Source of the DNA: Cryobacterium sp. MP_M3
GTDB taxonomy: Bacteria > Actinomycetota > Actinomycetes > Actinomycetales > Microbacteriaceae
Assembly: GCF_015752155.1 (NCBI RefSeq)
Contig: NZ_JADOVI010000006.1
Span: forward strand, 1 to 64,000
DNA length: 64,000 nt
Direction of reading: 5' to 3'
Shown here: one piece after another, positions 1 through 64,000 of the stretch
Layout of the letters: every line of letters begins with the position of its first letter
Numbering within the stretch: the first letter of the stretch is position 1
Notes under the pieces: generated by a model
Told to the model about the DNA's origin: nothing
Seen by the model: the letters and a program-made list of their open reading frames with translations, nothing else
Databases searched by the model: none
Position numbers and translations under genes: made by a program

Positions 1-228
1 GTCCCTACCGGCGGCCTCAATCTCTGGGCCCGACTCCCCGACGCAACCAACCTCGAGCGCCTGGTCGCAGACTGCGAAGCCGCCGGAGTCATGATCGCCG
101 CAGGGTCCAGCTGGTTCCCTGCCGAACCCACCGGCCCCTTCATCAGACTCAACTACTCCGGCCCCAACCCCGGCGCATTCGCCGACGGAGCCCGCATCAT
201 CGGCCAGGCACTGACCTCAAACCACTGA
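1..228 (+). CDS. PLP-dependent aminotransferase-like protein, C-terminal part (gene starts before the window)
   Basis: Frame 1 is open from the first base and ends at TGA 226-228, giving 75 residues. The segment reads as the small domain of a fold-type I aminotransferase: TGGLNLWARLP near the start, then AGVMIAAGSSWF, then FIRLNYSG close to the end. This order (substrate-side GG-x-N/F-x-W, then a basic FIRLN-type motif) is typical of class I/II aminotransferases and of the C-terminal half of MocR/PdxR-type GntR regulators. Which of the two it is cannot be decided, because the N-terminal DNA-binding or large domain is outside the window. No metabolic role can be assigned from the neighbours. 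Confidence 0.7.
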   Translation, partial: VPTGGLNLWARLPDATNLERLVADCEAAGVMIAAGSSWFPAEPTGPFIRLNYSGPNPGAFADGARIIGQALTSNH

Positions 229-386
229 CCTGGCACCAGTCCAACGAGCCTCGCCAGCTCGATCAGGTCACACCACGCGGAGCGAGGCCCAGCGCTGACA
301 GGCTGCCTTCGGCGTCCCATAGAAGGTTCCCGATTCGCTTCGGTAGTCGATGACGTTGATCAAGTACTGCCTGGCTCGATCCTCTC

Positions 387-986
387 TCAGGCGTAGTTGG
401 GGCGGCCAGTGGGCCGATAGGTGTGAGCGAGGACACCGGTCGGGAACGCCCGCGTGTCGACCAGTTCGAGCCCGAAGTCCTTGCCGTGCTGCGGGAACAG
501 CCGCAGCCCCTCGCCCACGATGACCGGGCACACGATGAGGTTGATTTCGTCGACGAGTTCGTTTTCGAGCAGCCAGCGCGCCAGCACGCCGCTGCCCACG
601 ACCACCAGCTCGCCGCCCGGCTGCGCCTTCAGCTCCCTGATGCCCGCCGCGATATCCCCCGAGATCACCGTCGTGTTCTTCCAGGCCGGATTGGTCAGGG
701 TGTTGGACACGACATACTTCGGCCGAGGATTCATCGCGCCTGAGTACGGGTTCGAGTCGTCGGCCTGACCGCCCCAATATCGTGCGAACAGTCCGTACGT
801 CCTGCGGCCGAGCAGAAACGCGTCCGCGCGCTGCCACGTTGAAGCGATGTACGCGGCCGACTCCTGATCGCCGGTCGGGATTGCCCAGCCGCCGCGCGTA
901 AAACCGGGATCGAGCTCGTCATTGTTGCCGCCGTTTGCCTGCATGACACCGTCAACGCTGACCTGGATCGAGATCGTGAGATTCAT
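387..986 (-). CDS. Dihydrofolate reductase / RibD C-terminal domain family protein
   Basis: 199 residues, ATG start at 986 with a GGGAG ribosome-binding site about 9 nt upstream. The N-terminus (MNLTISIQVSVDGVMQ) is the first strand and loop of the DHFR/RibD fold. LLGRRTYGLF near residue 58 and the Gly-rich VVGSGVLARWLLE near residue 128 are the two nucleotide-binding segments normal for the family. The C-terminal VCPVIVGEGLRLF motif is also diagnostic. These stand-alone proteins are NAD(P)H-dependent reductases of mostly unknown substrate and are common in Actinobacteria, often on accessory DNA. There is no folate or riboflavin gene beside it, so a housekeeping role is unlikely. Family assignment is firm; the substrate is unknown. 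Confidence 0.85.
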   Translation of the reverse strand: MNLTISIQVSVDGVMQANGGNNDELDPGFTRGGWAIPTGDQESAAYIASTWQRADAFLLGRRTYGLFARYWGGQADDSNPYSGAMNPRPKYVVSNTLTNPAWKNTTVISGDIAAGIRELKAQPGGELVVVGSGVLARWLLENELVDEINLIVCPVIVGEGLRLFPQHGKDFGLELVDTRAFPTGVLAHTYRPTGRPNYA

Positions 987-1330
987 GGTGTTGCTCCCTC
1001 GTTCCGAGTCACCTCTGGTGGCGGCTTCACTACTTCAACGAACACGATCGACCCGATTCGACAATTGTTCCTCAAGACCGTCCGATTGTTTACACTTGCA
1101 GCGTTTGCCAGGGAGTCGAGAAACCGAGGGAAGAGATCAGCACCGGAGGGGAGTGGGCGACGACACCAAAGCTATCGCTATGAGCAGGTCTCGCAATAGG
1201 TTCGTCTGCGATCCCTGAGTGCGAGCACCAAGGCACTCCCCAGCTCACAACAACCGAGCATCGATAGATCCCCGATTGCGGGCCGACGAACTTCTTGGTG
1301 AACCGAACACTGGACGGATAATTTGTGACC
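987..1330. other. Intergenic region between divergent genes, no recognised element
   Basis: About 340 bases separate the divergent reductase gene and the gene at 1331. The stretch must hold both promoters, but I see no convincing -35/-10 pair, no hairpin followed by a T tract and no RNA gene. Short open frames here have atypical composition and no recognisable motif. Confidence 0.4.
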
Positions 1331-1996
1331 ATGACAGAGTATCGACGCCCCATGTTCCCAGTGGAGATCTACCGGGATGAGCAGGGCCGTCCGATTGACT
1401 ACGGCAATCGCTGGGGAGGAGCGTCTCCGCCCGAAGACGCGTATTCCCGTGTTAGTAATCTGCAGCGGTTCGCGCGGTTGCACGACGTCGCTGACGCACT
1501 GATCGAGTGGCTGCATACCACGTTCGACGTTGCCGTCGACGAAGCCCCAAACGCCGCTGCAGATCTTCTCCACATGCCAAATGAGGTCGTCCGTGCCGTA
1601 CGCGTCGTGCCTCGCAACCCGACAGCGGCACCGCTGACATTTGTCCTTACGCCGTTCCCGGGCGTCTACGTTCACGCGGGCCTGCTCAACGACTTCCACT
1701 TCCCGGTGTGCGGCTGTGATGCCTGTGACGAAGATGTCCTGAATCTGACGGAAGAGCTCGAATGGACCACCCGCACCGTCGTGTCAGGTGGTTATTCTGA
1801 GCGATTCGATGCCGGGCGTGGTGACTGGATTGAATACCGGCTCGAGGAGCCAGGGGTCGGTATGCGATCCGGACGCAGCCGCACCGAGGACATGCCCGTG
1901 GACCGGGTCAAGTCCGCGCGAACCGCGCTACCGCCTGCCGGTCCGTGGTCCCCCTGGCCATTACGTCCGAAGGGTGAAGCCGACGCTCTCGGCTGA
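1331..1996 (+). CDS. Conserved actinobacterial hypothetical protein (DUF6226-like)
   Basis: 221 residues from ATG 1331. A GTG two codons upstream (1325) is an alternative start, and neither has a clear ribosome-binding site. The N-terminus (EYRRPMFPVEIYRDEQGRPI) and the central VCGCDACDED segment around residues 128-137, with C-x-C-x-x-C spacing, resemble a family of unknown function seen in Actinobacteria as DUF6226. I make that family call from memory of its general features. The close Cys residues could bind a metal, but this is not established. No signal peptide or membrane segment is visible. The last roughly 40 residues are Arg/Pro rich and may not be well folded. It stands alone, and its function is unknown. 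Confidence 0.6.
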   Translation: MTEYRRPMFPVEIYRDEQGRPIDYGNRWGGASPPEDAYSRVSNLQRFARLHDVADALIEWLHTTFDVAVDEAPNAAADLLHMPNEVVRAVRVVPRNPTAAPLTFVLTPFPGVYVHAGLLNDFHFPVCGCDACDEDVLNLTEELEWTTRTVVSGGYSERFDAGRGDWIEYRLEEPGVGMRSGRSRTEDMPVDRVKSARTALPPAGPWSPWPLRPKGEADALG

Positions 1997-2178
1997 TCGC
2001 CCGAGCCTGCTGTCCCGGTCAGGGTTCCCTTGTGGGACGACAGAAAAGGCCGACGTCAGTGGATGAGCCGCGCGGGCGCGTGCGGAAGTGACACGTTCCA
2101 ACGTGCGGAATGGCCACGGTGCAGTTTGACTGTTCCGACATTGAGCTACATGACCGGGCGCAATAAGCACAAGGTTGT

Positions 2179-3369
2179 CTACAAGGGCGGCGCCAGCCGC
2201 TGCAGCACCGTCGCTGTCTCCGACTTCACCGTATGGTCGGGCTCCGCGTAGTGCGCCTTTGTCGTCGACGTCGAGGTGTGTCCGAGCACATCGGCCGCAG
2301 TCTGCATACCGAGTTCGTGGGCAAGGAGCGTCGCGCCCGTTCGACGAAACGCGTGAGGAGTGATGTCCATGCCCCCAAGGCCGGCGTTCCGCAGAATCGC
2401 TCGGAAGGTGCGCCTGACGTTATACGGCGTGAGCGGCGTGCCGTTCCGTGTGAAGAACAGCAGGTGCTCTTCGTCCTCCGGGTCGATGAGCTCCAAGCGT
2501 CCGCGGATCACATCGGCCGCGAACTGCGGCAGGGCAATGACACGGTTCGACTCGTGCGTCTTGGGATGCTCCTGACGAAAAACGCTGGCGCCGTTGTGCA
2601 CGACGAGCGTTCCGGTGATACTCACCCGCGGCGGGTCCGCGGCCAGGTCTACATCGCACTGGCGAATTGCGAGTGCCTCGCCAATGCGCGTCGCTTTGCC
2701 GAGCATCACCTCGATGATGTCGCGCACCTGCCCGTCTGACTTCGGTCCGTGCGTGCCCTCCCCTGTTCGCCATTCGCGGGCCGCGAGGCGGATTGCGGCT
2801 ATTTGTTCCGGCGTGAGCGCCTTTGGTGTGTGCGGGGGCGTTCTCATCCGAGAAGTTTCCTTGACAGGGTTGCGCGAAATAATCTCACGCCGCACCGCGA
2901 ACGCCATGATCATGTTGAGAATCGTCTTGGAGTGCTTCGCCCGCGTGAACGACTTCTCCCTTTGCACCTTCAGGAACTTCTCGATGCGGCCCACGGTCAC
3001 CTCGCGAACCGTGAAGTTGTCAAAGAACGGAAGCACGAGAACTCGCAGCGAGCGCTGGTAGGTGTCCTTGGTCCCTTGGGTGCGGTCTACGTCGAGTTTC
3101 ACGTCCTCCAGCCAGGCCGCCGCGAGTAACGGAAACGGTGAACTCGCGTTCAACGAGTCTCCCGCGCCACCGGCGCGCATCCGCTCAGCCAGGTCAACCT
3201 TGAGAGCTGCCTGCGCGGCGTTGCTGCTGGACCTGGTAGCGCCGACTTGCCGCGTCTGACCGTCCCAATCGCGAAAGACAGTCGTCGCCCGAAACCTTCC
3301 CGGACCGACCTTCGTCGTCGTGATCGAGCCGAACGTACTGATCGGCAGTCGCGGGCGTCCGGCCATCAT
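2179..3369 (-). CDS. Tyrosine recombinase / phage-type integrase
   Basis: 396 residues from ATG 3369. The frame stays open further upstream, but those residues run through the out-of-frame excisionase gene. The N-terminal arm-binding region (about 1-70) is followed by a SAM-like core-binding domain (about 80-190) and a catalytic domain with the expected residues: Arg near 228 in ATRIGEAL, His339 and Arg342 in PHAFRRTG, His364 in LGHT and nucleophile Tyr374 in KAHYAEP. It should catalyse integration into and excision from the adjacent tRNA gene. The ATGATGG start overlaps the stop of the upstream excisionase frame, so the two genes are translationally coupled. The full set of catalytic residues suggests an active enzyme. 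Confidence 0.93.
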   Translation of the reverse strand: MMAGRPRLPISTFGSITTTKVGPGRFRATTVFRDWDGQTRQVGATRSSSNAAQAALKVDLAERMRAGGAGDSLNASSPFPLLAAAWLEDVKLDVDRTQGTKDTYQRSLRVLVLPFFDNFTVREVTVGRIEKFLKVQREKSFTRAKHSKTILNMIMAFAVRREIISRNPVKETSRMRTPPHTPKALTPEQIAAIRLAAREWRTGEGTHGPKSDGQVRDIIEVMLGKATRIGEALAIRQCDVDLAADPPRVSITGTLVVHNGASVFRQEHPKTHESNRVIALPQFAADVIRGRLELIDPEDEEHLLFFTRNGTPLTPYNVRRTFRAILRNAGLGGMDITPHAFRRTGATLLAHELGMQTAADVLGHTSTSTTKAHYAEPDHTVKSETATVLQRLAPPL

Positions 3370-3607
3370 CGGTCGCCCCGCTGGGCGCCCAACGACACTA
3401 CTGGCTCGTGGAGACCGTCGAGCCAGTGAACAACATCGGAGACGCGGTAGCGGATCTCCCGGCCGACTCGAATGCCGGGGGGGGGGGGCCGCGGCCGTCG
3501 GTGCGCAGATCATAGATGGCCTGCACGTGCACGCCAAGATATTCGGCGAGCTCGCTCGTGGTGAGTACTGGCTCGAGGCCGAGCCCGGAGAGTAGTTCCG
3601 CATTCAT
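3366..3607 (-). pseudogene. AlpA/excisionase-type HTH protein, frameshifted in a 12-G run
   Basis: From ATG 3607 the protein reads MNAELLSGLGLEPVLTTSEL and continues with AEYLGVHVQAIYDLR, a MerR/AlpA-type helix-turn-helix of the excisionase family that directs recombination or regulates the integrase. After TDGRG the frame meets an uninterrupted run of 12 G on the plus strand (3477-3488) and goes into a nonsense tail. A different phase restores a normal family C-terminus (GIRVGREIRYRV, then VVHWLDG) ending at TGA 3366-3368, which overlaps the integrase ATG. The family match on both sides of the run is clear. Whether the shift is real, slippage-prone or a sequencing error cannot be told here. 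Confidence 0.75.
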
Positions 3608-3696
3608 AACTCGTAGGTGTTCGAGGTCACCCCAGCTCACTCGAACCGGGTCGTGCACCTTCTCTACGAGCCCCCAAAGAAGGCGGTCGCTGAGCA

Positions 3697-3718
3697 ATAA
3701 ACAATGTATAAACAATGT
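3697..3718. repeat. Tandem 11-bp repeats, candidate integrase arm sites, set A
   Basis: Two perfect, immediately adjacent copies of ATAAACAATGT, followed by a TATCAAGTCTTG segment. They lie between the excisionase start and the tRNA-like 3' fragment at 3779, where tyrosine integrases usually have arm-type binding sites. The same arrangement with diverged sequence recurs at 3948-3969 and 8877-8898. Confidence 0.55.
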
Positions 3719-3778
3719 ATGTATCAAGTCTTGCCCCTTCAATGAGGACAAGAAACCCTGATCAGATCAATTTACGAG

Positions 3779-3815
3779 TAGGGCGGCTGGGACTTGAACC
3801 CAGGACCGACGGATT
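3779..3815 (-). other. Displaced 3' end of a CAT-anticodon tRNA, candidate attachment site
   Basis: 37 bases match the 3' half of the intact tRNA gene at 9057-9130 except at two positions. These two are partners in the T-stem (C-G in the intact tRNA, T-A here), so pairing is kept. The match stops at the anticodon stem, as expected for an att core. It lies directly next to the integrase/excisionase genes. The best reading is an attachment-site copy left by integration at the tRNA 3' end. Confidence 0.75.
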
Positions 3816-3947
3816 CCGACGGCCCCGCTAAACGTCTCGACCCAAGCGTCGCGACCTCGACTGATCTAGATCTGACCGGGAGTTCCTTGCAATTTCGGGT
3901 TCAATTCCATCGACACACCTCGACATACCTCGGCCTAGTTCGGCGCA

Positions 3948-3969
3948 ATAATCGGTGCATAAACGTGCG
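3948..3969. repeat. Tandem 11-bp repeats, candidate arm sites, set B
   Basis: ATAATCGGTGC is followed at once by ATAAACGTGCG, then by GCATCAAATCTCG. The spacing and consensus match sets A and C. No integrase gene accompanies this set. It is probably the footprint of another element end, now isolated between the att fragment and the sigma factor gene. The rest of 3816-4149 holds no gene that I can recognise. Confidence 0.45.
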
Positions 3970-4149
3970 CGCATCAAATCTCGGTCGCCCGGCAGGAGCC
4001 CGCAGACCTTGTCTGCTCACGGCTTCGCGCTGATGTCCTCCGAGAACCAATAGGCAGTGTTGCTTCGCCTCGAGGGACTCTTCGGAGCGATGCCCATCGG
4101 TTTGGACCCGTATGGCAAGAGGGAGCGAACGCGTCGAGGCGAGTCCGCC

Positions 4150-5403
4150 TCAGCGATCGACCCGCGCCTCCAGAAGGCGCCGCTCGGCGTCGTTCGCCGT
4201 GAGTTCCAGGGCGCGCAGGTCTTCGGCCATCGCCTCGTCCCGGCGGCCGAGGTGCCGGAGCATCCGCGCGCGCACGGCGTGCCAGAGGTGGTACCCCGTG
4301 AGGGCGCCTCGGAGCGCATCCACCTCGTCCAGTGCCCCCTGCGGTCCATCGACCTCAGCGAGCGCCACCGTGCGGTTCAGCCGTACGATCGGCGAGCGGT
4401 CGTACGCCAGCAACATGTTGTAGAGCGTGAGCACCTGGAGCCAGTCGGTGTCGCCGCCGTCGCGTGTGTCGGAGTGGCATGCGGCGATCGCCGCGTGTAG
4501 CTGCCAGCGCCCCGGGCGTCGTAGCATCGCCGCCTTCTCGAGCACGGCCTGCGCCTCGGCGATCAGTCGGCGATCCCACCGCGCCCGGTCCTGATCGGCG
4601 AGCAGGACGAGCTCTCCATCGACGGCGCGTGCCCCTTCGCGTGCTCGGTGGAACAGCAACAGTGCGAGCAGTCCCTGCGCCTCCGCCTCGCGCGGCAGTT
4701 CGTGTGCGACGACGCGCGCGAGCCACAGGGCGTCGTCGGCGAAATCGCGGTCCGCGGCCGCGTCTCCGCCCGCGACGAGGTGGGCCTCGCTGTACATCAC
4801 GGAGACGACGGTCAGGACGATATCCAGGCGCGCGGCCCGCTCGGATCCCTCGGGGATCCGCAGGGGGATGCCGGCGGTACCGATCTTTCGCTTGGCTCGC
4901 ACGATCCGCTGCGCGACCGTCGATTCCGGGGTCAGGGTGGCACGCGCGATCTGCGTGGTCGTGAGGCCGCAGATCGCGCGGAGCGTCAAAGCGAGCTGCG
5001 CGTCCGGGGAGATATCGGGGTGACAGCAGCCGAACAGGAGCGGCAGTCGCTCGTCGGGCTCACCGGTGCCGGAGAGCGGTGCGGCCTCGGCCGGATCGGC
5101 GAGCAGGGCCAGCTTCTCGCGGTACCGCTTCTCGCGCCGCAGCCGGTCGAGGGCGTTGTGGCGGGCCGCCTGCGTCAGCCATCCCCCGGGGTTGGGGGGC
5201 ACCCCGGCCGTGCGCCACTGGCGCACGGCCTCCTCGATCGCCTCGGCGACCGACTCCTCTGCAAGGTCGAGGCTCCCGAGCCAACGCGTGAGCGCCGCGA
5301 CGATCCGCGCGGACTCCTCGCGGATCACCCTCGCGAGAAGTCGATCGGATGCCGCGGCGCGGGCCCGCCCCGACTCCGCTGCCGCGGCATCCGTTTCGTT
5401 CAC
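4150..5403 (-). CDS. ECF42-type RNA polymerase sigma factor with C-terminal helical-repeat extension
   Basis: 417 residues from GTG 5403 (VNETDAAAAES). The first ~180 residues carry sigma-2 (SARIVAALTRWLGSLDLAEE, then GWLTQAARHNALDRLRREKR) and sigma-4 (ICGLTTTQIARAT, then ESTVAQRIVRAKRKI). The remaining ~230 residues are the long helical extension (TLYNMLLAYDRSPIVRLNR, AMAEDLRALELTANDAERR) that defines the ECF42 group. Group members sit next to DGPF/YCII proteins and have no classical anti-sigma factor, and here such a gene lies 14 nt upstream. The group probably controls its own locus, perhaps in response to stress; the signal is not known. The frame is intact. Confidence 0.9.
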   Translation of the reverse strand: MNETDAAAAESGRARAAASDRLLARVIREESARIVAALTRWLGSLDLAEESVAEAIEEAVRQWRTAGVPPNPGGWLTQAARHNALDRLRREKRYREKLALLADPAEAAPLSGTGEPDERLPLLFGCCHPDISPDAQLALTLRAICGLTTTQIARATLTPESTVAQRIVRAKRKIGTAGIPLRIPEGSERAARLDIVLTVVSVMYSEAHLVAGGDAAADRDFADDALWLARVVAHELPREAEAQGLLALLLFHRAREGARAVDGELVLLADQDRARWDRRLIAEAQAVLEKAAMLRRPGRWQLHAAIAACHSDTRDGGDTDWLQVLTLYNMLLAYDRSPIVRLNRTVALAEVDGPQGALDEVDALRGALTGYHLWHAVRARMLRHLGRRDEAMAEDLRALELTANDAERRLLEARVDR

Positions 5404-5417
5404 GGCTCGATGTGGCT

Positions 5418-5768
5418 TTAGTAGACGATGATCGGGCGGATCTCGACCGAAACTCCGGGCAGCTCGAGCAGCGGCCACGTCTTGACTATGGCTATCGCCG
5501 CGTCGAGGTCGGGCACGTCGATCACCTGGAATCCGCCGATGACCTCCTTCGCCTCCGAGAACGGACCGTCGGCCACGACCGGCCCGTCGCCGCCGTACGT
5601 GACCGTGGTCGCGGTGGTGACCGGCTGCAGCTGGGCGCCGGACTCCGTCATCACCTCGCGGTTCGTACCGAACCAGTCGTAGGTGCGGCCATAGACCTGC
5701 TCGGCGTGCTCAGGCGACACCGCTGCGTCGAGTTCGGGCGTGGTTGTGAACATGATGACGTACTTCAA
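5418..5768 (-). CDS. YCII-related / DGPF-domain protein
   Basis: 116 residues from TTG 5768, which is preceded by AAAGGA at suitable spacing. The YCII-type ferredoxin-like fold is recognised by the N-terminal strand (KYVIMFTTTPE), the DGPF motif at residues 67-70 inside VVADGPFSEAKEVIGGF, and the C-terminal VEIRPIIVY. DGPF proteins are the fixed genomic partners of ECF42 sigma factors, and this gene is 14 nt upstream of one and surely co-transcribed. The biochemical role is unknown. Proposals include binding a small ligand that informs the sigma factor. Confidence 0.9.
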   Translation of the reverse strand: MKYVIMFTTTPELDAAVSPEHAEQVYGRTYDWFGTNREVMTESGAQLQPVTTATTVTYGGDGPVVADGPFSEAKEVIGGFQVIDVPDLDAAIAIVKTWPLLELPGVSVEIRPIIVY

Positions 5769-5783
5769 GGTCGTGTCCTTTCG

Positions 5784-5935
5784 TTATGGGAACTGTTTCA
5801 TCCCTCCAGCGAACGGGCAAGCCCGAATTCGACACGATCCGCGGAATCCGCGTCCGAAGAGCGATAGCGGGCTGAAGATGGCGGCCAGGATCAGGATGGC
5901 GCCCATTCCGATCAGCGCGATCACCACCACGCTGT
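5784..5935 (-). pseudogene. C-terminal remnant of a membrane protein, cut by the IS fragment
   Basis: One minus frame ending at TAA 5784-5786 reads as a hydrophobic helix (VVVIALIGMGAILILAAIF) followed by a polar tail. It has no start of its own and runs into the transposase-like fragment that begins near 5937. It looks like the last membrane segment of a truncated gene. The family cannot be identified, and the hydrophobic run could be chance. Confidence 0.25.
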
Positions 5936-5936
5936 G

Positions 5937-6066
5937 TGTTGCGCCCTGGGTTTAATGGAGGTTCTTGATCCCCTGAAAGGTTGAGAATCATGGTGAATAA
6001 GAAGTACCCGGAGGAGTTGAAGGAGAGGGCTGTGCGTCTGGTGCTCGCGTCTCAGAGCGAGACTGA
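5937..6066 (+). mobile_element. IS3-family orfA fragment (5' end only)
   Basis: ATG 5990 opens MVNKKYPEELKERAVRLVL, the standard N-terminus of IS3-family OrfA transposases (HTH_Tnp_1 type). The similarity ends after about 25 residues, where the sequence switches to the truncated sigma gene on the opposite strand. The upstream CTGGGTTTAATGGAGGTTC stretch may be the left end of the element. OrfB is absent, so this is a dead remnant that marks a deletion junction. Confidence 0.65.
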
Positions 6067-6232
6067 CGTACGCCTCCTGCGCGCACTTCCTCGGCGACGT
6101 CCAGGTCGTCGGTGACGCGCACTGTGGCGGACAGCACGAAGGCCCACTCGGAGCGGTGGGCCTTGGCCAGCGCGGCAGCGACCGCGTCCGCCCGTATGGC
6201 GGACGCGGTCGGCTCGTCGCTGGGAGCGATCA
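6066..6232 (-). pseudogene. Truncated and frameshifted ECF42-type sigma factor (second copy)
   Basis: The frame just after the second DGPF gene reads VAAALAKAHRSEWAFVLSA, then TVRVTDDLDVAEE, the sigma-2 start of an ECF42 protein. After AEE one extra base shifts the frame; skipping it gives CAQEAY, the normal family continuation. The sequence then ends at the IS fragment near 6066. Roughly 350 residues are missing, so the gene cannot work. No normal start codon is obvious, and translation was probably coupled to the stop at 6230. Confidence 0.75.
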
Positions 6233-6583
6233 GAACGGGCTTGTTGACGGGTCCACGATCGGGCGAACCTCGACGCCGCCGCCGGTGGCCGGGCACAGCT
6301 TGGCGAGCTCGATGGCGTGGTCGAGGTCGCGCGCCTCGACGGTGTAGTAGCCGAGGAGGGCCTCTGTGGATTCGACGAACGGGCCGTCCGTCACCGTGCC
6401 GACTTTGATCGTGGTGGCCCTCGTCACGGGCGCGAGCGCGCCCCCGCCCGTGATGGACCCACCGTGCTCGACGACCTGCTTGGTGAACACGTTGTGCGCG
6501 TCGACCACCGCGCCCCACCCCTCGGGCGGCATGGTCTCGTAATAGGAAGGGGCTTCGTAGATGAGGATCGCGTACTGGGTCAT
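6230..6583 (-). CDS. YCII-related / DGPF-domain protein, second copy
   Basis: 117 residues from ATG 6583 with a strong AGGAGGT ribosome-binding site 6 nt upstream. The N-terminal strand is MTQYAILIYEAP, the DGPF motif lies at residues 66-69 (TVTDGPFVESTEALLGYY), and the end is VEVRPIVDP. It differs clearly from the DGPF protein at 5418-5768, so this is a separate ECF42 unit and not a recent duplication. Its sigma partner just downstream is truncated, so it is now an orphan that may be expressed without a dedicated regulator. Confidence 0.88.
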   Translation of the reverse strand: MTQYAILIYEAPSYYETMPPEGWGAVVDAHNVFTKQVVEHGGSITGGGALAPVTRATTIKVGTVTDGPFVESTEALLGYYTVEARDLDHAIELAKLCPATGGGVEVRPIVDPSTSPF

Positions 6584-6889
6584 GAAATTACCTCCTGCAT
6601 TCGCGGGCCGGCCTGCCCGGCTCCGTCATAGTGACAGCGAACAACCTGCCGCCAAATCGACAGTCAGCCCGACTTTTCTTTGAGATTCTTTCGGCGCCGC
6701 CGACTTCGTGCGTGCCGGAGTCCGCTTTGCTTGCTGAAGTGGCTATTGTCCGACCGGCGCTGCTTGTCCGAGGAGTCGATGATCGACCTCTAGAACAAGC
6801 CCGACAATCAGAAGAAAGAGCTCGACACGCCGGCCGTCATTGACCAACTCAGACACCGCCCGCGCCCCGGGAGAGGATTGCGAAGACCC

Positions 6890-7054
6890 TGCACAACCAG
6901 TCCACCCCCACCGCCTCACCAGCCCCCGAACGATAGCCAGATACGCAGCGCCCTCAAACTCATCCATAACGGCGAAACCACCGCTCAGGTCGTCCGGGAC
7001 CTGGGGATTTCGCGCTCCACCTTCTACCGCCGTGCAGGAGAAATCTCGTCCTGA
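6890..7054 (+). pseudogene. C-terminal HTH remnant of a serine resolvase/invertase
   Basis: A frame ending at TGA 7052-7054 reads SQIRSALKLIHNGETTAQVV, then RDLGISRSTFYRRAGE. This is the C-terminal DNA-binding domain (HTH_7) of small serine recombinases such as Tn3-type resolvases. No catalytic N-terminal domain (Y-x-R-V-S motif) is found upstream in any frame, so only the last ~40-50 residues survive. From 6584 to 6890 I see nothing else recognisable. Confidence 0.55.
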
Positions 7055-7711
7055 TCACGCCCGCCGCGAGAATTGGTGCGACACGGAGCGATCACAGAAC
7101 ACCGCCAAAGAACGCCGAACTCCACATGTTCGTCGCCCTTGAATTCGGGGCAGTACGCGTTCAGGGTCCCTCTAACGGGCGCACGGCAGATCTAGGTCCA
7201 GGACATACGTCTGCGACGGACGGCCCAACAGCGAATGCGGGAATGGCTCTCCCCGCGGCCGCCAGCCGTTCTTTTCTTAGAGGTGCACGGCTCCGTGATG
7301 ATCGGCAAGAACGTGAAGGACAGACCGCTGATGGCCATGCTGAGCAAGGGCGGCTGTTGCTCCAGTTAGAAGTGCGTCGCCAACCCGGGCCCCTGGACGC
7401 CGGGAGCGACAGCGAGAAGACCGATGACAGGCGAGTCTGGTGGATCACTGGCCAGACCCGAACCCGGTTTCGTTGCGAGTACAACCCGACGAGCCCAGTG
7501 TCTGCATCCTCGGCCACGATCAACCCGCTTCGGTGATCGTTCAGCGCGTGGCGCGGCGCGGGTTCGTCTCCCGGAACGAAATCAAGCGGCCGAGCCGGGA
7601 AGACGACGCAATTACTGGAGGGAGAATTCTCGCGTGGCCAAGGAGTACCGAACCGATCGGTTGATCGCGACCAACGCCGCATTGATGGTTCCTGCGGGCG
7701 TCCATGACGAA
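7055..7711. other. Accessory stretch without a recognisable gene
   Basis: About 650 bases carry no frame with a known family motif. One short plus-strand frame (ATG 7235 to TAG 7369, 44 residues) has plausible composition in its second half, VHGSVMIGKNVKDRP, then a Cys-Cys end KGGCCSS. It has no ribosome-binding site and no match I can name. The region is probably decayed mobile DNA between the resolvase remnant and the HTH/nucleotidyltransferase module. Confidence 0.35.
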
Positions 7712-8254
7712 CTATCCAGGCAAGAAGGCCTGCGCGCGCTGGATCGTAATGTTGCGTCGGGTATCGGTGACGGGGAGCTTCCTGCAGATCCGCACCAGGG
7801 AGACGGGATCGATGAGCCCGGCTTCGACTAGCGCGTCCACGAACTCCAGGTCCTTTTCGTCACCACGAACCAGCTTCGCGGCACACAGGTCGTGAGGATC
7901 GAGGCATCGGGCCAGTGCGCCGCTGGGACCGTCTGGTGCCAGCTGAACCGTGCGGGTCTCCCAGCCATTCGGGAGCACAGCTGTCGTGGCGTTGACACCC
8001 TGCACGTAGAAGCCGTGGTCGATGTGAAACTGCGACCACTCACCCAGATTGGCGTCGATGAGGGTAGCCAGGGTGTAGTCCGCATCGTCCGTGATCGGTG
8101 CAATGTCGACCTCTTCAGAGAGCGTGGCGCGTTCGGGCAGCTGCGTTTCATCATAGGAACCGAGGATGGCCTGGCTGCCGATGACGAGTACCTCACGTTG
8201 CTCAGTGACCCTGGCGGCGTGCCGGATCGCCTCCTCGAGCTCCCTGCGTTTCAT
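7712..8254 (-). CDS. Nucleotidyltransferase-fold protein (DUF6036-like), candidate toxin partner
   Basis: 180 residues from ATG 8254. The motif VLVIGSQAIL (Gly26, Ser27) followed by EEVDIAPI (Glu48, Asp50) fits the hG[GS] and [DE]h[DE]h pattern of the polymerase-beta-like nucleotidyltransferase superfamily. HDLCAAKLVRGDEKDLEFV near the middle-to-end is the conserved lysine-rich helix seen in DUF6036/AbiEii-like proteins. Its start overlaps the stop of the upstream HTH gene by 4 nt (ATGA), so the two are made together. HTH plus minimal nucleotidyltransferase pairs are commonly predicted toxin-antitoxin or defence modules. Activity and target are unknown here. Confidence 0.82.
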   Translation of the reverse strand: MKRRELEEAIRHAARVTEQREVLVIGSQAILGSYDETQLPERATLSEEVDIAPITDDADYTLATLIDANLGEWSQFHIDHGFYVQGVNATTAVLPNGWETRTVQLAPDGPSGALARCLDPHDLCAAKLVRGDEKDLEFVDALVEAGLIDPVSLVRICRKLPVTDTRRNITIQRAQAFLPG

Positions 8255-8754
8255 TCTTGGTTAGCCCGCTCGATTGCTGCGACCCGCTCGCCCTGAGTGA
8301 GAGCGCCAGCGAACGGCGAGTTCTGTCGGAGTTCCCGACCCTCCGGAGTGTCCGCGAGCATGCCCAGGATGAGTAGGTCCACAGGACTATCCAGAAGCTC
8401 GGCCCAACGATCCACCCACTTCTGCCCGATCGGGGAACGGAGCCGAGCCCGAAGGCGGACGAGGTTGTCCGGCACCACATCAAGCACAGCCTTCGGATCG
8501 GTCCTGAGCCTGTTCGCGAGAGCGCGATGCAGTTCCATCGTCACCCTCTCTTCACGACGAGTGTTGACGACCTCCACGCGGGGACGTCGCCCCATCACAG
8601 CCAGGGCACGCTTGAGCGTTCCGAGCTGAATCCGGTCGTCCCGCTCGGACTGTTCCATCCGCGTGACCGTACTGGGTGCAACACCCAGATTCTCAGCGAG
8701 ATCACGAACCGTCCACCCGACTGACCGGCGCGTGTCTGCAATCGTTGTCGACAT
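8251..8754 (-). CDS. XRE-type helix-turn-helix protein, candidate antitoxin/autorepressor
   Basis: 167 residues from ATG 8754, with AGGAGG about 8 nt upstream; the frame is open further but the ribosome-binding site decides the start. Residues ~14-55 form a Cro/CI-type HTH (TVRDLAENLGVAPSTVTRME). The C-terminal half (ALANRLRTDPKAVLDVVPDN) is alpha-helical and is often found where an HTH protein is paired with a nucleotidyltransferase. The gene is translationally coupled to the nucleotidyltransferase and is preceded by a perfect palindrome at 8768-8787, which suggests that it represses its own operon. Its upstream DNA resembles the excisionase leader at 3610-3815. Confidence 0.85.
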   Translation of the reverse strand: MSTTIADTRRSVGWTVRDLAENLGVAPSTVTRMEQSERDDRIQLGTLKRALAVMGRRPRVEVVNTRREERVTMELHRALANRLRTDPKAVLDVVPDNLVRLRARLRSPIGQKWVDRWAELLDSPVDLLILGMLADTPEGRELRQNSPFAGALTQGERVAAIERANQE

Positions 8755-8767
8755 CTCATTCCTCCTG

Positions 8768-8787
8768 TGTTGCATTGTACTGCAACA
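8768..8787. promoter_or_regulatory. Perfect palindrome, probable operator of the HTH/nucleotidyltransferase operon
   Basis: TGTTGCA, six bases, then TGCAACA: two 7-bp arms of a perfect inverted repeat centred on GTAC. On the minus strand it contains TACAAT, a good -10 hexamer, 14-34 nt before the HTH start codon. A dimeric HTH protein bound here would block the promoter, as in many toxin-antitoxin operons. Confidence 0.6.
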
Positions 8788-8876
8788 AGGTCGAAGGCGC
8801 TCGAGGTCTTCCCAGACCATCCCAACCGGGACGTGCACCTCGTCAACGAGGGACAAGACCAGGCAGGTGCGGCCGA

Positions 8877-8898
8877 ATAAACGGTGAATAAACGGTGA
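8877..8898. repeat. Tandem 11-bp repeats, candidate integrase arm sites, set C
   Basis: Two perfect adjacent copies of ATAAACGGTGA, followed by CCACATCAAATATCG. The design is the same as set A (3697) and set B (3948). They lie upstream of the HTH gene and about 60 bp before the degenerate tRNA-like copy at 8960. Confidence 0.55.
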
Positions 8899-8959
8899 CC
8901 ACATCAAATATCGCACCGGAAATCAAAACAAGAAATCCTGATCAACCGTAACTTCGAAT

Positions 8960-8987
8960 GGGCGCGAATGACTTGAACCCAGGTCCG
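8960..8987 (-). other. Degenerate tRNA 3'-end copy
   Basis: The segment contains GACTTGAACCCAGG followed by TCCG, matching the T-arm and variable-loop part of the CAT tRNA with several changes. It includes the same AGG variant as the att fragment at 3779-3815. It lies ~70 bp from the true tRNA 3' end. It is probably a decayed attachment site from an earlier integration. Confidence 0.45.
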
Positions 8988-9056
8988 CATGACAATAGGT
9001 TCAAGTCTCGCCACTCCGACGGCAACTAAACAGCCCGATCAACGTCACTTTTACAG

Positions 9057-9130
9057 TAGGGCGGCCGGGACTTGAACCCGGGACCGACGGATTATGAGTC
9101 CGCTGCTCTAACCAGCTGAGCTACCGCCCC
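9057..9130 (-). tRNA. tRNA with CAT anticodon, most likely elongator Met
   Basis: 74 nt without encoded CCA. Acceptor GGGGCGG pairs with CCGCCCT (last pair G-U), the D-arm has GCTC/GAGC, the anticodon loop is CTCATAA, and the T-arm CCGGG/CCCGG encloses TTCAAGT. CAT with A37 fits elongator Met; tRNA-Ile2, whose C34 is modified to lysidine, has the same gene anticodon and cannot be excluded. Its 3' end faces the accessory region, and this gene is the likely integration target. Confidence 0.9.
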
Positions 9131-9140
9131 AAAACCGCGG

Positions 9141-10436
9141 TCACTCCGGGGAATGTGCGGCAGCTTCGGAGGTGATCGTGTCGACCACGGGTTCCCCACG
9201 ATACAGGCACTCGAAAGTGTTCAGGGTGCGGTTGATATCGTGCACACCGATCAGCCTCAGCGACTCGCGCTTGAGCGCGGTGAGCTCGTCCGGAGACGCA
9301 GTGAGCACCTGGGTGAGCTTGGCGGCCATGTCCTTGGCGCTGCCCGGCTCGAACAGGTACCCGTTCTGCCCGTCATGCACGAGGTGTGGCAGGGCCATCG
9401 CGTTCGCGGCGACCACAGGGAGCCCGGAGGCCATGGCCTCCATCGTGGCGATGCTCTGCAACTCCGCAATGGACGGCATCGCGAAGACCGTCGATCGCGT
9501 GTACGCGGCGCGCAACTCCTCGTCGGTCACATACCCGGTGAAGGTGACCCGGTTGCGGATGCCGAGCGTCTGGGCCAGGTGCTCGAGGTTGCGTTTCTGG
9601 TCGCCGCCGCCGACGATCTCGACCTTGACGTCAAGGTCGGGTGACAGCAGGGTCACGGCGTGCAGCAGCACGTCGATCTGCTTTTCCCCGGTGACGCGTC
9701 CGACGAAGAGGATCCGGTTCTCGGTGCGCGGTTCGAAGCTCGGCGCGTAGTTGTGCGCGTCGATGCCGCACGAAATCGCCAGGACGCCCTCAAGCCCGGT
9801 GTAGCGCTCGAGGAACTCGGCGGCTCGCACGGTCGGCGTGGTCACGGCTTCGGCGCGGCCGAAGGTGCGGCGCGCGGCCTTCCAGGCACCCTTGACCATG
9901 CCCTCATGCAGCCACTTGGGCAGGAGGGTGAATTCGAGCATGTTCTCCGGCATGAAGTGATTCGTGCCGATGATGCGGATCCCGCGCTTGGCGGCTTCGA
10001 TGGTGACACCGCGGCCCACGTTGATGTGGGACTGGAAGTGCACGACATCCGGTTTGAAGGTGTCGAGGATGCGGCGGCTCTCAGCGTGGATCAGCCAGGG
10101 CAGGGCGAAGCGCAGCCAGTCGTGCGGGTACCAGCGCCAGCTCTTCAGGCGGTGCACGACCATCGGCTGGCCTTCGTGGATTTCGGTCCAGGTGCCGTGC
10201 TTGCGGGACGGCGCAGGTGCCATGATCTGCACCTCGTGGCCGCGGGCGACCAGGCCGGCGGCGAGTCGCTCGGCGAAGCGGGCCGCACCGTTGACGTCAG
10301 GGGCAAAGGTGTCCGCGGCGATGAGAACCCGAATCGGCTTCTTCGTTGCCGGTACCACGCGGGAGGCGTCGCTCGGCAAATCGGTCGAATCTGACAAGTG
10401 AAATTGTCCCAACGTAAGTGAGCCGGAGGTCGTCAT
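9141..10436 (-). CDS. Glycosyltransferase family 4 (PimB-like)
   Basis: 431 residues from ATG 10436 (MTTSGSLTLG); an in-frame start 18 codons upstream is also possible. The GT-B fold is recognised by the N-terminal RVLIAADTFAPDVNGAARF (donor-side Gly loop), DVVHFQSH in the middle, the GT4 domain ILFVGRVTGEKQIDVLL, and the donor-binding EX7E region (SIAELQSIATMEAMASGLPV). Retaining GT4 enzymes of this type transfer mannose or another hexose to phosphatidylinositol mannosides, other glycolipids or trehalose-type acceptors. The substrate cannot be told from the context. It is cytoplasmic or membrane-associated, with no signal peptide. It is the first core gene after the tRNA. Confidence 0.88.
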   Translation of the reverse strand: MTTSGSLTLGQFHLSDSTDLPSDASRVVPATKKPIRVLIAADTFAPDVNGAARFAERLAAGLVARGHEVQIMAPAPSRKHGTWTEIHEGQPMVVHRLKSWRWYPHDWLRFALPWLIHAESRRILDTFKPDVVHFQSHINVGRGVTIEAAKRGIRIIGTNHFMPENMLEFTLLPKWLHEGMVKGAWKAARRTFGRAEAVTTPTVRAAEFLERYTGLEGVLAISCGIDAHNYAPSFEPRTENRILFVGRVTGEKQIDVLLHAVTLLSPDLDVKVEIVGGGDQKRNLEHLAQTLGIRNRVTFTGYVTDEELRAAYTRSTVFAMPSIAELQSIATMEAMASGLPVVAANAMALPHLVHDGQNGYLFEPGSAKDMAAKLTQVLTASPDELTALKRESLRLIGVHDINRTLNTFECLYRGEPVVDTITSEAAAHSPE

Positions 10437-10594
10437 CCGGCAAGAAATCAAGGATTCATCGGCGCGCACGCCGACGAGGTCTTCTAGCACCCTATTCTAA
10501 ACCGCCGTGTCTACGGCCATTCCCGGCACCGGCGCGTCACTCGGCCGAACCGTGGAGAGGCACCACAGGAGCGGAAAAAGGGTGACGGCGGATG

Positions 10595-11509
10595 CTATCC
10601 GGCGGCCTGCGGGTGATAGCGGGCGAGCAGGAAGACGCCGTAGATCGCGATGGCACCGGCGACGATGAAGGCCACGGCCGCCCAGGCCGGCGCCTGCGCC
10701 ACCTCGCCGAGCACGACGATGCCGATGCCGACCGCGATCAGGGGGTCGATCACGGTCAGGCCGGCGATCACCAGGTCGGGAGGACCGGACGCGTAGGCGT
10801 TCTGCACGAAGTAGGCCCCGAGGGCCGCGCCGAGCAGCAGCCCGGCCACGCAGGTCAGCGTCAGCCACTCGAAGTTGCCGTTCTGGGTGCGGTTGATGAT
10901 CACCTTCGCGAGGGTCGCGACGAATCCATAGAGAACGCCGGCGCCGATGATGTAAAGGATCGCCTGGAAGCGGGTGCGCAGAAAGCCGAAAAGACCCCCG
11001 AACACGAGCAGGACACCGCCCAGCATGATCAGGATCGTGACGAGGTTCGCATCGGTGACCGGCTTGTCGACGGCGGTGAAGGCGGCGACCGTGACGAACA
11101 GGCCGACCCCGCCCACGCACATGCCGATGGCGATCTTGGACGCCCGGTTGACCTTCACGCCGGAGACACGCGCGTTGAGGATCGAGGTGATCACGAGGGC
11201 CACCGCACCGAGGGGCTGGACCACGATGATCGGGGCGAAGTTGAGGCTGGACAACTGGAAGAGGATCGCCAGGCCGAGCATCAGCGTGCCGAACACCCAG
11301 GAGGGCCGGCCCAGCAGGAGGGCGAGCTGGCGCGGGTTGAGTCCGCCGGTGACCTCCACGGTCCTGGCCTCGACCTTGGTCACCCCGCGGTGCTGGAACT
11401 GCGCTCCGAGGGAGAGGAAGACCGCGCCGACCAGGGCGAGCGGGATTCCGATGGCCTGGCGGGGATCGATCGTGAGGTCCACAGCCAATTCAGTCAGGTC
11501 GAGGGTCAC
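10595..11509 (-). CDS. DMT-superfamily membrane protein (EamA/NIPA-like)
   Basis: 304 residues with about nine to ten hydrophobic helices: AIGIPLALVGAVFLSLGA at the N-terminus, then IIVVQPLGAVALVITSI, and near the C-terminus IVAGAIAIYGVFLL. Two internal repeats, each with a conserved proline/glycine helix, are typical of drug/metabolite transporters. The motif FQLSSLNFAPIIVVQPLG is the equivalent of the NIPA/EamA 'VVQPL' segment common in actinobacterial homologues. The substrate is unknown. The gene is divergent from peptide deformylase with only 40 nt between them, and there is no operon partner. Confidence 0.8.
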   Translation of the reverse strand: MTLDLTELAVDLTIDPRQAIGIPLALVGAVFLSLGAQFQHRGVTKVEARTVEVTGGLNPRQLALLLGRPSWVFGTLMLGLAILFQLSSLNFAPIIVVQPLGAVALVITSILNARVSGVKVNRASKIAIGMCVGGVGLFVTVAAFTAVDKPVTDANLVTILIMLGGVLLVFGGLFGFLRTRFQAILYIIGAGVLYGFVATLAKVIINRTQNGNFEWLTLTCVAGLLLGAALGAYFVQNAYASGPPDLVIAGLTVIDPLIAVGIGIVVLGEVAQAPAWAAVAFIVAGAIAIYGVFLLARYHPQAAG

Positions 11510-11549
11510 TCAATGACCCTATCGAGAACCAGCCCGATATCCTTGCTGA

Positions 11550-12116
11550 ATGGCCGTGCGAGCAATTGTTATTTCCGGAGATCCTGTTCTCCACTCCCCC
11601 GCAGCATCCGTCGAGGAATTCGACGATGACCTGCGCGTCCTGGTACAGGACATGTACGAGACGATGGATGCCGCCCCCGGCGTCGGCCTCGCCGCGCCCC
11701 AGGTCGGCGTGCCGCTGCGGCTCTTCACCTACAGCTACCTCGACGATGACGACCGGTCATGGCGCGGTGTCGCGATCAACCCTGAGCTGTGGATCACCCC
11801 TGTCCCGGCCGGCGAAGCGGACGAGGACGAGGACGTCGAAGGCTGCCTGTCCTACCCGGGCGAGCGTTTCCCGCTCTTGCGCTCCCCGTCGGCGATCCTG
11901 CGCGCGGTCGACCTGGACCAGAAGCCGTTCGAGATCCACGCCGAGGGTTGGCTGGCCCGGATCTTCCAGCATGAATACGACCACCTCGACGGCACGCTCT
12001 ATGTGGACCGTCTCGAGCATTTCTACGCGAAGATCGCCACCAAGGTCACCCGCAAACGCGGTTGGGGCGTCCCCGACCTCAGCTGGGTCCCCGGGGTCGA
12101 CAACCTCGAGGACTGA
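11550..12116 (+). CDS. def: Peptide deformylase
   Basis: 188 residues from ATG 11550. It removes the formyl group from nascent N-terminal formylmethionine. All three signature motifs are present: GVGLAAPQVG at residues 44-53, EGCLSYPG with metal ligand Cys99, and HEYDHLDG with ligands His141 and His145 and catalytic Glu142. Length is normal for an actinobacterial type I enzyme. It is monocistronic and divergent from the DMT transporter. The frame is clean. Confidence 0.97.
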   Translation: MAVRAIVISGDPVLHSPAASVEEFDDDLRVLVQDMYETMDAAPGVGLAAPQVGVPLRLFTYSYLDDDDRSWRGVAINPELWITPVPAGEADEDEDVEGCLSYPGERFPLLRSPSAILRAVDLDQKPFEIHAEGWLARIFQHEYDHLDGTLYVDRLEHFYAKIATKVTRKRGWGVPDLSWVPGVDNLED

Positions 12117-12146
12117 GCCACCGGGATATCGGCGGCGCCTTCCCGC

Positions 12147-13010
12147 TCAGCGGGAAAGGTTGACGCCGTGCACGCCGTTGTGGAACCGCAGCGACGGGAA
12201 GATCGCGGACACCGAGAATCCGACGCCCGGCACGGTGCCGGCGTTGAAGACCCCGCCGAACAACTCGGCCCGTTCCCGCATCTGAGTGATCCCCGCGCCA
12301 CTGACGCTCTCAATGAGCGCCTTGAGGTCGTCGTCGATCGTGTAACTGGTGCGGGCGGCGAACTCCCCCTCGTCGGCGCTTGAACGCCGGGCGGTGGCAC
12401 GGATGCCGTCGTCGTCGACTTGCAGCTGCAGGCCGTCCTGGGTCCAGGTGAAGGTGATCTTCGCCTCCGTGCCCGGGCCGCCGTGCTTGAGGGAGTTGGC
12501 CAGCGCGCTCTGGAGGATCCGGAAGATGGCCAGTTCAGCGCCTGGCTTGAGCGGGAATCGCTCGCCCGCCTCGGCGAAGCCCACGACGAGGCCGGCGTCG
12601 CGCATGACTCGGAAGAGGTCCCTGGCCGATTGGAGTCCGGGCTGCGCGGTGGCGACGGATTCGCCCTCGCGCACGATGGTGAGCACCCGGCGCATGTCCG
12701 CGAGGGCGCCGCGCCCGTCCTCGGCGAGGGCCGTGGCGGCCCGCACGGCACTGGACGGGTCCGTCTCGGCCGTGTACCTGGCCGCCTCGGCCCCGGTGAC
12801 CAGGCGGGAGACGGCGAGCACGGCAATGTCCTGCAGTTCGTGGATGATTCCGAGTCGGCCCTGCTGCTCGGCGAGGCTCAGTTCGAGGTCGATCCGCAGC
12901 TGCTCGGCCGCGGACTGGTTGACGGCGACTCGCCGCGCTCGCAGCCACAGAACGAGCAAGAGCACGGAGAGGACTGCCAGCACGGTGCTCGCGATCAACC
13001 AGAAATCCAT
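12147..13010 (-). CDS. Histidine-kinase-like membrane protein with Gln in place of the phosphoacceptor His
   Basis: 287 residues, ATG 13010. One N-terminal membrane helix (residues ~5-23) is followed by a dimerisation helix and a HATPase domain: N-box FRILQSALANSLKHGG, G-box VDDDG, and a second Gly segment GAGITQMRERAELFGG. In NarL/HisKA_3 kinases the dimerisation motif is E-L-H-D. Here it reads HELQDIAVLA, so Gln60 takes the phosphoacceptor place and His57 lies three residues earlier. The ATP-binding part looks intact. No response regulator gene is adjacent. It may be a pseudokinase or sensor-scaffold, or may use His57; this is inference. Confidence 0.75.
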   Translation of the reverse strand: MDFWLIASTVLAVLSVLLLVLWLRARRVAVNQSAAEQLRIDLELSLAEQQGRLGIIHELQDIAVLAVSRLVTGAEAARYTAETDPSSAVRAATALAEDGRGALADMRRVLTIVREGESVATAQPGLQSARDLFRVMRDAGLVVGFAEAGERFPLKPGAELAIFRILQSALANSLKHGGPGTEAKITFTWTQDGLQLQVDDDGIRATARRSSADEGEFAARTSYTIDDDLKALIESVSGAGITQMRERAELFGGVFNAGTVPGVGFSVSAIFPSLRFHNGVHGVNLSR

Positions 13011-13047
13011 GGACTACGCCTTTCGTGCGGCGGCCTGCGCCCCGGGT

Positions 13048-13088
13048 GCAAAAAAGGCCACCCGGGGTGGAGCCCTAGGTGGCCTTTA
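13048..13088 (-). terminator. Rho-independent terminator of tRNA-Asn
   Basis: On the minus strand AAAGGCCACC pairs with GGTGGCCTTT across a short GC-rich loop and is followed by a run of T. It lies directly downstream of the tRNA 3' end. Confidence 0.75.
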
Positions 13089-13089
13089 G

Positions 13090-13162
13090 CTCCCCGACTT
13101 GGACTCGAACCAAGAACCTGCGCATTAACAGTGCGCTGCTCTGCCAATTGAGCTATCGAGGA
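13090..13162 (-). tRNA. tRNA-Asn (anticodon GTT)
   Basis: 73 nt. Acceptor TCCTCGA pairs with TCGGGGA (one G-U pair), the D-arm is GCTC/GAGC, the anticodon loop CTGTTAA gives GTT, the T-arm encloses TTCGAGT, and the discriminator is G. A strong terminator follows. The cloverleaf is complete. Confidence 0.95.
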
Positions 13163-13223
13163 ATGCTTGAACAACTCTGTTACTTTATCAAAAGTTCGGC
13201 ATCCGCCAAATCGGGGCCTGTTT

Positions 13224-14255
13224 TCAGTAGCCGATCCGGGCGTCGACGACGCCGACAAACCGCCCATCGTCAAGGAACGCTCTCACATTCAACCGGATGC
13301 GTTCGGCAAGGAGGGGCGCCGTCATCTCGGGCGTGTCTGCCGAGTGCGGTGTGATCAGGCAGCGTGGTTCGCTCCACAACGGATGCCCGTCGGGCAGCGG
13401 CTCCGGGTCGGTCACGTCCAGGGCCGCGCCGGCGATGGAGCCGGCGGCCAGGGCCGCCACCAGCGCCTCCGTGTCGACCAGCGGCCCCCGTGCGATGTTG
13501 ACGAGGTTCGCCTCCGGACGCATCAGCGCGAACTCGGCCGCCCCGATCAAGTGCCTGGTGGTCTCCGTCAGCGCTGCGGCGACGATGACCAGGTCGGCCT
13601 CGGGAAGCACGTCCGCCAGGCCGGATGTCGGCACTGTGCGGGCCGCGCCGGGCACCGGCCGGTTGCTGCGGCGCACGACGGTGATGCGGGTTCCGAACGG
13701 CTCGAGCAGCCGGATGAGCTCGAGGGCGATCCCTCCGGCGCCGATGATGACGACGGAACGGCCGTACAGCGAGCGGCCCTCCGGTACGGTCGACCAGGTC
13801 GAGGCCCGCACCCGCGTGGGCAGAACGCGGAGCAGGGCCAGTGAGAGCGCCAGCGCGTGCTCGGCCACGGGCTGGGCGTAGGCGCCCTTGGCGCTGGTCC
13901 AGAGGAGGTCCGGACGGGCCTGCTCGGCCAGGACGGCGCTGAACGCGTCGACGCCGGCCCAGGGCAGCTGCACCCACTGGATCTGCGGGTTGGCGGCCAG
14001 GGTGGACCCGAGCAGGTCGGCCTGGGCGTAGGAGAGCCAGATCAGCCCCCGGGTCGCGGGCGACAACTCCGTTACCTCCCCCTGGGCGGCGCGGACGGCC
14101 GCCGTGAAGACCTCGGCGGGCCGCGGCAGCACGGCGATCGGCCCGCGGGCGGGGCGCATCCCCTCGGGGATCGGCGCCACCTCGTCGGCGAGCACGGCCC
14201 GGTGCTGCCCGGCAGGCCCCGGGCCGTCCGTGACGCGGCGCTCAGGATTCGTCGG
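13224..14255 (-). CDS. D-isomer-specific 2-hydroxyacid dehydrogenase (NAD-binding)
   Basis: 343 residues from GTG 14255, overlapping the end of the upstream ABC gene by 14 nt. The Rossmann motif is VVIIGAGGIALELIRLL. The catalytic Arg lies in NLVNIARGPLVDTEAL, the Glu in the following ALDVTDPEPLP region, and the His in CLITPHSAD. The family interconverts 2-keto and D-2-hydroxy acids. The exact substrate is unknown. It is the last gene of a peptide-type ABC importer operon, so its substrate may come from the imported compound; this is inference. Confidence 0.85.
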   Translation of the reverse strand, partial: PTNPERRVTDGPGPAGQHRAVLADEVAPIPEGMRPARGPIAVLPRPAEVFTAAVRAAQGEVTELSPATRGLIWLSYAQADLLGSTLAANPQIQWVQLPWAGVDAFSAVLAEQARPDLLWTSAKGAYAQPVAEHALALSLALLRVLPTRVRASTWSTVPEGRSLYGRSVVIIGAGGIALELIRLLEPFGTRITVVRRSNRPVPGAARTVPTSGLADVLPEADLVIVAAALTETTRHLIGAAEFALMRPEANLVNIARGPLVDTEALVAALAAGSIAGAALDVTDPEPLPDGHPLWSEPRCLITPHSADTPEMTAPLLAERIRLNVRAFLDDGRFVGVVDARIGY

Positions 14256-15189
14256 CACGGTCGTCTCCTTCGCGGTCGTGCGGGTCGTCGGCCGGGTCGC
14301 CGCCCGCCTCATCGCCGGGGTCGTCGCCCGGGCTGTCGTTCATCTCATCGTCCGGCTCGTCGTCTGCCTCTGGCCCGGTCAACGCCGCGGCCAGCCCGGC
14401 CACATACGGATGCCACGGGTCCTCGAACACCTCGTCGATGGTTCCCAGGCCGACGAGCACCCCCTGGTACAGCACGCCGATCCGGTTCGCCACCCGGCGA
14501 AGCACGGTGAGGTCCGAGCTGATCACGAGCGCGGAGAATGACCGTTCACGCTGCAATTCGCCGAGCAGGTCGATCACCGCGTCGCGCACCGTCACGTCGA
14601 CCCCGGCGGTCGGCTCGTCCGCGATCAGCAGGGATGGACCGAAGACGAGGGCACGGGCCAGGGCGACCCGCTGGCGTTGCCCATTGCTCAGTTCGTAGGG
14701 GTAGCGAGGCAGCACGGCGAGCGGCAACCGCACGGCGTCGACCATGGTCGCCACGCGCGCGTCGAGCGCCTTGCGGTTGTAGCGCCGGTCGCGTTCCAGC
14801 ACCGGTTCCGCCACGATCTCCGCCACCGTCATCGTCGACGGGAGCGTGTCGGCCGCGTTCTGTTCGAGCAGCCCGACCCCGAAGGTGAGGCGGGCGAGCT
14901 TGCGGCGGCCGATCCGGCGCATCCGGAAGCCGAGCACCGTCGCCTCTCCCCCGGTGATGATCGGCCGGGCGCTGCCGAGGCCGGGAGCGAACGCCGCGCC
15001 GGACAGCACGCTGGCGAGGGTGCTCTTGCCCGAACCGCTCTCCCCGAGCAACCCGAGCACCTCGCCCGGCTTGATCTGCAGGGTGAGCCCGTGCACAGCG
15101 ACGTGGGCCGGGCTCACTCCGTGCGGCGGATACTCGACCGTGAGATCGCTGGTCGAGATCGGGAAAATCGGTTTGGCGCCGCGAGTCAT
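14242..15189 (-). CDS. ABC transporter ATP-binding protein (Opp/Dpp type) with acidic tail
   Basis: 315 residues. Walker A is GLLGESGSGKST, signature ELSNGQRQRVALARAL, Walker B LLIADEPTAGVD; the last Asp before the H-loop is present, but the H-loop itself reads ISSDL where ISHDL is usual. After the normal end (PYVAGLAAALTGPEADDEPD) comes an unusual stretch of ~45 residues, almost all Asp, Glu, Gly, Pro, that has no counterpart in the family. It starts 6 nt after the preceding ATPase gene. It supplies ATP hydrolysis to the permeases encoded upstream in the same operon. Confidence 0.88.
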   Translation of the reverse strand: MTRGAKPIFPISTSDLTVEYPPHGVSPAHVAVHGLTLQIKPGEVLGLLGESGSGKSTLASVLSGAAFAPGLGSARPIITGGEATVLGFRMRRIGRRKLARLTFGVGLLEQNAADTLPSTMTVAEIVAEPVLERDRRYNRKALDARVATMVDAVRLPLAVLPRYPYELSNGQRQRVALARALVFGPSLLIADEPTAGVDVTVRDAVIDLLGELQRERSFSALVISSDLTVLRRVANRIGVLYQGVLVGLGTIDEVFEDPWHPYVAGLAAALTGPEADDEPDDEMNDSPGDDPGDEAGGDPADDPHDREGDDRADES

Positions 15190-15194
15190 GCGTT

Positions 15195-16883
15195 CTATCC
15201 TGCCGCACGCAGCCGGCGAAGCTTCTCCCGTCGGTCGGCCTGCTCTGCCGGGTCGGGAACCGGAAGCGAGGCAAGCAGTCGTTGCGTGTACGGGTCCTTC
15301 GGCGCCCCCAGAACCTCGGCGCCGGTGCCCTCTTCGACCAGCTTGCCCTTGTACAGCACCGCGATCCGGTCCGCGAGGATGTCGACGACGGCAAGGTCGT
15401 GGCTGATGAACAGGGCGGCGAAACCGAATTCCGCCTGCAGCTCGGCGAACAGCTCGAGCACCCTCGCCTGCACCGACACGTCGAGGGCCGACGTGGGCTC
15501 ATCGGCGATGAGCAGGCTCGGTTCGAGCGCCAGCGCCCTGGCCAGGCTGGCCCGCTGGCGTTGCCCGCCGCTGAGCTCATGCGGGTAGCGGTCGCCGTAG
15601 GCCCGAGGCAGCTGAACGGCCTCGAGCAGCTCGTTGACGCGGGTGCGGGCCCCGGCCGGGTTCGCGGCCCGACCGTGCACCACCAGCGGCTCCGCCACGC
15701 ATTCGGCGATCGTGAGCAACGGGTTGAAGCTCGACGCCGGGTCCTGGAACACGAAGCCGATGTCGCTGCGAAGCTTCTTGAACTCACGCTCCTTGAACCC
15801 GTGCATTTCGTGCCCGAGCACCGTCAGCGAGCCGCCGGTCACCCGGGTCAGGCCCGCGATGGCCCGGCCCGTCGTCGTCTTGCCCGATCCGCTCTCGCCG
15901 ACGAGGCCGAGAACCTCACCCGGGCGGATGACGAAGCTCACCCCGTCCACGGCGGTGAAGCCCGCCCGGCCGAACCGGCCGGGGTACTCGATGGTGAGAT
16001 TGTCGGCCACGACGACCGGCGGGAGTTCCAGCCAGGCCGGCTCCCTGGCCTCCGCGCGCACCGCGGCATGCGCGATCCCCTGGCCCACGTGCGGCACTGC
16101 GGCGAGAAGGCGTTTGGTGTAGTCGTTCTGCGGCGACGAGAAGAGCGTCTGCGCGTCGGCCTCCTCGACCACCTTGCCCTGGTACATCACGGCCACCCGG
16201 TCGGCGAGGTCGGCGACGACCCCCATGTTGTGGGTGATCAGCACGATGGCCGTGCCGAATTCGTCGCGGCAGCGCCGGAGCAGGTCGAGGATCTCGGCCT
16301 GCACGGTCACGTCCAGGGCTGTGGTCGGCTCATCGGCGACGATCAGGCCGGGGTCGAGCACGAGCGCCATGGCGATCACGACGCGCTGCTTCTGGCCGCC
16401 GGAGAACTGGTGCGGGAAATAGTTGACCCGGGTCTCCGGGTCGGGGATGCCGACCCGGCCGAGGATCTCGATGGCCTTGGCCCTGGCTTCCTTGCGGCTG
16501 AACTGGCCGTGCGCCTGGATGCCCTCGGCGATCTGCCAGCCGACCGTGTAGACCGGGTTGAGCGCGGTCGACGGTTCCTGGAACACCATCGACACGTCGG
16601 TGCCGCGCACCTGGCGCAGTTTGCGCTTGCCGATGGAGAGGACGTCGTGCTCGCTCGAGCCGTCTTTGCTGCTGAGCAGCACCACGCCGGAGGCGGTGGC
16701 CGTCTCCGGGAGCAGGCCGAGGATGGTCTTGGCGGTCACGGTCTTGCCGCTGCCGCTCTCACCGACGATGGCGAGGACCTCACCGGGGGCGACGCGCAGG
16801 CTCACGCCGTCGACGGCCCGCACGGCGCCCGCGTCCGTGGAGAACGAGATCCCCAGGTCGGTTATGGTCAGGACGTCGCTCAC
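15195..16883 (-). CDS. Fused double ABC ATPase of the peptide importer (DppD-DppF type)
   Basis: 562 residues, GTG start 16883 in a 4-nt overlap (GTGA) with the stop of the permease gene. Two full ATPase halves: Walker A VGESGSGKTVTAK and VGESGSGKTTTGRA, signatures FSGGQKQRVVIAMAL and LSGGQRQRASLARAL, Walker B LIVADEPTTALD and LLIADEPTSALD, with ITHN and ISHD H-loops. Each half also has the oligopeptide-type C-terminal segment. The double ATPase could power the transporter by itself, so the third ATPase gene downstream makes the operon unusual. Membrane associated. Confidence 0.93.
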   Translation of the reverse strand: MSDVLTITDLGISFSTDAGAVRAVDGVSLRVAPGEVLAIVGESGSGKTVTAKTILGLLPETATASGVVLLSSKDGSSEHDVLSIGKRKLRQVRGTDVSMVFQEPSTALNPVYTVGWQIAEGIQAHGQFSRKEARAKAIEILGRVGIPDPETRVNYFPHQFSGGQKQRVVIAMALVLDPGLIVADEPTTALDVTVQAEILDLLRRCRDEFGTAIVLITHNMGVVADLADRVAVMYQGKVVEEADAQTLFSSPQNDYTKRLLAAVPHVGQGIAHAAVRAEAREPAWLELPPVVVADNLTIEYPGRFGRAGFTAVDGVSFVIRPGEVLGLVGESGSGKTTTGRAIAGLTRVTGGSLTVLGHEMHGFKEREFKKLRSDIGFVFQDPASSFNPLLTIAECVAEPLVVHGRAANPAGARTRVNELLEAVQLPRAYGDRYPHELSGGQRQRASLARALALEPSLLIADEPTSALDVSVQARVLELFAELQAEFGFAALFISHDLAVVDILADRIAVLYKGKLVEEGTGAEVLGAPKDPYTQRLLASLPVPDPAEQADRREKLRRLRAAG

Positions 16884-17935
16884 TGGGGAACCTCGAATTC
16901 GTCTTTCAGGGTGCCGCCGGGCACCACTGATGTTTCGGCAACCAGGCCGGATGCCTTCGCCACCGATCGGCGGCCGCGCAAACGGGGATCGGCCAGGTCG
17001 TTAAGGCTCTCACCGACGAGGGTCATGCCGAGCACGGCGAGCACGATGGCGAGGCCGGGGAAGAGCGCCGTCCACCAGATGCCGCTCGAGACATCCGACA
17101 CCGCCTTGTTGAGGTCATAGCCCCACTCGGCGGCCGCCGACGGTTCGATGCCGAAGCCGAGGAAGCCCAGGCCGGCGAGGGTCAGGATGGCCTCAGACGC
17201 GTTGAGCGTGAAGATGAGCGGCAGCGTGCGGGTGGCGTTGCGGAGCACATGGCGGAACATGATCCGCGCGTTGCTCGCCCCGAGCACACGGGCCGACTCG
17301 ACGTAGGCCTCCGCCTTGATCCGCACCGTCTCCGCCCGGATCACCCGGAAGTACTGCGGGATGAACACGGTGGTGATGGAGATGGCCGCGGCAAGGACAC
17401 CGCCGATCAGGTTCGACCGGCCGCCCGAGATCACGATGGACATCACGATGGCCAGCAGCAACGACGGGAACGCGTAGACGGCGTCGAAGACGACGACGAA
17501 TACTCGGTCGAGCCAGCCGCCGAAGTATCCGGAGACCAGACCGAGCATGACCCCGGCGAAGATGGACAGGATCACGGCGATGACGATGACGATCAGGGCC
17601 GTCTGGGCACCCCAGATGACCCGTGACAGCACGTCGTAGCCGCCGACAGTGGTGCCGAGCAGGTGCGACCCGCCCGGGGGTTTCTGGGCGCCGAATGCGC
17701 CGCTCGCGTCGCGGAGCTGGCTGTAGCCGAACGGCGAGACCAGCGGCGCAAGAATGGCGGTGAGGATGAAGAGCCCCGTGATGACGAGGCCGACGACGAG
17801 CATCCCACGTTGCAGCCCGACGCTCTGGCGGAGCTGGTGCACGACGGGCAGGCGACTCCAGAGGCCGTGTTTGTTCGAGCCCGTCGCAGTGGACGTGGCG
17901 ATCATTTCGGTATCGGTCATGCCACTACCAGTCAT
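16880..17935 (-). CDS. ABC transporter permease, DppC/OppC type
   Basis: 351 residues from ATG 17935 (MTGSGMTDTE), 2 nt after the preceding permease stop; an earlier in-frame start would lie inside that gene. The N-terminal helix (LVVGLVITGLFILTAILAP) is followed by the periplasmic GGSHLLGTTVGGYDVLSRV motif typical of DppC, about five more helices and the EAA loop (VESARVLGASNARIMFRHVL). It forms half of the pore. Its stop overlaps the double ATPase start. Confidence 0.92.
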   Translation of the reverse strand: MTGSGMTDTEMIATSTATGSNKHGLWSRLPVVHQLRQSVGLQRGMLVVGLVITGLFILTAILAPLVSPFGYSQLRDASGAFGAQKPPGGSHLLGTTVGGYDVLSRVIWGAQTALIVIVIAVILSIFAGVMLGLVSGYFGGWLDRVFVVVFDAVYAFPSLLLAIVMSIVISGGRSNLIGGVLAAAISITTVFIPQYFRVIRAETVRIKAEAYVESARVLGASNARIMFRHVLRNATRTLPLIFTLNASEAILTLAGLGFLGFGIEPSAAAEWGYDLNKAVSDVSSGIWWTALFPGLAIVLAVLGMTLVGESLNDLADPRLRGRRSVAKASGLVAETSVVPGGTLKDEFEVPQ

Positions 17936-17937
17936 TG

Positions 17938-19023
17938 TCAGTACCTCACTCTCGGGTCGATGAGCGCGGCGATGATGTCGACGACGAAGTTGGAGAGGGC
18001 GACGATCACGGCGAGCAGGGCGACGATGCCCTGCACGGCGACGAAGTCGCGGGCGGTGAGGAACTGGGCGAGTTCGAAACCCAGGCCCTTCCACTCGAAG
18101 ACCGTCTCGGTCAGGACCGCGCCGCTGAGCAGCAAGGCGATCTGGAGTCCGATCACGGTGATGATCGGGATCAGGGCCGGCCGGTACGCGTGCTTGGTGA
18201 CGAGCCGGTATTCGCTCACGCCGCGCGAGCGCCCTGAGTCGACGTAGTCGGCGCCGAGGGTGCCGATGACGTTCGTGCGGACGAGGCGGAGGAAGACGCC
18301 GGCGGTGAGCAGCCCGAGCGCGAGCGCCGGAAGGACGGCGTGCGACACCACGTCCAGGAGGATCTGGGGGTCGCCGGTCTGGAGGGCGTCGATCGTGTAG
18401 ATGCCCGTCTTGCCGGGCAGGAACTGCATCTGCAGCTCAGAGCCGGTCGACGCGCGCCCGGCGACCGGGAGGACCTTGAGCCAGACCGAGAAGACGAGCT
18501 TGAAGAGCAGCGCGGAGAAGAACACGGGGGTGGCGTAGCAGAGGATCGCGAAGATCCGCAGGAACGCGTCGGGCGCCTTGTCGCGCCAGTACGCGGCGAC
18601 GAGGCCGAGCGGGATGCCGACGATGAACGCGACGATGAGCGCGTAGAAGACCAGTTCCGCGGTGGCGACGCCGTACGTGAGCAGCACCTCGGTGACGGGC
18701 TTGTTGGTGCTGATCGTGGTGCCGAAGTTGCCGGTGAAGATGTTCCCCAGGTACTCGAAGTACTGCACCAGGATCGGCCGGTCGTAGCCGGCCGCGTGGA
18801 TGCGCTCGGCGAGCTGCTCCGGACCGAGGCGACCGCCGAGGGCGGCCGTGATCGGGTCGCCGGTGGCTCGCATCAGCCAGAACACCATCGACACGAGGAT
18901 GAAGATGGTGGGGAAGATGAGGGTGAAGCGGATGAGGATGTACCGCCCGATCCCCCCACCCGAGGAAGTCCGTTTGCGCCGAGCGGCTTTTTGGGCCGGT
19001 GGGCGCGCTGCCACAGTTGTCAT
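17938..19023 (-). CDS. ABC transporter permease, DppB/OppB type
   Basis: 361 residues, ATG 19023. After a basic N-terminal tail comes GRYILIRFTLIFPTIFILVS, then the DppB periplasmic segment GLVAAYWRD preceded by FIVGIPL, and the EAA loop GRSRGVSEYRLVTKHAYRPA, with six membrane helices overall. It pairs with the DppC-type permease. A strong hairpin (19048-19084) separates it from the binding-protein gene, which is common where the binding protein is made in excess. Confidence 0.93.
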   Translation of the reverse strand: MTTVAARPPAQKAARRKRTSSGGGIGRYILIRFTLIFPTIFILVSMVFWLMRATGDPITAALGGRLGPEQLAERIHAAGYDRPILVQYFEYLGNIFTGNFGTTISTNKPVTEVLLTYGVATAELVFYALIVAFIVGIPLGLVAAYWRDKAPDAFLRIFAILCYATPVFFSALLFKLVFSVWLKVLPVAGRASTGSELQMQFLPGKTGIYTIDALQTGDPQILLDVVSHAVLPALALGLLTAGVFLRLVRTNVIGTLGADYVDSGRSRGVSEYRLVTKHAYRPALIPIITVIGLQIALLLSGAVLTETVFEWKGLGFELAQFLTARDFVAVQGIVALLAVIVALSNFVVDIIAALIDPRVRY

Positions 19024-19047
19024 GCCTGCCTAACGCTTGGAAAGGGT

Positions 19048-19084
19048 CGGGGGCACCCAGCGATCGAACTGCTGGATGCCCCCG
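19048..19084 (-). terminator. Intercistronic hairpin between binding-protein and permease genes
   Basis: CGGGGGCA-CCCAG pairs with CTGG-ATGCCCCCG around a short loop. No T tract follows on the minus strand, so it is more likely an mRNA-stabilising or partial-termination hairpin than a full terminator. Confidence 0.55.
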
Positions 19085-19120
19085 GATTTCAAATTAGAGA
19101 AACTCTAGCCGTTTGGCGGA

Positions 19121-20752
19121 CTAACCTTTCGCCAGTGCGGCGTAACGGAACTTGAACGACGCGTCCAGCGTCGTCTGGGTTCCGGTGACGTTCGTTCCGG
19201 TGACGGCCACCTGGGCACCCTGGAGGAGCGGCACGGTCGGCAGCTGCGCCGCGACCTTGTCCTGGATCTCCTTGATCAGGGTGGTGCGCTCAGTCGGGTC
19301 GACGGTGACGGCCTGCTTCAGGATCAGGTCGTTGACCTCAGGGTCGCTGTAGTGGTTCTTGATGAAGTTCTCCGTGAGGAAGAACGGCGTCAGGTAGTTG
19401 TCGGCGTCGGAGTAGTCCGGGAACCAGCCGAGCTGGTAGACGGGGTAGACGTCGGCGGTGCGGTCCTTCACGTACTGCACGTACTCGGTCGACTGCAGGT
19501 TGACCGTGAACAGGCCGGATGCGTCCAGCTGGTCCTTGATCAGCGCATACTCGTCGCTCGAACCCGGGCCGTAGTGGTCGGTGTTGTACTGCAGGTTGAG
19601 GGTGATCGGGGTCGTGACGCCCGCGGCGGCGAGCGACGCCTTCGCCTTGGCGACATCCGGCTTGCCCGAACCGTCTCCGTAGAGCCCCTTGAGGGACTCG
19701 GTGGCGCCGGTCAGTCCGTCCGGAACGTAGGAGAACAGGGGCGTGTAGGTGCCCTTGTAGACCTGGTCGGCGATCTCGGCGCGGTCGACGACGTCGGCCA
19801 CTGCGGCGCGAACGGCGAGGGCCTTCGCCGGGTCGGCCTCCGGGGTCTTCGCACCGTACGGCTGGGTGTCGAAGTTGAAGACGATGTAGCGGATTTCGCC
19901 GCCGGGTCCGTCGACGACCTTGACCTTCTTGTTGCCGCGGAGGTCGTCGATGTCGGTTGCCGAGAGGCTGCGGAACGCGACGTCGATGTTGCCTTCCTGC
20001 ACGTCGAGCTTCAGGTTGGAGGAGTCGGAGTAGTACTTGACGTTGACGACGTCGGTCTTGGCCGGGCCGAGGAGACCCTTGTAGTCCTTGTTCGCCTTGT
20101 AGGAGAGCAGGTTGTTGAAGTCGTAGCTGGTCAGCATGTACTGGCCGGCGAACGCCTTGGCCTTGACGATGTCGTTGTCCGGCGTGATCGCGGTGGCCGA
20201 GAAGGATTCCTCGTCGACGATCGGGCCGGCGGGGCTGGTCAGGATCTGCGGGAAGATCTGGTCGTCAGCGGCCTTGAGGTGGAACACGACGGTGGTCGGG
20301 TCCTTGGCCTCGGTGCTGTCGAGGTTGTACAGCAGCGACGATGGGCCGTTGTCGTCGGCGATCTTGAGCTGGCGGTCGAAGCTGAACTTCACGTCCGAGC
20401 TCGTCAGGTCGTTGCCGTTGGCGAACTTGAGGCCCTTCTTGAGGGTGACCGTGTACTCGGTCGGCGCGGTGAACTCGGCCTTGGTCGCGATGTCCGGCTG
20501 GACATCCGGGCTGCCGTACGGGGTGTTCATCAGGAACGGGAAGACCTGGTTCTGCACGGCGAACGAGCCGTTGTCGTACGAACCGGCCGGGTCGAGCGTG
20601 GTGATCTTGTCGGTCGTGCCGATCGTGATCGCGCCGCCGGTCGTCCCGCCGGTGGTTCCACCTGCGGAGCAACCCGTCATGGCCAGCGCGGCGACAGCGA
20701 CTACTGCTGCGGCGCTGAGCCCTCGAGCGCGGGGAGTGGATGAGAATGCCAT
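19121..20752 (-). CDS. Peptide/nickel-type ABC substrate-binding lipoprotein (family 5)
   Basis: 543 residues from ATG 20752. The frame is open much further upstream, but the start is fixed by the signal peptide: basic MAFSSTPRARG, a hydrophobic core and lipobox AMTGC with lipidated Cys28. Mature residues show the SBP_bac_5 pattern (TLDPAGSYDNGS, LKKGLKFANGNDLTSSDVKF, then GQYMLTSYDFN). It should capture oligopeptides or a related ligand at the cell surface and deliver it to the permeases encoded downstream. First gene of the operon SBP, DppB, DppC, double ATPase, ATPase, hydroxyacid dehydrogenase. Confidence 0.94.
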   Translation of the reverse strand: MAFSSTPRARGLSAAAVVAVAALAMTGCSAGGTTGGTTGGAITIGTTDKITTLDPAGSYDNGSFAVQNQVFPFLMNTPYGSPDVQPDIATKAEFTAPTEYTVTLKKGLKFANGNDLTSSDVKFSFDRQLKIADDNGPSSLLYNLDSTEAKDPTTVVFHLKAADDQIFPQILTSPAGPIVDEESFSATAITPDNDIVKAKAFAGQYMLTSYDFNNLLSYKANKDYKGLLGPAKTDVVNVKYYSDSSNLKLDVQEGNIDVAFRSLSATDIDDLRGNKKVKVVDGPGGEIRYIVFNFDTQPYGAKTPEADPAKALAVRAAVADVVDRAEIADQVYKGTYTPLFSYVPDGLTGATESLKGLYGDGSGKPDVAKAKASLAAAGVTTPITLNLQYNTDHYGPGSSDEYALIKDQLDASGLFTVNLQSTEYVQYVKDRTADVYPVYQLGWFPDYSDADNYLTPFFLTENFIKNHYSDPEVNDLILKQAVTVDPTERTTLIKEIQDKVAAQLPTVPLLQGAQVAVTGTNVTGTQTTLDASFKFRYAALAKG

Positions 20753-20931
20753 ATCCGTGAGCCTCTTCCTCTGAAAAATCCAGGCACGGGCGCCGACAAT
20801 CGCGTCACCCGGCATAGCTGTAAGGAAAGAAATAGCACAGAATGCGCGGTTCGTCCGGCAAGGACGGGGCATCTTTACCGAGCTGCAATGTAGCGCGGAA
20901 CCTCGCGGCAGGCCCTGCCGGACCGCCGTGG

Positions 20932-22815
20932 CTAGTCTTCGCGGAGGTTGCGCCGTTCGGCTTCGACCCGCACCAGTTCCCGCTGGAGCGCCACGTAGAC
21001 CTCCCGGTTGGCGGCGTCCGCGCGCTGCAGCCGGCCGAGCAGTTCTGCCTTCTGGCGGAGCAGGTCCTTGTCGACGAGGGCGACCGTGATGTCGCGGACG
21101 TAGCGGCTGATCTCCCGTTCGCTGCGCTCGGGCAGCGGGGCCATTGCCAGCTCCTTGACCAGGTTCTCCAGCGGTGGCGGCACGTCCGCCACGATCCGGT
21201 CGAGCCAGTCGGGCGCGTCGTGGTGTTCGAGGTTGGCCGCGATCGCATCCCGCACGACCGCGAGTGAGGGCTGGGCGAAGCTGGTCAGCACCGCGCGCTG
21301 GATCAGGTCCGCGCCGACCAGCACGGGGCGCTGGAGCATTGCCATCAGCCCGTCCCGTTCCAGCCGGGTGACCGGGTCGGTGGACAGGTTGGTCATCGAG
21401 AACGGTTGCTCGCGCGGCGCCTCGTCGGTGCCGTCGCGCCGTGCACCGTCGTGGCCCTGCCCCGCGGAGTTGCCGGCGCCGGCGGAGCGGGTGCGCGACA
21501 GCGACGTCGAGACGGCCCTGGCGACCTCGCCCAGCTCCATGCCGAGCATGCGAGCCAGTTCGTGCGTGTAGCCGGGGCGGAGGGCCGGGTCGCGGATGTC
21601 GGCGACGAGCGGAGCGGCCTGGCGCAGCGCCCCGACCCTCCCTTCGACGGTGTCGAGGTTGTACTGGCCGAGCAACTGCCGGATCATGAACTCGAACATC
21701 GGCTTCTTCGAATCGACGAGTCGGCGTACCGCGTCGTCGCCGCGGTGCAGGCGCAGGTCGCACGGGTCGAGGCCCTCGGGGGCGACGGCGACGAACGTCT
21801 GGGCGGAGAAGCGCTGCTCCTCGCTGAAGGCGCGCATCGCGGCCTTCTGGCCCGCGGCATCCGGGTCGAAAGTGAAGACGACCTCGCCGACGCCGCTGTC
21901 GTCACCGAGGACGCGGCGCAGCACCTTGATGTGGTCGACGCCGAAGGAGGTCCCGCAGGTGGCGACGGCAGTGGTCACGCCGGCGAGATGGCAGGCCATC
22001 ACGTCGGTGTAGCCCTCGACGACGACGACCTGGTGGTTGCGCGAGATGTCGCGTTTGGCGAGGTCGAGGCCGTAGAGCACCTGGGCCTTGTGGTAGATCG
22101 GTGTCTCCGGCGTGTTGAGGTACTTCGGGCCCTTGTCGTCGTCGAGCAGCTTGCGCGCGCCGAAGCCGATGGTCTGCCCGGTGATGTCGCGGATCGGCCA
22201 GACGAGACGCCCGCGGAAACGGTCGTACACCCCGGTTGACCCCTCACGGCTGGAGACCAGGCCGGCCAGGGTCAGTTCCTCGGTCGTGTAGCCCTTGCCG
22301 CGGAGGTGGTTGGTCAGTTCGTCCCAGCTCTTGGGCGCGAATCCGACCCCGAAGAGGGCCGCGGCCTGCGAGTCGAAGCCGCGTTCGCCGAGGAAGTTGC
22401 GCCCGACGAGGGCGCCGGCGCTGCCGAGACGTTCGACGAAGAATTCGGCGGCCGCCTGGTTGGCGGCATAGAGGCGAGACCGGTTGGTGTGGTCGGGGGC
22501 GTCGCCGCCGCCCTCGTAGTGCAGTTCGATGCCGACCCGGGCAGCGAGTCGCTCGACGGCCTCGCTGAAGGAGACGTGGTCCATCTTCTGCAGGAACGAG
22601 TACACGTCGCCGCTCTCGCCGCAGCCGAAGCAGTGGTAGAAACCGACCTGGGGGCGCACGTGGAAGCTCGGGCTGCGCTCGTCGTGGAAGGGGCACAGGC
22701 CCTTCATCGAGCCGACTCCGGCCGACTTCAGGGTGACGTAGTCGCCGACGATGTCCGCGATGTTCGTGCGGGCCTTGACCTCTTCGATATCGTTTTGTCG
22801 AATCAGGCCAGCCAT
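20932..22815 (-). CDS. dnaG: DNA primase
   Basis: 627 residues, ATG 22815. It makes RNA primers at the replication fork with the DnaB helicase. The zinc ribbon has Cys41, His44, Cys62 and Cys65 (CPFHDERSPS and YHCFGCGESGD). The TOPRIM core has EGYTDVMACHLAG and the metal motif TFDPDAAGQKA. The C-terminal ~130 residues are the helicase-interaction domain. Length fits. The 179 nt between its stop and the binding-protein start carry the promoter of the transporter operon. Confidence 0.97.
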   Translation of the reverse strand: MAGLIRQNDIEEVKARTNIADIVGDYVTLKSAGVGSMKGLCPFHDERSPSFHVRPQVGFYHCFGCGESGDVYSFLQKMDHVSFSEAVERLAARVGIELHYEGGGDAPDHTNRSRLYAANQAAAEFFVERLGSAGALVGRNFLGERGFDSQAAALFGVGFAPKSWDELTNHLRGKGYTTEELTLAGLVSSREGSTGVYDRFRGRLVWPIRDITGQTIGFGARKLLDDDKGPKYLNTPETPIYHKAQVLYGLDLAKRDISRNHQVVVVEGYTDVMACHLAGVTTAVATCGTSFGVDHIKVLRRVLGDDSGVGEVVFTFDPDAAGQKAAMRAFSEEQRFSAQTFVAVAPEGLDPCDLRLHRGDDAVRRLVDSKKPMFEFMIRQLLGQYNLDTVEGRVGALRQAAPLVADIRDPALRPGYTHELARMLGMELGEVARAVSTSLSRTRSAGAGNSAGQGHDGARRDGTDEAPREQPFSMTNLSTDPVTRLERDGLMAMLQRPVLVGADLIQRAVLTSFAQPSLAVVRDAIAANLEHHDAPDWLDRIVADVPPPLENLVKELAMAPLPERSEREISRYVRDITVALVDKDLLRQKAELLGRLQRADAANREVYVALQRELVRVEAERRNLRED

Positions 22816-22840
22816 AGCTGAATGCTAGTCCTGCCCATTG

Positions 22841-24088
22841 TCAGTTCTGCACGAGACGTTCGTACCAGGCCAGTGCGGACTGGTCGGTGAGGCTGGCCAC
22901 CTGGTCGACGACGACGCGCTTGCGGGCTGCGTCATCCGCGGCCGCGTGCCAGTCCTCGCTGAAGCCGGCGTCGAGGTGCTCGTCGCCGGTGGCGTGCAGG
23001 CGCTCGGCGAGCAGGGTGAGCACCTGCCGCTGCTGCTGGTAGATCGGCTGGCGGGTGTTCTTCGACATCACGAAGGCGGCGACGATGCCCTTGAGCACGG
23101 CGATCTCCGCCTGGACCTCGCGAGGAACGACCACGTGGGCGCCGAAGCGGATGAGCTGCTCCCCCGAGTACGCCTGACGGGTGGCCCTCACCGCTGCGCC
23201 GGAGAACCGGCCGATCAGCTGGCTGGTGAGGTTCTTCAAGCGCCCCTGGTCGCGCCGCCCGGCTGTCCAGCCGTGCAACCAGTAGTCGAGGGCGCCCAGC
23301 CGGTCGTAGGCCTGCGCCAATTCGGCGTGCGAGACGGCGCCGCCGATCCAGGAGTGCATCGAGGAGACGAGTTCGGTGCTGGCCCGCCCGCCGAGTTCGG
23401 CGATGTCCAGGTAGCCGTTGACGACGGCGTCTTCGAAGTCGTGCACGGAGTAGGCGATGTCGTCGGACAGGTCCATCACCTGGGCCTCGATGCAGAGGCG
23501 ACGCTCCGGCGCGCCCGCACGCATCCACTCGAAGGCGGCGACGTCGTCGTGGTAGAAACCGAACTTGGCCCGGCCGCTGGGATCGGCGACGGAGGAGTCC
23601 TCCGGCCACGGGTACTTGCAGCTCGCATCGAGGCTGGCCCGGGTCAGGTTCAGCCCGTAGCTGCGGCCGTCGTTGCCGAAGACCTTCGGCTCGAGCCGGG
23701 TGAGCAGGCGCAGGGTCTGCGCGTTGCCCTCGAAGCCGCCGATGTCCAGGGACCACGCGTTGAGCGCCTTCTCCCCGTTGTGCCCGAACGGCGGATGCCC
23801 GATGTCATGCGCGAGGCAGGCCGTGTCGACGATGTCGGGGTCGAGACCGAGCCGGAGCGCGAGCTCCCGGCCGATCTGGGCGACCTCGAGCGAGTGGGTG
23901 AGCCGGTTGCGGGCGAAGTCGAGGCCGGCGGTGGGGCTGAGCACCTGGGTCTTGGCCGCGAGACGGCGCAAGGCGCTGGAATGCAGGAGCCGGGCCCGGT
24001 CTCGGGCGAAGTCGCTGCGGCGCGAGCCGTGCACCTCCGGCAGCCAGCGTTCTTCGTCGTTACTGCTGTACCCGGTTTCGTTAGCCAC
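22841..24088 (-). CDS. dgt: Deoxyguanosinetriphosphate triphosphohydrolase-like HD protein
   Basis: 415 residues, GTG start 24088, overlapping the dusB stop by 8 nt. The HD metal site is spread over RLTHSLEVAQ (His65), CLAHDIGHPPFGHNGEKALN (His94, Asp95) and DLSDDIAYSVHDFEDAV, which are the diagnostic dGTPase motifs. It hydrolyses dNTPs to nucleosides and triphosphate and so controls the dNTP pool. The position between dusB and dnaG is conserved in Actinobacteria. Frame intact. Confidence 0.95.
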   Translation of the reverse strand: MANETGYSSNDEERWLPEVHGSRRSDFARDRARLLHSSALRRLAAKTQVLSPTAGLDFARNRLTHSLEVAQIGRELALRLGLDPDIVDTACLAHDIGHPPFGHNGEKALNAWSLDIGGFEGNAQTLRLLTRLEPKVFGNDGRSYGLNLTRASLDASCKYPWPEDSSVADPSGRAKFGFYHDDVAAFEWMRAGAPERRLCIEAQVMDLSDDIAYSVHDFEDAVVNGYLDIAELGGRASTELVSSMHSWIGGAVSHAELAQAYDRLGALDYWLHGWTAGRRDQGRLKNLTSQLIGRFSGAAVRATRQAYSGEQLIRFGAHVVVPREVQAEIAVLKGIVAAFVMSKNTRQPIYQQQRQVLTLLAERLHATGDEHLDAGFSEDWHAAADDAARKRVVVDQVASLTDQSALAWYERLVQN

Positions 24089-25265
24089 CGCTGGTATCCC
24101 CTTCGCCCTCGGTCAGGTTGGCCCGTTCCGCGCCGGCGATCTCACGGGAGTCGAGCCAGTGTTCGGGCAGCGACGTCTTCTTCGGGCTCCCGGCTCGGCC
24201 GCGCGGACCCTCGGCGCCGGCGCCGGGGTATTCCTGCTCCCAGTCCAGGGTGCCGAGCAGGTCGTCGAGCTGCGCGAGGGACACGACCGAGGCGAGGCTC
24301 GCGCGCAGGTCGCCGCCGACCGGATAGCCCTTGAAATACCAGGCGACGTGCTTGCGGATGTCGCGGCAGGCCCGCTCTTCACTGTCGAAGAACTCGGTGA
24401 GGAGTTCGGCGTGCCGCCGGAAGGTCTCGGCGACCCGGCCGAGGTTCGGCTGGATCAATGCGGTCTGCTCTCCGGTCGACTGGCCGCGGAAGGCCGCCGC
24501 AAGGTCACCGAACAGCCACGGCCGGCCGAGGCACCCGCGGCCGACGACAACGCCGTCGCAGCCGGTCTCTGTGACCATGCGCAGGGCGTCGTCGGCCGAC
24601 CAGATGTCACCGTTGCCGAGCACGGGCACGCTGGTGATGGTGTTCTTCAGGGTCGTGATCGCCGACCAGTCGGCCACGCCGGAATAATGCTCGGATGCGG
24701 TGCGCGCGTGGAGCGCGATCGCCGAGACGCCGGCCCCTTCGGCGGCCTTGCCTGCCTCCAGGTAGGTGAGGTGGTCGGAGTCGATGCCCTTGCGCATCTT
24801 CACCGTGACCGGGACGGCGCCGGCCGCGGTGACGGCGGCCTCGACGATCTGCCGGAACAAGCCGAGCTTCCACGGCAGGGCAGCTCCGCCTCCCTTGCGG
24901 GTGACCTTGGGCACCGGGCAGCCGAAGTTGAGGTCGATGTGGTCGGCCCGGTCTTCCGCGACGAGCATGGTCACCGCATCGGACACGGTCCTGGGGTCGA
25001 CCCCGTAGAGCTGGATCGACCGGGTGGTTTCGCTCTCGTGATGGTTGATCAGGCGCATCGACTCGGGCGTGCGCTCGACGAGCGCCCGGGAGGTGATCAT
25101 CTCGCTGACGTAGAGCCCGGCGCCGAATTCCCGGCAGAGCCTGCGGAAGGCGGTGTTGGTGATGCCGGCCATCGGCGCGAGGACGACGGGGACATCCAGC
25201 GTGAGGGGGCCGATCGAGAGCGGCGGGGCGCTGCTGGCCACAGTTTCAGGAGTCATTTCGTTCAA
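24081..25265 (-). CDS. dusB: tRNA-dihydrouridine synthase
   Basis: 394 residues, ATG 25265. FMN-dependent reductase of uridines in tRNA. The TIM-barrel start APMAGITNTAFRRLCREFGA, the catalytic Cys116 in NFGCPVPKV, RKGGGAAL, MRKGI and the FMN phosphate loop GVVVGRGCLGRPWLF are all present. The C-terminal ~70 residues form the helical tRNA-binding domain, and the last 40 are Gly/Arg rich. The actinobacterial single Dus enzyme is generally classed with DusB. Confidence 0.93.
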   Translation of the reverse strand: MNEMTPETVASSAPPLSIGPLTLDVPVVLAPMAGITNTAFRRLCREFGAGLYVSEMITSRALVERTPESMRLINHHESETTRSIQLYGVDPRTVSDAVTMLVAEDRADHIDLNFGCPVPKVTRKGGGAALPWKLGLFRQIVEAAVTAAGAVPVTVKMRKGIDSDHLTYLEAGKAAEGAGVSAIALHARTASEHYSGVADWSAITTLKNTITSVPVLGNGDIWSADDALRMVTETGCDGVVVGRGCLGRPWLFGDLAAAFRGQSTGEQTALIQPNLGRVAETFRRHAELLTEFFDSEERACRDIRKHVAWYFKGYPVGGDLRASLASVVSLAQLDDLLGTLDWEQEYPGAGAEGPRGRAGSPKKTSLPEHWLDSREIAGAERANLTEGEGDTSGG

Positions 25266-25337
25266 TTCTCCCAGACCCGGGCGACACCGCTCGACGTCCG
25301 CAGAAGCGGCGTGAAGTGGTGTCGCCGGGCGGGGTGT

Positions 25338-25469
25338 TCAGATGCCGCAGGAGCCGCCGCCGCAGCATCCGCCGCCGGCGTCGCCGAGAAGTTCGATGGT
25401 GGGAACGGGGGCCGCTGCCGTGGTGCCGACCGGGGTGGTCGCCTCGGCGGTGCTGGTCTGTTCGGTCAT
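25338..25469 (-). CDS. Small Cys/Gly-rich protein coupled to an FrnE-like oxidoreductase
   Basis: 43 residues, ATG 25469, sharing the ATGA with the stop of the oxidoreductase gene upstream; stop TGA 25338-25340. Sequence from the N-terminus: MTEQTSTAEATTPV, a short Ala/Thr linker, IELLGDAGG, and a C-terminal Cys cluster GCCGGGSCGI. There is no signal peptide or membrane helix. The three Cys in a Gly-rich tail suggest metal binding, a redox substrate of the neighbouring DsbA-like enzyme, or a precursor-peptide-like tail. I recognise no named family. The 4-nt coupling and clean reading frame argue that it is real. Confidence 0.65.
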   Translation of the reverse strand: MTEQTSTAEATTPVGTTAAAPVPTIELLGDAGGGCCGGGSCGI

Positions 25470-26125
25470 TTGTTCTTCTCCTCGGTTTTCTCGGTGGCGG
25501 CCTGGCGGAGAGCCTGCGCAAAGGTATCAGGGTCCTGGGCTCCGGAGATCCCGTACTTCCCGTCGATGACGAAGAAGGGAACGCCCTGGATGCCGTAGGC
25601 GTTGGCCTGGGCGACGTCGGCCTTGACGTCGGCCAGGTAGTCGTGCCCGGTGAGCGCCCTGACGACGTCGGCGCGGTCGAGGCCGATTTCGGCGGCGAGG
25701 TCGGCGAGGTCTTCGATCCGGCCCACGTGCAGGCCGTCGACGAAGTAGGCCTTGAGCAGTCGTTCCTTCATCTCGAGCTGGCGCCCGTGCGCCTTCGCGT
25801 AGTGGAGCAACTCGTGCGAGATGACGGTGTTCGTCTGGTGCACGGAGTCGTAGTCGTAGTGCAGGCCGACGCTCTCGGCGATTCCGGTGACCCGCTCGAG
25901 CATCTCCTCGACCTGCGCCACGGGCAGGCCCTTCCGCTGGCTGAGGTAGTCGACCGGGCTGCCGTCGAAGTCGACGGGGGTATCGGGCGCCAGTTCGAAG
26001 CTGTGGTATTCGACCTCGACGTCACCGTCGAAGAGGGCCGCACCGGCCTCGAATTTGCGCTTTCCGATGTAGCACCAGGGGCACTGCACGTCGGACCAGA
26101 TGTCTACTTTGATGGTTTCGCTCAC
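25466..26125 (-). CDS. DsbA-family oxidoreductase, FrnE-like
   Basis: 219 residues from GTG 26125 (SETIKVDIWSDVQC). The thioredoxin-fold active site is CPWCYIGKRKFE, with the C-P-W-C motif and the conserved IGKR helix of the FrnE subgroup. The inserted helical domain carries YAKAHGRQLEMKERLLKAYF and DIAE-type segments, and the cis-proline loop is GVPFFVIDGKYGISGAQ. FrnE proteins are cytoplasmic (no signal peptide here) and are linked to disulphide isomerase activity or to polyketide maturation. It overlaps a 43-residue Cys-rich gene downstream by 4 nt. Confidence 0.92.
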   Translation of the reverse strand: MSETIKVDIWSDVQCPWCYIGKRKFEAGAALFDGDVEVEYHSFELAPDTPVDFDGSPVDYLSQRKGLPVAQVEEMLERVTGIAESVGLHYDYDSVHQTNTVISHELLHYAKAHGRQLEMKERLLKAYFVDGLHVGRIEDLADLAAEIGLDRADVVRALTGHDYLADVKADVAQANAYGIQGVPFFVIDGKYGISGAQDPDTFAQALRQAATEKTEEKNK

Positions 26126-26179
26126 TCTGAAGCCAACCGGCGGCGCGCCCCAGTATTCCCACCCCGGCATCTCCTTCAC

Positions 26180-26413
26180 CCCCGTCCTCCCCCAACCCGG
26201 TCCCGGCCGCGGCCCCGCCCCGCCCCGGTCCAGGCCCCCACATCCTGTCCCGAATTCAGGTGCGCAGCCCGGAACAGTGCGGCAGCTGCCCGCCGCCGCC
26301 CCGGAATGGGGTTGTTCACCTGAATTCGGAACGCACTCGGGCGCGGAGGGGGCGGAACGGGAGGGGGCGGGGCGAACGGGGCAGGGCGAACGGGGCGGGG
26401 CGAACGGGGCAGG
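26180..26413. repeat. Intergenic region with a long inverted repeat and GC-rich tandem repeats
   Basis: Two 13-bp arms (26250-26262 and 26317-26329) form a perfect inverted repeat, CCGAATTCAGGTG and its complement, 54 nt apart; similarity continues for several more bases on the inner side of both arms. From 26370 to 26411 a 14-bp unit, GGGCGAACGGGGCA, is repeated three times just after the uppS stop. The region carries no gene that I can support. Confidence 0.6.
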
Positions 26414-27232
26414 TCAGGCGGAGGGGGCGTCGACGGCGCCGCCGTAGCGGCGGTTCCGGGTCGCGTAGAGCTCGATCGCCCGCCACAGGTCGACCCGGCT
26501 GAAGTCCGGCCACAGGGTGTCGAGGAAGACCATCTCCGCGTAGGCGCTCTGCCAGAGCAGGAAGTTGCTGGTGCGCTGCTCCCCCGAACTGCGCACGAAC
26601 AGGTCGACGTCGGGCAGATCGGCCGTGTACAGGTGCCGCTGGATCGACTTCTCGGTGATGCCAGACGGCTTCAACCGGCCGGCGGCGACGTCCTCGGCCA
26701 GGGCGCGCACAGCATCCGCGATTTCGGTGCGCCCGCCGTAGTTCACACACATGGTCAGGGTGAGCACGTCGTTGCCGGCGGTCAGCCGTTCGGCGAACTG
26801 CAGCTCGTTGATGACGGATGCCCAGAGCCGGGGCTTCCGCCCGGCCCACCGCACGCGCACCCCCCATTCGTTGAGCTGGTCACGCCTGCGGTGCAGCACG
26901 TCCCGGTTGAACCCCATCAGGAAACGCACCTCGTCGGGCGAGCGCTTCCAGTTCTCGGTGGAGAACGCGTAGACGCTGAGGTGCTTGACACCGATCTGGA
27001 TGGCGCCGGCGACGACGTCGAGCAGCGCAGCCTCCCCCGCCTTGTGGCCTTCCACCCGTGGCAGTCCGCGGGCATTCGCCCACCGGCCGTTGCCGTCCAT
27101 CACCACGGCGACATGCTCGGGGACGACCTTCAGCGGCAGGTTCGGCGGGTAGAGCCCGGTCCAATCCAGGGGTTTGAACGGCATCGCGTCCTTGTGGGTG
27201 AACGGTTTGGGCGCGAACGGATTCGGGGTCAT
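26414..27232 (-). CDS. uppS: Isoprenyl transferase (undecaprenyl/decaprenyl diphosphate synthase)
   Basis: 272 residues from ATG 27232 in a 4-nt overlap with the recO stop. Cis-prenyltransferase motifs: [20 protein letters not shown] (region I, catalytic Asp), [26 protein letters not shown] and the C-terminal [19 protein letters not shown] plus DTLWPDF. It makes the polyprenyl phosphate carrier for peptidoglycan and glycan lipids from farnesyl or geranyl diphosphate and IPP. A ~30-residue N-terminal extension is usual in Actinobacteria. Confidence 0.96.
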
Positions 27233-27951
27233 CGACTGACATGCTCCAACGATCGGAGGCCGCGGCCGAGGTGCCACTGCGTGTACGCGGCGACCACCCC
27301 GGTGGCCTGGGCTCTGGTCTTCTCAGGGGTTGATTCGGCATGGTCCCAGTCACCGGTGAGCAGGGAGCTGAGCAGGGCGATCGTCTGGGCGTCGAGCCTG
27401 GGCGAGCCGGGCGCGGCGCAGTCGTCGCAGACGATCCCGCCGACCTGCACGACGATGGCGGAATGGCTGCCCGGGGCGCCGCACCGGGCGCAGTCCTGGA
27501 AGCTGGGCGCCCAGCCGGCCATCGACAGGGCGCGCAACAGGTAGGAGTCGAGGGTGAGACCGGCGCCGTGCTCCTGGCGGGACAGCGACCTCAACGCCCC
27601 GACCAGCAGCAGGTACTGCTGCAGAGAGCCCTCGGCCTCGGTCAGCTTATCGGCGGTTTCGACCATGGCGCTGGCCGCGGTGTAGCTGGGGTAGTCGGCG
27701 GTGATCTGCGCCCCGTACGACCCGATCGACTCGGCCTGGGTGATGATGTCGAGGCTGCGGCCCTCGTAGAGCTGCACGTCGGCGACCATGAACGGCTCGA
27801 GCCGCGCCCCGAACTTCGACGCGGTGCGCCGCACTCCCTTGGCCACCGCGCGCACCTTGCCGTGCTTGCGGGTGAGCATGGTGACGATGCGGTCGGCTTC
27901 ACCCAGCTTGTGAGTGCGCAGCACGACGGCTTCATCACGGTAGACAGGCAC
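27229..27951 (-). CDS. recO: DNA repair protein RecO
   Basis: 240 residues, ATG 27951. It helps RecR load RecA on SSB-coated DNA. The N-terminal OB fold is [20 protein letters not shown], with [15 protein letters not shown] just after it. The C-terminal zinc-binding domain is CARCGAPG and CDDCAAPG. Overlap with uppS by 4 nt is the typical actinobacterial arrangement, so both are co-expressed with leuA upstream only if the 1.7-kb plus-strand island between them is crossed, which is unlikely. Confidence 0.95.
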
Positions 27952-28026
27952 ACCACGATTGTCCCACTTGCGGCGACGGATGCCTGCGTGCGCGCCGCAG
28001 CGCGCGTTTCAGTGGTTTCATTGGGT

Positions 28027-28728
28027 GTGCCCACAACTTCTTTCACGATCCCGCTGTGGCTCGACCTCACGGCCGTCGCGATCGGCGCCATCCAGGGCGC
28101 CATGTTCGCCGGGCGCTTCACCGACCGCCGCTTCGACCTGCTCGGGATCGCGTTCATCGGCATCACCGTCGGGCTCGGCGGCGGCCTGCTCCGCGACATC
28201 ATGCTCGACGGCGTGCCGGCCGCGCTGCAGAGCAACTGGTACCTGCCGGTGTCGGCCGGGGCGGCCCTGCTCGGCATGCTCCTGCAGAGCCTGTTCAACC
28301 GGCTCGGCCCGCTCATCATCACCCTCGACGCCGTCACGATCGGCCTGTTCGGCGCCCTGGGCACCAGCAAGGCGCTCGCCCAGGGGCTGCCGGAGATCCC
28401 CGCCCTGTTCGTGGGAGTGATCACGGCCGTCGGCGGGTCGGCGCTCCGGGACATGATGCTGAACGTGCCGATCGCGGTGATGCACGTCGGTTCGTTCTAC
28501 GCGGTCGCCGCCGGGGTGGGCAGCGGGCTGCTCGTGGTGCTGTTCGTGCTCCAGGTGCCGATCACGATCGCCGGGATCAGCTGCGTCGTGGTGACGACCG
28601 TCATCCGCGTGCTCGCGGCCCGTTACGGCTGGAGCCTCCCCCAGCAGCGGGCGATCGGCAGCTGGCCGCGGTGGCGACGAAGTGAGAACATCGTCGCCTT
28701 CCGCCGCCGCCGCAACCGCGGGGCGTGA
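28027..28728 (+). CDS. TRIC-type (UPF0126) cation channel protein
   Basis: 233 residues from GTG 28027; the frame is open upstream through recO but that part is antisense. Two repeats of three membrane helices carry the family signature GGLLRDIML and GGSALRDMML, each Gly-rich and starting a helix (LGGGLLRD; VGGSALRD). Prokaryotic TRIC proteins are trimeric monovalent cation channels. The C-terminal ~40 residues are basic (WPRWRRSENIVAFRRRRN), probably cytoplasmic. Divergent from recO with a shared 75-nt promoter region. Confidence 0.9.
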   Translation: MPTTSFTIPLWLDLTAVAIGAIQGAMFAGRFTDRRFDLLGIAFIGITVGLGGGLLRDIMLDGVPAALQSNWYLPVSAGAALLGMLLQSLFNRLGPLIITLDAVTIGLFGALGTSKALAQGLPEIPALFVGVITAVGGSALRDMMLNVPIAVMHVGSFYAVAAGVGSGLLVVLFVLQVPITIAGISCVVVTTVIRVLAARYGWSLPQQRAIGSWPRWRRSENIVAFRRRRNRGA

Positions 28729-28833
28729 CCGGAACCCTGTGAAATCCCCCACACAAGGGCGAATTCACTCTCGCCTTTCCCGCCGCGCGGGGTGACACTA
28801 GTGAGAAGAATTCACCTTGCTAGGAGGATGCTC

Positions 28834-29592
28834 ATGAATCTACTGAAAGGAAACACGCCCGGCCCGATGCCGGTGCCAGACCTCATGCCCGTGCTTTCCA
28901 GAGGGAAGCATAGAAACCCTCGGTCGGGCGCATGTTTCATGGAGTTCGCCTCCTACCTCGCCGGCGAAGCCTGGACCGACCACCCCACCTGCACCCACCC
29001 GCTGCTGGCCTCCCTGGCCAGGATGGTGAACGACTGCACCTCAGACACGGCCCGGGCTCGACTGGTTCCGCTCATCCCGTCGGTGATCGGCCTCCGCGGC
29101 GACGATCCCCGGGTGCGCCTGCTGATCGCCGTCCGCGCCGCGACGTCGGCGCTGTCCGTGACCAGCGCCGAACACCAGCACGCGCTCGCGGTCGGGATCC
29201 TGAACTGCGAACGGCACCTGGCCGGTGACACCGGCGAACTGCCTGAGGGCCTCGCCGTGCGGATCCGGGAAGCATTCGACGAAGTGCCCGAAGCCGAACG
29301 CTGGGCACGGGATTTCATCGCCTCGATGGGGTCCTGGTCCCGCTCGAAGTTCACCGATCGCACCGCCGAGACCATCATCCGGGTGGCCGTTCAGGGCATC
29401 GCCGAGGCGTGCACGCCCGACCCCGACGCACGGTTGTACGACCTGCTCGCCGGATCGATCGACGACTGCGTCGGCGTGCTCAGCCGGACGTCGGCGGCCA
29501 GGAAGGCGCCGGAACGACCGGTAGCAGCGGCGGAGGCTCCAATGGAAGCGGCGCGGCCACGGCTGCGCGAGTCGGTCGACGCCCGCGGCTGA
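28834..29592 (+). CDS. Conserved hypothetical protein with a Cys-His cluster (function unknown)
   Basis: 252 residues from ATG 28834, placed by AGGAGG at 28822-28827. The strongest conserved-looking segment is at residues 32-59: GACFMEFASYLAGEAWTDHP followed by TCTHPLLASLAR, with Cys34, His50, Cys53 and His55 spaced like a small metal site. The rest is helical with Cys near 67 and 138, and the C-terminal ~30 residues are Ala/Glu/Arg rich. There is no signal peptide or membrane segment. Similar 'CxME...LAGE...DHPxCxHP' proteins occur in Actinobacteria, but I know no function. It is monocistronic and ends at a strong bidirectional hairpin. Confidence 0.7.
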   Translation: MNLLKGNTPGPMPVPDLMPVLSRGKHRNPRSGACFMEFASYLAGEAWTDHPTCTHPLLASLARMVNDCTSDTARARLVPLIPSVIGLRGDDPRVRLLIAVRAATSALSVTSAEHQHALAVGILNCERHLAGDTGELPEGLAVRIREAFDEVPEAERWARDFIASMGSWSRSKFTDRTAETIIRVAVQGIAEACTPDPDARLYDLLAGSIDDCVGVLSRTSAARKAPERPVAAAEAPMEAARPRLRESVDARG

Positions 29593-29621
29593 GCGGCCCG
29601 GAACAGTCTGACCGAACGGTA

Positions 29622-29660
29622 TCCGCCGGGAGTCGCCCACGAGGGGCGGCTCCCGGCGGA
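29622..29660. terminator. Strong hairpin between convergent genes
   Basis: TCCGCCGGGAG and CTCCCGGCGGA form an 11-bp stem, continued by CGCCC/GGGGCG towards the loop. It lies between the hypothetical gene and the leuA stop, which point at each other, so it can end transcription from both sides. A short T-rich stretch follows on the plus strand. Confidence 0.65.
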
Positions 29661-29721
29661 TTCGTTATGGCATGCGTCGTGCAGCCAGCGTGCGTTGTGC
29701 AGCCAGGCGTTGTGCACCCAA

Positions 29722-31500
<1,779 letters not shown>

Positions 31501-31504
31501 TCAT

Positions 31505-31620
31505 CTCCTCGCGAATTGGTGGTCAGCCAACGACAAACTCCGCGACGAGGGAGGCCTCAGTAGGACTCGTCGCGGCAGCTAAGGAGGAGCACACCGGGAA
31601 ACACATTTTTAACTTAGCAT
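31505..31620 (-). promoter_or_regulatory. Candidate leader/attenuator of leuA
   Basis: On the minus strand a mini-frame ATG-CTA-AGT-TAA (31620-31609) with one rare leucine CTA codon is followed by CTCCTCC, then a 9-bp hairpin CGCGACGAG/CTCGTCGCG (31541-31574, loop 16 nt). CTCCTC is the exact complement of the GAGGAG ribosome-binding site at 31505-31510. This resembles leucine-dependent leader control reported as a general theme for actinobacterial leuA genes. Whether it acts on translation or termination is inference. Confidence 0.45.
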
Positions 31621-31675
31621 CGTTTCGCCCCGGTATCGATTGCGTTTCGGCAACGGATGCGGGCGCACCGGCCCG

Positions 31676-34231
31676 CTAGCCGAGGCCGCGAACGAAGACC
31701 AGCGCCTCCCGCATCGACAGCGTCGGCAGGTAGGCGCGGGCAAGCGCGATCCCGATGGCGGGCAGCGCCACCGGGTCGGGGTACGCCATGAACAGGGGCT
31801 GGAATTCGGGCTGGAATTTGCGTTTGAAGGCCAGCAGGGATCGGAAGCCGTAGACGGGTTCGAGACTGCGGCCGAGGAAGTCCAGCATCCGCGCCGCCAG
31901 GCTGCCGGCGCGCTCCTGGCCTGCCTGTGCACCCGGCTGCGCACCGGTCTGGGCGAGTGGGGCGGCGGACAGGCTGAGGAATTCGATCTCCGGCTGTTCG
32001 CTCATCATCGCCATGGTGCGGGCGATCAGGAACTCCATCACCCCGTTCATGCTGTCCGGCCGGCGGCGCATGAAGTCGAGGGTCCAGCCGACGACGATTC
32101 CGTCGCGGTAGCTGGGCATCCAGCTGGTCACGGCGTGCACCCGCTCGTCCGCGTCGACGGCGAGCATGAGGCGCACGGCCGGGTCCCGCAGCTCGTCGAG
32201 TCCGCCGAGGGTGAAGCCGAGTTCAGGGAGTTCCTTCTCCTGCACCCACAGTTCGGAGATCTCGGTGATCTGCAGGGACTGGAGCATGCCGAGGGCCTTG
32301 TGGTCCGTCCAGACCGCTCGCACTCCGGCCCGGTCGGCCCGGTTGATCGACGAACGGATGTCCTGCCACTTCTTGCCCGTCGGGTCCCAGCTGCGGGGGC
32401 GCAGCACAGTCTCCTCTCCGATGCCCATCGATTGCCAGCCCATCCGGCTGAACGTCGCCTGCCAGCTGCCGTGCAGGCTGTAGAAGACCGGGATCCAGCC
32501 GTGATCGTCGCACATGGTGGCGAAGTCGGAGATCGCCTGTGCTCCCCGCTCCGCCCGGCCGATCGGTTCCGTCGTCGTGATCGCGACGCCGTTGACCACC
32601 CGGTAGGCGATGGCGACGTCACCGGCTCGGTTGAACCAGATCGAATTGCCCTCCCAGGTCGCCATGAACGCCAGGGAGCCGCCACCGCCGCGGGTGAGGA
32701 TCTCCCGCAACCGGGTCTGGTCGTCCCGGCCCACGCCCGCGGTGCCGCTGCGCAGGCTGAGGATGGCGCCGACGATGACGATGATCCAGAACACGGGGCC
32801 GACCCATTGGTACAGGGCGGCCGAGATCCAGTCGGTCGGGAGGAAGGACAGCCGCTCCAGCCGGAGGAAGCCGACCGGGATGAAGCGCTCGGGGACATCC
32901 GTGACCAGGTCGATCAGAGTGACCCTGGGCCGGAAGCTGTCGCGCAGCAGCCAGCCGCCGCCGACGTAGAGCGAGGCCAGCCCGACGAAGCTGAGCACCA
33001 CCGTCAGGGCGAACCGGCGGCGGCGCCCCGGCCTGCCCCGCACCGGGAACCGGCGGAGATTGGCGGCCAGCACGATCGCCGTGGCGAGGGGGACGAGCAC
33101 CGACACCACCAGTACCAGGGCGATCTCCCAGTAGTGGGCGGAGTGCCAGCGCCACACGTACGGCTGGCCGGAGACCGGCAGCAGACCGTAGTACCAGGCC
33201 CCGAGCACCGCCATCCCGGCGTTGACGACGATCGCGAGCCACGCCGCGAAGCGACGGCCGCGCGCCAGGCCGAACGCGGCGACGAGGAGGGTGAGCAGCG
33301 GCAGCAGGCTGACCAGCACCGGGCCGGCGCCGCCTACGCGTTCGAGGGTGAGCTCGTGCACGCACTGCCGGGTGATGTTGCCGAGCAGGCACCGGTCGAC
33401 GACGTCGGTGGCGGCGGGCACGTCCTGGGTGAGCAGGAGGCCGAGCGGGGCGAGCAGGCCGAACCGGGCGCCGGAGAAGATGGTGATGAGCGGGCCGACG
33501 GCGAGCACGCCGGCGACCGCGGCGAGCAGGGTGCGGGTCTCGTGGTGCGAGCTGCGCCGCCAGGTGAAGTCGATCCGGCTGGGTCGGAACAGTGCCCCGA
33601 TGCCGAGGCCGACGAGGGCGGCGATCAACCGGTAGACGTCGGAGGGCTGACCGGAGTAGAGCAAGAGGACCAGGGACGCGGAGATCGTGAGCACCCGGAT
33701 GCGTCGTCGCCAGAGGGGGCCGGCGTAACAGCTTGCGGCCATGATGGTGCCGAAGATCGGAGTGAACGGGTCCAGCGCGAAGAGCTCGCTCACCCCGCGG
33801 GACCAGAGTTCGCCGCCGGCGACTCCGGCGTCCTGGAGCAGGATGCCGCCGGCGGCGCCCAGCACGGCCGTCCCGGCGAAGACGATGATGGTGCGGCCGC
33901 TTCCCATCAATCGTTCGGCATAGCCGAGCAGGATGACCGCGCCGGCCAGGGTGAGCAGCAGCTCGGCGCCGTTGTCGACGAGGAAGACGGACGTGAGCGG
34001 CGTCCACCAGTGGCCCGTCTCGACGACGGATTCGTAGCCCGTTCCCAGCAGCAGCCGCACCTGCCGGGAGGGGCCGTGGAGCGGGCCGGTGGCGATGGCC
34101 AGCGCCAGGAGGAGGAGCGCGTAGGCCAGGGAGACCGGTTGACGCGCCGCCTGGCGCCGGGCTGCCCGGCCCAGGGCGTCCCAGCGAGGTGCCGCCCGGC
34201 GCGGTGACGTCGCGGACTGCTGCGCGGTCAC
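31676..34231 (-). CDS. Aminoacyl-phosphatidylglycerol synthase-like protein (DUF2156) with rhomboid-like membrane domain
   Basis: 851 residues from GTG 34231, overlapping the upstream esterase stop by 4 nt (GTGA); the much longer open frame upstream is antisense chance. Residues ~50-250 have a rhomboid-like helical bundle (GHWWTPLTSVFLVDNGAELL), followed by further helices to ~490. The C-terminal ~330 residues are the DUF2156/MprF catalytic domain: FMATWEGNSIWFNRAGDVAI, AYRVVNGVAITTTEPIG, GKKWQDIRSSINRADRAGV and FLSLSAAPLA. Such enzymes move Lys or Ala from tRNA to phosphatidylglycerol or diacylglycerol and lower membrane charge. The amino acid cannot be predicted. Confidence 0.85.
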   Translation of the reverse strand: MTAQQSATSPRRAAPRWDALGRAARRQAARQPVSLAYALLLLALAIATGPLHGPSRQVRLLLGTGYESVVETGHWWTPLTSVFLVDNGAELLLTLAGAVILLGYAERLMGSGRTIIVFAGTAVLGAAGGILLQDAGVAGGELWSRGVSELFALDPFTPIFGTIMAASCYAGPLWRRRIRVLTISASLVLLLYSGQPSDVYRLIAALVGLGIGALFRPSRIDFTWRRSSHHETRTLLAAVAGVLAVGPLITIFSGARFGLLAPLGLLLTQDVPAATDVVDRCLLGNITRQCVHELTLERVGGAGPVLVSLLPLLTLLVAAFGLARGRRFAAWLAIVVNAGMAVLGAWYYGLLPVSGQPYVWRWHSAHYWEIALVLVVSVLVPLATAIVLAANLRRFPVRGRPGRRRRFALTVVLSFVGLASLYVGGGWLLRDSFRPRVTLIDLVTDVPERFIPVGFLRLERLSFLPTDWISAALYQWVGPVFWIIVIVGAILSLRSGTAGVGRDDQTRLREILTRGGGGSLAFMATWEGNSIWFNRAGDVAIAYRVVNGVAITTTEPIGRAERGAQAISDFATMCDDHGWIPVFYSLHGSWQATFSRMGWQSMGIGEETVLRPRSWDPTGKKWQDIRSSINRADRAGVRAVWTDHKALGMLQSLQITEISELWVQEKELPELGFTLGGLDELRDPAVRLMLAVDADERVHAVTSWMPSYRDGIVVGWTLDFMRRRPDSMNGVMEFLIARTMAMMSEQPEIEFLSLSAAPLAQTGAQPGAQAGQERAGSLAARMLDFLGRSLEPVYGFRSLLAFKRKFQPEFQPLFMAYPDPVALPAIGIALARAYLPTLSMREALVFVRGLG

Positions 34232-35490
34232 GGGTTCACCGTCAACTCGGTGTGCGCGGCCAGCAGGGGCAGCGCCCGGGTCAGGGCGTAGACGACCGTG
34301 TGCCAGTCGTGGGCCGTGCCCGGGGAGACGAGCAGGTCGGTGGTCGCCCCGGCCCGTTCGGCCGCCGCCTTGAGGGTGTTGGTCCAGGCGATGTACCTGG
34401 TGTCGTCGCCGCCGACCGCGAAGATGATGTGGAGGGCCTGGTAGGGCGCGTGTGCGGCCAGGATGGCACTGGGTGCTGCGGCGGCGTAGGCGGCCGCGCT
34501 GCCCGCGAATCCTGCCTGCACGGTCTGTTGCGGGTTGCCTGCCTTGGGTGCCAGTTCCCCGGAGATGTCGAGAACAGTGCCGTAGAGCTCTGGATGGGCG
34601 GCGCCGAGCTGGATCGAGCAGGTGCCGCCCTGGGAGAACCCGCCGATGGCCCAGCCGTCCGGCGCCGCCGCGACCCGGTAGTGGCCGCGGATCCAGGCCG
34701 GCACGTCCATGGTGAGGTAGCTGGCCGAGTTGCCCAGCTTCGAATCGACGCACATCGGATTCCGGTCGGGGGCGCCGAGCTGGTCGGGGACGACCACGAT
34801 CGGCGCCAGGCCGTGGTGGGTGGCCGCCCAGGCGTCGAGGATGCCGGCCAGCCGGCCGGCCGTGAACAGGTCGGACGGGCTCCCCGGCTGCCCGGAGAGC
34901 ATCTCGATGACCGGCAGCACCGGGGGGTTGGCGCTCCGCGCCGCCGCCGGGAGGTAGACCATGGCGGGCCTGGCCGCGAAACCCGACACGGTCGCCGGGA
35001 TCGTCACGGTGCCGACGGTGCCCCTGGTGTCGGTGATGGGCGGGACCGGGCCGGAGAGGGCATCCGTGAGCGCCCCGTAGAGCGGGATGCCGAGGGCGGC
35101 GCGCACGGTGTTGAACTGGCCGAATTCCGCATTGATCCCAGCGGCGGCGGTGAGCAGGAAGAGCGGAATCGCGACGACGGCGAGCACCCGGCGCCGGGGC
35201 CGGGCACCGAACAGGTTGGTGACGGCGAGCACGAGGGCGCCGACCAGGCCGGCCGTCCAGAGCCGGGTGGGCGTGGACATGGAGACGCCGAAGAGGTCCC
35301 AGATGTCGCTCACCAGCCAGACCAGGACCCAGCCGACAAGGGCGCCGGCCAAAACGAGGATCAGGGTCAGGGCGGCGGTGCGCACGCGCAGACGTCGCAG
35401 CAGCAGCCCGGCGGCGCACAGGGCGGCGAGGGCGTACAGCCCGATCAGGAAGGGACCTCCGACGAGGCTGGTGTCCAGCAGCGCATTCAT
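34228..35490 (-). CDS. Membrane-anchored alpha/beta-hydrolase (esterase)
   Basis: 420 residues, ATG 35490. Four N-terminal membrane helices (from FLIGLYALAALCAAGLLL to VLAVVAIPLFLLTAAAG) put the catalytic part outside the cell. The hydrolase begins near residue 150 (PATVSGFAARPAMVYLP); the nucleophile elbow is GGFSQGG, and the acid/His side is AVGGDD plus PGTAHDWHT. This is an esterase D/mycolyltransferase-like fold. The gene is translationally coupled to a lipid aminoacylation enzyme; in corynebacteria a similar esterase neighbours the aminoacyl-lipid synthase. A role in removing the amino acid from the lipid is inference. Confidence 0.82.
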   Translation of the reverse strand: MNALLDTSLVGGPFLIGLYALAALCAAGLLLRRLRVRTAALTLILVLAGALVGWVLVWLVSDIWDLFGVSMSTPTRLWTAGLVGALVLAVTNLFGARPRRRVLAVVAIPLFLLTAAAGINAEFGQFNTVRAALGIPLYGALTDALSGPVPPITDTRGTVGTVTIPATVSGFAARPAMVYLPAAARSANPPVLPVIEMLSGQPGSPSDLFTAGRLAGILDAWAATHHGLAPIVVVPDQLGAPDRNPMCVDSKLGNSASYLTMDVPAWIRGHYRVAAAPDGWAIGGFSQGGTCSIQLGAAHPELYGTVLDISGELAPKAGNPQQTVQAGFAGSAAAYAAAAPSAILAAHAPYQALHIIFAVGGDDTRYIAWTNTLKAAAERAGATTDLLVSPGTAHDWHTVVYALTRALPLLAAHTELTVNP

Positions 35491-35691
35491 TCGATTCCTC
35501 CGTGCCCACTCTCACACCGGGACGGCCCCGCCGCACGCGAAATGCCCGGTTCTGAGCGAGGCCTCAGACTCGGGTCGGCCAGGCCACAGCAAACTCACTG
35601 CAGGCGCATAGGCCGAAGCTCACGCGGTTCGGAGGGCGTGGCGCGCGACGCCGGCGGGGATCAGGCCCGGCCGGCTGGGACATGGGAACGC

Positions 35692-36594
35692 CTAGAAGCC
35701 GAGGCGTCCGAGCTGTTTCGGGTCGCGCTGCCATTCCTTGGCGACCTTCACCCGGAGCGAGAGGAAGACCCGTTTGCCCACGAGCGGTTCGATCTGCTTG
35801 CGGGCACGCATGCCGACATCCTTCAGCCGGCTGCCCGACTTGCCGATGATGATGCCTTTCTGGCTGTCGCGTTCGACGAAGAGGTTGGCGTAGACCTCGA
35901 CCAGTTCCTGGTCGTCGCGCTCGATGATGTCGTCGATGGTCACGGCGATCGAGTGCGGGAGTTCGTCGGTGACACCCTCGAGCGCGGCCTCGCGGATGAA
36001 TTCCGAGATGCGCGATTCCAGGCTCTCGTCGGTGACCGCGTCGGCTGGGTAGAGCGGGGCGTCCGAATGCGGCAGCAGCCGGAGCAGTTCCGCGGTGAGG
36101 ATGTCGAGCTGGATGCGGCTGGTCGCCGAGATCGGCACGATCGCCTCCCAGTCGCGCAGTTCTGAGACCGCGAGCAGCTGGTTGGCGACGCTGGTCTTCG
36201 ACGACGCGTCGATCTTGGTCACGATGGCGACCTTGCGTGCCCGCGGGAAGTTGTCGAGCTGCTCGTTGATGAACCGGTCCCCCGGGCCGATCGGCTCGTT
36301 CGCGGGGATGCACAGTCCCACCACGTCGACGCCGGCCAGGGTCGACTGGACCAGGCTGTTCAGGCGCTCGCCGAGCAGGGTGCGCGGCTTGTGGATGCCC
36401 GGCGTGTCCACCAGGATCAGCTGGCCGTTCTTCTGGTGCACGATTCCGCGGATCGCACGGCGGGTCGTCTGCGGCTTCGACGACGTGATCGCGACCTTCT
36501 CGCCCACCAGCGCATTGGTCAGGGTGGACTTGCCCACGTTCGGGCGCCCCACGAAGGACACGAATCCCGCGCGGAATTCATTTTCTGTCGTCAT
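35692..36594 (-). CDS. era: GTPase Era
   Basis: 300 residues from ATG 36594 ([13 protein letters not shown]), whose start lies inside the end of the CBS-protein gene. G1 GRPNVGKST (16-24), G2/G3 region TTRRAIRGIV and DTPG, G4 TKID and G5 SAT are all present. The C-terminal KH domain (GIIIGKSGSRLKDVGMRARK) binds the 3' end of 16S rRNA. It assists 30S maturation and couples it to cell-cycle progress. Standard length; last gene of the phoH-ybeY-corC-era operon. Confidence 0.97.
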   Translation of the reverse strand: MTTENEFRAGFVSFVGRPNVGKSTLTNALVGEKVAITSSKPQTTRRAIRGIVHQKNGQLILVDTPGIHKPRTLLGERLNSLVQSTLAGVDVVGLCIPANEPIGPGDRFINEQLDNFPRARKVAIVTKIDASSKTSVANQLLAVSELRDWEAIVPISATSRIQLDILTAELLRLLPHSDAPLYPADAVTDESLESRISEFIREAALEGVTDELPHSIAVTIDDIIERDDQELVEVYANLFVERDSQKGIIIGKSGSRLKDVGMRARKQIEPLVGKRVFLSLRVKVAKEWQRDPKQLGRLGF

Positions 36595-37906
36595 GACCGT
36601 TCTCTCCCTCGTCGTCCGACACTCCGAGGAATGCGGTCTGCGCGTCAATCAGCGCTTCGTCTCGTTCCACCAGCACAGTGCTGATTCGTTTGCGGCGGCC
36701 CTCGGTGCGTTCCGCGGTGAGGACCAGCCCGCTGGTGCGGGCGACCGAACCGGCCACCGGCAGCCGGCCGAGTGCCTTGGCCAGCAGCCCACCGACCGAA
36801 TCGACCTCGTCGTCGTCCAGCTCCAGGTCGAACAACTCGCCGAGTTCGTCGACCGGCAGCCGGGCGCTCACCCGGAAGCGTCCGTGGCCGAGGTCTTCGA
36901 CCTCGACGATGTCCCGGTCGTATTCGTCCGAGATGTCCCCGACGAGTTCCTCGATCAGGTCCTCGAGCGTGACCAGCCCGGCGATCCCACCATACTCGTC
37001 GACCACCATTGCGAGGTGGTTCGACTCGAGCTGCATCTGGCGCAGCAGGTCGTCCGCCTTCTTGGACTCCGGCACGAACACGGCCGGGCGTTCGAGCTCG
37101 GCGACGGTCAGGGTCTCCACATTCGGCGGCCGTTCGTAGACCAGCCGGGCGACGTCGCGCAGGTAGAGGATGCCCGTGACGTCGTCGACCTCGCCGTCGA
37201 TCACCGGCACCCGGGAGATGCCCTTGCTCAGGAACAGGCCCATGGCGGCGCCGATCGACGCGTCGGCCTCGATGGTGACCATGTCGGTGCGGGGGATCAT
37301 CACCTCGCGCACGACGGTCTGGTTGAACTCGAAGATGGAGTGGATGAGTTCCCGGTCCTCCTCCTCCAGCACGTCCAGTTCGGTTGCCTCATCGACCATG
37401 CTGAGCAGCTGGTCCTCCGAGGTGAACGTGGCGAGCCGGGTGCGGCCCGGGGTGACCCGGTTGCCGAGCGCGACGAGGGCGTTGGCGATCGGACCGAGGA
37501 GCACCCGGAGGAAATGCACCAGCGGCGCCGTGCCGGCCAGGAGCTGCTTCGGGTGGGCGCGGCCGACGCTGCGCGGGCTCGCGCCGACCAGCACGAACGA
37601 GACGGCCGTCATCAGCGCGGCGGACAGCACCAGTGCCAGCCAGAGCTGGTCGATCGTGGTCGCGAATACCAGTGTCACGAGCACCGCCGCGGTGGTCTCG
37701 GCGATGATCCGCATGAAACTGATCGCATTCAGGTGCGCGCCAGTGTCGGCGGCGATCGCGGCCAGGGACCGTTTGGCCCGGGACGTCTCGGCCAGGTCGG
37801 CGATGTCGGCGCGGGACTGCGCGGTGATGGCGGAGTCGACTGCGGCCATCAGGCCGCCGAAGGCCACCAGGAAGACGGCTGCGGTGAGAAACCACCCGAT
37901 GATCAT
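36578..37906 (-). CDS. CNNM/CorC-type membrane protein with CBS domains
   Basis: 442 residues, ATG 37906. The DUF21 membrane domain (about 1-190) starts with [20 protein letters not shown] and has three to four helices. Two CBS domains follow: [20 protein letters not shown] and [20 protein letters not shown], with the second carrying [20 protein letters not shown]-terminal CorC/HlyC domain ([14 protein letters not shown]) completes it. Such proteins are linked to Mg/Co efflux or resistance. The overlaps on both sides (ybeY stop and era start) show one operon. Confidence 0.93.
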
Positions 37907-38370
37907 CGGTTGCGGAGGCGTTCCTGCAGGGCGAAGCCGATCAGGATGTCACGCTGGATGCCGAACATCTCCTTCTCCTCGGCCGGTTCGGCGTGGTCGA
38001 ACCCCAGCAGGTGCAGCACGCCGTGGGTGGTGAGGAGCAGGAGTTCCTCGAGGGTGCTGTGCCCGGCCGTCTCGGCCTGGGCCTGGGCCACCTGCGGGCA
38101 GAGCACGATGTCGCCGAGCAGGCCGGGCGGAGTCTCCTCGTCTTCGGTGCCCGGGCGGAGCTCGTCCATCGGGAAGCTGAGCACGTCGGTGGGACCCGGT
38201 TCGTCCATCCACTGCACGTGCAGCTGCTCCATGGCGCCCTCATCGACGAGAACGATCGCGAGCTCGGCATCCGGGTGCACGTGCATCGAGTCGAGGGCGT
38301 AGGCGGCCAGCCGGAGGATGACGGCCTCGTCGACCGGGATGGTGGATTCGTTGTTGATTTCGATGCTCAA
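37903..38370 (-). CDS. ybeY: rRNA maturation endoribonuclease YbeY
   Basis: 155 residues, ATG 38370. The zinc-binding H3 motif [11 protein letters not shown] has His116, His120 and His126. [11 protein letters not shown] (residues 60-70) is the other signature. It takes part in 16S rRNA 3'-end maturation and ribosome quality control. The 4-nt overlaps with phoH upstream and the CBS protein downstream give tight coupling. Confidence 0.96.
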
Positions 38371-39464
38371 GAGGTGCTCCGTTTCGGAAGGCGGTCGCGT
38401 GGGGTGCCGGAGCGGGGTCCGCGCTTGGCGAATTCGTGGGCCTGCTCGCTCTCGTAGCGCTGGGCCTGCTTCTGGGCGTCGTACTCGGTCCAGGCGTCGA
38501 CGATCCGGCCGACGAGGGAATGACGCACGACGTCGGCACTGGTCAGCCGCACGAAACGGATGTCGTCGACCTGGTCGAGCACGCGGGTGACGAGCCGGAG
38601 CCCGCTCGACCCGACGGGCAGGTCGATCTGGGTGATGTCGCCGGTGACGACCATCTTGGAGCCGAACCCGAGGCGGGTCAGGAACATCTTCATCTGTTCG
38701 GGCGTGGTGTTCTGCGCCTCGTCGAGCACGACGAACGAGGAGTTGAGGGTGCGCCCGCGCATGTAGGCGAGCGGCGCCACCTCGATCGTGCCGGAGGCGA
38801 GGAGCTTGGGCACCAGTTCCGGGTCCATCATCTCGTTCAGGGCGTCGTAGAGCGGCCGCAGGTACGGGTCGATCTTCTCGGTCAGGCTGCCGGGGAGGAA
38901 GCCGAGGCGTTCCCCGGCCTCGACGGCCGGCCTGGTCAGGATGATCCGGTCGACTTCCTTGCGCTGCAGCGCCTGGACCGCCTTGGCCATCGCCAGGTAG
39001 GTCTTGCCGGTGCCGGCCGGGCCGATCCCGAACACGATCGTCGCCGTGTCGATGGCGTCGACGTACTCCTTCTGGCCGAGCGTCTTGGCCCGGATGCTCT
39101 TGCCCCGGGAGGAGAGGATGGCCGGGCCCAGACGTTCGGACGGGCTGGTCGAACTGTCGGCGCCGAGCATCCGCGACGACGAGGTCACCTCGGCTTCGGC
39201 CAGGTCGCGCCCGCCGCGGATCATCAGCAGCAGCTCATCGATCAGCCGGCGGGCAGCCTCGACCGGGCCGGCCTGCCCGGCGAGGGTGATCTCGTTGCCG
39301 CGCACGTGCACCGAGACACCGGGGTGCTCCCGTTCGATGGTGCTGAGAAGACGGTCCTGGGCGCCGAGCAGGCGGACCATGGCGATACCGTCGACCGACA
39401 CCCGTTCCTCGACCTGGTTCTCGAGCGTGTTCTCGGCGTCATCGCCGGCGTCAGCGGAACGCAA
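38367..39464 (-). CDS. PhoH family protein (PhoL-like ATPase)
   Basis: 365 residues from TTG 39464; the start overlaps the HIT gene by 14 nt, and a later GTG is possible. An N-terminal KH-like RNA-binding segment (about 20-95) is followed by the P-loop [18 protein letters not shown], the helicase-like [18 protein letters not shown] and [10 protein letters not shown]. PhoH proteins with this neighbourhood (ybeY, era) are RNA-binding ATPases thought to work in ribosome or RNA maturation. Confidence 0.92.
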
Positions 39465-39843
39465 GGGACCCCTCCCCGAGCGAGTCGTCCCCGGCCGGCG
39501 AACCGGGCCCGGGCTGGGCGAGAAGATGGGCGTGAACGTGGAAGACGGTTTGCCCGGAGGCCTCGCCCGTGTTGAACACCAGGCGGAACTGGCCGTTCGA
39601 GCGCTCGGCCGCGATCCCGGCCGCGACCGAGACGAGCTCCGCCAGCAGCCCGGGATCCCCGGCCGCGAGCTCGACCACGTTGCGATACTGCTGGGTGCGG
39701 GTCGTGATCACCACGTGCACCGGTGCCTGCGGGGCGATGTCCTCGAAGGCGATGATCCGGTCTGTTTCGGCGACGATGGTCGCCGGGATTTCGCGCGCGG
39801 CGATGCGGCTGAAGATGGACGGTTCCTGGCCGGTGGAAGTCAT
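39451..39843 (-). CDS. HIT-family nucleotide hydrolase (HinT-like)
   Basis: 130 residues, ATG 39843. The histidine triad is TVFHVHAHLL near residue 104. The N-terminal ARE-IPATIVAETDRIIAFEDI segment is typical of HinT-type adenosine phosphoramidases. It hydrolyses AMP-linked small substrates such as aminoacyl-AMP. It sits between rsmE and phoH and overlaps the latter. Confidence 0.95.
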   Translation of the reverse strand: MTSTGQEPSIFSRIAAREIPATIVAETDRIIAFEDIAPQAPVHVVITTRTQQYRNVVELAAGDPGLLAELVSVAAGIAAERSNGQFRLVFNTGEASGQTVFHVHAHLLAQPGPGSPAGDDSLGEGSLAFR

Positions 39844-39862
39844 AGTTCTATCTTAAGCGGCG

Positions 39863-40603
39863 CTACCAGCGGCCGAGGGTTGCGTTGAGGATGGCGAGGG
39901 CCGCCGGTCCGGCGGTCGAGGTGCGCAGCACGGTCTCGCCCAGCCGCACCCGGGTGGCACCGGCCTGTTCGAGCTGGTCCAGTTCGGCCGTCGAGATGCC
40001 GCCCTCGGGCCCGACGACGAGCAGGATGTCCCGGTCATCGGTGGGGGCGGCGATTTCGGTGAGCCGGAGCTCCGCGGTCGGCTCGAGCAGCAGCATCCGG
40101 GTGCTTCCCGCCAGGGCGGCCAGCTGCCTGGTGCTCGTCAGCCCGGCCACCTCCGGCAGCCACGCCCTGATCGACTGTTTGGATGCCTCCCGGACGATGC
40201 TCGACCAGCGAGCCTGGCCCTTCGCGACCTTGGGTCCTTCCCAGCGGGTGACCGACCGGGACGCGGCCCACGGGACGACGCCGTCGATGCCGAGTTCGGT
40301 GGCGGCCTGCACGGCCATCTCGTCGCGGTCGCCCTTGGCCAGGGCCTGCACGAGCAGGATCCGCGGCGTGCCGGGTTCGACCACGGCGGCCTCATCCACC
40401 CGGAAGGTGAGCCGGCCCGCGTCGGCGCCCGTCACGGTGACGTCGAGCATCAGGCCGGCGCCGTTCCCGATCCGCAGCCGCTCGCCCGGCTTGACCCGGC
40501 TCACCGTGACGGCGTGCCTCGCCTCGGCGCCGTCGATAGAGAGGACGGTGCCCGGCACGGCGGAGCCGGCGCGCAGGGAATCGTCGATGAAGAAATGCGC
40601 CAC
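39863..40603 (-). CDS. rsmE: 16S rRNA m3U1498 methyltransferase
   Basis: 246 residues, ATG 40603. PUA-like N-terminal domain (MAHFFIDDSL, then EARHAVTVSRVKPGERL) and a SPOUT methyltransferase domain with the trefoil knot: LLVVGPEGGIS and VRLGETVLRTSTAGPAAL. It uses S-adenosylmethionine on the small-subunit rRNA. It starts 6 nt after dnaJ and is part of hrcA-dnaJ-rsmE-HIT-phoH. Confidence 0.96.
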   Translation of the reverse strand: MAHFFIDDSLRAGSAVPGTVLSIDGAEARHAVTVSRVKPGERLRIGNGAGLMLDVTVTGADAGRLTFRVDEAAVVEPGTPRILLVQALAKGDRDEMAVQAATELGIDGVVPWAASRSVTRWEGPKVAKGQARWSSIVREASKQSIRAWLPEVAGLTSTRQLAALAGSTRMLLLEPTAELRLTEIAAPTDDRDILLVVGPEGGISTAELDQLEQAGATRVRLGETVLRTSTAGPAALAILNATLGRW

Positions 40604-40608
40604 GGGTT

Positions 40609-41718
40609 CTAGCCGCGGAACCGGTCGCGAAGCTTCGAGAAGAGTCCCTGCTGCACCGCGCTGAGCGTGGGCGCCGGGGACTTGTGCCGGGCGGCGAAGG
40701 CTTCGATCAGCTCCCGCTCCTTGTGGTCGAGCTTCGTGGGGGTGGCGACGTGAACGCCGATCTTGAGGTCGCCGCGGCCGTTGCCGCGCAGCCGGGTGAC
40801 GCCGCGTTCCTTGATGGTGATGACCTCCGCGCTCTGCACGCCGGCCCGCACCTCCACCTCGATGTCGCCGTCGAGGGCCTTGACGGTGGCGGTGGTGCCG
40901 AGGATCGCGTCCGTCATCGGCACCTCGAGGGTGGCGAGCAGGTCGTCGCCGTCGCGGCTGAAGACGTCGTGGTGGCGCACCTTCATCTCGAGGTACAGGT
41001 CACCGTTCGGGCCGCCGGCCGGACCGGCCTCGCCGCTGCCGGGCATCTGCAGGCGCAGGCCGGTGTCGACGCCGGCCGGGATGTCGACCGGTACGGTGCG
41101 ACGGGCGCGCACGCGCCCCTGGCCCTGGCAGGTGACGCACGGGGTGGCGATGATGGTGCCATAGCCGCGGCAGGAGCCGCAGGGGCTGGAGGTCATCACG
41201 TTGCCGAGCAGCGAACGCACGGCACGCTGGATGCTGCCGGTGCCGTGACAGATGTCACAGGTGACCGGCGAGGTTCCCGGCTGGCAGCAGGTGCCGCTGC
41301 AGCTCGCGCAGAGGACAGCCGTGTCGACTTCGAGGTCGCGGTGGGTGCCGAAGATGATCTCGTCGAGGTCGAGTTCGACCCGGATCAGCGCGTCCTGGCC
41401 GCGGTCGCGGCGGGACTTGGGGCCGCGGCTGGTGCCGCCCCCGCCGAAGAAGGTCTCGAAGATGTCGCCGAAGTTGCCGAAGTTGCCCGCGTCGAACCCT
41501 CCGCCGGAGCGGCCGTTGCCACCGCGGTCGTAGTTGTCGCGCTGTTTCGCGTCGCTGAGCACGTCGTAGGCGTGGGTCACCGACTTGAACCGCTCCGAGG
41601 CATCCGCACCGGGGTTCACGTCGGGGTGCAGCTGCCGGGCGAGGCGCCGGTAGGCCTTCTTGATTTCATCGGTCGTGGCGTCGCGGGCGACACCGAGTAC
41701 TTCGTAATGGTCAGCCAA
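40609..41718 (-). CDS. dnaJ: Chaperone protein DnaJ (DnaJ2 type)
   Basis: 369 residues, ATG 41718. The J domain holds the HPD motif in ARQLHPDVNPGADASE. After a Gly/Phe-rich linker comes the zinc-finger region with CxxCxGxG repeats: CASCSGTCC, CDICHGTG, CGSCRGYG and CVTCQGQG. The first has Ser-Gly-Thr-Cys where Gly-x-Gly is usual. Substrate-binding C-terminal domains follow (GDLYLEMKVRHHDVF). It partners DnaK. The copy beside hrcA is DnaJ2 in most Actinobacteria. Confidence 0.95.
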   Translation of the reverse strand: MADHYEVLGVARDATTDEIKKAYRRLARQLHPDVNPGADASERFKSVTHAYDVLSDAKQRDNYDRGGNGRSGGGFDAGNFGNFGDIFETFFGGGGTSRGPKSRRDRGQDALIRVELDLDEIIFGTHRDLEVDTAVLCASCSGTCCQPGTSPVTCDICHGTGSIQRAVRSLLGNVMTSSPCGSCRGYGTIIATPCVTCQGQGRVRARRTVPVDIPAGVDTGLRLQMPGSGEAGPAGGPNGDLYLEMKVRHHDVFSRDGDDLLATLEVPMTDAILGTTATVKALDGDIEVEVRAGVQSAEVITIKERGVTRLRGNGRGDLKIGVHVATPTKLDHKERELIEAFAARHKSPAPTLSAVQQGLFSKLRDRFRG

Positions 41719-41797
41719 AGCTGGCTCTCCTAGGTCTGTTCGGGTTTCGATCTGTGGGTGTGTTCGGTATGGAGTCTGGGCTTATTCGATCTGGGGC

Positions 41798-42823
41798 TTA
41801 TTCGAGGAGGCGGGACAGGTAGCGGGCGACGGCGCGCACGGCGGCCATGTTGTTCGAGTAGTCCATCCGGGTCGGGCCGAGTACGCCCAGCCGGGCGAGG
41901 TCCCCGCCCTGCGAGGAATACCCGCTGGTGAGCACGGAGGTCTCGGCCAGGCCGAACGGCGCGTTTTCGCGGCCGATGCTCACCGACACGCCGTGCTGGT
42001 CGGTGGCCATCTCGCCGAAGAGGCGCAGCAGCACGACCTGCTCCTCGATGGCCTCCAGCACCGGGTAGATGCTCCCGGTGAAGTCCTCCTCGGTCCTGAC
42101 CAGGTTCGCCGCCCCGGCCATCACGAGCCGGTCCTGCCGGTTGGCGCCGATCTGATCCCGCAGGGTGTCCCTGATCAGGTCGACGGCCTCCTGTTGCGGC
42201 GCGGGGCCGGAGGCACCGGCGAGGTCGGTCGCGACCAGCGCCGCCGCGGCCTCGGTCATGCTCAGTCCGATGACCGCCGCGTTGAGCCGGGCCCGGAGGT
42301 CGACGAGGACCGGTTCTTCTAGCGGGCGAGGCAACTCGATCACGCGTTGCTCGACCCGGCCCGCGTCGGTGATGAGGACTGAGAGGAGCCGGGTGTCGGA
42401 AAGCGGCACGAGTTCGATGTGCCGCACCCTGGCCCGGGACAGCGACGGGTATTGCACGAGCGCGACCTGGTGGGTGAGCTGGGACAGGAGCCGCACGCTG
42501 CGGGACAGCACCTCGTCGAGGTCGGCGGACTGGCCGAGGAACGTCTCGATGGCCTGGCGCTGCGCTGCAGAGAGGGGACGCAGGTCGGCGAGGTGGTCGA
42601 CGAACACCCGGTAGCCCTTGTCGGTGGGGATCCGGCCGGACGAGGTGTGCGGGGCTGCGATCAGCTCCTCTTCCTCGAGGATGGCCATGTCATTGCGGAT
42701 GGTGGCCGCGGAGACCCCGAAAGAGTGGCGGTCGACGATGGACTTGGACCCGACGGGCTCCCTCGACGCGACATAGTCCTGCACGATCACGCGTAGAACT
42801 TCGAGACTGCGATCTGACACCAT
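41798..42823 (-). CDS. hrcA: Heat-inducible transcription repressor HrcA
   Basis: 341 residues from ATG 42823 (MVSDRSLEVLRVIVQDYVAS). The N-terminal winged helix GVSAATIRNDMAILEEEELI binds CIRCE operators upstream of groEL-type genes, and the GRIPTDKGYRVFVD segment follows. The C-terminal GAF-like domain (LVRTEEDFTGSIYPVLEAI, TRMDYSNNMAAVRAVAR) is complete. I see no CIRCE palindrome (TTAGCACTC-N9-GAGTGCTAA) upstream, so self-regulation is not evident. Confidence 0.96.
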   Translation of the reverse strand: MVSDRSLEVLRVIVQDYVASREPVGSKSIVDRHSFGVSAATIRNDMAILEEEELIAAPHTSSGRIPTDKGYRVFVDHLADLRPLSAAQRQAIETFLGQSADLDEVLSRSVRLLSQLTHQVALVQYPSLSRARVRHIELVPLSDTRLLSVLITDAGRVEQRVIELPRPLEEPVLVDLRARLNAAVIGLSMTEAAAALVATDLAGASGPAPQQEAVDLIRDTLRDQIGANRQDRLVMAGAANLVRTEEDFTGSIYPVLEAIEEQVVLLRLFGEMATDQHGVSVSIGRENAPFGLAETSVLTSGYSSQGGDLARLGVLGPTRMDYSNNMAAVRAVARYLSRLLE

Positions 42824-42992
42824 GCGAATCGCCTCCTCAGTCGGTCGCGAGCGCCGGACTCGGCTGGCACTCGGGGTGTTTGACTGCCAATCATACCGCC
42901 AGCCGCTGGGCGCGTCCCATTGCCCCGTGAGGAATAGGCGCAGTAGCTTAGGCATGTAATGCACCTCCCCCTGCGCGCTGAAAGGCACGATC

Positions 42993-43445
42993 ATGAGCGA
43001 TTCCACCGGCCACACCCCCGAAGACCCGAACCTGGGCCAGCGGCCCCCGCAAGCTCCGTACCAGCCGGCAGCCTCCACCCCGGTGGCCGCGGCACCGCTC
43101 TCCGACGTCGATGACCGCCAGTGGGCGTCCTTCGCCCACCTCGGCGGAGTGCTCGGTTTCCTGCCGTCGCTGATCATCTGGCTCGTGTTCAAGGACCGCG
43201 GCCGGTTCACGGCGGTGGAGGCGAAGGAGGCACTGAACTTCCAGATCACCCTGCTGATCGGTTATGTCGCCATCAACATCCTCGCGACCTTCATCGCCAT
43301 GGTCACGTTCGGCATCGGCGGAGTCCTCGCAGGACTAGCGTGGGTGCTGTGGGTCGTCGGAGTGATCTTCTCGATCATGGGCTTCCTGAAGGCAAAGGAC
43401 GGTCAGCACTACCAGTACCCGTTCGCCCTCCGCCTGATCAAGTAG
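42993..43445 (+). CDS. DUF4870-family small membrane protein
   Basis: 150 residues, ATG 42993. A Pro/Gln/Ala-rich cytoplasmic head (residues 1-40) precedes the domain signature DRQWASFAHLGGVLGFLPSL and VEAKEALNFQITLLIGY. Three or four membrane helices follow (ILATFIAMVTFGIGGVLAGL). The family (Tic20-like fold) has no known function in bacteria. It is followed 43 nt later by a paralogue in the same direction. Confidence 0.85.
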   Translation: MSDSTGHTPEDPNLGQRPPQAPYQPAASTPVAAAPLSDVDDRQWASFAHLGGVLGFLPSLIIWLVFKDRGRFTAVEAKEALNFQITLLIGYVAINILATFIAMVTFGIGGVLAGLAWVLWVVGVIFSIMGFLKAKDGQHYQYPFALRLIK

Positions 43446-43488
43446 TCCAGCCGACGCCCGTCGACCGTCACTGATAGAAGGAGTTCGA

Positions 43489-43860
43489 ATGTCCGCCATG
43501 CCCCCACCGGCCAGCCCTTACCAGGCGCCGACCCCCATGAATCCGTCCGACGAGAAACTCTGGGCCACCCTGATCCACATCGGTGGAATCCTGTTCGGCT
43601 TCCTGCCGGCGCTGATCGGCTACCTGGTGCTCAAGGACCGCGGGCCGTTCATCCGTGCGCACACCGCGACGGCACTGAACTTCCAGATCACGCTTCTCAT
43701 CGCTTATGTCGTCGGTGGAATCCTGACCCTGGTCCTGGTCGGCTTCCTGATTCTGTTCGCCGCGTGGATCCTCACGATCGTTTTCGGGATCATGGCGGCC
43801 CTGGCCGCCAACAAGGGCGAGTACTACACGTACCCGCTCACCATCAAGTTCATCAGCTAG
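43489..43860 (+). CDS. DUF4870-family small membrane protein, paralogue
   Basis: 123 residues, ATG 43489, with GAAGGAG 6 nt upstream. It shares DEKLWATLIHIGGILFGFLP and the THTATALNFQITLLIAYVVG core with the gene before it, but lacks the long head. Both probably come from one tandem duplication. The operon is an isolated plus-strand pair between hrcA and hemW. Confidence 0.85.
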   Translation: MSAMPPPASPYQAPTPMNPSDEKLWATLIHIGGILFGFLPALIGYLVLKDRGPFIRAHTATALNFQITLLIAYVVGGILTLVLVGFLILFAAWILTIVFGIMAALAANKGEYYTYPLTIKFIS

Positions 43861-43912
43861 GTCGGGGTCTCCACAGGCCGAACACCGGTGATTGAGCCCG
43901 TCGAAATCAGGC

Positions 43913-45139
43913 TCAGTCGGTCAGCAACCGGCGCACGACCGCATCCGCGAGCAACCGTCCTCTCCGGGTCAGCTCAATCGACCCGGACAGGGCGGCTTTC
44001 GCGTCGATGAGCCCATCCGCGATCAGCCCGGCGACCTCGTGTCGGCCCGGCACGGACAGCGATGCGATCGGGATGCCTTCCCGGATCCGGGTGAGCAGCA
44101 GCACGCGCTCGACCTCCCGGGTGGCGGCGTCGAGGGTCTCCCGGCCGGCCGCCGGGGAATCCCCGGCGAGGATCCGGTCGGCGTACGCGGACGGATGCTT
44201 GACGTTCCACCAGCGCACCCCGCCGACGTGGCTGTGGGCGCCGGGTCCGACGCCCCACCAGTCCTGGCTGGTCCAGTAGGCGAGGTTGTGCCGGGACCGG
44301 TGGGCCTCATCCGTCGCCCAGTTGCTGACCTCGTACCAGCCGTAGCCGGCGTCGGCGAGCAGCTCGTCGGCGAGTTCGTAGAATTCGGCCTGCTGGTCCT
44401 CGTCGACCGGAACGAGCTCGCCGCGCTTGATCTGCCTCGCGAGCTTGGTGCCCTCCTCGACGATCAGCGAGTAGGCGCTGATGTGGGTCGGCGCCAGGCC
44501 GATGGCCTGCTCGAGGCTGGCCCGCCAGTCGTCGAGCGACTCCCCCGGCGTGCCGTAGATCAGGTCGACGCTCACGTCGAGCCCGGCGTCACGGGCCCAC
44601 TGCACGACGAGCGGCACCTTCTCCGGGTCGTGCGTGCGCTCGAGGGTGGCCAGCACGCGCGGAACGGCCGACTGCATACCGAACGACACCCGGGTGAACC
44701 CGGCGGCGGCCAGCCGGACGAGGTAGGCCGCGTCGACGGAGTCGGGGTTCGCCTCGGTGGTGACCTCGGCGCCGGCTGCGAGACCCCAGGTGCTGCGCAC
44801 GGAGTCCAGCATCCGGATCAGGTCGTCGGCCGGCAACAGGGTGGGCGTGCCGCCGCCGAAGAAGACGGTGGCCGCCTCGCGGGCGGGCACCCCTGAGGCG
44901 TCGAGGATGCGCCCGGCCGCCTCGACCTCGCTGATCGCCTGGCCGGCGTAGTCGTGCTGGGACGCCCCGCGAAGTTCGGTGGCCGTGTAGGTGTTGAAGT
45001 CGCAGTAACCGCAGCGAACCCGGCAGAAGGGCACGTGCAGGTAGACGCCGAAGTCGCGTTCGGCAGCGCCGGCCGCCGCCGAGCCGGGCAGCAGGCCGTC
45101 GCGGGGTGCGGGGTCGCCGAGGGGAAGGGCGCTGCCCAT
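43913..45139 (-). CDS. hemW: Radical SAM heme chaperone HemW
   Basis: 408 residues, ATG 45139. The [4Fe-4S] motif is HVPFCRVRCGYCDFNTY with Cys39, Cys43 and Cys46; GGGTPTLL and the SAM-binding FGMQSAVP follow. HemW-type length and the presence of the C-terminal wing (EVERVLLLTRIREGIP) support a heme chaperone role, not coproporphyrinogen oxidation. Usual actinobacterial partner of lepA; the DUF1990 gene is 4 nt upstream. Confidence 0.93.
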   Translation of the reverse strand: MGSALPLGDPAPRDGLLPGSAAAGAAERDFGVYLHVPFCRVRCGYCDFNTYTATELRGASQHDYAGQAISEVEAAGRILDASGVPAREAATVFFGGGTPTLLPADDLIRMLDSVRSTWGLAAGAEVTTEANPDSVDAAYLVRLAAAGFTRVSFGMQSAVPRVLATLERTHDPEKVPLVVQWARDAGLDVSVDLIYGTPGESLDDWRASLEQAIGLAPTHISAYSLIVEEGTKLARQIKRGELVPVDEDQQAEFYELADELLADAGYGWYEVSNWATDEAHRSRHNLAYWTSQDWWGVGPGAHSHVGGVRWWNVKHPSAYADRILAGDSPAAGRETLDAATREVERVLLLTRIREGIPIASLSVPGRHEVAGLIADGLIDAKAALSGSIELTRRGRLLADAVVRRLLTD

Positions 45140-45143
45140 CGGG

Positions 45144-45791
45144 TTAGGCCGCGCCGATCGGGTGCAGGGCGCGCAGGTAGCGTTTCGTGAACTTCGCCTG
45201 CTGCAGCCGAACCACGGGCCAGCCGAGCCGGTAGCGCCAGGTGCTCGGCCGGGAGAACGCCCGGATGGTCAGCCAGACGGAGTCGTCGTCGCGCTTGTCG
45301 ACGATGAACGACTCCTCGCCGCTGGCGGGATGCCCGACCATGGTGCCGTAGGCGAAGCCGACCCGGTCGGGCTCGTCGATCACGTAGACCACCCGCACGG
45401 GGGCGTCGATGGTGAACGGCCCGGCCGTGACGGTCAGGTGCGCCGACATGCCGTTGACGATGTACGGGGTGCCGTCGTCGCCGAACGTCGCCTCGTTCGC
45501 CGCGCTCTTCTGGTCCCGGGCGGCCTGGCCGTCGGCGTTGAAGACGAGCCCGGTGTACTGCTCCCCGGTGCTGCTCAGCAGGTCGGTGACGGTCATCCCG
45601 CTCCCCCGCTGCACGCCCCAGGTCATCAGCGACTTGGACGCCAGCTGGAAGCGCTCCTCGCCGCTGCCGAGGCGCACCGTGCGCTCGATCGGCCGGTAGC
45701 CCTTCGGCGGGTAGCGGAGCAGGTCGGGGGCGAGGGTGCCGCCGATGGCCGCGTAGCTCACGGCCGTGTCGGTGAAGGTGGCGCGTCGCAT
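45144..45791 (-). CDS. DUF1990 family protein
   Basis: 215 residues, ATG 45791. It matches the family by its N-terminal FTDTAVSYAAIGGTLAPDL, GSGEERFQLASKSLMTWGVQ, and the C-terminal GEESFIVDKRDDDSVWLTI plus FSRPSTWRYRLGWPVVRLQQ. Known in other bacteria as YndJ C-terminal or SRPBCC-like; function is unknown. It lies 4 nt from lepA and from hemW, so it belongs to that operon. Confidence 0.88.
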   Translation of the reverse strand: MRRATFTDTAVSYAAIGGTLAPDLLRYPPKGYRPIERTVRLGSGEERFQLASKSLMTWGVQRGSGMTVTDLLSSTGEQYTGLVFNADGQAARDQKSAANEATFGDDGTPYIVNGMSAHLTVTAGPFTIDAPVRVVYVIDEPDRVGFAYGTMVGHPASGEESFIVDKRDDDSVWLTIRAFSRPSTWRYRLGWPVVRLQQAKFTKRYLRALHPIGAA

Positions 45792-45795
45792 CCGG

Positions 45796-47649
45796 TTACT
45801 TCTTCTCTTTCTTGGGCGGCTCGTCGCCGGAGAGCGCGGCGATGAAGGCCTCCTGGGGAACCTCGACCCGGCCGACCATCTTCATGCGCTTCTTGCCCTC
45901 TTTCTGCTTCTCCAGCAGCTTGCGTTTACGGGAGATGTCGCCGCCGTAGCACTTGGCCAGGACGTCCTTGCGGATGGCACTGATCGACTCGCGGGCGATG
46001 ATGCGGGCGCCGATGGCGGCCTGGATCGGCACGTCGAACTGCTGGCGCGGGATGAGCTTGCGCAGCCTGCCCGTCATCAGCACGCCGTAGTCGTAGGCCT
46101 TGTCACGGTGAACGATCGCGCTGAACGCGTCGACCTGCTCGCCCTGGAGCAGGATGTCGACCTTGACCAGGTCGGCCTCCTGCGAGCCGATGGGCTCGTA
46201 GTCGAGCGACCCGTAACCGGCGGTGCGGCTCTTGAGGTTGTCGAAGAAGTCGAAGACGATCTCGCCGAGCGGCATCGTGTAGCGGATTTCGACCCGGTCC
46301 TCGCCGAGGTAGTCCATGCCGAGCAGGGTGCCGCGCCGGCTCTGGCAGAGCTCCATGATCACGCCGACGTAGTCCTTGGGCGCGAGGATTGCGGCCTTGA
46401 CGATGGGCTCCTCGACCTTGGCGATCTTGCCGTTGGGGAACTCGCTCGGGTTGGTGACGGTGACGGTCTTCTTGTCGTCGGTGGTGACCTCGTAGATCAC
46501 GCTGGGCGCGGTGGTGATCAGGTCGAGCCCGAACTCGCGGTCGAGGCGTTCGGTGATGATCTCCAGGTGCAGCAGACCGAGGAAGCCGCAGCGGAACCCG
46601 AAGCCGAGGGCGACGGATGTCTCCGGTTCGTAGACGAGGGAGGCATCCGACAGCTTGAGCTTGTCGAGGGCCTCGCGCAGGGCCGGGTAGTCGCTGCCGT
46701 CGATCGGGTACAGGCCGGAGAACACCATCGGCTTGGGCTCGGTGTAGCCGGGCAGGGCCACGGTGGCGGGGCGCAGGGCGGTGGTGACGGTGTCGCCGAC
46801 CTTGGACTGGCGCACGTCCTTGACCCCGGTGATCAGGTAGCCGACCTCGCCGACGCCGAGCCCCTTGCTCACGGTGGGTTCCGGGCTCGTCACGCCGATC
46901 TCGAGGATCTCGTGGGTTGCCCGGGTGGACATCATCTGGATCTTCTCGCGCGGGTTCAGCTTGCCGTCGATCATGCGCACGTAGGTGACGACGCCGCGGT
47001 AGCTGTCGTAGACCGAGTCGAAGATCATGGCACGGGCGGGGGCGGCCGGGTCGCCGACGGGGGCCGGGATCAACCGGGTCGCCCGGTCGAGCAGTTCGGC
47101 GACGCCGACGCCGGTCTTGCCGGAAACGCGGAGCACGTCGTCGGGGCTGCCGCCGATCAGGCTGGCGAGCTCCTTCGCGTACTTGTCGGGGTCGGCTGCC
47201 GGGAGGTCGATCTTGTTGAGCACGGGGATGATCGTGAGATCGTTCTCGAGCGCCAGGTAGAGGTTGGCGAGCGTCTGGGCTTCGATGCCCTGTGCGGCGT
47301 CGACGAGGAGGATGGCGCCCTCGCAGGCTGCCAGGCTGCGGGAGACCTCGTAGGTGAAGTCCACGTGGCCGGGGGTGTCGATCATGTTCAGAGCGTAGGT
47401 CTGCCCGTCGAGTTCCCACGGCATGCGCACGGCCTGGCTCTTGATGGTGATGCCGCGCTCGCGCTCGATATCCATCCGGTCCAGGTACTGGGCGCGCATG
47501 GCCCGGTCATCGACGACCCCGGTGATCTGCAGCATCCGGTCGGCCAGCGTCGACTTTCCGTGGTCGATGTGGGCAATGATGCAGAAGTTACGGATGAACT
47601 CGGGAGGTGTTGCGGCCGGTTCAAGCGCAGTGAGGGGTCTCGGTGACAT
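45796..47649 (-). CDS. lepA: Elongation factor 4
   Basis: 617 residues from ATG 47649; the frame is open upstream but that part lacks any signature. G1 [16 protein letters not shown]3 DTPGHVDF, G4 [10 protein letters not shown] and the LepA C-terminal domain ([20 protein letters not shown]). This ribosome-binding GTPase helps back-translocation or initiation. It heads the lepA-DUF1990-hemW operon. Confidence 0.97.
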
Positions 47650-47960
47650 GGTCTGGCAATTCTCCCATAGCTGGCTGGCCGCCGGTTTCGCCGGGCCGAT
47701 GCCGGTCTTGAGGCCGCTCCTGATGCGGCAGACCGCGACCGCGGGCGCGGTCGCGCGCTGCGCAAACGGGCGCGACGCCAACCCCTCCGTGCCGACTGCG
47801 ACCTGCACGACCCACGACCGCGACCAGAAGCCGCTGGTCGAGCAGACGGATGACGAGCAGAATCTCTGCATTGAATCGGCACCGAATCGCCGTCAACCCC
47901 GACACACCGTCAGCAGAGAACTGCCACAAGCCCGAGCATTGCCCAGGCAGGAGGGTACCC
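47650..47960. other. Divergent intergenic region
   Basis: About 310 bases between lepA and the alpha/beta-hydrolase gene, holding both promoters. I see no gene, no hairpin with T tract and no clear -35/-10 pair here. Confidence 0.4.
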
Positions 47961-48707
47961 ATGACATCGACCACACCCGTTCTCTTCGTGCACGGGATCC
48001 GAACCTCGGCCACCATGTGGCGGCGGCAGCTCGCGATCTTGGGCGAGGACGGGCATCCCGCGCTGGCGGTCGATCTGCCCGGCCACGGTTCACGAATCGA
48101 AGAGCGATTCACCGTCGAGGGCGCACTGGCTGCCATCGACGAGGGGGTCGTCGCGCTGGGCGCCCCGGTGGTGCTGGTCGGGCTCTCGCTCGGCGGCTAC
48201 TACGCCATCGAGTACGCCGCTCGGAACCCCGAGCGGGTGGCCGGGCTCATGGCCGCAGGCTGCTGTGCAATCCCGTCCGGGTGGCCACTCGACGCCTACC
48301 GGGGCCTGGCCCGGCTGATCCGACTGCTGCCCGATCAGGGACTCTGGCTCCACACCACCCTGGTGCGAGTGCTGTTGCCGCCACAGGGAGCTTCGGACAC
48401 GCTCGCCGGCGGGGTTCCACTGAATGTGATGGACGCCGGGCTGGGCGCCACCGGAACGCTCCGTCCGCTGGAGGCCCTGTCCCGGTATCCGGGCCCGATC
48501 TGGCTGGTCAACGGCGCTTTCGACCAGTTCAGGCTGCACGAGCGCCGCTTTCTCGGCGCGAGCCGGAACGGTCGCCTCGTGATCGTGCCGCGGGCCTCGC
48601 ACCTGGTCAGCCTCGCCCAGCCTGAGCGGTTCGCTGAGGTGCTGCGAGGCATCCTCGACGAGGTCGCCGCCGACCGCCCGCGGCCGATTGTCGACCCGGT
48701 CGAATAA
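47961..48707 (+). CDS. Alpha/beta-hydrolase
   Basis: 248 residues from ATG 47961 with GGAGGG 6 nt before it. The oxyanion-side HG is LFVHGIRTSATMWRRQL; the nucleophile elbow is VLVGLSLGGYYAIEYAARN with Ser in GLSLGG; the catalytic Asp lies in NGAFDQFR and the His in RASHLVSL. The fold fits small-molecule esterases or C-C hydrolases, but the substrate is unknown. It is divergent from lepA and ends 118 nt before rpsT. Confidence 0.88.
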   Translation: MTSTTPVLFVHGIRTSATMWRRQLAILGEDGHPALAVDLPGHGSRIEERFTVEGALAAIDEGVVALGAPVVLVGLSLGGYYAIEYAARNPERVAGLMAAGCCAIPSGWPLDAYRGLARLIRLLPDQGLWLHTTLVRVLLPPQGASDTLAGGVPLNVMDAGLGATGTLRPLEALSRYPGPIWLVNGAFDQFRLHERRFLGASRNGRLVIVPRASHLVSLAQPERFAEVLRGILDEVAADRPRPIVDPVE

Positions 48708-48825
48708 CTGGTATCGTTTCCTGTTGGCTTGCGTGTTGGGTCCCACCCCACACGATCATTGCCGTACGGCGCCCTCTACCGCCAAGCGGCCCATCCGAAC
48801 AAGAACCTAACGAAAGCGTATAAAC

Positions 48826-49089
48826 GTGGCAAATATCAAGTCGCAGATCAAGCGAATTGGCACCAACAAGAAGGCCCAGGAGCGCAACAAGTCGGTGAAG
48901 AGCGAGTTCAAGCGCGCTATCCGTGCGACGCGCCTCGCCGTCACCGCCGGTGACAAGGACAAGGCCGTTGCCAGTCTCGCCATTGCTTCGAAGAAGCTTG
49001 ACAAGGCCGTCAGCAAGGGCGTCATCCACAAGAACCAGGCGGCAAACAAGAAGTCGGCCATCGCGAAGTCGGTCGGCGCACTCGTCTAG
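48826..49089 (+). CDS. rpsT: 30S ribosomal protein S20
   Basis: 87 residues, GTG start ([20 protein letters not shown]). It is a Lys/Arg/Ala-rich three-helix protein that binds 16S rRNA in the body of the small subunit. The length is exact, and the position next to holA on the opposite strand is conserved in Actinobacteria. A Rho-independent terminator lies 50 nt downstream. Confidence 0.97.
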
Positions 49090-49142
49090 TCACCACCAGA
49101 CCTGGTTTGAGGCCGATGTTCGGAACTGAACCGGTGTGAAGG

Positions 49143-49174
49143 AAAGCCCTCGCCTTATGGCGGGGGCTTTCTTC
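49143..49174. terminator. Terminator of rpsT, possibly bidirectional
   Basis: AAAGCCCTCGCC pairs with GGCGGGGGCTTT around TTAT and is followed by TCTTCT. The 12-bp stem with A/T flanks fits a Rho-independent terminator, and it can also end the convergent holA transcript. Confidence 0.8.
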
Positions 49175-49225
49175 TATGTGCCGGGACGCCGGGGTCGAAC
49201 CAGACCTCCAGCCGCAGGCGGATGT

Positions 49226-50305
49226 TCAGTCCTGGCCGCGGCGGGCGATCACGCCGACGAGGCGTTCCAGGGCGAAGACCGGGTCGCGCCCGGCACCCTT
49301 GACCGCGGCATCCGTCTTGGCGAGCATCACCATGCACCGGGCCAGGCCCTCGTCCGACCAGCCGGTCAGGTCACGCTGGGCCCGTTCGACCTGCCAGGGC
49401 GCGAGCCCGAACTGCGACGCGAGCTGCCCGGAGCCGCCGCGCACACCATAGAGCTTCGCCATCGTGCGGATCTTCATGGCGAAGGCCGCGACGACGGGAA
49501 CAGGGTCGGCGCCCGAGGACAGCGCGTGTCGGAGGATGACCAGGGCCTCACCATGGCGCCCCGCGATCGCGGAGTCGGCAACCTTGAACGCGTTCGCCTC
49601 GACGCGTCCGCCGTAGTACCGGTCGACCGTCGTCTCGGTCACCTCGGACGCCGAATCGGCGATCAGCTGCTGGCAGGCCGCGGACAGCTCGGCGAGGTCG
49701 CCGGAGAAGGCCGCCACAAGAGATCGAAGGGCACTCGGCGTGACCCGCTTGCCGGCCGCCTTGAATTCCGCCGATGCGAAGTCGTGCCGGTCGGAGTCCT
49801 TTTTGAGCTCGGCACAGACGACCTCGACGGCGCCGCCGACTCCGGAGCGGATCGTGTCGAGCAGCTTCTTGCCGCGCACCCCGCCACCATGTCGCAACAC
49901 GACGTAGGTGTCCTCCGCCGGGTTCTCGAGGTACGCGAGAGCCTCGATGAGGAAGGTATCGCTGCATTTCTCGACCGAGCTCACCCGGATCAGCCGAGGC
50001 TCACCGAACAACGAGGGGCTGGCCATGGTGAGCAACTCCCCCGGCGCATAGCTGTCGGCCTGTATATCGCTGATCTCGAGACTCGGGTCTTCGAGTTTCA
50101 GGAAGTCCCGCAACTGACGAATGGCCCGCTCCGCGAGGAACACCTCGGTGCCGGAGACCAGAACGACCGGGGCAGGACGCACCTGGTGCCACGACAGCTG
50201 CGGAATGGCGACCGACTTGCTCGATGCGGCCTTGCTCGATGCGGACTTGCTCGGAGTTGATCGGCCCGTTGCGGCCCGAACAGAGGATGCGGTTCGTGCG
50301 GCCAC
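49226..50305 (-). CDS. holA: DNA polymerase III subunit delta
   Basis: 359 residues from GTG 50305 (AARTASSVRAATG). After a ~35-residue Ser/Lys-rich head comes PAPVVLVSGTEVFLAERAIR (Walker-A-like position, degenerate as in HolA), then VYDLR-like helical lid and a C-terminal domain ending FALERLVGVIARRGQD. It opens the beta clamp in the clamp loader. It follows comEC, a usual actinobacterial order (comEA-comEC-holA), and is convergent with rpsT. Confidence 0.92.
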   Translation of the reverse strand: MAARTASSVRAATGRSTPSKSASSKAASSKSVAIPQLSWHQVRPAPVVLVSGTEVFLAERAIRQLRDFLKLEDPSLEISDIQADSYAPGELLTMASPSLFGEPRLIRVSSVEKCSDTFLIEALAYLENPAEDTYVVLRHGGGVRGKKLLDTIRSGVGGAVEVVCAELKKDSDRHDFASAEFKAAGKRVTPSALRSLVAAFSGDLAELSAACQQLIADSASEVTETTVDRYYGGRVEANAFKVADSAIAGRHGEALVILRHALSSGADPVPVVAAFAMKIRTMAKLYGVRGGSGQLASQFGLAPWQVERAQRDLTGWSDEGLARCMVMLAKTDAAVKGAGRDPVFALERLVGVIARRGQD

Positions 50306-50334
50306 TCGGTTCCCTTCGATTGCGTGGGTCAAGC

Positions 50335-52836
50335 CTAGCCCGGGCCGCCGACGGGGGCAGCAGGCGAGCGCCCCGTGCGGGCCGGTCCGGTCGCCGCATT
50401 CTCGGTCCAGACGGTCAGCGCACCGTGCCCGCCCGGGTCGAGGGCCACCACGGCCAGTCCCTGCCGATCGGTGCGCACGGCGACGGTGCCGACCGAGGCG
50501 AGGATGTCCAGCAGACGGTCGGTCGGATGGCCGTAACCGTTGTCGGCGCCGACCGAGATCAGCCCCACCGTCGCCCGGAGATCGGCATAGAGGTCGAGGC
50601 TCTGGTCCCGCGAACCGTGATGCGCCACCTTGACGACGTCCACCCGGCCGGGCTCCGAGACACGACTCAACGCGTCCTGGGCCTCCTCGCCGAGGTCGCC
50701 GAGGAAAATCGAGCGGATGCCCCGCCCGTCGAAGCCGATCGTCACGCTCCCCGGGTTTCCGGTCTGCATCACCGGCGAGCCGCGCACGGGCCAGAAGATC
50801 TCCCAGCGCAGCCCGCCCAGCGTGCCCCGGTCGCCGCGGGCCGCGATGCGCACGTCCGCACCGCCCTCGGCGAGCCGCGCGTGCAGGTGCTCGTCCTGGG
50901 CGTTCTCCGGTATCCCGACCAGGGCCGTGCCGACCCGCCCGATCGCGGCCTCGATCCCGCCGATGTGGTCCATGTCGTAGTGGGTGAGCACGAGCAGGTC
51001 GATCCGCTCGATCCCGAGGGTGTGCAGGCAGGAAGTCAACAGCGCAGGATCCGGGCCGACGTCGACCAGGGCGTAGCGTTCCCGGTCGCGCACGACGACC
51101 GCATCGCCCTGGCCGATGTCGCAGGCCGCGATCTGCCAGTCCGCCGGGAACGCCACCGCCCGACCGAGGCCCGCGCCGATCAGGCTTCCCGCGTAGCCGC
51201 CCCCGGCGACGATCAGCACGGCCGCCGCGACGATCCGCCAGCCGGGCAACCGTGTCGAGCCGGGCCTCCGCGCGGATCCGAGCAGGAGTGCGAGGGCCAG
51301 CAGCGTGAGCACCGCGGTGGCCGCCACCCCGAAGGCTCCTCCCAGCCACGGGAGGCGGCTGCCGGGCAGCGCAGCACACGTCCCGGCGACGGCGGCGATC
51401 CAGGCCGAGGGCAGCCAGGCCAGCTGCAGGATCCCCCACGCCACACCGGGCAGCCACGGGAGCAGCAGGCATCCGATCAGGCCGATCACGGTGGCCACGG
51501 GGGCGGCCGGCCCCGCAAGCAGGTTCGCCGGCACCCCGTAGAGCGGGAGGGTCGGGCTGAGCAGCACGAGCACCGGCTGGCAGGCCAGCTGCGCGGCCAG
51601 GGGGATCGCGATCACCCCGGCGAGCCAGGCGGGCATCCAGCGGCCGAGAACCCGGCCGAGCGGCCCGGCCAGCACCAGCAGTCCGCCCGTCGCCAGCACC
51701 GAGAGCGCGAAGCCGTAGCTGCGGGCCAGCCACGGGTCGAAGACGAGCAACCCGATCACCACGAGGGCGAGCAACGGCAACCCGCGACCTCGCCTGCCTG
51801 TCGCGATCGAGAACAGGAGCACGGTGGCCATCAAGGCGGCGCGGAGCACGCTCGGCTCAGGGGTCACCAGCACCACGAACCCGGCCAGGGTGACGAGGGC
51901 CAGCGCCAGGCGAGCCAGGCGGCGCAGCCTCAGATAGCCGGCGAGCAGCAGCATTCCGGCCGTCACCACGGCGCAGTTCGCCCCGGATACCGCAGTGAGA
52001 TGACTGAGTGAACTGGATTTCATCGCGCCGTCCAGGGCCGGTCCCACGGCGCTGGTGTCACCGATTGCCAGTCCCGGGAGCAGGTCGCCGCCCTCCCCCG
52101 GCAGCCTCCCCGCGGCATCCGCGAAACGGGCCCGGAGATCGTTCGCCCACGCCAGCCACCAGGGTGGCGCCGCGACCACGGCCGGCGGATCCCGGCCGAA
52201 GACGAGCGCCGCCGCCGCGTCACCCGGTTCGGCCGGCCGAAGCCGCGCGGGCAGGCGAATGACGGTGCCGATCTGGAGCGCGGGGCCCGCCGGGGCCTCG
52301 GCGAAGACCACGACCGGCACCGATACCCAGGCCGTGCGGCCACCCTGGCTGACCGAGCCGATGGTGCCGGTGAACCGCACCCGGCTCGAGCCGCCTCCCC
52401 CACCGGCGCCGCCGAACCCTCCGAACGAGGCGGTCTCCACCGGCCGCGACCACACCGTGAGAGTCGCGGTGACCACGGCGTGCCTGGCCGCCGCGTCCCG
52501 CACCTCGGCAGGCAGCCGCGCGGGGGCGGCCACGGCAACCGCGGATGCCACGAGCGCGCCGCCCGCACAGCAGACGGTCAGCTGGGCGAGGACCGTGCGC
52601 ACCGACACCTTGCGTGCCGAGACTCTGCGTGCCGAAACCCGGCGCGCCGAAGCCACTCGCGTCCCCGCCGTTCGCGACCGCGGCCCGCCGGCGGTGACGA
52701 CCAGGGCCAGGGCCGCCCCAGCGGCCGTCCACAGCGGGAGCCGGCTGCCCGCCGCCCAGTCAGGCGCCCCGGTGAGCAACCAGCCCACCAGCCATGCTGC
52801 AGCAGCGGCGCCGGCGAGGCGTAAGTCGACGGTCAC
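50335..52836 (-). CDS. comEC: ComEC/Rec2-family competence membrane protein
   Basis: 833 residues, GTG 52836 in a 4-nt overlap with comEA. Roughly a dozen membrane helices: an N-terminal OB-like region, the Competence domain (SSLSHLTAVSGANCAVVTAG) and a C-terminal metallo-beta-lactamase-like domain with LVLTHYDMDHIGGIEAAIG and KVAHHGSRDQS. The channel moves single-stranded DNA into the cytoplasm; the lactamase domain may degrade the other strand. Whether the organism is competent cannot be told here. Confidence 0.92.
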   Translation of the reverse strand: MTVDLRLAGAAAAAWLVGWLLTGAPDWAAGSRLPLWTAAGAALALVVTAGGPRSRTAGTRVASARRVSARRVSARKVSVRTVLAQLTVCCAGGALVASAVAVAAPARLPAEVRDAAARHAVVTATLTVWSRPVETASFGGFGGAGGGGGSSRVRFTGTIGSVSQGGRTAWVSVPVVVFAEAPAGPALQIGTVIRLPARLRPAEPGDAAAALVFGRDPPAVVAAPPWWLAWANDLRARFADAAGRLPGEGGDLLPGLAIGDTSAVGPALDGAMKSSSLSHLTAVSGANCAVVTAGMLLLAGYLRLRRLARLALALVTLAGFVVLVTPEPSVLRAALMATVLLFSIATGRRGRGLPLLALVVIGLLVFDPWLARSYGFALSVLATGGLLVLAGPLGRVLGRWMPAWLAGVIAIPLAAQLACQPVLVLLSPTLPLYGVPANLLAGPAAPVATVIGLIGCLLLPWLPGVAWGILQLAWLPSAWIAAVAGTCAALPGSRLPWLGGAFGVAATAVLTLLALALLLGSARRPGSTRLPGWRIVAAAVLIVAGGGYAGSLIGAGLGRAVAFPADWQIAACDIGQGDAVVVRDRERYALVDVGPDPALLTSCLHTLGIERIDLLVLTHYDMDHIGGIEAAIGRVGTALVGIPENAQDEHLHARLAEGGADVRIAARGDRGTLGGLRWEIFWPVRGSPVMQTGNPGSVTIGFDGRGIRSIFLGDLGEEAQDALSRVSEPGRVDVVKVAHHGSRDQSLDLYADLRATVGLISVGADNGYGHPTDRLLDILASVGTVAVRTDRQGLAVVALDPGGHGALTVWTENAATGPARTGRSPAAPVGGPG

Positions 52837-53570
52837 ACCGTGACCAGGTCTTTCAGTCCGTCGAAGGTCTTGTCGCCGATCCCGGTGACGCTGCGGAGGT
52901 CGTCGACGGCCGCGAACGGCCCGTTCGCCTCGCGGTAGTCGATGATGCGCTGGGCCATCAGCGGACCGATCCGCGGGAGGGTGTCGAGTTCGGCCACCGT
53001 GGCCGAGTTCAGGTTCACCTTCGCCCCGGACGTGGTACCCCCGGCCGCTCCGGCTCCCCCGGATGCCGGCGGCGGCCCGGCCGGAACCTCGCCGACCTGG
53101 GGCAGATAGAGCTGCTCTCCGTCGCTGAGCCGCCTGGCCAGGTTGGTCCCGGCCGGGTCGGCCGTCTCAGTCAGACCCCCGGCGGCTGCCACAGCGTCCA
53201 TCACCCGCGCACCGACGCTGAGCTCGAACAGCCCGGGCCGGCGCACCGCCCCGAGCACGTGAACGAAGATGATCGCGCCGGGCGCCGGGTCGGACGGGTT
53301 GCTGCCGGACGCGTCGGCGCCGGTGGCGGCGGCGCCGGTGGCGGGTGATGCCCCGCCGCCCGCAGCCCCGCCCTGAGAGGCTCCTCCACCCGGCGTGATC
53401 ACCTGGTGGGTGGCCTGCCCGCCGATCGCCGAGACGACCACTGCGGTGGCCAGGGCCGCGACAAGCAGCACGACTGCGGCGCCGACCCCGATCCGCATCC
53501 GGACACCCCTGGCGGGGCGCGCGGGGCGGGCCAGGCGCGAGAGCGCCGCTGTGGCCGGGTCAGGCTCCAT
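52833..53570 (-). CDS. comEA: ComEA-family DNA-binding protein
   Basis: 245 residues, ATG 53570. One membrane anchor (RIGVGAAVVLLVAALATAVV) is followed by a Gly/Ala-rich linker, a SLBB-type domain (IFVHVLGAVRRPGLFELSVG) and the C-terminal helix-hairpin-helix pair VNLNSATVAELDTLPRIGPL and VTGIGDKTFDGLKDLVTV. It binds incoming DNA outside the membrane and feeds ComEC. Start overlaps comEC stop. Confidence 0.93.
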   Translation of the reverse strand: MEPDPATAALSRLARPARPARGVRMRIGVGAAVVLLVAALATAVVVSAIGGQATHQVITPGGGASQGGAAGGGASPATGAAATGADASGSNPSDPAPGAIIFVHVLGAVRRPGLFELSVGARVMDAVAAAGGLTETADPAGTNLARRLSDGEQLYLPQVGEVPAGPPPASGGAGAAGGTTSGAKVNLNSATVAELDTLPRIGPLMAQRIIDYREANGPFAAVDDLRSVTGIGDKTFDGLKDLVTV

Positions 53571-53725
53571 CCGGGCAGGCTAGACCGTGCGGCTCGGCGG
53601 GCCGGGCGGCCGGGATCAGACGGTACGAGACCGCCGGATCCCGGCCCTGTGGAGGCGAGGCCAGACCGCGAGGCCAGACCACGCGGTTCAGACCATGCGC
53701 CTCAGACGGGGTCAGACCGCCCGGG
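53571..53725. repeat. Short spacer with repeated CAGACC units
   Basis: Between comEA and leuS stands a stretch with seven or more CAGACC/CAGACG units, the clearest being GGTCAGACCGCCCGGGTC directly followed by AGACCGCGCGGGTC, running into the leuS 3' end. It has no coding function that I can see, and may be a slippage-prone repeat. Confidence 0.45.
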
Positions 53726-56341
53726 TCAGACCGCGCGGGTCACGATGCTGACCAGGCGGGGTGCCCGCACGATCACGTTCACGATCTCGCGGTCGCCGAT
53801 CGCCTTGATCACCGGTGCCGACGCGCGCGCGAGGCGTTCCAGCTCGTCGCCGGGGATCTTCGGCGAGATGTCCAGTCGCTCCCGCACCTTGCCGTCGACC
53901 TGCACGACGGCCGTCACCGACTCCTCCACGAGCAGGGTCGGATCGGCCTTGCGCCACTGGGCGAGCGCGACACAGGGCTCGTAGCCGAGCCGCTGCCACA
54001 TGTCCTCGGCGGTGTACGGCGCGAAGAGGTTCAGAGCCATCGCCGTGGCCTCTGCAGCTTCACGCACGGCGGCGTCGGCCGGGCCGGCACCCGTGTCGAT
54101 GACCTTTCGGGTGGCGTTGACGAGCTCCATCAGCCGGGCCACGACCACATTGAACTTGAACGACTCGATCAGGCCCGGCGCGTCCGCGAGGAACCGGTGG
54201 GTGACCCGGCGCAGGCCCGCGTCCCCGGTCTTCCAACGGATGTCCGGCTCACTCGTCACGTCCCTGGCCATGCGCCAGGCGCGGGCGAGGAACTTCGCCG
54301 AGCCGACGGGCGAGACATCCGCCCAGTCGATGTCGTCTTCGGGCGGCCCGGCGAATGCCATCGTGAGGCGCACGGCGTCGACTCCGAAACGGTCGACTTC
54401 CTCCGTGAAGTAGACGAGGTTTCCCTTGCTCTTGGACATCTTCGCGCCGTCGAGGATGACCATGCCCTGGTTGAGCAGGGCGGTGAAGGGTTCCGTGAAG
54501 GAGACATAGCCGAGGTCGAAGAGCACCTTGGTCATGAACCGGGCGTAGAGCAGGTGGAGGATGGCGTGTTCGACGCCGCCGACGTACTGGTCGACGGGCG
54601 CCCACTTCTCGGCTTCCTTCGGGTCGAACGCCCGGGTGTCGTCGTTCGGGTTGAGGAAACGGAGGAAGTACCAGGAGCTGTCGACGAAGGTGTCCATGGT
54701 GTCCGCGTCCCGGCGTGCGGGGGTGCCGTCGATCGGGTTGGGCACGTTGACCCAGTCGGTCGCCCCGCCGAGCGGCGAGGTCCCCTTGGGCTTGAGGTCG
54801 AGGCCATCGGTGGGCGGCAGCAGCACGGGCAGCTGGTCTTCCGGCACGGGGATCTCGGCGCCGTCCTGGCCGTGGATGATCGGGATCGGGGTGCCCCAGT
54901 AGCGCTGGCGCGAGATCAGCCAGTCGCGCAGCCGGTAGTTCTTGGCCGCGCGGCCGGTTCCGTCGAGCGTGAGCTGGTCGATGATGCGCTTGATGGCGGT
55001 GTTCTTGCTCAGCCCGTTGAGCGCCCCCGAGTTGATCAGGCGGCCCTCGCCGGCCAGGGCGATGCCGGTCGCGGCCGGGTCGAGGGTGGGCAGCTCCTCG
55101 GAGCCGTCGAGCATCTCCGGCGTGATCACGGGGATCACGCCGGTGACGGGGGCGGTCGTGTCGACGACGACGATCACGGGAAGGTCGAAGCGGCGGGCGA
55201 AGTCGAGGTCGCGCTGGTCGTGGGCGGGCACGGCCATCACCGCGCCGTGGCCGTAGTCGGCGAGGACATAGTCGGCGGCCCAGATCGGCATCCGTTCGCC
55301 GTTGACGGGGTTGATCGCGTAGCGCTCGAGGAAGACGCCGGTCTTCTCCCGGTCGGTGGACTGGCGTTCGATTTCGGTGCTGTTCTGTACCCTCACCAGG
55401 TATTCCTGGAACCGCGCCTTGACTGAGGGTGAGGAATCGGCGACGAGCTCTGCGGCCAGATCGGCGTCGGGGGCGACGACCATGAAGGTCGCGCCGTGGA
55501 GGGTGTCCGGCCGGGTCGTGAACACGCTGATCCGCTCCTCGCGGCCCTCGATCACGAAGTCGACGTCGGCACCGATCGAGCGGCCGATCCAGTTGCGCTG
55601 CATGTTCAGCACCTTGGCCGGCCAGGTGCCCTCGAGTTGGTTGAGGTCGTCGAGCAGGCGGTCGGCGTAGTCGGTGATCTTGAAGTACCACTGGGTGAGC
55701 TTCTTCTTGACCACCACGGCGCCGCTGCGCTCGGAGGTGCCGTCGGCGAGCACCTGCTCGTTGGCGAGCACGGTCTGGTCCACCGGGTCCCAGTTGACCC
55801 AGCTGTCCTTACGGTAGGCGAGGCCCTTCTTGTAGAGCTGGAGGAAGAGCCACTGGTTCCACTTGTAGTACTCGGGGTCGCTCGTGTGCAGTTCGCGGGA
55901 CCAGTCGAAGGACGCCGCGTAGAGCTTCATGCTCTTCTTCTGCTGCGCGATGTTGTCGTAGGTCCAGCCGCGAGGGTCGATGCCGCGCTTGATCGCAGCG
56001 TTCTCGGCGGGCAGGCCGAAGGAATCCCAGCCGATCGGGTGCAGCACGTTGAAGCCCTGCTGGCGCCAGTACCGGGCGACGATGTCGCCGAGCGCGTAGA
56101 CCTCGGCGTGGCCCATGTGCAGGTCACCGGACGGGTACGGGAACATGTCGAGCACGTACTTGCGCGGGCGGGTGTCGTCGGGGTCGTCCGTGCGGAACGG
56201 CTCGAGTTCTTCCCAGATCGGCTGCCATTTGGCCTGGATTGCGGCGAAATCGTAGATTTCTTCGTCGCGGTGGGCGCCGGTGGGCGTGTGGTCGTGCTCG
56301 TGTGCCACGTGACTCTCTTCGTTGCGGTGGGATTGCGCCAT
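53726..56341 (-). CDS. leuS: Leucyl-tRNA synthetase
   Basis: 871 residues from ATG 56341; a TTG three codons upstream is possible. Class Ia motifs: HIGH equivalent [20 protein letters not shown] in [12 protein letters not shown], and the editing domain ([14 protein letters not shown]). The first ~35 residues form an unusual His/Glu-rich head ([16 protein letters not shown]). The length fits the family. Loads leucine onto tRNA-Leu. Confidence 0.97.
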
Positions 56342-56379
56342 CTCAGGCAAAAGGGCGCCCGCAGGCGTCGTCCAGGCTT

Positions 56380-57975
56380 CTAGGTTACTAAACCCTGGCC
56401 GTCCGGCGCTGCCGGCGAGGTTGCGGGCGGGGTTGCGGGCGGTATCGCGGGGTGGGTTTTCAGGGCGCCGAGCGCGTCCAGCAGGGCTGCGGCCTTGATC
56501 CGGGTCTCCTCGATCTCCTCGGCGGGGTCGGACAGCGCCGTGATTCCGCCGCCGGTGCCGATGGACGCACCGTCGCGGTCGATGACGATGCTGCGGATGA
56601 CCATGGCCAGGTCGACGGCGCCGTCGAAGCCGAAGTAGCCGAACGCGCCGGAGTAGATGCCGCGCGGTCCGGCTTCGAGCCGGTCGAGGATGCCCATGGC
56701 GCTCGGCTTGGGCACGCCGGTCATGGAGCCGGCCGGGAAGCAGGATTCCACGGCGTCGACGCCGGTGAGGCCGGCCGCCAGCCGGGCCTCGACCGTGCTG
56801 ACCAGCTGGTGCACGTGCGCGTAGCTTTCCACGTCGAGCAGCTGGGTGACCGCGACCGAGCCGAGTTCGGCGATCCGGCCCAGGTCGTTGCGCATGAGGT
56901 CGACGATCATCAGGTTCTCGGCGCGTTCCTTGTCGCTGGTCTCCAGTTCGGTGCGGAGGGCCAGGTCGCGGGCCAATCCGGTGGAGCGGCGGCGGGTGCC
57001 CTTGATCGGCCGGGTGCTGACCCGGCCGGCGCGGGAGACGGCGAGGAACTGCTCGGGCGACGCGCTTAGGAGGGCGGTGTCGCCGAACCGGAGCAGGCCG
57101 CCGTGGTGGCTGGGGCTGCCCGCCCGGAGCCGGAGGTAGGCGTCGACCGGGTCGGGATGCGCGGCGACCCGGATCTCGTTGGTCAGGCAGAGCTGGTAGG
57201 CATCACCCGCGGTGATCGAGTCCTGGCACTGCCGGATCAGGGCGTCGTAGCGTTCCGGGTCGTGCCGCCAGTGCGCCGCGACCGGAGCTTCGGCCCGGAC
57301 GCTCACCGGGGACTGGGACGGCGTCCGAGAGGCGGATGTCCCGGCCGCGACCCGAAGGGCGGCGAGCACCTCGGCCGCCCACTGCTCGGGTGCGCCGGCC
57401 CCCGTCCGGCCCGGCCCGGTACGGGCGAGCAGGGTGACGGTCTGTTGGGCGTGGTCGAATTCGATCGCGCGGTCGACCTGCAGCAGCGCAGCATCGGGGT
57501 AGCGGGACTCGTGCACGCCGGCGCCCACGGTCTGGGCCCCGAGCTCGTATCCGAGCCAGCCGACCCAGCCGAGCCGGAACCGGGTCTCGTTCCCGCCGCT
57601 GGTGGCATCCGTCCCCGCATCGTCCTCTGGCTCGGACTCGGCCGGGGACTCGGCTGCGGATTCGGCCGCGGCCAGGTCTTCCCGCAGGAACTCGAAGATG
57701 GTCTCCGGCAGGGTCACGGCGCTGGTGCCGGTGCCGGTGCCTGCGCCTGCGCCAGGACCGGGTCCCGGGAGCGTCACCGTCACGGTGCCCTCCTGCACCG
57801 ACGCTGTCACGAAGCGGGAGGAGGCATCCGCGGCGCCGAGGTAGCTGAAGCCGCCTTCGGCGGCGACGCCCGCGTCGAGCCAGAAGGAATGGGAGCAGGA
57901 CCGGTGGAGGGTGAGGTAGACGAACTCCGGGTCCCACCACCCGGGCAGGGGGAATCGTCGGATCGGAGCAGGCAC
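56380..57975 (-). CDS. pabB: Aminodeoxychorismate synthase component I (PabB)
   Basis: 531 residues, ATG 57975. The chorismate-binding domain shows [20 protein letters not shown] (with the PIKGT motif), [19 protein letters not shown] and [16 protein letters not shown]. The enzyme makes 4-amino-4-deoxychorismate for folate. Residues ~68-130 hold a Gly-Pro/Gly-Thr dipeptide run followed by an acidic Ser/Glu/Ala stretch not usual for PabB, inserted between the first and second structural parts. A separate glutaminase (PabA) and PabC gene are not nearby. It begins 9 nt after cydC, which may place it in the cyd transcript. Confidence 0.9.
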
Positions 57976-57984
57976 GCCCCCAGC

Positions 57985-59802
57985 CTAGGCGGGAAGGACT
58001 CCGCCGGCGCGCCGCAATCCGGGGGCCCGACCGGGGAGGGTCACCCGGGCCGTGATGAGCTCGTCGGGCACCGGGGTGTGGGAGATGAGCAGCACGGCCC
58101 GGCCGTCCTCGGCGGCCGTGACCAGGATGTCCCGCACGAGCCGGTCACCCTGTTCCTCGTCCACGTTGGCGGTGGGTTCGTCGACCACGAGCACCGGGAA
58201 GTCGGCCAGCAGCGCCCGAGCGAGGGCGATCCGCTGGGCTTGCCCGCCGGAAACCAGGGCGCCGCGTTCGCCGACTCTGGCGTCGAGGCCGCCGCGCTCC
58301 GCCGCCCACTCAGCCAGGCCGACCCGGTCGATCACGGCCAGTAGTTCCTCGTCGGTCGCGGTGTCCCTGGCGAACAGGAGGTTCTGGCGGATGCTGTCGT
58401 CGAAGAGCCAGGGCCGCTGCTCGCAGAGCCCGACCACCGCGCGCACCTCGGATTGGGGCAGCAGCCGGGCCTCGACGCCGTCGAGGGTGTACGACCCGGT
58501 GTAGTCGAGGAAACGCACCAGGGCCTGCGCCAGCGAGGTCTTGCCCGCGCCGCTCGGCCCGGCCAGGTGCACCCGGTCGCCGGGCGCCAGCCGCAGGGTG
58601 ACACCGGTCACGGCCGGGGTCTCCGCGCCCGGCCAGCGCGCACCGAGGTCGGTCAGTTCGACGACGCGCGCCCGCTGCCCCCTGGTCGCACCGATGGCAC
58701 TGGTCGCACCGGTGGCGCCCCCGGATGAGACCTCGACCGGGACCTCGACCGGAATCTCGGCCGGGATCACCGTCGGCACCGCGGTGGCGACGCGCTCGGC
58801 GCTGGAGCGCACCTCGCGCCATGCTCCGAGGGCGGCCGGGACGGTGCCGAACACCTCGAAGACGGCCATCGGCACGAGCACGATCACGGCGAAGGCCGGG
58901 CCGGCCAGGCTGCCCGCGGCGCCGCCCGCGGCCAGGGCGGGGATGCCGACGGCCAGCGCGGCGACCGTGGCGCCGCCCGCGAACAGCGACAGCAGGGCTC
59001 CCTGCACGCCGACGCCGAGCGACCGGCGGAGGGTCGCCCGTCTGAGGAGTTCGTCGGCCTGCCGAAGGGCGTTGAGTCTCCCCGGCAGGGCTCCGAACGC
59101 GGTCAGCACGTCGAGATTCTCGACGACCTCGAGCACCTGGCCGATGAGGTTGCCACGCAGCGGCGCCAGTTCACGCTCGGCGCGGGCGGCGAGCACACCG
59201 GAGCCGAGCGCGCCCAGCACCCCCGCGACGACGAGGCCGAGCAGCAGGGTGAGCCCGGCGGCCGGCAGCACGCTCCACACCCCGGCGACCGAGAGAGCGG
59301 CGACGATGCCCGCGGTCGCGAGCGGCTGGACCACCCGCAGCGGGAGATCCTGCAGGGCGTCGACGTCGCGCACGAGCCGGGTGAGCAGCTCGCCCCTGCC
59401 GGTGTCGGCGAGCCCGGCAGGCGCCAGCGGGACGATCCGGGAGAACACGCCGACCCGAAGCAGGGAGAGCTGCCGGAAGGCCGCGTCGTGGCTGGTCAGC
59501 CGATCGAGGTAGCGGAAGGCCGACCGGCCCAGGGCGAAGGCCCGCACGCCGACGACCGCCATCGAGAGGTAGAGGATGGGCGGCTGCTCGGCGGCCCGGG
59601 TGATCAGCCAGGCGGAGGTGGCGAGCAGCGCCACGGCGCAGAGCAGGGAGGCCACCCCGGCCGCCAGGCCCGGCACGAACCAGCGCGCCCGCGGTTGGGC
59701 CAACCGGAGAATCGCCCGCGTGGCGGTGCTGAGGCGCCCGGTGCGCGCCGGCGCGGTGGCGGCAGGGGTGCCGCTAGCGGCCCCGAACGTCGGCTCAGAC
59801 AT
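57985..59802 (-). CDS. cydC: Thiol reductant ABC exporter subunit CydC
   Basis: 605 residues from ATG 59802 in an 8-nt overlap with the cydD stop (an earlier in-frame ATG at 59826 is possible). Six membrane helices (SAWLITRAAEQPPILYLSMA near the start) are followed by an ATPase: Walker A LAGPSGAGKTSLAQAL, signature LVSGGQAQRIALARALL, Walker B VLVVDEPTANVD, H-loop ISHT. With CydD it exports cysteine/glutathione or heme to the periplasm side and is needed to assemble cytochrome bd. Confidence 0.94.
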   Translation of the reverse strand: MSEPTFGAASGTPAATAPARTGRLSTATRAILRLAQPRARWFVPGLAAGVASLLCAVALLATSAWLITRAAEQPPILYLSMAVVGVRAFALGRSAFRYLDRLTSHDAAFRQLSLLRVGVFSRIVPLAPAGLADTGRGELLTRLVRDVDALQDLPLRVVQPLATAGIVAALSVAGVWSVLPAAGLTLLLGLVVAGVLGALGSGVLAARAERELAPLRGNLIGQVLEVVENLDVLTAFGALPGRLNALRQADELLRRATLRRSLGVGVQGALLSLFAGGATVAALAVGIPALAAGGAAGSLAGPAFAVIVLVPMAVFEVFGTVPAALGAWREVRSSAERVATAVPTVIPAEIPVEVPVEVSSGGATGATSAIGATRGQRARVVELTDLGARWPGAETPAVTGVTLRLAPGDRVHLAGPSGAGKTSLAQALVRFLDYTGSYTLDGVEARLLPQSEVRAVVGLCEQRPWLFDDSIRQNLLFARDTATDEELLAVIDRVGLAEWAAERGGLDARVGERGALVSGGQAQRIALARALLADFPVLVVDEPTANVDEEQGDRLVRDILVTAAEDGRAVLLISHTPVPDELITARVTLPGRAPGLRRAGGVLPA

Positions 59803-61453
59803 GCGCGGCCCCGTCCAGTTCGACAATCTGGTCCGCGGCGTCGCGCAGCATCGACCGGTGGCTCACGACGATCACGATGAGACCCTCGGCGGCGAGCCGG
59901 CGGAGCCCGGAGACCAGGCGTTCCTCGGCTTCGGGATCCAGCGCCGAGCTGGGTTCGTCGAGAACGAGCACGCGGCACCCGTGCAGCCGGGCGCGGTAGA
60001 CGGCGCGCGCGGCCGCGACCCGTTGGGCCTGCCCGCCGGAGAGCCCGTCGCCGTTGACGCCCAGCCGGGTCGCCGGGTCCAGTTCGCCCGCCCCGGCCTC
60101 GCGGAGGGCCCGGTGCACCAGCACCGGGTCGGCGGATGTCTCCCCCAGCGCGACGTTGTCGGCGATCGTTCCGGCCAGCAGGCCCGGGCGCTGTCCGGCC
60201 CAGGCCAGCCAGGGCCGCGGCGTGCCGGGGACGACGGGTGCGTCGCCCAGACTGATCGCTCCGTCGAAGGGAACGAACCCCTGCAGGGCCGCGACCAGGG
60301 TCGACTTGCCGGCGCCGCTCGCGCCGCGGATGACGGAGAGCCGGCCCGGGAGGAAGACGGCGGTGAGCTCCGGGGCGGCCCGGCCGGCGCGGTCGGAAGA
60401 ACGGCGCACCCTGACCCGGTCGAAGCGCAGGGCGTCCGGGTCGGGCCGGACGGCACCCGGCGGCCCGGTGAGGGTAGGAGCCCCGGGCGCGGCGGGGGCC
60501 TGCGGGTCGTCGAGGATCGCGAAGACGTCCTCGGCCGCGGCGAGGCCGTCGGCAGCGGCGTGGAACTGGGCCCCGACCTGCCGCACGGGGAGGAACGCCT
60601 CCGGGGCGAGCAGCAGCACGAACAGGCCGACGCCGAGCTGGAGGGAGCCGTCGACCAGGCGGAGGCCGATCGACACGGCGACGAGCGCGACCGACAGGCT
60701 GGCACCCAGCTCGAGCACGAAGCCGCTGAGGAAGGAGACCCGAAGCACCTTCATCGTGCGGCCGCGGTAGTCCTCGGTGATGGTGCGCACCCGGTCGGCC
60801 TGGCGCGCCTCCCGGCCGAAGATCTTGAGCGTGGCGAGCCCGCCGACCAGGTCGAGGAAGCCGGCGCCGAGCCGTTGGAGCGCGTCCCACTGCGCGCGCT
60901 GCACGGCCTGGGTCGCCTGCCCGATCAGCACCATGAACAGCGGGATGAACGGCAGCACCACGATCACGGTGATGCCGCTCGGCAGGTCCTGCCAGAGCAT
61001 CACGAGCACGAGGATCGGGGTCGCGATGCCCGCCAGCAGCAACTGCGGGAGGTACCTCGCGAAGTAGTTGTCGAGCGCGTCGAGGCCCTGCCCGACCAGG
61101 GTGGCCACGCCGGCGCTCTGCGTGCCCGCCAGCCAGTCTGGGCCCCGCTCGGCGAGGCGCCCGAGCACGCGTGCGCGCAGTTGGCTCTTCACCGACGCGG
61201 CGCCCCGGCTCGCGGCCACTTCGAGCAGCCAGACCAAGGCCGCCCTGGCCACGACGACGACGACGAGTGCGCCCAGCGTCGGCGCGAGCTCGGCCGGGCC
61301 GTGCCCGGCGACGGCGAGGCTGATCGCCCGGCTCAGCAGCCAGGCGAATGCGATCACCACCAGGGTCTGGGCCAGGCCGAGCGCGGCCCCGACCAGCAGG
61401 AACCACCGGGCAGCGGACGCGTAGCGGAGGAGCCGAGGGTCGAGGGGGCGCAT
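59795..61453 (-). CDS. cydD: Thiol reductant ABC exporter subunit CydD
   Basis: 552 residues, ATG 61453. Six membrane helices and an ATPase with Walker A IRGASGAGKSTLVAALQ, signature LSGGQAQRVAAARAV, Walker B LVLDEPSSALD and H-loop VSHR. The GDGLSGG segment before the signature is intact. It heterodimerises with CydC; the two are translationally coupled. It starts 15 nt after cydB. Confidence 0.94.
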   Translation of the reverse strand: MRPLDPRLLRYASAARWFLLVGAALGLAQTLVVIAFAWLLSRAISLAVAGHGPAELAPTLGALVVVVVARAALVWLLEVAASRGAASVKSQLRARVLGRLAERGPDWLAGTQSAGVATLVGQGLDALDNYFARYLPQLLLAGIATPILVLVMLWQDLPSGITVIVVLPFIPLFMVLIGQATQAVQRAQWDALQRLGAGFLDLVGGLATLKIFGREARQADRVRTITEDYRGRTMKVLRVSFLSGFVLELGASLSVALVAVSIGLRLVDGSLQLGVGLFVLLLAPEAFLPVRQVGAQFHAAADGLAAAEDVFAILDDPQAPAAPGAPTLTGPPGAVRPDPDALRFDRVRVRRSSDRAGRAAPELTAVFLPGRLSVIRGASGAGKSTLVAALQGFVPFDGAISLGDAPVVPGTPRPWLAWAGQRPGLLAGTIADNVALGETSADPVLVHRALREAGAGELDPATRLGVNGDGLSGGQAQRVAAARAVYRARLHGCRVLVLDEPSSALDPEAEERLVSGLRRLAAEGLIVIVVSHRSMLRDAADQIVELDGAAHV

Positions 61454-61468
61454 GGACGATTCGGGAGG

Positions 61469-62473
61469 CTAGTGCGCGGCGGCTTCGATGGTGCCGCGGC
61501 TGACCCGCTTGCGCAGCACCCAGTAGGTCCAGCCCTGGTAGAGGAAGATCACCGGGGCGGCGATCAGGGCGGTCCAGCTCATCACCTGCAGGGTGTACGG
61601 CGTCGAAGACGCGTTCGCGATGGTCAGGCTGTTCGCGGCGTCGTTGCTCGCCGGCATCACGTCGGGGAACAGCGAGGCGAACAGGGTCAGCACCGCCAGC
61701 CCGATGGTCGCGGCCATCAGCGTGAACGCCCATCCCTCCGACCCCTTCAGGTTGAAGAGGAACGACCCGATCAGGGCGACGGCGGCCAGGGCGGCGAACA
61801 CGGCGGTGAACAGGCTCCCGAAGGCGAGCACCGTCCAGAGCAGGAACGACGCCGCGACAACGATGGTCACGAGCCCGGACCGCACGGCGAGTTTCCTGGC
61901 TCGCTCGCGGATGTCGCCCTCGGTCTTGAGGGAGACGAAGACGATCCCGTGGGTGAAGAAGAGCAGCAGCGTGGTCAGGCCGCCGAGCAGCGCGTAAGGG
62001 TTGAGCAGGTCGAAGAAGCTGCCCGTGAAGTTGTGGCCGGCGTCGAGCTGCACTCCCTGCACGACGTTGGCGAAGGCCACGCCCCAGAGCAGGGCGGGCA
62101 CGGCGCTGCCGACGACGATCATGCCGTCGAACCACTTCTTCCACTCCGATTCCGGCCGCTGGTGCCGGTACTCGAACGACACCCCGCGCACGATCAGGGC
62201 GAGCAGGATGAGCAGCAGGGCGAGGTAGAACCCGCTGAACATGGTGGCGTACCACTCGGGGAACGCGGCGAAGAGGGAGGCGCCGGCCACGATCACCCAG
62301 GTCTCGTTGAGGTCCCAGACCGGGCCGATCGTATTGATCAGCACCCGGCGGTCGGTGTCGTCCCGGCCCAGGAACGGCAGGGACATCCCGACGCCGAAGT
62401 CGAAACCGTCGAGTACGAAGTAGCCGATGAACATCGCGGCGATGATCCAGAACCAGAGGATGTTGAGTTCCAT
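61469..62473 (-). CDS. cydB: Cytochrome bd ubiquinol oxidase subunit II
   Basis: 334 residues, ATG 62473. It reads ELNILWFWIIAAMFIGYFVL, then DGFDFGVGMSLPFLGRDD, a conserved segment of the subunit, followed by LNETWVIVAGASLFAAFPEW and eight or more membrane helices. It forms the membrane oxidase with CydA for oxygen reduction at low oxygen. The start is 9 nt after the cydA stop. Confidence 0.95.
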   Translation of the reverse strand: MELNILWFWIIAAMFIGYFVLDGFDFGVGMSLPFLGRDDTDRRVLINTIGPVWDLNETWVIVAGASLFAAFPEWYATMFSGFYLALLLILLALIVRGVSFEYRHQRPESEWKKWFDGMIVVGSAVPALLWGVAFANVVQGVQLDAGHNFTGSFFDLLNPYALLGGLTTLLLFFTHGIVFVSLKTEGDIRERARKLAVRSGLVTIVVAASFLLWTVLAFGSLFTAVFAALAAVALIGSFLFNLKGSEGWAFTLMAATIGLAVLTLFASLFPDVMPASNDAANSLTIANASSTPYTLQVMSWTALIAAPVIFLYQGWTYWVLRKRVSRGTIEAAAH

Positions 62474-62482
62474 CAGACGCTC

Positions 62483-63895
62483 CTAGTAGACCGTGACACG
62501 TTGGGGGGTTTCACCGGTCAGCGGATCCGGCACCGGGGCATCCTCCGGGCCCTGCCGGACCGCGCGCAGGATCAGCCGGAACTCCACCACCGCGAGCACG
62601 CCGTAGATGAGGGTGAACGCGATCAGGGAGATCAGGATCTCCAGCCCGGAGACGTTGGGCGACACGCCGGACTCGGTCTTCAGCAACCCGAAGACGAGCC
62701 AGGGTTGCCGTCCCATCTCGGTGAAGATCCAGCCGACGCTCATCGACGCGAGCGAGAACGGGAACGACCAGATGGCGACCTTCCAGACCCAGGCGGCGGC
62801 CGGGGTGCGCCCGCCGCGGGTGAGCCACAGGCCGACGACGGCGACGAGGATGTGCGCGATGCCGAGGCCGATCATCCAGCGGAACGCCCAGTAGGTGATC
62901 CAGATGGTCGGCGTGTAGTCGCCGGGGCCGTAGAGCGCCGCGTACTGGGCCTGCAGGTTGTTGATGCCCTCGACGGTGCCGTCGAGGGTGTGGGTCGAGA
63001 GGAACGAGAGCAGGTACGGGATCCGCACCGAGAACAGCTCGCTCACGCCGTCGGGGGTGCCGAGGGTGAAGAGCGAGAAGGATGCGTTCGCACCGGTCGC
63101 CGTCTTGTACATCGCCTCGGCCGCGGCCATCTTCATCGGCTGGGCGGCGGTCATGGCCAGGCTCAGCGAATCGCCGAAGAAGGTGGTCAGCGCGCCGGAG
63201 ATGACCATCATCCACATGCCGAACTTGAGGGCCGGACGCATGGTGTCGGCGTGCTGCTTGCGGTAGAGGTGCCAGGCCGCGACGGAGATGATCAGGCCGG
63301 ACGACACCATGAAACAGGCGAAGATGGTGTGCGGGAAGGACGCGAGCGCGATCGGGTTGGTGAGCAGCTCGCCGATGTCGGTGAGCTCGGCCCGGCCCCT
63401 GGCCTCGTTGATCCGGAACGCGATCGGGTTCTGCATGAACGCGTTGGCGGCGAGGATGAAGTAGGCGGAGGCGATCGAGCCGACCGTCGTCAGCCAGATC
63501 GTGGCGAGGTGCAGCCCCCGGGGAAGCTTGTCCCAGCCGAAGATCCACAGCCCGATGAAGGTGGCCTCGAGGAAGAACGCCACGATGCCCTCGAAGGCGA
63601 GCGGCGCCCCGAACACGTCGCCGACGAAGCGGGAGTAGGTGGACCAGTTCATGCCGAACTGGAACTCCTGCACGATCCCGGTCACGACGCCCATGGCGAA
63701 GTTGATCAGGAAGATCTTGCCGAAGAAGTGGGTCAGCTGGAGGTACTTCGCCTTGTCGGTGCGCACCCACGCGGACTGGAAGATCGCGACCGTGAGGGCC
63801 AGCCCGATCGTGAGCGGAACGAAGAGGAAGTGGTACACGGTCGTCAGACCGAATTGCCACCTCGACAGGAGTAACGGATCCAGCCACTCGTTCAT
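62483..63895 (-). CDS. cydA: Cytochrome bd ubiquinol oxidase subunit I
   Basis: 470 residues, ATG 63895. His22 in TTVYHFLFVPLTIGLALTV is the conserved heme ligand near the N-terminus; GIVQEFQFGMNWSTYSRFVG and FEGIVAFFLEATFIGLWIFG carry the conserved Glu residues of the oxygen and proton path. The short Q-loop type is suggested by the total length. The quinol oxidase supports respiration at low oxygen. First gene of cydA-cydB-cydD-cydC, behind two 19-bp palindromes. Confidence 0.95.
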   Translation of the reverse strand: MNEWLDPLLLSRWQFGLTTVYHFLFVPLTIGLALTVAIFQSAWVRTDKAKYLQLTHFFGKIFLINFAMGVVTGIVQEFQFGMNWSTYSRFVGDVFGAPLAFEGIVAFFLEATFIGLWIFGWDKLPRGLHLATIWLTTVGSIASAYFILAANAFMQNPIAFRINEARGRAELTDIGELLTNPIALASFPHTIFACFMVSSGLIISVAAWHLYRKQHADTMRPALKFGMWMMVISGALTTFFGDSLSLAMTAAQPMKMAAAEAMYKTATGANASFSLFTLGTPDGVSELFSVRIPYLLSFLSTHTLDGTVEGINNLQAQYAALYGPGDYTPTIWITYWAFRWMIGLGIAHILVAVVGLWLTRGGRTPAAAWVWKVAIWSFPFSLASMSVGWIFTEMGRQPWLVFGLLKTESGVSPNVSGLEILISLIAFTLIYGVLAVVEFRLILRAVRQGPEDAPVPDPLTGETPQRVTVY

Positions 63896-63916
63896 GCGTC
63901 CTCCAACAGAGCCACT

Positions 63917-63960
63917 CTTCTACGATACGTAGAAGACTACACTTCTACGCCCCGTAGAAG
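63917..63960. promoter_or_regulatory. Two near-identical 19-bp palindromes upstream of cydA
   Basis: CTTCTACGATACGTAGAAG (63917-63935) and CTTCTACGCCCCGTAGAAG (63942-63960) have identical 8-bp arms, differ only in the central triplet, and are spaced 25 bp centre to centre. They lie between cydA and a divergent start at 63990, where a repressor of both genes would bind. The TAC/GTA half-sites recall BlaI/MecI/CopY-type operators. Confidence 0.6.
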
Positions 63961-63989
63961 ACTGCAGTCGGCAGCGGTAAACTGGCCGC

Positions 63990-64000
63990 ATGGGGAATCT
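63990..64000 (+). CDS. Start of a divergent gene, possibly a BlaI/MecI-type regulator
   Basis: Only ATG GGG AAT CT (Met-Gly-Asn-Leu) lies in the window. Several regulators of the BlaI/MecI/CopY family begin with MGxL, and the palindromes just upstream fit such a repressor. Four residues cannot prove this. Confidence 0.3.

Follow-up and report, generated by a model that had tools for sequence, protein, structure and literature searches.

The 43-residue protein encoded immediately downstream of an FrnE-like oxidoreductase in Cryobacterium sp. MP_M3 is most likely, by sequence comparison, the C-terminal CX4C redox tail of FrnE carried on a gene of its own. We consider it probable that this tail, encoded in a reading frame that overlaps the enzyme gene, acts in trans in the manner described for Deinococcus radiodurans FrnE (drFrnE, DR_0659). 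The FrnE tail itself is known.

The FrnE-like enzyme and its coupled small gene

The two genes lie on the minus strand of the window, a 64,000-nucleotide stretch of contig NZ_JADOVI010000006.1, and consist of the following parts.

25466..26125, minus strand: FrnE-like oxidoreductase of DsbA fold, 219 residues from GTG 26125, without a C-terminal CX4C of its own (Pfam, PDB, AlphaFold/Foldseek)
26072..26083, minus strand: active-site CPWC (Cys15 and Cys18, numbered from GTG 26125), read from the sequence and invariant in 42 aligned FrnEs
25466..25469, minus strand: ATGA start/stop overlap, read from the sequence; 129 of the 156 split loci share the start at −4
25338..25469, minus strand: gene for the small CX4C protein, 43 residues, the proposed trans-acting FrnE tail (open reading frame conserved next to FrnE; no Pfam or NCBIfam match)
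25404..25469, minus strand: codons 1–22, a variable, linker-like stretch rich in Thr, Ala and Pro (pN/pS 0.73–0.81 and length variation)
25383..25403, minus strand: codons 23–29, hydrophobic segment PTIELLG, paired through relatives with PLTMLG of drFrnE
25347..25364, minus strand: C-x4-C, Cys36 to Cys41, invariant alignment columns, paired through relatives with Cys239/Cys244 of drFrnE (residue numbering of PMC8945050)

The enzyme is a DSBA-like thioredoxin domain protein (PF01323, E 2.2e-40, 138.9 bits against a cut-off of 25.6), with an alternative, longer GTG start at 26179. Its closest match is 99% to Cryobacterium sp. HLT2-28. The fold and the CPWC site are those of drFrnE (PDB 5cnw, 5co3, 5coh, 5xwh, 5cp1), which is recovered by a PDB sequence search at E 5.6e-53 and accounts for the five best Foldseek matches of the AlphaFold model (pLDDT 96.8), with TM values of 0.94–0.95 in four and 0.92 for the C239S mutant. 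The mycobacterial Rv2466c, which is CPWC-type and mycothiol-dependent, is a DsbA-fold relative that is also matched by Foldseek, but more weakly. The window enzyme ends in EKTEEKNK and the CX4C sits instead in the next reading frame. According to PMC8945050, a C-terminal CX4C in the same chain is an optional trait, found in many FrnE members and not in all, so its absence from the enzyme chain does not exclude membership of the family.

The small gene starts at ATG 25469–25467, and this codon shares the sequence ATGA with the TGA stop of the enzyme, which confirms the overlap noted in the preliminary description. A Shine–Dalgarno-like run, GAGGAG, lies directly 5′ of the ATG. The product (MTEQTSTAEATTPVGTTAAAPVPTIELLGDAGGGCCGGGSCGI) ends in GGGCCGGGSCGI and has, besides the C-x4-C, an extra cysteine, Cys35, that is present in many Cryobacterium. 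It matches no Pfam or NCBIfam model.

The six neighbouring genes that were scanned (DnaG, HD phosphohydrolase, Dus, undecaprenyl diphosphate synthase, RecO and LeuA) are all housekeeping genes, with no RiPP maturation or export gene among them. This bears on the earlier proposal of a peptide-like product, taken as a RiPP-type or exported peptide that the FrnE-like enzyme would modify. That proposal found no support. The layout of a small leader followed by a Cys/Gly tail is what such a peptide would have, and the name FrnE derives from an antibiotic cluster (PMC8945050), but neither a maturase nor a transporter occurs among the six neighbours and the gene is found at the same site in dozens of species, which makes such a product scarcely credible.

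Conservation of the small protein and of the coupling

Within the genus, a small reading frame follows FrnE in 40 of the 42 named Cryobacterium loci examined, the exceptions being C. frigoriphilum and C. melibiosiphilum. Of 30 loci from a search with the 43-residue query, 25, the window's own included, have the small gene flanked by FrnE and Dus; the five without FrnE, all at E 0.007 or weaker, were rejected as chance matches, and most entries of the longer match list are weaker than these. Met1, Pro23, Ile25, Cys36 and Cys41 are invariant across 25 aligned small proteins. The tail takes several forms in Cryobacterium (CCGGGSCGI, SCEGDSCGI, CGCGSCGCGA, CCGGGCCS), with two to four cysteines per protein and the C-x4-C constant in all. 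Judged from these alignments, the conserved feature is a C-x4-C behind a short hydrophobic stretch. The protein had been described as Cys/Gly-rich; the run of Gly and Cys is a variant.

Selection appears to act unevenly along the chain. Over all pairs of 44 close relatives, chosen by an FrnE identity of at least 79% and by the Cys-tail pattern, pN/pS is 0.45 for the C-terminal half and 0.81 for the N-terminal half; for nine hand-picked close pairs the values are 0.27 and 0.73. On these figures the C-terminal half looks constrained, and the N-terminal half seems to evolve almost freely.

In other genera of the Microbacteriaceae the corresponding small reading frames, of the form x-PLTMLGDPDAAACEGDxCxIP, overlap the FrnE stop. 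A tail gene follows at least one FrnE copy in 55 of 60 loci fetched across the family, these being places hand-picked over genera from at least 173 family genomes with FrnE, seven of them already known as carriers when chosen. Conservation of the tail and of its coupling in relatives, the check proposed in the preliminary description, is thus borne out in the genus and in the family. Many split tails of these other Microbacteriaceae (L060, L239, L254, L257) continue after the CX4C with a conserved segment, IP[ED]HHEQAVVNRRLDEDxV.

The cysteine content also bears on whether the FrnE transcript encodes a small metal-binding, metallothionein-like protein for cadmium, zinc or copper. Up to four cysteines are found in Cryobacterium forms (CGCGSCGC, CCGGGCC), and cadmium raises drFrnE expression, as stated in PMC8945050. 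Outside the close group, however, 89 of 98 split proteins have exactly two cysteines, no histidine is invariant among 20 aligned split proteins, and the match is to a redox tail (see below). Such a role is improbable.

A total of 218 loci with distinct FrnE sequences comprise 154 with a split CX4C, two with a split CX5C (L082, L108), 15 fused and 47 with neither; one fused locus (L181) also has CX5C in place of CX4C. These numbers describe a non-random sample: 40 loci, all split, came from searches that used the small protein or its profile as query; the named set gives 55 unique loci (50 split, five none); the family set gives 55 unique loci of its 60 (49 split, six none, the five non-unique ones being split); and the class search, 70 loci hand-picked over genera from at least 177 class genomes with FrnE, gives 67 unique loci (17 split, 15 fused, 35 none). 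One of the six family loci counted as lacking the tail (L063) has the gene after its second FrnE copy, and four loci that fit the split pattern (L130, L176, L145, L162) were scored as lacking it after the peptides were read. The tail is dispensable, because two Cryobacterium species and several genera have FrnE without the small gene and 35 of the 67 class-search loci have neither form.

The start of the split gene lies at −4 in 129 of 156 loci, at −1 in seven, 1–3 nt past the stop in three and elsewhere in 17 (7–97 nt after the end of FrnE or 8 nt before it); the overlap is widespread but not universal. Ribosomal frameshifting in place of a separate start is not favoured, since start offsets range from −8 to +97 and upstream codons vary. 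A C-x4-C reading frame starts at −4 or −1 in 125 of the 202 non-fused FrnE loci for which 300 nt or more of downstream sequence is present, against a total of 1.6 in dinucleotide shuffles of that downstream DNA; the loci are related and were partly chosen for the gene, and the ratio is not a p-value.

The association with FrnE was also recovered by a profile of 20 coupled reading frames of other genera, none from the genus of the window, that contains no FrnE residues. In 199 genomes of the same family it gave 120 matches, at least 106 of them directly 3′ of FrnE on the same strand and at least seven elsewhere; 14 of the 20 profile rows derive from genomes among the 199, and those matches are expected. 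Of the 14 matches not placed by FrnE eight were inspected: FrnE adjoins in five, including L272, and the others lie beside an FrnE remnant (L271), at a contig edge (L276) and alone (L270). One further unplaced match lies in L112. At the level of the family, similarity and synteny are established by these sequence comparisons.

Several of these loci depart from the usual arrangement. In L272 (1193–1810, genome G188) an FrnE shortened before the C-terminal helix is in frame with a CX4C tail, possibly a secondary fusion or an assembly error. L112 (764–1005, G119) has a second tail gene preceded by an FrnE fragment, and L063 (G187) has tandem FrnE copies with a tail gene after one only. The stand-alone gene in L270 (1583–1717, G164) encodes a 44-residue CX4C protein (...LDLLGDTDAGACSGGFCVLPTEK) about 0.8 Mb from a tail-less FrnE; no clear copy was found in 28 other genomes of its genus, the best match having 41% identity at E 0.0018.

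In L271 (1906–2193, G197) a CX4C tail persists next to the decayed remains of FrnE, immediately upstream of Dus. That arrangement, together with the 47 of 218 loci without a tail in either form, is what would be seen if the small gene were a non-functional leftover, a tail decaying after a stop arose in FrnE. Against such decay, the start codon and overlap are widely kept (129 of 156 at −4) and the C-terminal half is under apparent constraint by pN/pS; we regard it as very improbable.

Relationship to fused FrnE tails

When the other-genera profile was compared with 177,635 PDB sequences, the tail of drFrnE (residues 224–257, within a C-terminal end that reads ...HPAPLTMLGQDAPAEGCEDGQCAVPQRP) came first at E 4.6e-6. 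For the C239S entry of drFrnE the E value drops to 0.0075, and the tail of Streptomyces coelicolor SCO1869 (PDB 3gl5) is third at E 0.013. An hhalign comparison of the split proteins with 11 fused tails, drFrnE included, gives 95.8% and places Cys on Cys. In a sample of 296 genomes from the phylum the profile matches 12: in six, which belong to a single genus, it falls on the C-terminus of a fused FrnE (for example SPLTLVDDGDAQACGPDGCAVPQQ), in three on a split gene after FrnE and in one on the stand-alone reading frame; two (G570, G672) look like chance. The profile is insensitive and missed known fused tails in this sample, such as that of G041 (fused FrnE, L151). By these comparisons the C-terminal CX4C tail of drFrnE, with its PLTMLG segment, can be recognised in the split proteins of other genera. 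The small protein had been said to fit no known family, and this still holds for Pfam and NCBIfam models, but not for its relatives in other genera. The drFrnE enzyme ends in its tail, whereas the counterpart described here forms a protein apart, with a start codon of its own and a linker-like N-terminus; in SCO1869 and the fused actinomycete FrnEs the tail is likewise part of the enzyme, often as C-GPDG-C.

The Cryobacterium form stands further away. Its own profile finds no relative in the PDB, drFrnE included, and it aligns weakly both with the other split proteins (52.9%) and, by hhalign, with the fused tails (76.7%). At E 0.01 in the genome search, the other-genera profile misses the small genes of the window and of three congeneric genomes. 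The window peptide scores 9.5 bits with that profile, within the range of shuffled sequences, and 0.5% of its own shuffles reach this value. Three congeners whose FrnE is 91–93% identical (L019, L198, L200) read SCEGDSCGI and score 20–21 bits, compared with a maximum of 18.6 bits over 11,258 scored shuffles. In the close group 35 of 58 peptides outscore at least 98% of their own shuffles, four of the 58 being rows of the profile. A joined query gave no Cys-on-Cys alignment with drFrnE and served solely for reading the drFrnE tail. The window protein is therefore best described as a divergent member, tied to the family by its position, its C-x4-C and the bridging congeners.

With drFrnE as the root, a quickly built tree of 149 FrnEs, without bootstraps and with some long branches, places all 94 split rows in one branch of 111 (SH-aLRT 98), together with 17 tail-less and no fused rows. 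The sister of this branch consists of three fused enzymes of the same order (SH-aLRT 97). The split label needs eight changes on the tree, compared with a mean of 44.7 when shuffled. This pattern is most simply explained if a fused gene was split once and losses came later; the opposite direction may also be compatible with the tree. Transfer between lineages is likely because the split branch takes in rows of other families of the class and one Microlunatus.

Proposed action in trans

A review (PMC8945050) describes every drFrnE crystal as having one molecule's tail next to the active site of a second molecule, with a Cys244–Cys22 disulfide in crystals grown with DTT; the role of the tail was proposed from these crystals and from mutants. 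Mutation or deletion of the tail cysteines lowers NADPH/thioredoxin reductase-linked reduction of DTNB, the tail is not needed for insulin reduction with DTT, and it helps to regenerate the active site of another molecule (same source). A further FrnE homologue carries CxxxxC (PMC11164402).

By analogy, we infer that the small protein plays in trans the part that the drFrnE tail has between subunits. Termination–reinitiation at the ATGA would allow it to be made in step with FrnE. The PTIELLG segment would dock by the active site, and Cys41 (equivalent to drFrnE Cys244) would form a mixed disulfide with the nucleophilic Cys15 of CPWC, to be resolved by Cys36. The Cys36/Cys41 pair would in this way carry electrons between FrnE and a reductant, either thioredoxin reductase or mycothiol; models for thioredoxin reductase and MshC score above their cut-offs in the window genome. 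In the AlphaFold model of a fused relative the tail has a pLDDT of about 50 with no docking predicted, and such a disordered tail fits action on another chain but proves nothing.

The preliminary description had offered a redox substrate among its suggestions, and for a protein with a redox-type C-x4-C tail a redox substrate or partner of the oxidoreductase is the best reading. A dedicated substrate in the narrower sense, a client or sensor whose C-x4-C disulfide is made or broken by FrnE and which signals redox state elsewhere, would agree with the tight coupling and with two cysteines in a chain that is probably disordered, and the extension HHEQAVVNRRLDEDxV of some relatives could bind something else. 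In sister lineages, however, FrnE carries the motif within its own chain, which leaves little room for a separate reporter role, and we think a dedicated substrate unlikely. A tentative possibility, also unlikely, is a disordered tail that diffuses freely as a gene-encoded thiol cofactor and shuttles electrons from or to thioredoxin reductase or mycothiol on one side and FrnE, perhaps with other oxidoreductases, on the other; the stand-alone gene (G164/L270), the extra copy (G119/L112) and the further conserved segment hint at it.

The action of a tail on its adjoining FrnE remains the preferred reading, and a search of open-licence papers, a set outside which the primary drFrnE papers lie, found no split, translationally coupled FrnE tail among the papers listed. 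A tail gene that is separate yet adjacent and constrained suggests that exchange between chains is real. It also offers a two-part system, in which each component can be titrated or deleted independently and the two can be mixed, and it gives a name and a test to unmodelled reading frames of 26 to fewer than 80 residues in the Microbacteriaceae and some other actinomycetes.
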